Source of the DNA: an uncultured Candidatus Saccharibacteria bacterium
Lineage (GTDB): Bacteria; Patescibacteriota; Saccharimonadia; Saccharimonadales; UBA4665
NCBI GenBank assembly: GCA_903900685.1
Contig: CAIUOC010000072.1
Location: forward strand, 1 to 39,718
Direction of reading: 5' to 3'
Length of the DNA stretch: 39,718 nt
A model generated the notes under the pieces. It made no database searches and had not been told where the DNA came from. It saw only the letters and a program-made list of their open reading frames with translations. Shown piece after piece: positions 1-39,718 of the stretch (the first letter of the stretch is position 1; each line of letters opens with the position of its first letter). A program made the translations under genes and the position numbers.

Positions 1-204
1 CAAATAGCCAATAAATATATTACTGAGTTTAAGAACGGTGTTAAAATCGCTAACGGCCCTTATGGTCCATACATAACTGATGGCAAAAAGAATGCCCGAA
101 TCGCCAAGGATATTGATCCAAAAACTATAACAGAAAAACAGGCAACTGAAATTCTTAAAAAAGCGCCAGCAAAGAAAAAATTTAAAAGAAATAAGAAGAA
201 ATAA
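1..204 (+). CDS. topA: DNA topoisomerase I, C-terminal end (partial, runs off left edge)
   Basis: Frame 1 reads QIANKYITEFKNGVKIANGPYGPYITDGKKNARIAKDIDPKTITEKQATEILKKAPAKKKFKRNKKK*, typical of topoisomerase I C-terminal repeats (GPYGPYITDGKKNA) with a Lys-rich tail; stop at 202-204. Confidence 0.8.
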   Translation, partial: QIANKYITEFKNGVKIANGPYGPYITDGKKNARIAKDIDPKTITEKQATEILKKAPAKKKFKRNKKK

Positions 205-228
205 GTTTTTTTATTAAACTAAAGAATC

Positions 229-257
229 TTGACATAACAATTATATAAGAATACTCT
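229..257 (+). promoter_or_regulatory. Putative sigma70-type promoter (TTGACA-N17-TACTCT) for the surface protein gene
   Basis: TTGACA at 229-234, 17-nt spacer, TACTCT at 252-257, upstream of the ATG at 302. Confidence 0.45.
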
Positions 258-301
258 TAATTTAAGTGTTGATTTAATCATACTGAAAATAAGAAATAAA
301 A

Positions 302-1537
302 ATGTTAAAAAATAAAATTAAATATTTAATCTTTAGTTCATTGGTAGGCTTATTTAGCCTAATTTTTGCGTCAATGACAACTAGTACAGCTCATGCATCT
401 GGAATAAACCTATATTGGTGCAATACTGGAAGTAGTAATTTTAGTACAGCTTCGAACTGGAACACTAATGCCGATTGTACTAGCGGTACTCAGCAAATAC
501 CCGTGAGTGGTGATAGTCTTATTTTTGACGATACTAATCTAACTGCTGATGCGACACTTAATAACAATTTAACCGGACTAGATATTTATAGTATTGATTT
601 TAAGGGCACAAGTATTTCCAATTATAGTTTTCTTATTACTGGTAATGCAATTAGCTTAGATAATGGAATTATAGACACTAGTCTTAGTATTGCTAACGAA
701 ATGTCACTTGATATAACACTTACAGCTGATCAAAGTATTAATGACACCTCAGGAGCTTTTAATTTAGTTGGCGGTAATGTTGGCCTAACAAATACTTTCA
801 ATATTGGAAACCATAATCTAACACTGAATAGTAATACCAATTATGGTGGCAATATATTTATTTTGAGTCAGCTAGAAGGAACTGGAAATATAATAATGAA
901 CGGTGACACCAGTGGTCATTATTATTTTATAGCTCCAGCTAATGGCTATAGCGGAAAAATAACATTAGACAATGGCCAAGCCTTCGTATATGGAAATTCT
1001 TTAGGAACCGGTAAGATAACTGTAAAAAGTGGGGCTACTCTTAATATTAATTTTGATAATTTGTCGCCAACTTTTAATAATCCTTTAGAGATTTCTGGAA
1101 ATGGCTTTGATGGAACCTCCGGTTCTATGGTTGTAAATGATGGATGCCCAAGTCCTATATCATCCAATGGATCATGTACTAATACCGGTACGGATACATT
1201 TAGTGGGGCAATTACATTGACTGGTGACACTATAGTTAGTACAGGTGGCAACACGCTAAAATTTACAAATATTGTTCCATGCAGTGGTTTCATTATAACT
1301 ATTAATGTAATCCCCGTTGTTTTGCCAGGTACTCATCCAGCAGTTTCGTCTTGTAGTACACCAACTGGCGGTGGATCGACAACATCATCCTCAGCACCAA
1401 AAACACCAAATACAGGATCTAGCCTTATTAATGCCAATAAATACTTAGCATATTTAGGAATACTTAGCATATTATCAACAGGACTTTATATTTTATCTAG
1501 AAAATACAAAAAAGCTTACGCAAAAAATAGAAGATAA
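302..1537 (+). CDS. Secreted, putatively sortase-anchored surface protein, beta-rich (autotransporter-repeat-like)
   Basis: N-terminal signal peptide; Gly/Asn/Thr-rich body with WCNTGSSNFSTASNWNT; C-terminus KTPNTG-hydrophobic helix-RKYKKAYAKNRR, resembling an LPXTG-type sorting signal. Confidence 0.65.
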   Translation: MLKNKIKYLIFSSLVGLFSLIFASMTTSTAHASGINLYWCNTGSSNFSTASNWNTNADCTSGTQQIPVSGDSLIFDDTNLTADATLNNNLTGLDIYSIDFKGTSISNYSFLITGNAISLDNGIIDTSLSIANEMSLDITLTADQSINDTSGAFNLVGGNVGLTNTFNIGNHNLTLNSNTNYGGNIFILSQLEGTGNIIMNGDTSGHYYFIAPANGYSGKITLDNGQAFVYGNSLGTGKITVKSGATLNINFDNLSPTFNNPLEISGNGFDGTSGSMVVNDGCPSPISSNGSCTNTGTDTFSGAITLTGDTIVSTGGNTLKFTNIVPCSGFIITINVIPVVLPGTHPAVSSCSTPTGGGSTTSSSAPKTPNTGSSLINANKYLAYLGILSILSTGLYILSRKYKKAYAKNRR

Positions 1538-1652
1538 TATATTTTGTCCACAAGTTGCACTCTGGTCAAGTTATTGTAAATAGATATTTCTACAACATGT
1601 TATATGCCAAATCGTCCATTTCGTGATACTATATATTTAGCAGGCACTATAT

Positions 1653-1681
1653 TTGACTTATAGTAGCTAAAATGATATAAT
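1653..1681 (+). promoter_or_regulatory. Putative sigma70 promoter TTGACT-N17-TATAAT
   Basis: TTGACT 1653-1658, 17-nt spacer, TATAAT 1676-1681, about 36 nt upstream of the ATG at 1718. Confidence 0.65.
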
Positions 1682-1717
1682 CTTATTAAGTTTAATCAGG
1701 TAAAGTAATCAGATAAT

Positions 1718-2788
1718 ATGACAAATAAGGCTCAAATTAAGGATAATATACAACTTGACATCAAAAAACACATCGATGATGTTTTAAAGACGATTGATCA
1801 AGAAAGAGAAAAGGAAATAATCTCAAGAAGATTTGGTCTTTTTGATCGAAAAGAAACCCTTGAACAAATTGGCGAATTATTAGGAATTACTCGCGAAAGA
1901 GTACGTCAATTAGAAAAATCTATTATTACTAAACTGCGCAGTAAGGCTGACAGGGGAGAGCTACCAAATCTAGATAAATTCCAAGCTATAATCTTGGAGA
2001 CACTTAATACTGCAGGGCAACTATCTAGAGTTACAAAATTAGCTAATGAACTTAGTAAGGATGCAACAAAAATTGATCAATCAAGAATTGCATTTTTAGC
2101 TGAATTATCACCAGAACTTACAGTTGTTGATGAAAATGATTTTCTTTATCTAGCTATAGGTAATTCAAAAGTCTTTACCAGTGCATCTATAAAAGAAGGT
2201 GTTAGTAAGATTATAAATTCAATTACTAAACTTGCTGAACCGAAAAGTATTAAAAAGATTGCCGTAGAAGCTAACATAGACGACTACAGCCAAGCAGAAG
2301 CTCTTGCTAGTATATCTAAGCAACTTGCTTCACTAAACGACAAGTGGGGCCTCGTAAAGTGGCCTATGGTTAATCCTAAGAACATTCGTGACAAGATATA
2401 TGTCATTCTAAAAGAAAATAATAAGCACATGCATTTTAATGAAATTGCTGATGCTATTCAAAAATCTGATTTCAAGCGAAAGAATGTTACCACTCAAGCT
2501 ATACATAATGAATTAATTAAAGATAAAAGATTTGTATTAATTGGGCGTGGTATTTACGCACTCCGTGAATGGGGCTACAAAAAAGGTACAGTTTCAGACA
2601 TAATATCAGAAGTTTTGAGAAAAGAAGGAAAAGCTCTACATAGAGACGATATAGTTAAAAAAGTTCTTGAAAGCCGATATGTTAAGGAAACTACTATACT
2701 TCTTAATCTACAGGGCAAGAATCAGTTCAAGAGAGTTGCTAAAGCAACCTATGAGCTAGATGAATCTAAATTAGTAAGCGCAGAATAA
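1718..2788 (+). CDS. Sigma-70 region 4-like HTH protein fused to HARE-HTH (RpoE-delta/ASXL type) domains
   Basis: N-terminus ISRRFGLFDRKETLEQIGELLGITRERVRQLEKSIITKLR is a sigma region 4 helix-turn-helix; two downstream segments (IRDKIYVILKENNKHMHFNEIADAI... and VSDIISEVLRKEGKALHRDDIVKKVLESRYV...) look like tandem HARE-HTH domains. Confidence 0.75.
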   Translation: MTNKAQIKDNIQLDIKKHIDDVLKTIDQEREKEIISRRFGLFDRKETLEQIGELLGITRERVRQLEKSIITKLRSKADRGELPNLDKFQAIILETLNTAGQLSRVTKLANELSKDATKIDQSRIAFLAELSPELTVVDENDFLYLAIGNSKVFTSASIKEGVSKIINSITKLAEPKSIKKIAVEANIDDYSQAEALASISKQLASLNDKWGLVKWPMVNPKNIRDKIYVILKENNKHMHFNEIADAIQKSDFKRKNVTTQAIHNELIKDKRFVLIGRGIYALREWGYKKGTVSDIISEVLRKEGKALHRDDIVKKVLESRYVKETTILLNLQGKNQFKRVAKATYELDESKLVSAE

Positions 2789-2808
2789 ACTGAACATTTT
2801 ACGAACAT
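2789..2808 (+). repeat. 20-bp direct repeat, copy 1: actgaacattttacgaacat
   Basis: Identical to 3342-3361; internal GAACAT-N5-GAACAT. Confidence 0.85.
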
Positions 2809-2958
2809 AGAATATATACAAAAATAATTAAAAATAGACTAAAATACCTTAAATTGGCGTTTTTTATGCAAAAGGTATAAAAGGGCGTTACAAATTTATT
2901 TTTTTATTTATTTTTTTAAAAATAATGGCGGGGGGAAGAATTAGGAAACACACAATAA

Positions 2959-2977
2959 GACATAGTCATACTATGTC
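2959..2977. repeat. Perfect inverted repeat GACATAGT-cat-ACTATGTC
   Basis: 8-bp arms, 3-nt centre, read directly from sequence. Confidence 0.85.
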
Positions 2978-3000
2978 GCACAATGTATATTTTGCGACTA
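2973..3000. other. Candidate dif-like site ATGTCGCACAA-TGTATA-TTTTGCGACTA
   Basis: Two 11-bp half sites around a 6-bp centre (TGTATA); arms inverted (GTCGCAcAA / TTtTGCGAC, one mismatch); located in the intergenic region between convergent genes. Confidence 0.3.
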
Positions 3001-3178
3001 TAATATACTATATATAGTTGATAACCAATGCCTCTATAATAGGGCACTACTGCTATATTATTCCCAAAAATTATAATTAAATGTTTATTATATGTTCGTA
3101 TTCTTATCTGTTAATAGTCATCATTAATTTGGTTAATGACTCTTTGTGTATTTTTTTTACAATGGATCTATATTTGAC

Positions 3179-3187
3179 TTATCCACA
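3179..3187 (+). promoter_or_regulatory. DnaA-box consensus TTATCCACA
   Basis: Exact match to TTATCCACA. Confidence 0.4.
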
Positions 3188-3341
3188 GTTATGTCGTGAA
3201 GTATTTGCTTTTTTATGTTTTCGATTACCTTATATAGTTTTTTTGATAATTCCCTTATCCTTCCCCTTACCCTGCTTTTTTGACAAATTACTTTAATATA
3301 GTGATAATATGTTTTTTAAAAAAAATAGCTCATAATTGATT

Positions 3342-3361
3342 ACTGAACATTTTACGAACAT
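3342..3361 (+). repeat. 20-bp direct repeat, copy 2: actgaacattttacgaacat
   Basis: Identical to 2789-2808. Confidence 0.85.
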
Positions 3362-3396
3362 GCAGGGACTAGTGGGGTATTAAGGAGCTAATTTTA

Positions 3397-4338
3397 CTAC
3401 TTATAATATGCTCGTCCTATAACCCTAACATCAATATACTGTGAAGGATTTTTATTATTAGCTTGTAGATATCCCTTCAATGCCAGAAAACTCCCAACCT
3501 GCTCTTTTACAGGTTCCTCTAAATTTAACTTAAGTATATAGGGAACCTTATCTATTTTAATGTCCAACTCTCTTGAGTTAGGAACTAGGGTATAACTTAT
3601 GGTTTTAATCGATTGAATTGCTAATTCATTGTAGGTATAACTTATAAAAGATAGGTCACTATTAGATAGTGCTCTTTGGTTTATTTTTATATTACTAAAG
3701 CTTTCTATTATATAGGGCATTAAATTTATAAAATTTACACTATTATTATTTGAAACCGATGCCATAGCTACACCATTATTCTTTAATAAATAGAATCTTT
3801 TAGTCTGATCGTATAGAATTCCTACTGGCTTAGCCTCGGTAATTTTTAATGTTACAAAATGACTCAAAAAACTTAACTCTGGGGTTGCATTGGAAAGTTC
3901 TGGAAAGCGAGACAACATATAGTCTGATAAACCAAGGTTATTAATAGTTATTTTAGTATTATTTGCAATTGAATTAGATAGGTATTTTTCAGATGCTGTC
4001 TTATATATACTGGTTGACTCTAGGAATTGAGAATGATTATCAGACACATTTTTAATCTTCACGTTGTTATCTAAATAAAGTAAGTATCCTAGTATCAAAA
4101 CAACAAAAATTAGTATAAAAATAGCTGGAACCCTGCCGATAATATTATTTGCAGGTATGGTTGATTGGGTAATGCCATCATTAGTTTTGGGCTTAGATCG
4201 TTTTAAATTATTCTTAATCGTTCTGGAAGAATAGTAGCTAAAATTATTTGATTTATCTTCTTGAATAACGATTGGAGAACGACCCATTTTTTTTTGTTTT
4301 TTTTGAAACATATGTCTTTTCTTATTTAGATTTATCAA
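3397..4338 (-). CDS. ftsQ: FtsQ-like cell division protein (single TM helix plus extracytoplasmic domain)
   Basis: Position downstream of murG; Lys-rich N-terminus, one TM helix (IPAIFILIFVVLILGYLLYL), then a POTRA-like region. The true start may be an internal Met. Confidence 0.6.
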   Translation of the reverse strand: MINLNKKRHMFQKKQKKMGRSPIVIQEDKSNNFSYYSSRTIKNNLKRSKPKTNDGITQSTIPANNIIGRVPAIFILIFVVLILGYLLYLDNNVKIKNVSDNHSQFLESTSIYKTASEKYLSNSIANNTKITINNLGLSDYMLSRFPELSNATPELSFLSHFVTLKITEAKPVGILYDQTKRFYLLKNNGVAMASVSNNNSVNFINLMPYIIESFSNIKINQRALSNSDLSFISYTYNELAIQSIKTISYTLVPNSRELDIKIDKVPYILKLNLEEPVKEQVGSFLALKGYLQANNKNPSQYIDVRVIGRAYYK

Positions 4339-5491
4339 TTAATAATTGGGCTAATGCTAGAGATGCATCTTCTCTAGTAAAAAGATTTAGATTATCAGCT
4401 AATTCTTGCCTTCTCTTCTGAGAATTCATTAAAATATCTATTTGATCAAGCAAAATTTTAGGGTTTTCTATTACTTCAATTTCATCTAGGGCCACTACTG
4501 CCCCGCTCTTCTCAAGTGATTTTGCATTTTTTACTTGATGGCCACCAGTAAGATGAGGGCTTGGAATAATAATGCATGGCTTGGCTTGCGCTGCAAATTC
4601 TGCAAGATTTGTAGCCCCAGCACGAGAAATTATAAGATCTGCTGAACCAGAGTATCGATACATATCACCAACAAAACCTTTAACGATAACTCTTTTCCTT
4701 TTTTCACCTTTCAATTTTTTGTCATATTGCAAATTATAATCTGCTTCATGATCCTTGCCGGCAATATTTAAAAGAACTAGGTTCGAATTATTTTCTAATA
4801 ATGAATCAACAATTGCTAAGAGTGCTTTATTAAGTGTTAATGAGCCAAGTCCACCGCCAGCAAAAAGTATTACCTGTTTATCCTTATCTATACCTAAACT
4901 TTCCTTATAGTCTGCTACATCAGCAGCAGATAATTTTTTATATTTATTTGATATGGGAACACCGACGTAAATAATTTTATTCTGAGGATAGCTATAAAGT
5001 TCTTTTGGCATGCCAGTTGCATGATTTAACGCCCACTTAGCTATGATCCTATTTGCAAGACCAGGCATTGTGTCTGAATCATGGGTTATATACTTAATTC
5101 CTCTCACTGCAGCAGCTAAGCCAACTGGAACACCTATATATCCCCCTTTAATAAAAATTATATTTGGTTTTATTTCTAATAGAATAAAATATGCCTGAAT
5201 TGTGCCAATCAAAAATCTAAAGAAGTCGACAATATTTTTTAAAATTGTACTGAAATCTAAAAGTTGAGAAAAGCCAGCCCCATGATATCGTCTAAACTTC
5301 CCTGCACTAATATATATAGATTGGTCAATAAAATCTGAGATCTCTAATCTCTGCCCAAATGGATCACCTGTCTGACCAATAAAAATTACTTTTACAGTTG
5401 GATCGAGCTTTTTTAAATCATTGGCGACTGCTAATAGCGGGGTTACGTGACCCCCTGAGCCTGCGCCCGTAATGACTATTGTCATAATCAT
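4322..5491 (-). CDS. murG: UDP-N-acetylglucosamine--LPS N-acetylglucosamine transferase MurG
   Basis: TIVITGAGSGGHVTPLLAVA, IFIKGGYIGVPVGLAA, ISRAGATNLAEFAAQAKPCIIIPSPHLTGGHQVKNA motifs. Confidence 0.93.
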   Translation of the reverse strand: MIMTIVITGAGSGGHVTPLLAVANDLKKLDPTVKVIFIGQTGDPFGQRLEISDFIDQSIYISAGKFRRYHGAGFSQLLDFSTILKNIVDFFRFLIGTIQAYFILLEIKPNIIFIKGGYIGVPVGLAAAVRGIKYITHDSDTMPGLANRIIAKWALNHATGMPKELYSYPQNKIIYVGVPISNKYKKLSAADVADYKESLGIDKDKQVILFAGGGLGSLTLNKALLAIVDSLLENNSNLVLLNIAGKDHEADYNLQYDKKLKGEKRKRVIVKGFVGDMYRYSGSADLIISRAGATNLAEFAAQAKPCIIIPSPHLTGGHQVKNAKSLEKSGAVVALDEIEVIENPKILLDQIDILMNSQKRRQELADNLNLFTREDASLALAQLLIDKSK

Positions 5492-6677
5492 CCCCTTCTG
5501 TAATTTTAGTAGGTACTGTATAGGTTGTATATCTAGAAATATGAAAGACTATTCCTAAAGCAGCCATAACAAACATAATACTAGTACCGCCATAACTTAT
5601 AAAGGGCAAAGTAATGCCTTTAAGTGGAATAACCCCGATCATAGCACCAATATTTATAAATGCCTGAACACTTAACCAAGTCATAATTCCAGTAACTAAT
5701 AATCTTGAAAAATTATTTGGACAACGTTCAATAATATTTTTAAGTCTGACAAATAGAGCTGCAAATAGAGCTAATAATATAGTTGTTCCAAGAAATCCAA
5801 ATTTTTCAGCATAAATTGCGAAAATTGAATCGTTAGCAGATTCTGGTAAATAACCATAGGCCTGAACACTGTTGCCTAAACCTAGTCCCAATATTCCACC
5901 CGAACCAACTGCAATTAAAGCCTGACAAGTCTGATAGCCACTATTCTGACAATCACTCGATGGATGCAGGTATGTTGCTAATCTTTGTTGTCTATAACTA
6001 CTAGTTGCAACAGCTATTACTACACAAGCCACAATCACTCCTACAAAAATGGCAATCTTTTTCATAGGTACTGACGCCACAAAAGCCATACAAGCCATCA
6101 TTGCCATCATAACGGCAGTTGTACCTAAATCACTCTCAACTCCCGCTACAACGACTCCTATTATAAATAAAGCCATAATTATTGGTAATAGTGTTTTTTT
6201 AAAATCGCTTATTGCACCAGACTTAATTTGACTGGCTAAAAAACCAGCCAACCAAATTAGTAAAGCAAATTTAATCAGCTCATCAGCCTGAAATGAGAAA
6301 CCACCAATTTGAATCCACCTATAAGCACCATTAACTTCTTGCCCCAGTACTCTAACTGCTAATGCAGCAATAACAGAAATAATAATTAAAGGCTTCTCAA
6401 AACGACGCCAAGCTTTTAAGGGCATAAACGCAGTAATTGCAAATCCGACTAAACCCAAAATAACTGATATCATCTGGCGATTAATAAAATAATTAGCTCC
6501 GACTCCACTGTTTATGCTTAATCCAGGGCCAATTGAATAAATTACAACTAGGCCAATTGATAATAATAATATAATAATTACAAGCAATATGTAGTCAGGT
6601 TTATGCTTCCTTGGCATTTCCAAATTATTGTTAAATCTTGATCCTCTCCTGGATTGAAATTGACTCGATGGTCTCAT
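5418..6677 (-). CDS. ftsW: Peptidoglycan glycosyltransferase FtsW (SEDS family)
   Basis: Multi-TM SEDS protein; GGILGLGLGNSVQAYGYLPESANDSIFAIYAEKFGFLGT and GVIPLKGITLPFISYGGTS. Confidence 0.93.
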   Translation of the reverse strand: MRPSSQFQSRRGSRFNNNLEMPRKHKPDYILLVIIILLLSIGLVVIYSIGPGLSINSGVGANYFINRQMISVILGLVGFAITAFMPLKAWRRFEKPLIIISVIAALAVRVLGQEVNGAYRWIQIGGFSFQADELIKFALLIWLAGFLASQIKSGAISDFKKTLLPIIMALFIIGVVVAGVESDLGTTAVMMAMMACMAFVASVPMKKIAIFVGVIVACVVIAVATSSYRQQRLATYLHPSSDCQNSGYQTCQALIAVGSGGILGLGLGNSVQAYGYLPESANDSIFAIYAEKFGFLGTTILLALFAALFVRLKNIIERCPNNFSRLLVTGIMTWLSVQAFINIGAMIGVIPLKGITLPFISYGGTSIMFVMAALGIVFHISRYTTYTVPTKITEGDDYDNSHYGRRLRGSRNPAISSRQ

Positions 6678-7720
6678 ATATATTTACCAAGTAAAAAGAC
6701 AATTAGCCCAATAACCGCCGATACCTGGCCTAAGATCCAAAAACGCATTGTAATCTTAGTTTCCTGCCACCCAATTGCTTCGAAATGATGATGTATTGGT
6801 GCTATTTTAAATATCTTTTTTCCATTTCTTAGTTTTTTAGATATGACTTGAATAATGGTTGACCCAGCTTCAATAACAAACATAAGCCCAATAATTGGTA
6901 GGAGTACTACTGTATTAGTGAGCATAGCCACAACTCCAAGCGCTGTACCTAATGCAAATGATCCGATATCTCCCATAAAGAACCTGGCAGGATAAATATT
7001 AAACCAAGTGTAGCTTAACAAGGATCCAACAGTCGCTAAACAGAATCCTGAAATCCCATATCTACCTTCTAGTAAAGCAATTATTGCATATGCCGAAAAA
7101 GCAATTGAAGTTAAGCCTCCAGCCAAACCATCAAGTCCATCGCTAATATTAACTGCATTAGCTGTTGAGACTACTACAAGAACAAATAAAGGAATAATCA
7201 ACCAGCCAATATGCCAATTACCATAAATCCCCGGTATATGAATATAGCTAACATCTAATTTGTAATAGAAAAATAATCCGCCAATTAGTGCTACTGCAGT
7301 AACTAAGAAAAGCTTTAATTTAGAAGGAAGACCAGCAACCCCTAGTCCATTACCGGTTATATTAATTATGTCATCAACCAGTCCTATTAAAGCAGCACCA
7401 GCAAAAGCAGCTATAGGTAGCCAGGTTTCGCTACGATTTAGATTAAAAAGAATAGTCACTAGACATACCGAAAGTACAAAAATTATGCCAGCCATTGTTG
7501 GTATATGACGTTTATGCTTCTCTGCATGTAGCTGATTAAATACTGTTGCAGTCTCTCCTGTCACAGCTTTTTCTCTAGGTTTTTTCCACCATTGTCCCTT
7601 GTATGACAAATGAGTGTAGATAGGTGTGATTACCATACTTAAGACAAAGCCTAAAAATCCAAGACTAAGAATTCTAATAATTGTATTGGTTTCAACGGAA
7701 AAGTTTATAACTTGAATCAT
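6674..7720 (-). CDS. mraY: Phospho-N-acetylmuramoyl-pentapeptide-transferase MraY
   Basis: GLVDDIINI, NAVNISDGLDGLAGG, FFMGDIGSFALG, APIHHHFEAIGWQETKITMRFWI. Confidence 0.95.
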   Translation of the reverse strand: MIQVINFSVETNTIIRILSLGFLGFVLSMVITPIYTHLSYKGQWWKKPREKAVTGETATVFNQLHAEKHKRHIPTMAGIIFVLSVCLVTILFNLNRSETWLPIAAFAGAALIGLVDDIINITGNGLGVAGLPSKLKLFLVTAVALIGGLFFYYKLDVSYIHIPGIYGNWHIGWLIIPLFVLVVVSTANAVNISDGLDGLAGGLTSIAFSAYAIIALLEGRYGISGFCLATVGSLLSYTWFNIYPARFFMGDIGSFALGTALGVVAMLTNTVVLLPIIGLMFVIEAGSTIIQVISKKLRNGKKIFKIAPIHHHFEAIGWQETKITMRFWILGQVSAVIGLIVFLLGKYI

Positions 7721-7746
7721 TTTTTTACCTTTACATATTATACATG

Positions 7747-9540
7747 TTAATTGCCGATTGGACTCACATATGATTCATTAATTAACATATGGACGATATT
7801 ACCAAAAATCGGTTGAGCTCCATAACTTCCTGCATAGCCTGATACTGTTGGAGTTGTTACGAAAATTGCAATCGCATACTGTGGCTTATTACCTCCAACA
7901 AAACCTATGTATGTTCCGTTGAATATATTATCAGTATATCCACCTTTGGGATCTGGCACTTGTGCAGTTCCTGTCTTACCCCCAACTATATAATTTGATG
8001 GAAAATTTAAGTAAGTGAATCCAGATTGATAGTGCTTAGATACAACTTGTTGCATTAACGCTATAATTGACTTCGTAGTTCCAGCATTAACTACATCACG
8101 ATTAACGATAGTTGGTTTATTGTAAGCAATATTTCCCTGACTGTCTGTAGTGCCATCGACCAAATATGGTTTGTAATATGTTCCCCCATTAATGACGCTA
8201 GATAAGGCACTATCCATTTGAAGAGCCGATACCGATAACCCCTGTCCAAATGATGTATTTGCATATGCTAAATTCTGCTGATCACCCGACTGAAAAGGAA
8301 TATCAGGCTTAGGAACAATACCTCCCGATTCATAGCCTTGATCTAATCCAGTTATTTTACCAAACCGAAAATGATTAGTCATATAGTTATACCAGGCTTC
8401 CCTTGCCTTTAAATTGATTTGACCACCACCCATCTGCATTAACATCCAAGTAGCTCCAGTGTTAAGAGAAAGATTCAAAACATCTTCAACGCTTTTTATA
8501 CCGGAGCCTCCGTCTTCTTCAATATTAGTAATATTAAATCCGTCGATAAGCCAATGGGAAGGATCATAATATGTAGTATTCTGTTTAATAACCCCTTGAT
8601 TTAGAGCGGCTGAAGCAGTAAAAACTTTGAGCGTAGAACCTGGTTCAATTGAATTAGATACTGCTGCGTTAGTAAATATATTTTGGTTTGTAACTGAAGA
8701 ATAGTCCGATGGATTATAGGTTGGATAATTAGCAATTGCTTTGATAGCCCCTGAGTTAGGATCCATAATAACAGCACTTATTAAAGGCGATTTTTCAGAC
8801 TGTGCAGCGTTCTGGATGATCTCCTGGAGTTGTTTTTGAATAGCAACATCAATCGTTAAAACTATATTTTTTCCATTAACTGGCGATATATTAATATTAT
8901 TTTTGCTTGCAGCTAATGGAACTCCATTAATATCAGTTATAGCTTTAAGATAGCCAGGTTTACCAGAAAGTTGGCTATTCATTGACTGCTCAAGTCCGTA
9001 ACTCCCTTTACTATTATCTCCTACAAAACCTAATGTTTGAGATACTAAATCTCCCTGAGGATAGACACGATAATCCTGGCCTATAGTTCCAAGTCCTGGT
9101 ATATGAAAACCAAGAATTTTATCTGACTGACTTTGTGATATTTTTTTAGCTAATACTACATATCTAGTATTTTTTGTATTAGCTAAAGTGACAATTTTAG
9201 ATTTAGAGCCGCCCAATACACCAACAAGTTTGTCGGCCATATTATTAACATTTTTGACTAATGATGGATCGGCATAAACTGTAAAAAGTTCTTGATTAAG
9301 AACGATGGGAATAATTTGATTGCCGTCATGAGCTTCAATAAGGCCACGAGTGGCAGGAATTTTAGACTGAACTAACTGATCGTTTAGAGCACTTTGTTTA
9401 TAGTAGCTATATCTAATAACTTGAATGTAAAAAAGTCGAATTACAAAAAAACCAATAATGAACATTAAAAAAATAAATATTAAATTAATGTTCCTAATGG
9501 CTTTTAAATTAAAAGACTTATTGGAATTATTCATATTCAT
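7747..9540 (-). CDS. ftsI: Class B penicillin-binding protein (FtsI/PBP2-like transpeptidase)
   Basis: N-terminal TM; SxxK in EPGSTLKVF, SxN in SLNTG, KTGT in GGKTGTAQVP; dcw cluster position. Confidence 0.9.
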   Translation of the reverse strand: MNMNNSNKSFNLKAIRNINLIFIFLMFIIGFFVIRLFYIQVIRYSYYKQSALNDQLVQSKIPATRGLIEAHDGNQIIPIVLNQELFTVYADPSLVKNVNNMADKLVGVLGGSKSKIVTLANTKNTRYVVLAKKISQSQSDKILGFHIPGLGTIGQDYRVYPQGDLVSQTLGFVGDNSKGSYGLEQSMNSQLSGKPGYLKAITDINGVPLAASKNNINISPVNGKNIVLTIDVAIQKQLQEIIQNAAQSEKSPLISAVIMDPNSGAIKAIANYPTYNPSDYSSVTNQNIFTNAAVSNSIEPGSTLKVFTASAALNQGVIKQNTTYYDPSHWLIDGFNITNIEEDGGSGIKSVEDVLNLSLNTGATWMLMQMGGGQINLKAREAWYNYMTNHFRFGKITGLDQGYESGGIVPKPDIPFQSGDQQNLAYANTSFGQGLSVSALQMDSALSSVINGGTYYKPYLVDGTTDSQGNIAYNKPTIVNRDVVNAGTTKSIIALMQQVVSKHYQSGFTYLNFPSNYIVGGKTGTAQVPDPKGGYTDNIFNGTYIGFVGGNKPQYAIAIFVTTPTVSGYAGSYGAQPIFGNIVHMLINESYVSPIGN

Positions 9541-9552
9541 TAATAATTATAA

Positions 9553-9900
9553 CTAATTATTAATAGTTGTGCTTGGAGTTACAGAAGCAAGACTTTTACT
9601 GACCGGGCTATTCTGAACTCTATCTAGTGATTGAAGCTGAGCAGATGATACTTCAAGATTTTGATGTTGATTTTGAAGTTGAGACTGTTGTTGCTGCAAA
9701 GCAAATACTTTATTGCCATAACTTTGAGTTTTTACTACCTGAGTAAGATACAAAAGACCCAATAAACATGCTAGGACTACTAATATAATTGTGTTGCTAA
9801 CAGGACCAAGAACTTTTTCTCTTGACCTAAAACTAACAGCGTTCTGATTACGCTTTGTATAACTTTGTCTATTTACTGATAACGAACTTGAATATGTCAT
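9553..9900 (-). CDS. Small bitopic coiled-coil membrane protein, FtsL-like
   Basis: 115 aa, one TM helix followed by a Gln-rich coiled coil; sits between rsmH and ftsI as ftsL does. Confidence 0.55.
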   Translation of the reverse strand: MTYSSSLSVNRQSYTKRNQNAVSFRSREKVLGPVSNTIILVVLACLLGLLYLTQVVKTQSYGNKVFALQQQQSQLQNQHQNLEVSSAQLQSLDRVQNSPVSKSLASVTPSTTINN

Positions 9901-10023
9901 ATTTATTTTTATTTTTCCGCGCGAGTGCTTTTGAAGTAATCGCCAGCACTCACACTGCTTCGCCTATTCAGCGAGCAAAAACAGTTTTATACTATTTTTA
10001 CTCTTACTTTATAGGTTCGGGAG

Positions 10024-10977
10024 CTACTTTTGACCTGTATAGGCATTGTACTCCCCTTTCTTTTGTTTATTTATTTTCACTGCGGCTCGTAATTTTGCAC
10101 TACGAGAACGCGGATTAAAAACTAATTCATCTTTTGTGGCAACTATTGGTTTTTTTGTCAATAATTTTAATATTGCGTCTAGTCTATTGCCACTCCTCTC
10201 AGCTAATGCCTGTTTAACAATCCTGTCTTCAAGACTTTGAAAACTAATAATTACAATCCTTCCACCAGGTTTTAAAAGATCTATCCATATGGGTATGCTC
10301 TTATTAATGAGATTTAATTCGTCATTAACTGCAATCCTGATAGCTTGAAAAGTTCTGGTAGCTGGATGAGTCTTTGAGTGACCCGGCCAAGCTTTTGAGA
10401 CTATTTTCGCCAATTCTGTGGTGTTTTTTATCGGCCTATTATGAACAATTAGATTAGCAATTTTTATGTACTTCGGATCTTCACCGTAGTCTTTTATGAT
10501 ATTTGCTAATTTTTTTTCACTATAGACGTTAATTATTTCATAGGCATCAAGAGTTTGCGTTTGATCCATTCTCATATCCAATGGACCCTCTTGGCCTATA
10601 GAAAAACCACGTTTTGGCTCGTTAAGGTGCGGTGATGATACGCCCAAATCAGCCAGAATTAAATCAAATCTCTGGCCACTACTTAATAATTGTTTGCTAG
10701 CTGAATAAAAATCTTGATTCAAAATGTTAATTTCATGACCCTTGAATTCTTGATTCAAGAAATCTATAGCATTTGGATCTCGATCTACTAAGTAGCTTTC
10801 CTTATTATTGCCAGTAATTTCTAAAATTGGATTTGCATGCCCACCATAACCAGCCGTTAGATCTAAATAACTATCGCCTGTTTTAGGTTTTAAATAATGC
10901 AAAACTTCTTCTAAAAGAACCGGATTGTGTTTTATGTTTTGGTGCATCTTTTCTTGTTTTTGTTTTTGCAAGATCAC
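10024..10977 (-). CDS. rsmH: 16S rRNA (cytosine(1402)-N(4))-methyltransferase RsmH (MraW)
   Basis: HNPVLLEEVLHYLKPKTGDSYLDLTAGYGGHA, ILADLGVSSPHLNEPKRGFSI, PATRTFQAIRIAVNDEL, NPRSRSAKLRAA. Confidence 0.95.
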   Translation of the reverse strand: MILQKQKQEKMHQNIKHNPVLLEEVLHYLKPKTGDSYLDLTAGYGGHANPILEITGNNKESYLVDRDPNAIDFLNQEFKGHEINILNQDFYSASKQLLSSGQRFDLILADLGVSSPHLNEPKRGFSIGQEGPLDMRMDQTQTLDAYEIINVYSEKKLANIIKDYGEDPKYIKIANLIVHNRPIKNTTELAKIVSKAWPGHSKTHPATRTFQAIRIAVNDELNLINKSIPIWIDLLKPGGRIVIISFQSLEDRIVKQALAERSGNRLDAILKLLTKKPIVATKDELVFNPRSRSAKLRAAVKINKQKKGEYNAYTGQK

Positions 10978-11238
10978 CTAATTAGCAGTCAACTTTTTGT
11001 TTTTAGAGTTGTTTTTGTTTTTGTAGTCAATCACTTAACGTATAAATACTTTAAGCGATTAAGAAAGTTTCTATTGAGAGACTTATGTGTGAGGTGGAGT
11101 TTTGGGAGGTGTTTTTGAAAAATGTGCGAGGGTTTTTTCAATGGTGCCCTTGGTCCATCTGTTGACTGCCAATTAGCTGATCTCGAGCCTTTTTAATATT
11201 TTATTTTTAAAGAACTACTCTATCGATTCAAAAAAATT

Positions 11239-11595
11239 TTATGTTGATTGAATTCGCCAGTATTTACCTACTCTTACAGCCGTAACTTCGTGCTTTATAC
11301 CTGCGTAATCAAGCAGGTGCTGCTCTAAAGTGATGCGACCTTGTTTTTGATCGATTACACTTTCTTCTTTACCCATCCGGAATTGAACATTCAGATCCGC
11401 TATTTTCTCATCAAGCATATTGCCTTCGAGTAGCGGCTCTATCTGTTTATCCCAAATTGTTTTTGGATAAAGATGCAGATAATTTTTAAAGCCTCTTGTC
11501 ACTACTACACCAGTTGTAAACTCGGCTCGAAGCTCAGTCGGTATGGTTAACCGCCGCTTCTCATCGAGCTTTCTCTGGAAGTAGTCTGTAGCCAT
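11239..11595 (-). CDS. mraZ: Transcriptional regulator MraZ
   Basis: LDEKRRLTIPTELRAEF and second SpoVT/AbrB-like repeat DQKQGRITLEQHLLDYAGI; first gene of the dcw cluster. Confidence 0.9.
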   Translation of the reverse strand: MATDYFQRKLDEKRRLTIPTELRAEFTTGVVVTRGFKNYLHLYPKTIWDKQIEPLLEGNMLDEKIADLNVQFRMGKEESVIDQKQGRITLEQHLLDYAGIKHEVTAVRVGKYWRIQST

Positions 11596-11634
11596 ATATT
11601 TTTTTAAGTAAGTGGTTTTTGTTTTATCGTGTTA

Positions 11635-11680
11635 CCCACGATTACCCACTGACATGAATATACTACCCACGATTACCCAC
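11635..11680 (-). promoter_or_regulatory. MraZ operator: two pairs of GTGGG-N5-GTGGG boxes
   Basis: CCCAC on + strand at 11635-11639, 11645-11649, 11666-11670 and 11676-11680; each pair has a 5-nt spacer (gatta). Read on - strand as GTGGGTAATCGTGGG twice. Confidence 0.8.
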
Positions 11681-11685
11681 TACAA
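11657..11685 (-). promoter_or_regulatory. Putative mraZ promoter TTGTAG-N17-TATATT overlapping the MraZ boxes
   Basis: - strand TTGTAG (11685-11680), 17-nt spacer, TATATT (11662-11657). Confidence 0.45.
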
Positions 11686-11721
11686 GTAGTATTATGTATA
11701 AAATGAGTTATTATTTAGTAG

Positions 11722-11730
11722 TTATCCACA
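11722..11730 (+). promoter_or_regulatory. DnaA-box consensus TTATCCACA
   Basis: Exact match, 21 bp from the inverted TTGTCCACA pair at 11751-11759 and 11770-11778. Confidence 0.4.
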
Positions 11731-11745
11731 GTTTTTGAAAACAAA

Positions 11746-11783
11746 ATAAGTTGTCCACAACATATAGTGTGTGGACAACTTAT
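11746..11783 (-). terminator. Perfect 14-bp inverted repeat; likely Rho-independent terminator of the 12224-11805 gene, with arms containing DnaA-box-like TTGTCCACA
   Basis: ATAAGTTGTCCACA-(10 nt)-TGTGGACAACTTAT; on the - strand followed by TTTTGTTTTC; 21 nt after the stop codon of the upstream gene. Confidence 0.6.
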
Positions 11784-11804
11784 ATAACGCTATTTACAGT
11801 TAAT

Positions 11805-12224
11805 TTATTTTTTAATATTTATTACGTCACCGTTAGGTTCTTGGACAGTACCTATGTATTTTTCATCAACCGTTTCATTAATTCTGATAGTTGAACCTGC
11901 CTTAATTTGATTTGGACTAATACCCTTTTCAAGTTCCGCTGCTATCATGTCGCCAGCTACTTTACGTGGATCACCATTTGGATTACCGGTAATTTCTAGA
12001 AATTCTTTAGCAGCACTCCAATCATTACTTCCAGACCCTACAGTTATCTCTACAGGTCTAGTAGGTTTTTCGGTGAGCGTTTGTATGCCAACTACACCAG
12101 CAACAGTTGCTCCAAATAATGCTACACCACCAACTTTTTTAGCAAGACTTCTTCTTATTCTAAAATCTTCCCTTGTTGGGTTAACTTTATTTGGATTTAA
12201 TGATTCAAATGTTTTACTTTTCAT
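11805..12224 (-). CDS. Small membrane-anchored protein with possible LysM-like C-terminal domain
   Basis: 139 aa, one TM segment (VGGVALFGATVAGVVGI) then VEITVGSGSNDWSAAKEFLEITG...ISPNQIKAGSTIRIN. Confidence 0.5.
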   Translation of the reverse strand: MKSKTFESLNPNKVNPTREDFRIRRSLAKKVGGVALFGATVAGVVGIQTLTEKPTRPVEITVGSGSNDWSAAKEFLEITGNPNGDPRKVAGDMIAAELEKGISPNQIKAGSTIRINETVDEKYIGTVQEPNGDVINIKK

Positions 12225-12230
12225 GCTTGT

Positions 12231-12259
12231 ATTATAGCACTAATTTCTTAAATGGTCAA
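12231..12259 (-). promoter_or_regulatory. Putative sigma70 promoter TTGACC-N17-TATAAT, predicted leaderless
   Basis: - strand TTGACC (12259-12254), 17-nt spacer, TATAAT (12236-12231), then 6 nt to ATG at 12224. Confidence 0.7.
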
Positions 12260-12277
12260 GCTTATATTTTAATCTGT

Positions 12278-13549
12278 TTATTTTAAATCAAGTTCTTTAA
12301 TACGACTCGCAAACCATTTAGCGCTTGGTCTGATGATTCTTTTCATATTATCTTCTCTGTCAACTTCTACAAGGCCAAATTTAGGCCACCAACCACTATC
12401 CCATTCAAAATTATCCAAAAGACTCCAATGTAGATAACCTTCAAGTTCCACACCCTCACTTATTGCTCGTTCCATAGCTAGTATTGATTCATCAAGCCAC
12501 CATTGTCTATGTTCATCATTCATATCGGCTAAACCATTTTCGGTGATAATAATTGGCTTCTTAAATCTTGTCCAGGCTCTAAGTATTATTGGATATAAGC
12601 CTTCTGGTTCCATATACCAACCATTATCACTTAGTGGTAGTTCTGGATTCTTTTTTTCAATTCTACCGGTATAGTAATCTGTGAAATAATAATTCATACC
12701 CAAAAAGTCCTGATAATTTCTTATTCTTATATAAAACCACCAATTCCAAAAATATCTCATCCACTTGGTAGATAGTTCATCAAATAAATTATGTGGCCTT
12801 TTGGCTTGTATATTGGCCACTTGGTTAGCAACTCCTACTTTTATTTTTGGATTAATGCTTTTAATAACCTTATAAGCTTGTCTATGAGCTCTAGCTAAGT
12901 TATAAAACACCTTAACAAATTTAATAACATTTTTTTCCTGAGGTGGCCAAGTGCCAGTTAGATAACTATAACTTGCATAAACATTTGGCTCATTAATAGT
13001 TATTATATAGTCTAGCTTTGATCCATATTCCTGAGTTATTTTTTTAACATATTGTTTAAAGTATCTTAAGTTCTTAGATTTAGCGAATCCACCTTCATCC
13101 GTAAACCATACCGGCATAGTCCAGTGCCATAAATTAAGAATTGGGTTAATACCTTTTTTAATAAGTTCATCGATATATTCATGATAATGATTAATCTCCT
13201 CCTGATTCCATACTCCTTTAGCAGGTTCAATTCTTGACCACTCTATACCAAATCTAAAAGTATTGAGATTAAGTTCTTTTAACAGCTTAAAGTCTTCTTT
13301 ATAACGATTATAATGATCCACTCCTTCACCTGAAACGTAATTAGCTGGATTATGAACCTTATCTTTAATTTCATCCCAATTAGATAATGTTTTGAGATAT
13401 GAATATGGTTTATGTGCTAGTCTATGTGCGTTTTCAAGTTCCCATACGGACCATTGATTAAATGTCCTTCCTTCAACTTGATGGCTTGAAGTTGATGAGC
13501 CCCATAAAAAATTTTTCTTGAATATACTATTTTTGTTATATTTCACCAT
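12278..13549 (-). CDS. Glycoside hydrolase family 1 (beta-glucosidase/beta-galactosidase-like)
   Basis: FLWGSSTSSHQVEG, TFRFGIEWSRIEPAKG, TINEPNVYA (acid/base), IITENGLAD (nucleophile), YLHWSLLDNFEWDSGWWPKFGLVEVD. Confidence 0.93.
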   Translation of the reverse strand: MVKYNKNSIFKKNFLWGSSTSSHQVEGRTFNQWSVWELENAHRLAHKPYSYLKTLSNWDEIKDKVHNPANYVSGEGVDHYNRYKEDFKLLKELNLNTFRFGIEWSRIEPAKGVWNQEEINHYHEYIDELIKKGINPILNLWHWTMPVWFTDEGGFAKSKNLRYFKQYVKKITQEYGSKLDYIITINEPNVYASYSYLTGTWPPQEKNVIKFVKVFYNLARAHRQAYKVIKSINPKIKVGVANQVANIQAKRPHNLFDELSTKWMRYFWNWWFYIRIRNYQDFLGMNYYFTDYYTGRIEKKNPELPLSDNGWYMEPEGLYPIILRAWTRFKKPIIITENGLADMNDEHRQWWLDESILAMERAISEGVELEGYLHWSLLDNFEWDSGWWPKFGLVEVDREDNMKRIIRPSAKWFASRIKELDLK

Positions 13550-13581
13550 TCAAATATTGTATCAGACAAAAAGCTTATTGC

Positions 13582-14214
13582 TTAGATTTCACAGGATTGA
13601 CCATTGTTCAAAATGACAAATTTTGTCTCAAGACCCCTATTCTTAAACATATCTTCATAAAATACAGGATCTGCTTTGAAGTAATCATAGTGTATTGGAA
13701 TTACAGTTCTAGCGCCTATTTCTTTAATAAATCCGAATATATCTTTCGGTGAAATATCCGGACCAGCTATAGGAACTGCCGCTGAATTTACTTGAAGATT
13801 AGATATTTCTATTCCATCACCAGGATGAAAAAAAATATCGTTAACAATGTATCCAGTATTTTTAGGACCCTTACTTCCATCAATCATATCAACATGAGGT
13901 AATTCTCTACAGGTTATCCTAAAACTACCGATTTCAAATATTTCGTTATCTTTAACTATCTTAGTGACAAGATCGCCAAGTACTGCCTGAGCGCTATCAT
14001 TCGCAATCACTGGAACCTTTTTATTGTTAAGTAAGCTTTCAATTAAAAGTGGATCAGCATGATCTTGGTGTTCATGAGTTATTAGTATAGCGTCGATAGG
14101 AAGTAAAGATTCAGCTTTAAACTTAGGACTCACTAATGATCCTGGATCTATTATTAACCTTTGATTGTTATTTTCAATCACTATACAGCTTTGTGGATAT
14201 TTAGTAATTTTCAT
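13582..14214 (-). CDS. Metallo-beta-lactamase-fold metal-dependent hydrolase (UlaG-like)
   Basis: ILITHEHQDHADP motif, FFHPGDG, VIPIHYDYF. Confidence 0.8.
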   Translation of the reverse strand: MKITKYPQSCIVIENNNQRLIIDPGSLVSPKFKAESLLPIDAILITHEHQDHADPLLIESLLNNKKVPVIANDSAQAVLGDLVTKIVKDNEIFEIGSFRITCRELPHVDMIDGSKGPKNTGYIVNDIFFHPGDGIEISNLQVNSAAVPIAGPDISPKDIFGFIKEIGARTVIPIHYDYFKADPVFYEDMFKNRGLETKFVILNNGQSCEI

Positions 14215-14233
14215 TTAAATAAACTCCTAAAAT

Positions 14234-15613
14234 TTATTTATCATTAAATTTATCTGAAAAATATTCTGTTAAATCCTCTATTTTAACTCTCGACTGGGAA
14301 GTGTCATCTCTATTTCTTACTGTCACAGAACTATCATCAAGTGTATCAAAATCAATTACTACACAGTATGGAGTACCAATTTCATCTTGACGCCTGTATC
14401 TTTTTCCAATATTACCATTATCATCCCACATAACTGCACCGTATTTTTTCTTTAGCACAATATATACTTCCCTAGCTTTATCTAGAAGTTCTGGCTTATT
14501 TTTAAGTAGTGGACTAACGCAAATCTTTACAGGCGCTAAATCTGCGGGTAACTTAAGGAATATTCTTTTTTCACCATTAACTTCATCTTCAGTATAGGCA
14601 TTACTAAGAACTGCCATAACATTACGATCCACACCAAAAGTCGGCTCTATAACGTGCGGAATGAATGGTTCCCCACCATCCTTAGGTCGGTATTCCAAAT
14701 TTTTACCTGAATGCTCTTGATGGCTTTTTAAATCAAAGTCGGTACGATATGCCAGGCCGGATATTTCTTGAAAACCTAAAGAAGGAAAATCATAATAACA
14801 ATCTAGTGTGCGTTCACTATAATGTGCTCGATCTTCAGCCGGAACCTCAACTTCTTTAATCTTAGTCTTGTCTAAACCAATTTTATCGAACCAAGCATGC
14901 ATGTCTGTTCGCCATTTTTCGAAGTTTTCTTCCCATGTTTCAGGCTTAATGAAATACTCGAATTCCATTAATTCTAATTCGCGAAGTCGAAAAATAAAAT
15001 TACCTGGACTAATTTCATTACGGAAGGATTTACCAACCTGAGCAATACCAAATGGTAAGTTAGGATAAAAACTATCCAAAATATTTTTAAAATTAATAAA
15101 CATCCCCTGGGCTGTTTCAGGTCTAAGATATGCAATGGATTCACTATCTTCCAATGGCCCAACTTGGGTTTTGAACATCATATTAAAGTAAGCCGGTGAA
15201 CCAAGCTCGTTGCCATCTGGACTCTTTATATTTTTTTCTTCTATAATTTGTGCCATTTTCTCTAAAGTCATAGTATCAACATTTTCGATTCCATTCTTTT
15301 CTAGTAGGTGGTCCAGTCGATATCTTTTCTTATTCTTGATGTCTTCAATTAATGGATCGTGAAATGTATCAACGTGACCACTGGCCTTCCAAACTTTTGG
15401 ACTTGAAAGTATCGGTGAATCTATAAGATATATATCATCCCAATCATCAACAAAAAATTTAAGCCAAGCATTAGTTATGTTGCGTTTAAGTTGAGCACCT
15501 AAAGGGCCGTAATCAAATGTCCCCGCTAAACCACCGTAAATCTCTGAACCGGGATATATAAATCCTCGTCTTTTACAAAGGCTGACAATATCTTCTAATT
15601 TATTTTTATCCAT
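14234..15613 (-). CDS. glyS: Glycyl-tRNA synthetase (single-chain type)
   Basis: CKRRGFIYPGSEIYGGLAGTFDYGPLGAQLKRN, LRPETAQGMFINFKN, FGIAQVGKSFRNEISPGNFIFRLRELELMEFEYF. Confidence 0.95.
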   Translation of the reverse strand: MDKNKLEDIVSLCKRRGFIYPGSEIYGGLAGTFDYGPLGAQLKRNITNAWLKFFVDDWDDIYLIDSPILSSPKVWKASGHVDTFHDPLIEDIKNKKRYRLDHLLEKNGIENVDTMTLEKMAQIIEEKNIKSPDGNELGSPAYFNMMFKTQVGPLEDSESIAYLRPETAQGMFINFKNILDSFYPNLPFGIAQVGKSFRNEISPGNFIFRLRELELMEFEYFIKPETWEENFEKWRTDMHAWFDKIGLDKTKIKEVEVPAEDRAHYSERTLDCYYDFPSLGFQEISGLAYRTDFDLKSHQEHSGKNLEYRPKDGGEPFIPHVIEPTFGVDRNVMAVLSNAYTEDEVNGEKRIFLKLPADLAPVKICVSPLLKNKPELLDKAREVYIVLKKKYGAVMWDDNGNIGKRYRRQDEIGTPYCVVIDFDTLDDSSVTVRNRDDTSQSRVKIEDLTEYFSDKFNDK

Positions 15614-15656
15614 ATCTAAATTAGATTATAAAGCAAACAAATGCCTCAGTACAGTT

Positions 15657-16346
15657 TTATATATCTAGATTTGTTTTAGCAATAGATCTAATGAGTGGAT
15701 ATAGATCATTAGATAATTTTTCACAGTTTTGTATATTGACCATTTTTGTTGGCTGAAACTGATTAGCAAGTTTTAATATTTTTATGTGATTTGCAACATA
15801 TGATCCTTTTTCTTTTGGAGTAAAGGACATTGTTTCTAAATCAAAATCATACTCTTGTTTTTCTTTAAATTCATTGCCGAGACTATCTTTTGATAAATTT
15901 GGAGTATTACCCATTATCATAAAAACTGATAAGTAGAACCATACCCTAACTAGATCTAAATTAATTGAAAAGTCATCTAAAAAACTCATTGAATCTGAAA
16001 GTAGACTAAACCACTCTTCTTCAACTTCATCTTCGGTAATTTTATTTATTATCTTTATAAAATCATAGCCTGAATTAGTTCTGTCTAAATCCTTAACTAT
16101 ATTCGAAAAATGCTTTTTTAATCTTGCAGTTATTAATCTGTCAATACTTCCCCGTCCTAATAGATAAGTAATATCAATAATGCAAAATAATTCAATACTG
16201 CCTGCGAGTTTTGAATTAACTTTCCTTACGCCCTTTACCATCAAGCTTAACTTTCCTTGATTTGGCGTAATAACTTGGATAATTCTATCAGCTTCACCGT
16301 AATTAGTACGCTTTAGTACGATTGCTGATGAGACATGTTGCTTCAT
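15657..16346 (-). CDS. recO: DNA repair protein RecO
   Basis: SSAIVLKRTNYGEADRIIQVITPNQGKLSLMVKGVRKVNSKLAGSIELF. Confidence 0.88.
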   Translation of the reverse strand: MKQHVSSAIVLKRTNYGEADRIIQVITPNQGKLSLMVKGVRKVNSKLAGSIELFCIIDITYLLGRGSIDRLITARLKKHFSNIVKDLDRTNSGYDFIKIINKITEDEVEEEWFSLLSDSMSFLDDFSINLDLVRVWFYLSVFMIMGNTPNLSKDSLGNEFKEKQEYDFDLETMSFTPKEKGSYVANHIKILKLANQFQPTKMVNIQNCEKLSNDLYPLIRSIAKTNLDI

Positions 16347-16729
16347 GTCGTTTTGTTCATCTGAATTTCATTAATCTCATTCAAAAGTGAAGATAATTTT
16401 AATTTAGGTTTATAAATATATTTATAAACGTTCAGTTCATTCCAAAATTTTTTACTATTTGGAAACTCATTGGCTGGAACCATCGAATGAATAACTATTG
16501 GTATACCTAGCCAGTCAGAGTAACTTCTAAATTCATACAAGAAATCTATTCCATTATGTTGTTTTAGTTGTAGTTCAATTATTACTATATCAGGTGTAAT
16601 TTCATCTGCTAATAAAATAGCTTCTTGAGCACTGGACGTAACTCTAACATTAAAGTTTTTAGAGCTAAAGTATCTTAAAAAAATATCTCCTAATATCTTG
16701 TCGGGTTCTATGAATAATAGTTCTGTCAT
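16343..16729 (-). CDS. Degenerate response-regulator receiver (pseudo-receiver)
   Basis: Receiver-like alpha/beta pattern LLFIEPDKILGDIFLRYF...DIVIIELQLKQHNGIDFLYEFR...IPIVIHS...YIYKPKLKLSSLL; Glu where phospho-acceptor Asp is expected; 4-bp overlap with recO. Confidence 0.65.
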   Translation of the reverse strand: MTELLFIEPDKILGDIFLRYFSSKNFNVRVTSSAQEAILLADEITPDIVIIELQLKQHNGIDFLYEFRSYSDWLGIPIVIHSMVPANEFPNSKKFWNELNVYKYIYKPKLKLSSLLNEINEIQMNKTT

Positions 16730-16734
16730 TTTAG

Positions 16735-17448
16735 TTATATAAGTGAAAGTTGTTGACTTAGGGGAAAACCAGCAACTAATCCTTTCCTGCCTTTATACTT
16801 AGAAGGATTTAAAGATAATGACATTGAATCAAGTATCGAAGAAGCAACGAAAAAACCTGATGCATTGATCGACGAAAATTCAGGAATTTTTTGTCTAGTC
16901 TTATAAAAAATTGACATAGACTTCTCCCAGGAAGTTTTATTGATTTGAATATCATTACCGTAAACTCCAGCCATATTTTTTGGACCTCTACCGTATACAG
17001 CAAATATAACTGATTTTCTTTTAGTATTACCTATTGAACTATTCGCCAGAATAATTGAATGTGCGATATTCAAATATGCCATTTTAATAGCTTCATAGTT
17101 ACCCATTATTGGCTTAGATGTTTTAATTAATAGCTCTATATCACAGTTATTTTGATTAGCAATCCTATAAACTTGGTGGGCTACATCATTCATGACTGCA
17201 CCAATCGTAATGGGGCTTAGTTCTATTTCTTTTTGCTTATCTCCTAGTTCAACACCTAAAATATAGCTTTCAAGTAGCTGAAGGGCTAAATCTGCACTAG
17301 ACTCAATCGTCTTCATTTCATCTGATGAGTCCGAATAAGAACTTCTAGACAGCTCAGCAAGTCTAGAAATCTGTACCAGTGGTAATCTCAACTCCTCAGC
17401 GACCGATTTCAATAAAAACTGGTTAGAATTTATCGTAATATCCTTCAA
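16735..17448 (-). CDS. Degenerate histidine-kinase-like protein (HisKA/HATPase-like, no H-box His)
   Basis: LLKSVAEELRLPLVQISRLAELSRSS aligns with the HisKA H-box (SHELRTPL) with Glu in the His position; later GNYEAIKMAYLNIAHSI and ASGFFVASSILDSMSLSL resemble degenerate N- and G-boxes. Confidence 0.6.
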   Translation of the reverse strand: MKDITINSNQFLLKSVAEELRLPLVQISRLAELSRSSYSDSSDEMKTIESSADLALQLLESYILGVELGDKQKEIELSPITIGAVMNDVAHQVYRIANQNNCDIELLIKTSKPIMGNYEAIKMAYLNIAHSIILANSSIGNTKRKSVIFAVYGRGPKNMAGVYGNDIQINKTSWEKSMSIFYKTRQKIPEFSSINASGFFVASSILDSMSLSLNPSKYKGRKGLVAGFPLSQQLSLI

Positions 17449-17526
17449 TTTAATACCCCTTCTATAAATAAAAGTATATCACTAAAAAATTGAGCTATAT
17501 ATTATTTTTAATTATTTGAAAATTCT

Positions 17527-18180
17527 TTATGGTATGAATGAAAAGTTTTTGAGAATTATATTATCAAAGTCTGATTTATAGTTATTACCATATGTTGTAA
17601 TTTCAATAGTATAATTTCTGAGGGGAAGAACCACCTCATATCCAGTTTTTTGATTTCCAATATCGCCCGATACATATACTCCAACAACGCTTGGTAGTTT
17701 TGGCAATGAATATGCGATAGTTTTTTCTTTTTTTGATGATTGAAGGTTTTGAATTACCTGTGAATATGGCTGAGCAATAACTTGAACTTGTAATGAAAAA
17801 ACAGAATTTTGATTATTTAATGGAGGTATATAGACGGGATCAAAATAAGCATTGACTAATGTTCCAGAAAGACCAGTGTCATCAACATAAGCATTCCATG
17901 TATTTGGATATGTAAGGTTAATACTTCCAGCGCCAACGGGACCAATATAATTTTTATATGGATTCTTTAGCTTTTCATTATAATCTGCCAGGTCCTTTGC
18001 TTGTATTGCCTGCTGTGCAACTTTAACTTTTTTATCAACAATAGCTTGTGTATTATTTTTATAGTTTTGTTGACCTGTAAAAGCCCATACTCCAAAAATA
18101 ATTGAACCAACTAGTAATAACAGACATACAGTTAATGCAATTCCTGCTGCCATTCCCCGTTGATTATTCTTTAAATTCAT
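17527..18180 (-). CDS. Membrane-anchored extracytoplasmic protein of unknown function
   Basis: Single N-terminal TM (GIALTVCLLLLVGSIIFGVWAF) and a soluble beta-rich domain. Confidence 0.6.
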   Translation of the reverse strand: MNLKNNQRGMAAGIALTVCLLLLVGSIIFGVWAFTGQQNYKNNTQAIVDKKVKVAQQAIQAKDLADYNEKLKNPYKNYIGPVGAGSINLTYPNTWNAYVDDTGLSGTLVNAYFDPVYIPPLNNQNSVFSLQVQVIAQPYSQVIQNLQSSKKEKTIAYSLPKLPSVVGVYVSGDIGNQKTGYEVVLPLRNYTIEITTYGNNYKSDFDNIILKNFSFIP

Positions 18181-18232
18181 TATGTTTATGTTAACTTATA
18201 ATGAAGCATTTAATCAAGTATAAATTAATAAA

Positions 18233-18721
18233 TTATTTATATTCATAGAGAAAAATACCATTTTTTTGTTTATTAATTTTTTTACCAGGTATTTTAAAAG
18301 CAAAACTGGCTAACTTAATAGGTCTGTGGTCATATTTATTAAGTCTATTGTCAAGTTTCGTCATTTGTCTTGGTAATAAAAAAGTAAACATACCGTCTGC
18401 TTCTGGCCAATCTATTTGCCAAAAATTATTACAATGAATTTTAACTTTATCTCTGTATTTAAAAGTTCGGATAATAGAAAAGAAATATAGAATTGGATTT
18501 AATTCATAGCCAATTACTTTATATCCTTTTTTGGCTGCATAAATAAGGACTTTTCCATCTCCAGATCCAAGTTCAATAATTGTTTGACCAGGCTTTAAGT
18601 TTAATAGCATAAAAGCAGATTCTATTTGAGGTTTTAGGGTAGGAAGATAAGGAGGTCCAAATATAATGACAAAACCAAAACAAAAAATAAAAATTATAAA
18701 AATAATTAGTAACCATGTCAT
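18233..18721 (-). CDS. SAM-dependent methyltransferase with N-terminal TM helix
   Basis: GQTIIELGSGDGKVLIYAAKKGYKVIGYELNP (motif I), N-terminal hydrophobic helix. Confidence 0.75.
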   Translation of the reverse strand: MTWLLIIFIIFIFCFGFVIIFGPPYLPTLKPQIESAFMLLNLKPGQTIIELGSGDGKVLIYAAKKGYKVIGYELNPILYFFSIIRTFKYRDKVKIHCNNFWQIDWPEADGMFTFLLPRQMTKLDNRLNKYDHRPIKLASFAFKIPGKKINKQKNGIFLYEYK

Positions 18722-18722
18722 T

Positions 18723-18911
18723 TTATTTGTTCTTTATGTTAGTTATTTTATTTTCTGCTTTTTTAAGATAATCACTGATGTCTTTAATTAGTAATTGTCC
18801 CCTGTCATATTTTGTCATAGCATTATCTACGTCGATATTACCTGATTGCAAGTCATCAATTATCTGGTTAAGTTCATTTTGCATTTCATTATAATTCTTC
18901 ACGGTGCTCAT
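18723..18911 (-). CDS. xseB: Exodeoxyribonuclease VII small subunit
   Basis: 62 aa helical protein; LNQIIDDLQSGNIDVDNAMTKYDRGQLLIKDISDYLKKAENKI; overlaps xseA start. Confidence 0.85.
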   Translation of the reverse strand: MSTVKNYNEMQNELNQIIDDLQSGNIDVDNAMTKYDRGQLLIKDISDYLKKAENKITNIKNK

Positions 18912-20038
18912 ATTGTTTCCTCCATAATAATATTATCAATTGTTACGTTTGCCTTAGAATTAGCAAATTCTAATTCTAGCTTACTAGCATTTTTTAATTG
19001 TTGAGCCTGCCTAACTAAAACGTTATTAATTTTTATAATACTGTACCCTTTTTCAAGAATTTTTTTAGGACTTAAGGCATCTAGTAAAATACTTTGTGCT
19101 TGAACTTTTTCGTAAACACTGGAAATTTTTAGAATAATTATTTTATCCAAAATTTCCTTCATTTGATTTAGTTCTTTTTTATAATTTTCAAATAAATATT
19201 TAATTGTAGATGTTAGCTGTTTACTGCTTTGGGATAAATTAATTAAAACTTGTTTTTTGTCAGGGACAATAATTTCAGCAGCATTACTTGGGGTACTTGC
19301 TCTCCTGTCAGATGCTTTTTCTGCTAAAGACTGATCAATCTCGTGTCCAATTGCTACAATAGTTGGAATTCTACTGCCTGCAACTGCTCTAGTTACTTTC
19401 TCAGTACTAAAAGCCCATAGATCCTCAGCTGAACCACCTCCACGAGTAATCACTAATACCTCAGGAGGATTGGCTATTTCATTAAAGTATTTTATTGCCG
19501 AGCAAATATCATCAGGTGCTTTTTCACCCTGAACTAAAACATTATATAAATCTATCTCTATTCCGGTCCATCTTTCGTTTATTATTTTAATAAAATCAGC
19601 ATATGCAGCTGATTCTGAAGAAGTAATAAGCCCAACTGATTGAGGTGGATAAGGAATATTTCTTTTTCTACTAATATCAAATAAACCTTCTTTGGTTAAC
19701 TGCTTTTCAAGAAGCTCTGTTGCTTTTTTTATTGTTCCCTCTCCGACAGGTTCAATCAATTGAATAGTAAAACTTAATCCGTACTGATTATGTAGTTTAG
19801 GCTTACCGACAGCCTTTATAACCATGCCGTCTTCTACTGGGAAGGATAATTTATAAACTGTTGTGAAGCATCTTATACTTGCTTCATCGTCTTTTAAGTC
19901 AAAATAAACCCAACTACCTTTACTGATTTTAAAATTCGTTACCTCTCCTACTACGCCAATTATTGGATATGCTATATCGAATGTCTGGTTTATTGAATCA
20001 ACAAATTCACCAACACTAAATTCAATCATTATCTTCAA
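18908..20038 (-). CDS. xseA: Exodeoxyribonuclease VII large subunit
   Basis: FSVGEFVDSINQTF, VGEVTNFKISKGSWVYFDLKDDEASIRC, VITRGGGSAEDLWAFSTEKVTRAVAGSRIPTIVAIGHEIDQSLAEKASDRRASTPSNAAE. Confidence 0.95.
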   Translation of the reverse strand: MKIMIEFSVGEFVDSINQTFDIAYPIIGVVGEVTNFKISKGSWVYFDLKDDEASIRCFTTVYKLSFPVEDGMVIKAVGKPKLHNQYGLSFTIQLIEPVGEGTIKKATELLEKQLTKEGLFDISRKRNIPYPPQSVGLITSSESAAYADFIKIINERWTGIEIDLYNVLVQGEKAPDDICSAIKYFNEIANPPEVLVITRGGGSAEDLWAFSTEKVTRAVAGSRIPTIVAIGHEIDQSLAEKASDRRASTPSNAAEIIVPDKKQVLINLSQSSKQLTSTIKYLFENYKKELNQMKEILDKIIILKISSVYEKVQAQSILLDALSPKKILEKGYSIIKINNVLVRQAQQLKNASKLELEFANSKANVTIDNIIMEETI

Positions 20039-21080
20039 TCAATAAATTATCTTTAAAATTAGCTCTTTTGTGCCAGAAATAATATCCTGCCGGTAATTGT
20101 ATTATAGTGTTTAAGACTCTGTACATTATAGTCACCGATATACTTAAATTTGCTGGAATTCCAGCAGCTACCATAACAGCTACCATCATTGCTTCATATA
20201 CTCCAACACCACCTGGTAATACTCCGATTAGTCCTGCAAAATTAGCAATTGCATAGGCCAAAATTACAGCTCCTGGATTAACCCAATGGCCAAAAGCTAG
20301 ATAAACTACATATATAGAAAGCAGTTCAGTTATATTGTTAAGAAATCCGTAATAAAGAGGTTTTTTCATTTGCCTAGTTTTCGATCTTAAGACATTATAA
20401 TTTTCATGAAAATCCAAAAAGACTATTTTAGCTTTTTCTAGATTAATTATTTCAGGATGACTGGGTAGAAAAATATTCATAATCTTATTAAGTAATTTAG
20501 TAATAAATGTAAATGTTGTGGTTATTCTACTCTTACTTCCAATTATATGGATAAATAAAATTGTTCCAAATATTATTGCTCCTGAAGAGAATGATGCTGT
20601 TAAGATCACGAAGTTATTGATACCTCCGTTGAATGCTAAAGCTAGCAATCCAAAAATTACTAATATCTGAAAAGCAAAGAATATCATCACAAGTTTCATA
20701 ACATAAGTAAAAGTAGCTTTTCCGACGGTTAGCTGTGATGATCTAATCCTTGCTGCAAAATATGATGCACCAGATAAGCCGCCGCTAGGAACTACATTAT
20801 TAACAAGATTAAGTTCAAGAGAAATTATAAATAAAGCATATGTCCTTAGTTTATTGCCAAGAATTTCTAAAATTGATTGAAATAGTTTTGCTTGAGCATA
20901 ATAGTTCCATATCTGAATAGGAATCATTAATAATAGATACCAAGCATTTACGTGTTTAAGATCCTCGAAGGTTTGTACCAGTGCTTTACGTAAAACAAAA
21001 ATAAGCACTAATAGACCAATAACGATTATATAATTGAGTATTAGTTTCCAACGACTTAAAATAAAATTTTTGGCGCTCAT
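20022..21080 (-). CDS. UPF0104/lysylphosphatidylglycerol synthase-TM-like flippase family membrane protein
   Basis: Multi-TM; NNVVPSGGLSGASYFAARIR, GLIGVLPGGVGVYEAMMVAVMVAAGIP. The track ORF starts at 21209, but the internal Met (MSAKNFILSRWK) at 21080 removes the overlap with the divergent gene. Confidence 0.8.
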   Translation of the reverse strand: MSAKNFILSRWKLILNYIIVIGLLVLIFVLRKALVQTFEDLKHVNAWYLLLMIPIQIWNYYAQAKLFQSILEILGNKLRTYALFIISLELNLVNNVVPSGGLSGASYFAARIRSSQLTVGKATFTYVMKLVMIFFAFQILVIFGLLALAFNGGINNFVILTASFSSGAIIFGTILFIHIIGSKSRITTTFTFITKLLNKIMNIFLPSHPEIINLEKAKIVFLDFHENYNVLRSKTRQMKKPLYYGFLNNITELLSIYVVYLAFGHWVNPGAVILAYAIANFAGLIGVLPGGVGVYEAMMVAVMVAAGIPANLSISVTIMYRVLNTIIQLPAGYYFWHKRANFKDNLLIEDND

Positions 21081-21136
21081 AAATATAGTAGCTATTATAC
21101 CTAAAAAAATCATTTTAAGCGCTATAATAAATAACA

Positions 21137-22306
21137 ATGAAGACTTTATTGGTTCTAGGAAGACAAAAGAATATAGCTTTAAGTGAGCTTGAGTCTCTTT
21201 ATGGTGCAAAAAACTTTAATCGTATTTCAGATAATGTTGTGGGCTGTGAATTAGATCAAGAGGATATAGACTTTCAAAAACTTGGTGGAAGTGTAAAATT
21301 AGCAAGCTTCTTAAAGGAATATAATTTTACAGACTGGAATCAATTAGAAAAATATCTAACTAATGATATTGCTAATATATTAAATTTTCCAATCGAAGGT
21401 AAAATGCAATTTGGGATTAGCTCCTATGGATTTGATATCAATTTGGGAAAGTTAAGAAATTTAAGTTTAAATCTGAAAAATACAATTAAAAAATCTGGGC
21501 AATCAATTAGAATGATACCTAATCAAGATTTACAACTTAACAGCGCTCAGGTAATTCATAACAAACTTCTTGGTGAAAAAGGAACCGAATTGTTGTTAAT
21601 AAAATCTCGTTTTACAATTATCATCGCAAAAACTGTTCAGGAACAAAATATCGATTCTTATTCAATGAGAGATTATAATCGGCCTTTTAGAGATTCTAGA
21701 GTTGGCATGTTGCCTCCAAAATTAGCTCAAATACTGATTAATCTAGCTAATCCTCAAGATAATGATATAGTTTTAGATCCATTTTGTGGTACAGGTGTAA
21801 TACTGCAGGAAGCTTGCATAGATAGACTGAGAGCCTATGGAACAGACATAGATCAAAGAATGATAGATTACTCGGACGGTAACTTAAAATGGCTAGAAAA
21901 GGCTTACAGAATCGAAGAACCAGTTATTTTAGAGTTAGGTGATGCAACAAACCACGAATGGCAATCATTTGACTGTGTTGCTTGTGAAACATATCTAGGA
22001 CAGGCATATAGTTCATATCCTGATAAAGCAACACTTAATAAGAATATTCAAAATTGCGATACAATAATTTCTAAGTTTCTGATCAATATTCACGATCAAC
22101 TGCCAGTCGGCAAAAATATGGCACTCGCACTCCCTGCTTGGGACGACAGAATAAATAAAAAATTTATTAGCCTTCCTCTTATTGACCATCTTGAAGATCT
22201 AGGGTATAATCGATTAAGATTTTCAATTATACAAGACGAGAAATTATTTTATCATCGTCCTGGACAAATTGTAGCAAGACAATTAATAGTTATAACTAGG
22301 AATTAA
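21137..22306 (+). CDS. Trm11/TrmG10-like (UPF0020) RNA methyltransferase-like protein
   Basis: NRPFRDSRVGMLPPKLAQILINLA, VLDPFCGTGVILQEACIDRLRAYGTDID; usual catalytic (N/D)PPY replaced by CETYLG. Confidence 0.75.
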   Translation: MKTLLVLGRQKNIALSELESLYGAKNFNRISDNVVGCELDQEDIDFQKLGGSVKLASFLKEYNFTDWNQLEKYLTNDIANILNFPIEGKMQFGISSYGFDINLGKLRNLSLNLKNTIKKSGQSIRMIPNQDLQLNSAQVIHNKLLGEKGTELLLIKSRFTIIIAKTVQEQNIDSYSMRDYNRPFRDSRVGMLPPKLAQILINLANPQDNDIVLDPFCGTGVILQEACIDRLRAYGTDIDQRMIDYSDGNLKWLEKAYRIEEPVILELGDATNHEWQSFDCVACETYLGQAYSSYPDKATLNKNIQNCDTIISKFLINIHDQLPVGKNMALALPAWDDRINKKFISLPLIDHLEDLGYNRLRFSIIQDEKLFYHRPGQIVARQLIVITRN

Positions 22307-22311
22307 AATAT

Positions 22312-22584
22312 ATGTCACACGTTAAAGCTGGTGGATCAGCTAAAAATACTAGAGATAGTCCAGGTAAAAGACTTGGAGTTAAATTATATGCCGGTCAAAA
22401 AGTTACTGTCGGTCAAATAATTGTTAGACAGGTTGGTTTAACAAAAAGAGCCGGTAAAGGTACTATGCTTAGCCGAAATTTCAGTATTCATGCTGCAAAA
22501 GACGGTATTGTTGGCTTTAGAACTCGTAAAGTTACAAAATTCACTGGTCGTTCAGTTCGAAGAACTGAAGTTTTTGTCGACTAA
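22312..22584 (+). CDS. rpmA: 50S ribosomal protein bL27
   Basis: KAGGSAKNTRDSPGKRLGVKLYAGQKVTVGQIIVRQ. Confidence 0.93.
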   Translation: MSHVKAGGSAKNTRDSPGKRLGVKLYAGQKVTVGQIIVRQVGLTKRAGKGTMLSRNFSIHAAKDGIVGFRTRKVTKFTGRSVRRTEVFVD

Positions 22585-22595
22585 AATAGCTTTTC

Positions 22596-22994
22596 TTAAA
22601 TTATAGTTTTTATTCTATCTATAACTTCAGTAATCACTATTTGAGATTTCACTAGATAGTCGTCAGCTCCTAGGCTTTTAGCTTTTTCCTTATCAGAGTC
22701 CTGGCCTAAGGCGGTTAGCATTATGACCTTAATTTGTGAGGTTACTGGAGTGTTTTTTAAAATATCTAATACTTCGAATCCGTTAATCTTAGGCATCATC
22801 ACATCTAACATTATTAAATCTGGGTGATATTCCACTGCCGTAGCTAGTGCAGTTTCTCCATTGTCTACTCTTTTAACCTCAAAACCTTCAATCTCTAGGC
22901 GTTTAATATAAACTTCTGCCATAGAATTATCATCCTCTACCATAAGAATTTTTTTAATATTTTGTTCGGTTTTACTATTTAAATATTGATCCAT
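22596..22994 (-). CDS. CheY-like single-domain response regulator
   Basis: ILMVEDDNSMAEVYIKRLEIEGFEV...PDLIMLDVMMPKINGFEVL...VIMLTALG...GADDYLVKS; phospho-acceptor Asp retained; no output domain. Confidence 0.9.
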   Translation of the reverse strand: MDQYLNSKTEQNIKKILMVEDDNSMAEVYIKRLEIEGFEVKRVDNGETALATAVEYHPDLIMLDVMMPKINGFEVLDILKNTPVTSQIKVIMLTALGQDSDKEKAKSLGADDYLVKSQIVITEVIDRIKTII

Positions 22995-23010
22995 TATTAT
23001 TATTATAATA

Positions 23011-24609
23011 CTATTTCAACATACTCCTAATAAATCCATCAAACATTGGGTGAGCTCTATTTGGTCTTGATTTAAATTCAGGATGAAATTGGCTTGCCAT
23101 AAAGAATTTATTGGTTGGTGATTCTATGATTTCAACTAGATTATTATCTGGTGAAGTTCCAACGGCTTTGATTCCCCATTTTTCATAACTATTCCTGTAT
23201 AAATTATTACATTCATATCTATGTCTATGACGTTCATTTATTTTCTTTTGTCCATATAAACTTAATACTTTTGATTTTGGCATCAAGATACAAGGATAAT
23301 CTCCGAGTCTCATTGAGCCACCAGTATTTTCTTTACCTATCTGATCATTCATCGTCGATATTACTAAGTTCTTAGAGTTAGGGTTAATTTCCTCAGAGTT
23401 TGCATCAACTAAGCCGGCATTTCTGGCTGCTGCTATTACAGCAACTTGAAGACCTAAACATAGTCCTAAATATGGAATATCATTTTTGAGAGCAAATTGA
23501 GCAGAAGCAATTTTACCCTCGACTCCTCTTATTCCAAAACCTCCGGGTACTAGTATTCCGTCAACTCCACTTAGTGCCTTTTGTAGTTTTCTTTCATTCG
23601 TCATTTCTTCGGCATCAATCCATTTTATATCTATGGCGCAATCATTTGACCATGCAGCAACCCTTAAGGCCTCAAAAACTGACATATATGTATCTGCATT
23701 ATCTAGATATTTTGCTACGAAACCTACTGTAACAACACGGTCATATTTCTTAGTTGCTCGTTCAACAACTTTCATCCAGGTATCAATCTTAGGTTTCTTG
23801 GTTTTTATATCAAGTTTCTTGGCAATTACATCGATTATTCTGGTTTTTTCTAAAGTAATTGGAACTTTATATATTGTTGACTCATTTGGCACTAATGCAA
23901 TTGATTCTTCACTAATTCCACAAAAAAGACTTAATTTCTTTAATATTGTAATTTTTGTTGGTTCTTCACTTCTAGCAACTAATATATCTGGAATTATACC
24001 TAGGCTTCTTAAGTCTCTAACGGAATTTTGTGCTGGTTTTGTTTTAATCTCTTGGCTAGCTCCCAGATAAGGTAAATACACTACGTGTACGTATAAGCAA
24101 TTCTTTCTGCCAACCCTTTGACTAAATTCTCTTATAGCTTCTATGAAACTTAGAGATTCATAGTCTCCGACAGTACCACCTATTTCAACAATATGTATAT
24201 CAAAACCTTCACCTGCATTCTGAATATAGTCTTGTATCTTACCAGTGACATGAGGAATTATTTGAACAGAATGACCATCAGATTTTCCGTCTCTTTCATC
24301 TTGAATAACGTTCAGTAAAACTCTACCGCTCATAAGACTACTAGACTGAGTAAGCTCTTCATCTAGAAATCTTTCATAATGCCCAAGATCCAAGTCAGTT
24401 TCAGCACCATCCTTAGTGACAAAACATTCACCATGCTCTCTTGGATTTAATGTTCCTGCATCAATATTTAGATAAGGGTCGCATTTTTGAATGTTAACAG
24501 TAAGACCTCGAGCCTTTAAAAGGTTCCCAATTGAGGCAGCAGTAATACCCTTGCCTAATCCTGACAAGACTCCACCCGTTACAAATATATACTTAGTCGG
24601 TTTCTTCAT
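23011..24609 (-). CDS. pyrG: CTP synthase
   Basis: KYIFVTGGVLSGLGKGITAASIGNLLKARG, DPYLNIDAGTLNPREHGECFVTKDGAETDLDLGHYERF, PYLGLCLGLQVAVIAAARN. Confidence 0.97.
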   Translation of the reverse strand: MKKPTKYIFVTGGVLSGLGKGITAASIGNLLKARGLTVNIQKCDPYLNIDAGTLNPREHGECFVTKDGAETDLDLGHYERFLDEELTQSSSLMSGRVLLNVIQDERDGKSDGHSVQIIPHVTGKIQDYIQNAGEGFDIHIVEIGGTVGDYESLSFIEAIREFSQRVGRKNCLYVHVVYLPYLGASQEIKTKPAQNSVRDLRSLGIIPDILVARSEEPTKITILKKLSLFCGISEESIALVPNESTIYKVPITLEKTRIIDVIAKKLDIKTKKPKIDTWMKVVERATKKYDRVVTVGFVAKYLDNADTYMSVFEALRVAAWSNDCAIDIKWIDAEEMTNERKLQKALSGVDGILVPGGFGIRGVEGKIASAQFALKNDIPYLGLCLGLQVAVIAAARNAGLVDANSEEINPNSKNLVISTMNDQIGKENTGGSMRLGDYPCILMPKSKVLSLYGQKKINERHRHRYECNNLYRNSYEKWGIKAVGTSPDNNLVEIIESPTNKFFMASQFHPEFKSRPNRAHPMFDGFIRSMLK

Positions 24610-24677
24610 TACCGCTTTTCACCTCTATTTATTGGTTAAATACTACCTTATTTTCAGTCTCTTTAGCAAGTTTTTTA

Positions 24678-25883
24678 TTAACTTTGTGGAAGTATACCAA
24701 GAGCAGCATTTAGTTGAGTGTCATTTCCAGCCTTAACCTGGTCTCTTGTTAGCGTCACTGTTTTGTCTGGAGTAATGCCTTTATGTTGAATATTTTGACC
24801 ATTAGGTCGGTACCATTTAGCCACAGTGATCTTTACCTCAGCACCATCTGACAAATTGAAGATTTGCTGAACCACACCTTTGCCAAATGTTTTAACACCC
24901 ACTATGGTTGCATCATGATTATCATGGAGTGCGCCAGCAGTAATCTCACTAGCACTAGCACTTCCAGCGTCAACTAGAACAACCGTTGGTATGCCATGTA
25001 AAATATTACCACCAGTAGCGTTATTTGTTGCCAAGACTTGAGTTTGATTCTTCTCCTGCATCACCATTTCACCTTCCTTCAGCCAAAGACTTGAAACGCT
25101 AACAGATGCTGTAACTAAGCCCCCTGGGTTACCTCTTAGATCTAGTACAACTCCTTTAACCTTATCTTTCACAAATGATTGAGCAGCTTTCTGAGCTAAA
25201 TCGGCTGTATCCTGAGTAAATTGACTAATTTGGATATAGCCAATATTGTTGCCAATTATTTTAGAGGTTACGCTGGGAATAGTAATATTTTGTCTTTTTA
25301 TTTTAAATGTTAGTTCGTGATTTCCGTCTCTTATAATATTTAATGTTACGTTTGTGTTTTCTGGTCCTCTTATTTTACCTACAGACGTATCTATATTCAT
25401 GCCGTTAGTACTTTCACCATTAATTGAAGTAACTATATCTTGACCTTGTAAACCAGCCTTAGCGGCTGGAAAACCAGCTAGCGGTGAAACTATAATCAAT
25501 TGATTACTATCATTAAGGCCCATTTGAGCACCAATTCCACTAAAAGATTCGGTAAGTTCATTGTTAAATTCTTTAGTTTGGGATGCGCTAAAATATTCTG
25601 TGTACTGATCGTTAGTAGAGTTAGCTAAGCCAGTTTTTAGTCCATCAAGGACTTGTTTGTCTGTAAGAGTGCCATCATAATTATCACGAATTAATTTATA
25701 TAATTGATTTACAGAAGAATAATCTATGTTTTTAGATAGTTGTTTATTTAAATTTGGACTTTTGCCGAAATATATATTTCCATTGCCGAAATTTTCGCCT
25801 AGTACAAAAACACCAATTACAAGTATTACTAGTAATATATAGAAATATCTTTTTTTATTAATTTTACTTTTTTTCACAAACAA
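24678..25883 (-). CDS. S41 family C-terminal processing protease (CtpA-like, PDZ-containing)
   Basis: PDZ region, VVLDLRGNPGGLV, DAGSASASEITAGAL (catalytic Ser), GVKTFGKGVVQ (catalytic Lys). Confidence 0.92.
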   Translation of the reverse strand: MFVKKSKINKKRYFYILLVILVIGVFVLGENFGNGNIYFGKSPNLNKQLSKNIDYSSVNQLYKLIRDNYDGTLTDKQVLDGLKTGLANSTNDQYTEYFSASQTKEFNNELTESFSGIGAQMGLNDSNQLIIVSPLAGFPAAKAGLQGQDIVTSINGESTNGMNIDTSVGKIRGPENTNVTLNIIRDGNHELTFKIKRQNITIPSVTSKIIGNNIGYIQISQFTQDTADLAQKAAQSFVKDKVKGVVLDLRGNPGGLVTASVSVSSLWLKEGEMVMQEKNQTQVLATNNATGGNILHGIPTVVLVDAGSASASEITAGALHDNHDATIVGVKTFGKGVVQQIFNLSDGAEVKITVAKWYRPNGQNIQHKGITPDKTVTLTRDQVKAGNDTQLNAALGILPQS

Positions 25884-25954
25884 TTACCCCCGAAAATATT
25901 TAATAACTTTACTTTTAATTATAGACAATTATCTACTAAAAGACTAAACATATT

Positions 25955-27109
25955 CTAATGTATGAAGTAGTATCCACTATAGGGACGCTGTTTTACATAA
26001 AACTTTCCGTCTAAATAGGTATTCATCTCAAATGTATCGATGTATCCAGATGGAACTACTGATCCAGCATACGTTTCTCCCGGAACTGCAACGACTATCA
26101 TCACATGTCCCCATTGACCGGAGGTTTTAACAGCAATTGCACCGTCTTGAGGAGTTTGATCTACTGGGTGATTGGAATAGTCAATCCAATATTTTGCATC
26201 ACCAGTAACGGTGAAATCTCTATGTCCTTCAACTGATGTAAAGTACCAATATGCAAATGAAGTACATTCTCGATTAGGAAAATAGCCTGATGTAGTAACA
26301 GAATCTTCTGGTGCATCACACCATAGCATTGGATAGCCACCATTGCCCTGTCCTTGGCCAGCATCACACGCACCGCCTGAACCTGAAGTATTTGGTGGAA
26401 TAATATTCCCTGAGCCAACAGAGTTTAATATTGCTTGTTGTGTTCTAAGCGTGGCAATTTTATCTTTATTAGTTGAAATATCCTGATTGTATTTATCTTG
26501 TTGACCCTGATTATATCCGAGCATTGATTGCTGTTTTTGTTGGTCACTAGCTAATTGATCATTTTGTGTCTTCTCTACAATTAAAGTTTGCTGAACTTGA
26601 TCTTTTTGAGTATTTAATTGATTTTGAAGAGTAGCAATTTGATTTAGGGTTGTTTGGATTTTACCTTCTACAGCTTTTTGATAAGTTGCTCTATCCACGA
26701 ACACACTAAGATTACTACTTGATGCTAACATCTCAATAGTATTAACTGATCCACTAAGGTAAATAGCTTTAACATCAGAAGCCAAAACTTTCTTTTGATA
26801 ATCAAGATTTGTCTGCGCTTTATCTATTTTTACTTGAAGATTTATTATGCTTTGTTGGCTTGCATTAATTGCTGCTTGAGCAGCATTGATTTGAGACTGA
26901 AGTATGCTAATTGCATTTTGGTAACTAGTTGCTTGCACTTGTAGGGAATCAAGGTTAGATTGAGCAGCTTGATTTTTATTTTGTAGATCATTGATCTGTT
27001 GTTGTAAATTATCAGCACTAGCTATAGGTACGGCTATAATAAATAAAGCTCCCAAAGCCAATATTGCAAAACTAAGGTTAATTTTTTTCATTATATTTAT
27101 TTTTTTCAT
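25955..27109 (-). CDS. Secreted coiled-coil CHAP-domain peptidoglycan hydrolase (PcsB-like)
   Basis: Signal peptide, long Gln-rich coiled coil, C-terminal CHAP domain (NRECTSFAYWYF...GQWGHVMIVVAV); just downstream of ftsEX. Confidence 0.85.
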   Translation of the reverse strand: MKKINIMKKINLSFAILALGALFIIAVPIASADNLQQQINDLQNKNQAAQSNLDSLQVQATSYQNAISILQSQINAAQAAINASQQSIINLQVKIDKAQTNLDYQKKVLASDVKAIYLSGSVNTIEMLASSSNLSVFVDRATYQKAVEGKIQTTLNQIATLQNQLNTQKDQVQQTLIVEKTQNDQLASDQQKQQSMLGYNQGQQDKYNQDISTNKDKIATLRTQQAILNSVGSGNIIPPNTSGSGGACDAGQGQGNGGYPMLWCDAPEDSVTTSGYFPNRECTSFAYWYFTSVEGHRDFTVTGDAKYWIDYSNHPVDQTPQDGAIAVKTSGQWGHVMIVVAVPGETYAGSVVPSGYIDTFEMNTYLDGKFYVKQRPYSGYYFIH

Positions 27110-27182
27110 TTTGATTTTATTAGTATAACCTTTATTAAATATAACACACCCCCTTTTCTCTGTAAATGACTTATTTATATGT

Positions 27183-28133
27183 CTATTTAGAAGTTCGTAG
27201 TTTTAAGTATCTTGCTGTGGCAACAATTGAGAATAGAATTCCAAGCATTAAACCCACCACCAGTTGAGCTAATAATAAAATCCAAAAATGATCATTAAAG
27301 AATTTTGTGGCATAACCTATATCTAGTAGACCTAAACTACTTGCCTGTAATGACGAAGAAAAGATAGTAAACATTACTTTTATAACTCCAATTGAAACAA
27401 TTGCCGATATAAATCCATACATAGCAGCTTCTACTACAAAAGGACCACGAATAAACCAAGGCTTAGCTCCCAATAATCTCATTATTGTTATTTCGTCTTT
27501 TCTATTAAATATTGCCATTTTAAGTGTATTGAATATTATTAAAGCAGATACTAGTGCAAAAATAGCGATTCCACCTATACCAGCTTCTCTCATTACTGTT
27601 GTGGCCTTGGCAATTCTATCGATTGCCTGCTTTCTGTCTCCAGAATATGAGGTACCTAATTGTGGATCTTGTAACTTAATAAATTGCTTCTTATTTAGAA
27701 AATTCTTGATGTCCTGAATTTTATTGATATCGTATGGAGTAACATTAAGACTGGCTGGTAATGGATTACTTGTTTCATCTACAGCTTGAAGTAGATTTTG
27801 ATTTCCAGCATTCTCGGACTTATATATCGCCAAGGCTTCATCTTTTGAAACATATTCTACGGTTTTTACATTTGCCAATTCTTTGACCTGCTTTTGAAAA
27901 TCTTTAAGTTGTGGCTGTGTAATTGCGTCAGTCAAATAAACCGTAATGCTAATTTTATTATTAATCTGATTGATAGTGTTGCTAAATGTAGCATTGGCGA
28001 TATATAAAAATAGACTAGTAAATAATGTTACTGTCATTACTGAAATTGCGGGTAGAGCTAAGGAAAGATTTCTAAAAAAGTTTACGAAACCTGCTTTTAA
28101 TACTCTATAAAATGTAGTCCAAGCTCTTTTCAT
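27183..28133 (-). CDS. ftsX: Cell division protein FtsX
   Basis: Four-TM FtsX/permease architecture with ECD (ISVYLTDAITQPQLKDFQKQVKEL...VEYVSKDEAL); ATGA overlap with ftsE. Confidence 0.92.
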   Translation of the reverse strand: MKRAWTTFYRVLKAGFVNFFRNLSLALPAISVMTVTLFTSLFLYIANATFSNTINQINNKISITVYLTDAITQPQLKDFQKQVKELANVKTVEYVSKDEALAIYKSENAGNQNLLQAVDETSNPLPASLNVTPYDINKIQDIKNFLNKKQFIKLQDPQLGTSYSGDRKQAIDRIAKATTVMREAGIGGIAIFALVSALIIFNTLKMAIFNRKDEITIMRLLGAKPWFIRGPFVVEAAMYGFISAIVSIGVIKVMFTIFSSSLQASSLGLLDIGYATKFFNDHFWILLLAQLVVGLMLGILFSIVATARYLKLRTSK

Positions 28134-28810
28134 AATCTATAACTTGCGTTACTCCTATCGCTTATAATTTTTCCATTTTCAATAGTTACAACTCTTCGCT
28201 TCAACTTGTTTACAATTTCTTGATTATGAGTAGTTAGAAGAACTGTAGTACCAAATCGATTAATTTTTTCTAAAACCTTTATTACATCCCAGGCATACTT
28301 AGGATCAAGATTTCCTGTAGGTTCATCGGCAATAAGGATTTTGGGTTGCCTAACGATAGCTCTAGCTATAGCTACTCTTTGCCTCTCTCCACCAGAAAGT
28401 TCGTAGGGCATATTATCAGATTTATTTTTCAGGTTTACAATTTCTAATACTCTAGGCACCGTACTATTTATCTCCTTAGTGCTAGCACCAACAATTTCTA
28501 AGGCGAAAGCAATATTCTCAAAAACTGTTCTGTTTGGCAGCAATTTAAAATCCTGAAATACTACGCCTATTTTTCTTCGCAGTAAAGGTATATCCTTATC
28601 TTTTAGCTTATCGTAATCTATTCCACCGACTACAATTTTTCCTGAGGTTGGCTTTTCTTCCCTAGTAAGAAGTCTTAATAGAGTTGTCTTTCCTGCTCCA
28701 CTTTGCCCAACAACAATAACAAATTCTTTAGGTTCAATATGTAAATTTATACGTTCAATAGCCGTAGATTTACGATTGTAAATTTTTGATACCCTATCTA
28801 ATAAAATCAT
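28130..28810 (-). CDS. ftsE: Cell division ATP-binding protein FtsE
   Basis: Walker A VGQSGAGKTTLLRLL, IGVVFQDFKLLPNRTVFENIAFALE, LSGGERQRVAIARAI, LIADEPTGNLD. Confidence 0.95.
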   Translation of the reverse strand: MILLDRVSKIYNRKSTAIERINLHIEPKEFVIVVGQSGAGKTTLLRLLTREEKPTSGKIVVGGIDYDKLKDKDIPLLRRKIGVVFQDFKLLPNRTVFENIAFALEIVGASTKEINSTVPRVLEIVNLKNKSDNMPYELSGGERQRVAIARAIVRQPKILIADEPTGNLDPKYAWDVIKVLEKINRFGTTVLLTTHNQEIVNKLKRRVVTIENGKIISDRSNASYRL

Positions 28811-28866
28811 ATACTTTATATATTATAACAAAAGCGCATTCATTGTAGAAGATAAAGATAATTTTA

Positions 28867-29943
28867 TTAAATAAAATTTAGATATGCATCAATAATTTTT
28901 TCTAGATTACCATCGAGCACGGAATCTACATCAGTTGTTTCAAAGTTAGTTCTTAGGTCCTTAACTTGTTTATATGGGTGAACTACATATGATCTAATTT
29001 GATTGCCCCATTCAGCAGACTGATTAGGACCTTTTATTTCGGAAATATTATTCTTATGTTGTTCTAATTGTAACTGAGCAAGTTTTGATCGAATTATTGT
29101 CATTGCCAATTCTTTATTCTGGACCTGGCTTCTCTCATTTTGAATTGCGACATTTATGCCTGTAGGAATGTGGGTAATGCGAACTGCTGAATCTGTTGTA
29201 TTTACAGATTGACCACCGTGACCTCCAGCCCTATAAACATCTATTTTAAGATCTTTAGAGTCGATATATAGCTCCTCAGGTGCATCAATAACTGGCATGA
29301 CCTCGACCTTTGCAAAACTAGTCTCTCTAGAGTTACTTGAATTGAACGGACTTAGCCGAACAAGCCTATGAACCCCGTGCTCACCCTTGGTCAAGCCATA
29401 AATATCCGTTCCGTCTATTTCCAAAATAACACTCTTAAGACCTGCTTCTTCCCCTGGACTTTCATTTATTATTTTAATTTTATATTTATTTTTATCAGCC
29501 CAACGACTATACATTCTGAGTAACATTTGTGTCCAATCTTGAGCATCAGTACCGCCTGCACCTGCATAAATACTTATAATCGCATTAGATGAGTCGTAGG
29601 GTCCAGTGAATCTCATTTCACTTTTTAGCAAATCGTATTGAGAATTTATATTTTTAATTAATGCTTCAATGTCATTTTCTATATTTTTATCATTTAGTTT
29701 AATTAAATCTTCTAAATAAATCATGTCTTGTTTAATTTTTTTCCAAGGATCAGTTTTTTTCTGAATTTGTGATATCTCTTGCATTATTTTCTGGGCTTTT
29801 TCGGAATTATTCCAAAAGTCTGTTTCCTTAGAAATATCTTCTAATTGTTTTTCTTTCGTTAATAATTCAGAAAATTTTATTTTAGAGAGAGCATCATTTA
29901 TCAAAGTCTTAAGCTCTCCGACAGACTTATCAAATTTTTCCAT
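28867..29943 (-). CDS. prfB: Peptide chain release factor 2
   Basis: RLVRLSPFNSSNSRETSFA (SPF) and RAGGHGGQSVNTTDSAVRITHIPTG (GGQ). Confidence 0.93.
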   Translation of the reverse strand: MEKFDKSVGELKTLINDALSKIKFSELLTKEKQLEDISKETDFWNNSEKAQKIMQEISQIQKKTDPWKKIKQDMIYLEDLIKLNDKNIENDIEALIKNINSQYDLLKSEMRFTGPYDSSNAIISIYAGAGGTDAQDWTQMLLRMYSRWADKNKYKIKIINESPGEEAGLKSVILEIDGTDIYGLTKGEHGVHRLVRLSPFNSSNSRETSFAKVEVMPVIDAPEELYIDSKDLKIDVYRAGGHGGQSVNTTDSAVRITHIPTGINVAIQNERSQVQNKELAMTIIRSKLAQLQLEQHKNNISEIKGPNQSAEWGNQIRSYVVHPYKQVKDLRTNFETTDVDSVLDGNLEKIIDAYLNFI

Positions 29944-29953
29944 TAGATTTTCC

Positions 29954-31246
29954 TTACTTCAATTTCCAAAGTACTTTTAATTGGTCTCTAAGTTCTGTCG
30001 CCAGGTCTTCATTGATGTTACCGAGTATACCAATACCCCATATCCCTTCTAGGAACATTGATCTAGTCACTGCAATAATTGCATCTTTATCTATTTTTTT
30101 AATACGATCTGGAACTTGATAATAATCTTCAATTACTCCATCGAAAAAATATCTATTACTATAGCCTGACATAATTCCACCAACTGTTTGAGCACTTCTC
30201 TGAAATCTACCTAAAGAATACTGCTTAGCTTCAGCTACGTCATCATTTGCTAGCTCTCCATTAAAAACTTTTGTTAATTCATTGATTATAATATCGAAAA
30301 GTGGTCTTATATTCTCTTCCATAACTTGAGAACCAAACCAGAAATTGGAGCTTTTATATGATTGGCTATAGCCTGAATTCATCCCATAGACTAACCCTCT
30401 CTCACGGGCGGTTCCGAGTATTTTTGAGTAAAGGGTTTCTGTTAGCATTGTATTTACGAGACCTAGCGCATCTGACTCAGCATCTGATAATTTTCTTTTT
30501 GAAAAACTATCTATATAGAAATATATAGTATCTACCGATGTATTTTTTATAAATAAAGGTGTAGTTAACTTTTTAGGTATTTCATTTGGTAGTTTCGGTC
30601 TGTTTGTACCTGGAGGTAAATCTAAACTCTCAATAAGTGCTTTAATAATTTTCTGACGATGAGGGCTTATTTTACCAGCGATTACAAATCTAAGATTTGC
30701 CAGATTATGTGAATTTCTATAATGTTCCCATATATCTTCAAGTTTAACATTCTTCATCAGTTTTAATCTTTCTTGATCTGTTTTTGCTACATAGCCATAT
30801 TTCTCCCTAAGAGCCAAACTTAGATGTCTAAAATGATTATTCGATCGTGATGCTAACTCTTCTTTAACATTTCCAGATTCTGCTATGAATTCATCTTCTA
30901 AAAATAATGGTTTACTAATAGAAATTAGGAGTAGATGTAAAATGCGCTCCCACTCAAAATCAGCACATTCCGCTTCATATGTAATATCATAGGCATTTGT
31001 TGAGGCATTATTATATGCTCCATTTTTCTCAAATTCTGCTTGAAAAGCTCTTGCTTTTGGAATAAATTCATTAGCTCCAAGCAATAAATGTTCCATTAAA
31101 TGTGGGGTTTCCCACTTGGATTCTTCTACTAAATATTCGCCTGCCCTAAAGCTAAGTTCAAATGTCATAACACTTGCATCAGGCACATTAATAATTAACC
31201 CTTCGGCTCCACTATCCAATTTCAACTGACTAACTACATGCTTCAT
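29954..31246 (-). CDS. M16 family (insulinase-like) zinc peptidase
   Basis: HLMEH (HxxEH) with downstream ESGNVKEEL and a second M16 repeat. Confidence 0.85.
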   Translation of the reverse strand: MKHVVSQLKLDSGAEGLIINVPDASVMTFELSFRAGEYLVEESKWETPHLMEHLLLGANEFIPKARAFQAEFEKNGAYNNASTNAYDITYEAECADFEWERILHLLLISISKPLFLEDEFIAESGNVKEELASRSNNHFRHLSLALREKYGYVAKTDQERLKLMKNVKLEDIWEHYRNSHNLANLRFVIAGKISPHRQKIIKALIESLDLPPGTNRPKLPNEIPKKLTTPLFIKNTSVDTIYFYIDSFSKRKLSDAESDALGLVNTMLTETLYSKILGTARERGLVYGMNSGYSQSYKSSNFWFGSQVMEENIRPLFDIIINELTKVFNGELANDDVAEAKQYSLGRFQRSAQTVGGIMSGYSNRYFFDGVIEDYYQVPDRIKKIDKDAIIAVTRSMFLEGIWGIGILGNINEDLATELRDQLKVLWKLK

Positions 31247-31248
31247 TT

Positions 31249-33858
31249 TTACTTACGTTTTTTTCTTGCTTTTGTTTTTCTTTGTCTTTCTGCCTTATTA
31301 GCTTTCTTGCGATCTAAATTTTTCTTTTTAACTTTTTCCAATTCCACTTTCTTAGTATCAAAATCAACTTCACCAAAATCTTCAGCAGTAGTTATTTTAT
31401 CTGCATTTGAAACTGAACTTCTGGCAGCTCTAGTTAGATCAGTTTCTAATGGAGTATTTATAATATTTGGTTCCGCATGGAATAATGCAGTAACTATATC
31501 GTGTCTCAGAACAGTTTGCATTGTTTCAAAAATTCTCTGTGACTGTCGCCTATATTCTACTAGAGGATCTCTCTGACCTACGCTCATCCAATGAATACCT
31601 TCTCTCAAATGGTCCATATTTTCCAAATGCTGCATCCATAAATTATCTAGAATCTGAAGATATATTTCTATTTCAATTTTTCTCATTACGTCTTTGCCAA
31701 ACGAAGACTCTCTAGCTTCATAAATCTCAGTTGCTTCAGTTATTAAAACTTCTTCAAACTTGTTATGCGGAGCACTAAATAGTTTTTCCATTGTTTCAGG
31801 AGCAAGAGGAATAACTTCATTTATAGCAGATTTTAAATCATTCGTGGATTCCATTTCAAGATTAGCAAGAAATTGCATTTGTTCTTTAATTAGAATATTA
31901 ATTCTTTTACTAATATCATCCGCGAGTAATATCTCACGTCTCATTGCATATACAGCTTTACGATGGCGATTCATTACATCATCGTATTGAACAACGTTCT
32001 TTCTTTGATCAAAATGGAATCCCTCTACTTTTTTCTGAGCTCCTTCAAGACTTTTAGATATTAATCGATTTTCGATAGGAGTTTCGTCGTCAACTTTTAG
32101 CCTATCCATTAATCCAGCAATTCTATCCCCGCCGAAAATTCTCATCAAATCATCTTCAGTACTTACAAAGAATTGTGTTAGACCAGGATCACCTTGACGA
32201 CCAGATCTACCTCTCAACTGATTATCTATACGTCGACTCTCATGACGTTCAGATCCAAGTACAAATAAACCACCTAATTCTTTAACACCTTCACCTAAAA
32301 CAATATCCGTTCCTCGCCCAGCAATGTTTGTAGCTAATGTTACTGCTTGCTTCTCTCCAGCTTTCGCAATAATTTGAGCTTCTTTCTCATTATTTTTGGC
32401 GTTTAGTATCTTATAAGGAACTCCTGCTTTCTTAAGAGCATCACCGAGCATTTCATTTTTCTCAATCGAAACAGTTCCGATTAAAACCGGTTGGCCCTTT
32501 TCATAACAAACCTTAACTTCTTTTGCGATTGCATTGAACTTCCCTTTTTCTGTTTTATAGATTCGATCTGGTCTGTCTGTACGATTAATAACTCTATTTG
32601 ATGGAATCTCAACTACATCTAGCTTATAAATCTGATGAAATTCTTCGCTTTCTGTTAATGCAGTTCCTGTCATCCCGCCTAATTTAGAATATAGTCGAAA
32701 TAAATTCTGGAATGAAATAGAAGCTAATGTCATTGATTCTTGTTGTACTTCAACATTTTCTTTTGCTTCAATTGCTTGATGAAGTCCTTCGTTATATCTT
32801 CGACCCTTAAGTAGCCTTCCTGTAAATTCATCTACAATTACAATTTCACCATCTTTGGTTACTACATAGTCTTTGTCTCTTTTAAACAATGCCTCGGCTT
32901 TTAATGCCTGTTCTAGATGGTAGATTGATCTTATATTATCTGATGCATATAAGCTCTCGATACCTAATATTTTTTGAACTTTTTCTACACCCTCATCTGT
33001 TAAAATAACAGTTTTTCTTTTTTCGTCAGTCTCATAATGTTCTTCGAACTTTAATTGCTTCGAAACTTTTGCAAATTGCGAATATGCATTTGCACTTGTT
33101 ACAGATGGAGCTGAAATGATTAATGGAGTTCGCGCTTCATCAATCAATATAGAATCAACCTCATCAACAATGGCATAATGTAGATCTCTTTGTCGTAATT
33201 GATCAGTTTCCCTGACCATATTGTCCCTTAAATAATCAAATCCAAACTCATTATTTGTTCCATAGGTTATATCTGCTTTATAGGCCTCTTGTCTAGAAAT
33301 TGGCTTCAAGTGTTTGAATCGTTCATCGGTATGATTTTTATTTATAAAATTAGGATCATACATGAATGATTCATCAGGAATGATAACAGCAGTTGTCATT
33401 CCTAAGAAATCATAAACCTGTGCCATCCAGCCAGAGTCTCTCTGAGCAAGGTAATCATTAACTGTTACTACATGAACTCCTTGTTCTGATAATGCATTCA
33501 AAAATACCGGTAATGTTGCAACTAAAGTTTTACCTTCTCCCGTTTTCATCTCAGCTACATTACCCTCATGAAGAACCATTCCTCCGATTAATTGGACATC
33601 AAAGTGTCGTTGACCGAGAGTTCTTGTAGCGGCTTCTTTAACAAGCGCGAATGCATCTGGTAAAATTTCATCCAAACTCTCTTTTGCTAGACGTTTTTTT
33701 AAAACATCAGTTTGTTTTTTTAATTGAATATCTGACATTTTTCCATATTTATCAGCCAAAGCATTAATAAGTTTAACTTTTTTTCTCAATCGCTTAATTG
33801 TTTTTACTTGAGGATCCCCAAGAACTCGTTTAATAATTTTCTTCACAGAATACTCCAC
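31249..33858 (-). CDS. secA: Preprotein translocase ATPase SecA (GTG start)
   Basis: GMVLHEGNVAEMKTGEGKTLVATLPVFLNAL, VDEVDSILIDEARTPLIIS, NIAGRGTDIVLG, RQGDPGLTQFFVSTEDDLMRIFG. Confidence 0.97.
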   Translation of the reverse strand: MEYSVKKIIKRVLGDPQVKTIKRLRKKVKLINALADKYGKMSDIQLKKQTDVLKKRLAKESLDEILPDAFALVKEAATRTLGQRHFDVQLIGGMVLHEGNVAEMKTGEGKTLVATLPVFLNALSEQGVHVVTVNDYLAQRDSGWMAQVYDFLGMTTAVIIPDESFMYDPNFINKNHTDERFKHLKPISRQEAYKADITYGTNNEFGFDYLRDNMVRETDQLRQRDLHYAIVDEVDSILIDEARTPLIISAPSVTSANAYSQFAKVSKQLKFEEHYETDEKRKTVILTDEGVEKVQKILGIESLYASDNIRSIYHLEQALKAEALFKRDKDYVVTKDGEIVIVDEFTGRLLKGRRYNEGLHQAIEAKENVEVQQESMTLASISFQNLFRLYSKLGGMTGTALTESEEFHQIYKLDVVEIPSNRVINRTDRPDRIYKTEKGKFNAIAKEVKVCYEKGQPVLIGTVSIEKNEMLGDALKKAGVPYKILNAKNNEKEAQIIAKAGEKQAVTLATNIAGRGTDIVLGEGVKELGGLFVLGSERHESRRIDNQLRGRSGRQGDPGLTQFFVSTEDDLMRIFGGDRIAGLMDRLKVDDETPIENRLISKSLEGAQKKVEGFHFDQRKNVVQYDDVMNRHRKAVYAMRREILLADDISKRINILIKEQMQFLANLEMESTNDLKSAINEVIPLAPETMEKLFSAPHNKFEEVLITEATEIYEARESSFGKDVMRKIEIEIYLQILDNLWMQHLENMDHLREGIHWMSVGQRDPLVEYRRQSQRIFETMQTVLRHDIVTALFHAEPNIINTPLETDLTRAARSSVSNADKITTAEDFGEVDFDTKKVELEKVKKKNLDRKKANKAERQRKTKARKKRK

Positions 33859-33924
33859 TAGAATTTTTTACTATAATATATTGTAACTTGTTATTTAATA
33901 AATTGCGACTATTAAAATAGAGTT

Positions 33925-34290
33925 TTAATCAGTACTTTTCTTTTTTTTCAATAAATTCAAACCATGTCTAATTTTTGAAATACTATGAATGCCCTTGTAT
34001 TTAAGTATTTGATTTTTTAACTTGGTTTCAACAATATCTACGGCGGCATATATATTTAATGTTGTTTCACTAGTCATTATAATTTCTTTTGGAAGAGTCA
34101 TTTTAACCTCACATGTTAGCTTTCGCTTATCTTTAGCTTTAGATTCTTTGAGCCAAACTTCTGCGTGAACACTTTCCTTGACATGCTTTGACATGTATTT
34201 GTCTAGTCCTGCTATTTTCTTAATTACATACTTATTTAAATCCTCATCTACATCTAGATGGACACCGTTTATTACAATATTTTCAATCAT
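33925..34290 (-). CDS. hpf: Ribosome hibernation promoting factor (short HPF/RaiA type)
   Basis: IVINGVHLDVDEDLNKYVIKKIAGLDKYM...AEVWLKESKAKDKRKLTCEVKMTLPKE; 121 aa; ATGA overlap with serS. Confidence 0.85.
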   Translation of the reverse strand: MIENIVINGVHLDVDEDLNKYVIKKIAGLDKYMSKHVKESVHAEVWLKESKAKDKRKLTCEVKMTLPKEIIMTSETTLNIYAAVDIVETKLKNQILKYKGIHSISKIRHGLNLLKKKKSTD

Positions 34291-35585
34291 ATTTTCTCCA
34301 TTCCTCCTAAATAATTTTTCAAAACTTCTGGAACTTTAATTTGACCTTCCTTAGTCTGGTAATTTTCCATCAAGGCGGCTAGTATTCTAGAAAAAGCAAA
34401 TACTGTTGCATCATTGTTGTGGACAAAATCAATCGAATTATCTTCTTTCCTGAATCGTGTTTTTAATGATCTGGCTTGAAAATCTGTCATATAGTCTGCA
34501 CTGTGAGTCTCTCTATATTTATTTTGTCCGGGAAACCATATCTCAATATCCATACCCTTTGCATTTGGCTTACCAATATCGGCTGTACATTTTTCTAATA
34601 GTTGGTATGGAAGCTCTAGCTGACTAACAAAATATTCCTCAATAGCAACTAATAATTTATGTTCGTCAAGGCCAGTTTCTGGAGTTGAGAAAACTTCCAT
34701 CTCGAGCTTATCAAATTGATGAAGTCTTATAATTCCCTCTGTATCTTTGCCGTAACTACCTGCTTCTCTTCTGTATGAAGTAGCGTAGCCAAGATATCTA
34801 ATCGGTAGTTGCTGAGATGCTAAAATTTCATCCTGGTACATATTACAAAGACTATGTTCTGCGCTAGCATTCATCCACATTTCATCATCAGCTAACTTAT
34901 ATGTAACCTCTTCTGCATCGAGCCTAGTAGTTGCCATATAACTACTAGTGTTAACTAGTCCTGGTGGCAAAATTGGAACAAATGCTTTTGTAGAAATATT
35001 AAGATTGTTATCTTTGATTAAGCCTGCAATGAAAGCTTCATCGGTTAATTTATCCATAACCCAATTTATGATTGCAAACTGAAGCCTGACAAGTCCCCCT
35101 TTTAAATAAACAAATCGACTTCCAGCAACTTTAGCCGCTCTAGTTTTATCAATTAGGCTATTTGCCTCGTTAAGTTCCCAGTGGTTCTTAGGTACAAAAT
35201 CATAGTTTAATGGTTCGCCAACCTTTTTATATATTACGTTGTCATTTTCGCTTAATCCAACAGGCACCATTTCTAATGGCATATTGGGAACTTTTTTTAT
35301 GGTATCGGTAAATTTTTTCTTAAGATCATTAACTGTTTTTTCTATTTCTGCAGACTTATTTTTTAATTCTTTACCTTTTTCTATATCATCCTCAGAAGGC
35401 CGATTATTAGAAAATTGAGCAGATAATACATTTCTCTGGTTTAATAAATCCTCAAGTATTTGTATATTGTGTCTTAATTCATTATCTAGATTTAACAGTT
35501 CATCTAGATTTATTGGATAGCCTTTTTGACTAGCTTTTTCTTGTACTAATTCTTTATTGTCTCTTATGTATTGAATATCTAACAT
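34287..35585 (-). CDS. serS: Seryl-tRNA synthetase
   Basis: MLDIQYIRDNKELVQEKASQKG, long arm coiled coil, YLGYATSYRREAGSYGKDTEGIIRLHQFDKLEMEVF, NNDATVFAFSRILAALMENYQTKEG. Confidence 0.97.
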   Translation of the reverse strand: MLDIQYIRDNKELVQEKASQKGYPINLDELLNLDNELRHNIQILEDLLNQRNVLSAQFSNNRPSEDDIEKGKELKNKSAEIEKTVNDLKKKFTDTIKKVPNMPLEMVPVGLSENDNVIYKKVGEPLNYDFVPKNHWELNEANSLIDKTRAAKVAGSRFVYLKGGLVRLQFAIINWVMDKLTDEAFIAGLIKDNNLNISTKAFVPILPPGLVNTSSYMATTRLDAEEVTYKLADDEMWMNASAEHSLCNMYQDEILASQQLPIRYLGYATSYRREAGSYGKDTEGIIRLHQFDKLEMEVFSTPETGLDEHKLLVAIEEYFVSQLELPYQLLEKCTADIGKPNAKGMDIEIWFPGQNKYRETHSADYMTDFQARSLKTRFRKEDNSIDFVHNNDATVFAFSRILAALMENYQTKEGQIKVPEVLKNYLGGMEKI

Positions 35586-35602
35586 GATTTATATTAATTA
35601 TA

Positions 35603-36385
35603 CTATTTAATCTGTTTATTTTTAATTAAATATTTTAAAGTTAGCTCTGTTCTTGATTTCGCATATGCACAATACTGACAATCACTCCCTGATTTGGGCA
35701 TTTCTTTAAGCTCTAAACATGCTTTTAATTTCTTAATTGTTGGACTAACCCACTTGTCATCACCATTATATTCTATTACCTTAGTCTTAAATTCAACTTT
35801 GTCATGAAAGCCATCTAAATCTAAACGTCCATTAGTGTAAACAAAATAGCCCTTATTGCTCACCTTAAATTTATTTTTTCTAAGGAGCCATTGGTATACT
35901 TCCATTTGCCTTTTATATGAAATTTGCCAAGGAGCGTCCAGACTGACTTCACTTTTTTTGGCCGTTGCCTTATAGTCAACCACAATTAATTCACCTTTTT
36001 TATTAACCCAAACATCATCAACTGCTCCAAAAATTAAAAGATTGGTGGTTTTATCTAAATATTGAACTCCATAAAAATTTTCTCTCCAATTATCTAATTC
36101 TGCGTGAGCATAAGGAATAGCTTCAATTTTATATTCAACCATTAACGGATGTGGCTCTTTATTATCTCTGTATGTGTCAAATTCTTTCTTAAAAAGCTCA
36201 TCTACGGCTTTATTTATCTGAAATGGAGGAGTATCGGGTTTTGTTATTTTAAGCCTTCTATCAAGCCAAAAACACCTAGGACAGTTAATAAAATCCTCTA
36301 TTTTACTTCTACTAACCTTGAATGCCTCTGTTTGACCTGGTTTATACGGAATTGTTCTGTATCTGCTATATGCTGTAAATGCCAT
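35603..36385 (-). CDS. PD-(D/E)XK (RecB/Cas4-like) nuclease with paired Cys motifs
   Basis: GAVDDVWVNKKGELIVVDYKAT (D...DxK), N-terminal CPRCFWLDRRL and C-terminal CQYCAYAKS. Confidence 0.78.
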   Translation of the reverse strand: MAFTAYSRYRTIPYKPGQTEAFKVSRSKIEDFINCPRCFWLDRRLKITKPDTPPFQINKAVDELFKKEFDTYRDNKEPHPLMVEYKIEAIPYAHAELDNWRENFYGVQYLDKTTNLLIFGAVDDVWVNKKGELIVVDYKATAKKSEVSLDAPWQISYKRQMEVYQWLLRKNKFKVSNKGYFVYTNGRLDLDGFHDKVEFKTKVIEYNGDDKWVSPTIKKLKACLELKEMPKSGSDCQYCAYAKSRTELTLKYLIKNKQIK

Positions 36386-36403
36386 TATGTTAATTATAAC
36401 AGA

Positions 36404-37024
36404 TTAGGAATTAATGATTTTGATAATTTCTCTAGGGTCATTGACGAGGAAATCAGGATTTTCTCTAGCTATTATAGATTCTCCATTATAGCCCCAAGTT
36501 ACACCTATAGACTTTAGTCCAGCTTTTTTTGCAGCTTTAATGTCCCTGACTTCATCGCCAACATAATAAGTTTCCTGTCTTTTTAATTTATTTTTATCAA
36601 TTATCTTATTGAGAGCTTTGCCTTTACTAAAAATGCCGACTGAACCATAGACTCGTTTAAAAATTTTTCGTAAATTTTTATTTCTTAAATATTTATTTAT
36701 ATTTCTGGAACTATTTGAACTTGCAATATAAAGATTAATCGAATCCTTACTTAACTGGTCTAGAAGTTCCTTCATGCCATCGACCATATCGATTTGATTA
36801 ATATTCTTATTCATTTCCATACGTCCCCTAAATATTAGTGCAGGTACCTTCCATGGCTTCACTCTTAATTCACCAATGACTTGTGAGATTGGCATATTTC
36901 TTAATTTATCTTTATCTACAGTTTTTAAATATTGATCTTCGGGATACCAACTCATATACATTTCAATGACAAAATCTAAACTATCAACAATGGTTCCATC
37001 AAAATCAAAAATCAAGTTCTTCAT
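36404..37024 (-). CDS. HAD superfamily hydrolase (phosphoglycolate phosphatase-like)
   Basis: LIFDFDGTIVDSLDFVIEMY, LYIASSNSSRNI, YYVGDEVRDIKAAKKAGLKSIGVTWGYN. Confidence 0.9.
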   Translation of the reverse strand: MKNLIFDFDGTIVDSLDFVIEMYMSWYPEDQYLKTVDKDKLRNMPISQVIGELRVKPWKVPALIFRGRMEMNKNINQIDMVDGMKELLDQLSKDSINLYIASSNSSRNINKYLRNKNLRKIFKRVYGSVGIFSKGKALNKIIDKNKLKRQETYYVGDEVRDIKAAKKAGLKSIGVTWGYNGESIIARENPDFLVNDPREIIKIINS

Positions 37025-37031
37025 TTTATAC

Positions 37032-37835
37032 TTACGGTCTGAGAATACCGAAGAAAACTTGCCATGCTAATAAGGTTTTTGCAACTAAGCTTAAAATCAT
37101 ATATATTTTTTCACCAAATAAATAGTTTTTCCAGCTACCAATTTTTTTATATTGAAGGTACATATTAATAGCAAAACAGTTGAAGCTTATAAATATCGTA
37201 CCGTAAATAAAGTAAACAAATGTAGGTATTCCTCCGCCGCCATAAAGCTCGACTCCAATTGTGTAGATTAAGAATACAATCCATGGAATTATTCCCGAGA
37301 TACAACCAATAACGTAACTTATCCAATTTGTCTTTTTTGTAGTCTGGTTGTGTATTTCCATTACTAGGCCTAGTAGATTCATTACGAGTATGAGTGTAAA
37401 TATCATTATTAAACTAGATATGTCAGTAACTCCAGTTAAAAAGCTTACTGCTATCATCATTGTGCTGGCGCTAAATGCATATTCAAACCATCTAAATTTA
37501 TTAATCTCTATTTTCAGATCAGATTCATACTTCTTTCTGAATTTAGTAGCAACTAATAAATGAGCGAGGGCTGACATGAAGAAAAATGCAGCAATAACGT
37601 ATGACATCCTTACATCAAATAAGTGCCTTTGCGCAGTTATTAGAACTGGATGCGTTGGAGTCGACAATAATGGATTAATAGTTAAGAAACTTGTAGTTAC
37701 AGAAAAACCCCTATTTTGGCTTAAAACTAAAATTAATACTCCAAATAATGCGTGAAGACCAGCTAAACTTTTATTCCATTTATTCAAACCAGGATATGTA
37801 ACGTCTTTGGCGAAAAATTTATTTATTAATTTCAT
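37032..37835 (-). CDS. Heliorhodopsin
   Basis: 267 aa, seven TM; RWFEYAFSAS (Glu118 counterion position), NLLGLVMEIHNQ, WISYVIGCISGIIPWIVF, PTFVYFIYGTIFISFNCFAINMYLQYKKIGSWKNYLFGEKIYMILSLVAKTLLAWQVFFGILRP with Lys253 at the retinal Schiff-base position. Confidence 0.95.
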   Translation of the reverse strand: MKLINKFFAKDVTYPGLNKWNKSLAGLHALFGVLILVLSQNRGFSVTTSFLTINPLLSTPTHPVLITAQRHLFDVRMSYVIAAFFFMSALAHLLVATKFRKKYESDLKIEINKFRWFEYAFSASTMMIAVSFLTGVTDISSLIMIFTLILVMNLLGLVMEIHNQTTKKTNWISYVIGCISGIIPWIVFLIYTIGVELYGGGGIPTFVYFIYGTIFISFNCFAINMYLQYKKIGSWKNYLFGEKIYMILSLVAKTLLAWQVFFGILRP

Positions 37836-37842
37836 TAATCTA

Positions 37843-37870
37843 ATTATAGCAACAAAGTATATCTAATCAA
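37843..37870 (-). promoter_or_regulatory. Putative heliorhodopsin promoter TTGATT-N16-TATAAT, predicted leaderless
   Basis: - strand TTGATT (37870-37865), 16-nt spacer, TATAAT (37848-37843), then 7 nt to ATG at 37835. Confidence 0.55.
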
Positions 37871-37982
37871 CTAGACAATTTTGGCTTTTGAAATAATTCT
37901 GGATAAATAGTTTTAGTTGTCTGATAGTCTTCTTGTCTAATTTGCGTAATCTTTCACCGCGCAAATCTTGTAATGTAGCCAT
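37863..37982 (-). pseudogene. 39-codon ORF MATLQDLRGERLRKLDKKTIRQLKLFIQNYFKSQNCLVD*, possible remnant of the 5' end of lysS
   Basis: Resembles the start of bacterial lysyl-tRNA synthetases (xxLxxLRxERLxKL); sits downstream of greA, a common lysS position; no remaining LysRS domains follow. Confidence 0.4.
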
Positions 37983-38017
37983 AATGATTTAATTGTATCT
38001 GATTAATTTATATTTAA

Positions 38018-38479
38018 TTAGGAAATATTAACTATCTTAAACGAGTTTGTTTCAGCTGGTGTAGAGATTTCAACCATTTCACCCTCTTTTTTTCCTAGTA
38101 GGATTTTTCCGATTGGAGATTCATCAGATATCTTGCCGTTCAAGGGATCAGCCTCTACGGTACCAACTACCTGAAATTCTTTCGTAACACCAGACTGACT
38201 CTTTAATTTAACTGTCGAGCCAAGTCCTACATTTTTAGTATTTTTTGGAGCAATAATTATATTTACATTCTTCAAAATATTTTCGATCTCAGCAATTCTT
38301 ATTTCGTGTCTTTCCTGTTCTTGACGAGCAATGCTATATTCAGCGTTTTCAGCCAAATCTCCGAATTCTCTTGCTGTCTTAATTCTGTCAGAGACTGCTT
38401 TTCTTTGAGATAATAAATCATCTAATTCGGATTTTAATATTCTCAAACCTTCCTTGGTCATACTATAAGTTTTTTTCAT
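38018..38479 (-). CDS. greA: Transcription elongation factor GreA
   Basis: YSMTKEGLRILKSELDDLLSQRKAVSDRIKTAREFGDLAENAEYSIARQEQ, SPIGKILLGKKEGEMVEIS; strong AAAGGGGAT ribosome-binding site. Confidence 0.95.
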   Translation of the reverse strand: MKKTYSMTKEGLRILKSELDDLLSQRKAVSDRIKTAREFGDLAENAEYSIARQEQERHEIRIAEIENILKNVNIIIAPKNTKNVGLGSTVKLKSQSGVTKEFQVVGTVEADPLNGKISDESPIGKILLGKKEGEMVEISTPAETNSFKIVNIS

Positions 38480-38531
38480 TGTATCCCCTTTATTCTTCGA
38501 TTATCAGTTTATAAACTATTTGACTTAGAAA

Positions 38532-39718
38532 TTATATACTATTTGTGCTTAGTTTTTCGATAATTTTCATTAGCTCATTTGGTTTAATAAATTCACTATT
38601 TTGTTTAGTTCTTTCTTTTATTTCTAGCTTATTACTAATAATGTTTTTTTCGCTAATTACGACTCTAAGCGGTATTCCAAGAAGATCAGCGTCAGCAAAT
38701 TTTTCGCCGGGCCTAACATCTCGGTCATCATATATTACATCAATCTTTTTCTCAGTCAAGTCCTTATATATTTTCTCTGATTCTTTTATAACAATCGGGC
38801 TATTCCCAATTGATGAAATTATAACTTTATAAGGGGCAATATTGTACGGCCAAACCAGACCATTAGCATCTGAAAAGTATTCAACTATAACACCCATGAG
38901 ACGACTTATGCCTATACCATATGATCCCAACACAACCGGTCTGTTAGTGCCATCCTTATCTGTAAAATTAATTCCAAGTTCTTCAGATTTTTCTGTTCCA
39001 AAGCTAAAAATATTACCGACTTCAGCTGCTCTAACCTCAATAAAATCTTTTTTATCTAATTTAAGCAGACTCAAAACATCTTCATTGAAGACTTCTTGAT
39101 TAATCGCAATTTTTTCTTTTTTATTTATATAAATAGTATCTTCGCCTGCATTAGTGACTGTTTGAAATTCATGAGAAAACTTACCCGTAAAAGCTCCTCC
39201 TGAAGCGAAAGTAAAATATGTATCTTTGCCAAGGCCAACTTTATTGAAAATATTTAAATATGCTTTTGTTGCTTTATCATAAAATTCTCTATGTTGCTCA
39301 TCTGTTTCTGAAAATGAATACATATCCTTCATTAAAAACTCTTTGGTTCGTAAAATCCCACTCTTGGCTCTAGTTTCGTTTCTGAGTTTATTCTGAAACT
39401 GATATACAGACACTGGGAGATCTCTATATGAACTTATGTACTCTTTCATCATATTGCCGATTTGTTCCTCGTGAGACCATCCAAAACCAACTTCAGTACC
39501 ATTTTTAAGTTCGCTCTTGAACCATATATCTACAACTTCATCATCCCATCTATTAGTTTTTTCCCACAGCTCTTTTTCTTGTAAGGATGTCATTGTTAGT
39601 TCTTGAGAGTCTAATGCGTCCATTTCTTCTTTAACAATATTCCTTATATTATCCATTACCCTTAAACCAAGAGGCATAAATGAGTATACTCCAGCCATTT
39701 CTTTGTGAATGTAACCGG
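38532..39718 (-). CDS. proS: Prolyl-tRNA synthetase, lacking the editing (INS) domain; partial, runs off right edge
   Basis: Open frame continues to the edge (GYIHKEMAGVYSFMPLGLRVMDNI); QFQNKLRNETRAKSGILRTKEFLMKDMYSF, PVVLGSYGIGISRLMGVIVE, DDRDVRPGEKFADADLLGIPLRVVIS. Confidence 0.92.
   Translation of the reverse strand, partial: GYIHKEMAGVYSFMPLGLRVMDNIRNIVKEEMDALDSQELTMTSLQEKELWEKTNRWDDEVVDIWFKSELKNGTEVGFGWSHEEQIGNMMKEYISSYRDLPVSVYQFQNKLRNETRAKSGILRTKEFLMKDMYSFSETDEQHREFYDKATKAYLNIFNKVGLGKDTYFTFASGGAFTGKFSHEFQTVTNAGEDTIYINKKEKIAINQEVFNEDVLSLLKLDKKDFIEVRAAEVGNIFSFGTEKSEELGINFTDKDGTNRPVVLGSYGIGISRLMGVIVEYFSDANGLVWPYNIAPYKVIISSIGNSPIVIKESEKIYKDLTEKKIDVIYDDRDVRPGEKFADADLLGIPLRVVISEKNIISNKLEIKERTKQNSEFIKPNELMKIIEKLSTNSI

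Follow-up and report, generated by a model that had tools for sequence, protein, structure and literature searches.

Does a kinase–receiver gene pair in which both phospho-acceptor residues have been replaced still serve a purpose, and is that purpose tied to recO, the gene to which the pair is joined? The question is raised by a locus in the window, the whole 39,718-nucleotide stretch of DNA analysed here, which belongs to a Candidatus Saccharibacteria genome assembly of 983 kb. On the minus strand, the gene order is MT, UP, HK-like, REC-like, recO and glyS.

18233–18721, minus strand: MT, methyltransferase-like protein with an N-terminal hydrophobic segment; syntenic
17527–18180, minus strand: UP, protein with one TM segment and an extracytoplasmic YPxTWxxYV domain; syntenic, upstream
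16735–17448, minus strand: HK-like pseudo-histidine kinase, DHp plus degenerate CA; 237 aa, TTG start
17395–17397, minus strand: Glu18 of HK-like, at the phospho-acceptor His position; E in 60 of 81 orthologues, H in 6 of 81
16738–16752, minus strand: QLSLI, the C-terminus of HK-like, a clamp-binding-like tail; Gln233 in 81 of 81
16343–16729, minus strand: REC-like single-domain pseudo-receiver; 128 aa
16574–16576, minus strand: Glu52 of REC-like, at the phospho-acceptor Asp position; E in 70 of 79, D in 8 of 79
16343–16346, minus strand: ATGA, shared by the REC stop and the recO start; overlap of −4 in most orthologous loci as well
15657–16346, minus strand: recO; RecO_N 2.9e-19 (Pfam)
14234–15613, minus strand: glyS; syntenic, downstream

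Both folds are retained and both acceptor residues are replaced

The original prediction described both ORFs as a kinase and a receiver bearing Glu at the His and Asp sites, and this was confirmed in the sequence. The TTG start of HK-like is preceded by AGAAGGGG at 17456–17463. Its H-box reads SVAEELRLPL, in which Glu18 occupies the position where His is expected. The ATP-binding motifs, originally described as weak, are indeed degenerate: NIAHSI stands for the N box (NLxxNA) and AGVYGN for the G1 box (DxGxG). HisKA (0.032) was the sole Pfam match of the protein, and no HATPase hit was obtained in the Pfam scan. The AF2 model (pLDDT 89) predicts a DHp-CA fold, and the best Foldseek matches are ZraS, GacS, HK853, CpxA, RetS and the pseudo-kinase DivL (PDB 4q20). 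In an HHalign comparison of the dead clade with intact orthologues, 230 columns were aligned at 99.8% probability (E 2.3e-28), with Glu18 opposite His.

The acceptor strand of REC-like is PDIVIIELQL, in which Glu52 stands where Asp is expected. The protein matches Pfam Response_reg (1e-8; 35.7 bits against a cut-off of 30.2), and its closest named homologue, 76% identical, comes from Candidatus Saccharibacteria MAGs. The acidic pair is altered to E-P-D instead of E/D-D; the conserved Thr/Ser and Lys-Pro are retained (S82, K107 and P108). The AF2 model (pLDDT 94) has a receiver fold, with Foldseek matches to VicR, KdpE and DivK, so that structure prediction, which had been proposed as a check, gives the expected fold for both proteins. 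REC-like is an aspartate-less receiver, that is, a receiver fold without the acceptor Asp. No TM segment was found in either HK-like or REC-like. The two substitutions and the degenerate ATP site together support the phosphorylation independence originally proposed. A second stand-alone receiver in the window (22596–22994, minus strand), which adjoins pyrG, is canonical and has its acceptor Asp.

The pair descends from an intact two-component system at the same locus

HK matches were observed in 133 of 149 order relatives, mostly one per genome. The UP-HK-REC-recO order is nearly constant in 80 loci, and the REC/recO overlap, confirmed as 4 bp in the window, is usually exactly 4 bp. The longer order, MT-UP-HK-REC-recO-glyS, is maintained class-wide, and HK-REC-recO recurs in other Patescibacteria classes (L243, L244, L246–L248). 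Synteny in the order, the class and other classes rules out chance adjacency to recO.

The two acceptor sites were compared in 81 orthologous loci. The HK/REC pairs are E/E in 58, H/D in 6, and D/E, Q/E and Y/E in 3 each; the rest are D/D in 2 (family f37) and N/E, K/E and D/S in 1 each. His never occurs without Asp among these loci, and Asp occurs without His in the two D/D loci only. In the six H/D pairs, HK has a recognisable N-box and GLGL/GIGL and REC has an acidic pocket, features that the non-His forms lack. Families f3, f15, f23, f25, f26, f35 and f36, as well as outgroup orders, have intact H/D pairs at this locus. A profile built from the intact kinases identified canonical kinases at this locus in f35, f26, f25 and f39, the last from another order. 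All 18 genera sampled in f35, which may be the family that includes the cultured oral strains, have the intact version. In further orders of the class, an HK of 650–1133 aa is followed by REC and recO, and those long HKs that were scanned carry GAF and PAS sensors.

The intact orthologues at the same locus indicate that a two-component system ancestral to the pair lost its catalytic function. Judged by sequence comparison, HK-like is catalytically dead, REC-like is dead as well, and both derive from an intact system at the locus HK-REC-recO-glyS. Most simply, the ancestral locus would have encoded a canonical sensor kinase and a single-domain receiver next to recO; the sensor was probably lost first and catalysis later. 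An alignment of orthologues had been proposed to show whether Glu is fixed at both sites. It is near-fixed in a large clade, and other families have intact His and Asp; these intact forms show the origin of the pair and do not overturn its reading as a pseudo-pair. One contig titled as a Chlamydiae bacterium (L185, CAJCIR010000011.1) bears the Saccharibacteria locus and is probably a mislabelled MAG.

His and Asp were lost repeatedly, and the dead pair is maintained

A tree of RecO, MT and UP recovers families well. It replaced a tree that included glyS, which gave conflicting and misleading placements. Once glyS is added, the rows of L083, L113, L134, L138 and L142 change their placement between families and between orders, a sign that glyS may have been exchanged horizontally next to a recO inherited vertically.

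The RecO+MT+UP tree contains one clade of 56 rows (SH-aLRT 99), all with non-His kinases and including the window. His and Asp were lost separately from this clade in f13, f27 and f34. In total, about four His losses and four Asp losses occurred in Saccharimonadales, in the same lineages and every time with replacement of Asp by Glu; for a formal paired test of co-loss, these independent events are too few to reach significance. The substitutes for His are diverse (E, D, Q, Y, N, K, S and T). Those for Asp are almost exclusively E, with S once and N in f20, and Glu at the receiver Asp site is the usual phosphomimic (PMC12548384). Asp is retained beside a dead kinase in f37 and, in other orders, beside the kinase-dead HK-like proteins of f38, f40 and f48. 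The HK-like proteins at L148, L151–L153 and L154 (f38 and f40) are still more degenerate and their receivers keep Asp; f38 has a C-terminal Q-[LMI] remnant.

Comparison with the nearest species gave pN/pS values of 0.091/0.757 = 0.12 for HK and 0.153/0.802 = 0.19 for REC, rough ratios because synonymous sites are saturated. HK is more conserved between these species than RecO (86% versus 73% identity). By these measures, the dead pair is under purifying selection.

Gene decay, in which the pair is on its way to being lost, would fit the absence of REC in G107 and of HK in G137. The G137 locus (L136:2163-3963) no longer contains HK but retains UP, the Glu-bearing receiver and recO in order, which shows that HK and REC are not always needed together. 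Against decay, the ORFs are intact in approximately 30 families, pN/pS is low and conservation extends to the level of motifs. Decay is accordingly very improbable and was rejected on the grounds of purifying selection and wide retention.

The kinase ends in a putative clamp-binding tail

Gln233 is the sole invariant column in an alignment of 37 HK sequences. It opens a C-terminal tail that reads QLSLI in the window, QLQLV typically in the dead clade, QLSLL or QMSLL in f35, QLSLF in f39 and QLPLL in the sensor-bearing forms. The motif bound by the beta sliding clamp is Q-aliphatic-x-[LM][FL], with the highest affinity for QLxLF and tolerance of Ile at position 5 (PMC11139829), and it is often C-terminal (PMC4549789). 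A relaxed tail pattern was matched by 104 of 113 locus HKs versus 0 of 31 other HKs, the latter drawn from six genomes and taken from the searched loci. A 32nd kinase of this control sample, L254, has the tail, and it proved to be the kinase linked to recO in G155. The neighbouring proteins lack the pattern, with matches in 0 of 118 REC, 1 of 119 RecO, 0 of 112 UP, 0 of 93 MT and 0 of 96 GlyS sequences. In the recO-linked HKs of f88, outside the class, the tail was not found.

The strict clamp motif is present in 21 of 29 intact kinases versus 4 of 78 non-His kinases. Position 5 of the non-His forms is mostly Val or Ile, and 73 of the 78 fit once these residues are allowed; the window has Ile. 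For Val at position 5, no documented clamp binder was found in the literature consulted. DinB of the window's genome carries QISLL, and DinB of related lineages keeps Leu or Phe at this position. Because position 5 has drifted to Val or Ile in the non-His forms, clamp binding can be regarded as likely in the intact forms; in the window HK it is plausible, though it may be weaker.

The tail could instead be part of the CA fold or an interface with the receiver, unrelated to the clamp, within a pair that is still a phosphate-free scaffold. The AF2 tail block, which has a pLDDT of about 80 and a short helix, and the drift of position 5 in the dead clade are consistent with such a role. However, the tail lies beyond the last strand, is absent from the 31 other HKs of these lineages and persists in the very degenerate f38 and f20 forms. 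We regard a purely structural tail as doubtful, if worth keeping in view. A clamp-binding tail remains our preferred reading.

RecO is not an obligatory partner, and the upstream membrane protein is an improbable one

The original prediction also proposed that the pair acts with RecO. As a dedicated accessory complex, the dead pair would bind RecO and control gap repair. The operon agrees with this proposal: HK-REC is translationally coupled to recO in most of approximately 120 loci, the gene order extends to other classes, and the HK tail suggests DNA metabolism. However, MT, UP and glyS are equally syntenic, and members of the pair persist in f20 genomes from which recO is gone. In G133, recO and UP are missing and the HK-like and REC-like genes lie directly before glyS. 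In G107, recO, recF and REC are missing and an HK relative remains before glyS. Absence from these two MAGs (92–93% complete) was scored by profile searches, though the deletion itself is directly visible in the intact surroundings of glyS. The dead kinases of the recO-less loci (L241:4764-5806 and L242:3156-3833) retain the tail as QMALV and QMTLV. Since f20 keeps a kinase relative without recO, RecO is not an obligatory partner. A dedicated RecO partnership is weakly supported, and we consider such a complex unlikely.

A role of the pair as a clamp-linked replacement for an absent RecF was ruled out, as RecF scores above the cut-off in 54 of 60 relatives. Joint loss of recO and the pair was unusable as functional proof; the whole block is missing in several genomes, probably owing to assembly gaps. 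Two-component genes are not mentioned in the main text of a Saccharibacteria Tn-seq study (PMC10633639).

A partnership with the upstream membrane protein had also been suggested, and synteny is its sole basis. In a membrane scaffold of this kind, HK, which has no sensor of its own, would receive a signal from UP without phosphate. UP lies upstream of HK in 75 of 80 loci and in outgroups, and combines a TM segment with a domain outside the cell. The UP family has no Pfam family above the cut-off, and its YPxTWS-YV motif is conserved, with synteny across the class. Several observations oppose this explanation: UP is already present where HK has its own GAF/PAS sensors, HK and REC have no TM segment, and an HK relative stays in f20 without UP. 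A scaffold at the membrane is thus improbable.

A proposed fixed adaptor at the sliding clamp

The explanation that we favour, with somewhat better than even confidence, is that the pair is a phosphate-free scaffold in which the kinase docks a Glu-locked receiver and the tail anchors the complex to the beta clamp. The dimeric DHp-CA body would still dock the receiver, and Glu in place of phospho-Asp would hold the receiver in one state. The kinase tail, QLxL[LFIV], would tether the whole assembly to the beta sliding clamp. In this way the pair may form a fixed adaptor where DNA is replicated or repaired, and its ancestor may have been a signalling kinase tethered to the clamp. RecO, which is translated from the same mRNA, is a possible but non-obligatory client. 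To a wider history we give slightly less than even weight: a two-component system as old as the phylum, borne on the clamp by docking to DnaN and encoded with recO, would repeatedly have become an adaptor through joint loss of His and Asp, with Asp replaced by a Glu lock.

If the tail binds the clamp, two-component signalling would be tied directly to the replication fork. The setting is Patescibacteria, whose genome maintenance has hardly been studied. With intact orthologues at this locus as built-in controls, the pair offers a natural experiment on how a phosphorelay turns into a scaffold. The pair is real and strongly conserved, with a surprising, putative link to the replication clamp.

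Comparison with known systems

We know of no sensor-kinase family described as riding the replication clamp; if the proposed link is true, this HK family would be the first. In the literature consulted, no histidine kinase was found among described clamp binders, nor any account of a histidine kinase with a clamp-binding motif or of an HK-REC-recO locus. Clamp binders with C-terminal motifs include Pol II, Pol IV and transposases (PMC11139829, PMC4549789). HK-like shares the C-terminal Q-L-x-L-[FLI] tail with them, but most tails of the dead clade end in Val or Ile.

The chloroplast sensor kinase CSK has undergone the same His replacements: higher plants have Glu at this site and green algae Tyr or Gln, and ATP binding is kept (PMC5054060). 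Its ATP binding is one difference from HK-like, whose ATP site is degenerate; no dead cognate receiver beside CSK and no clamp-like tail are reported. DivL of Caulobacter is a pseudo-kinase that regulates another kinase and works with an intact receiver, DivK (PMC9430884). Like DivL, HK-like has a kinase fold without the acceptor His and would act through protein contacts; the partner receiver of DivL is intact, whereas the cognate receiver here is dead. HP1043 and CmrT are examples of receivers that work without phosphorylation or carry Glu (PMC8345958, PMC12548384). CmrT and AtvR share the Asp-to-Glu replacement with REC-like and are inferred to be constitutively active, and the DD motif of CmrT is also altered (PMC12548384). 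CmrT is an OmpR-family regulator, whereas REC-like is a stand-alone receiver that lost its Asp along with the His of its kinase. None of CSK, DivL, HP1043 and CmrT represents a kinase and its own receiver inactivated together. Dead kinases and dead receivers have each been described singly; at this locus, a cognate pair became dead jointly, several times.
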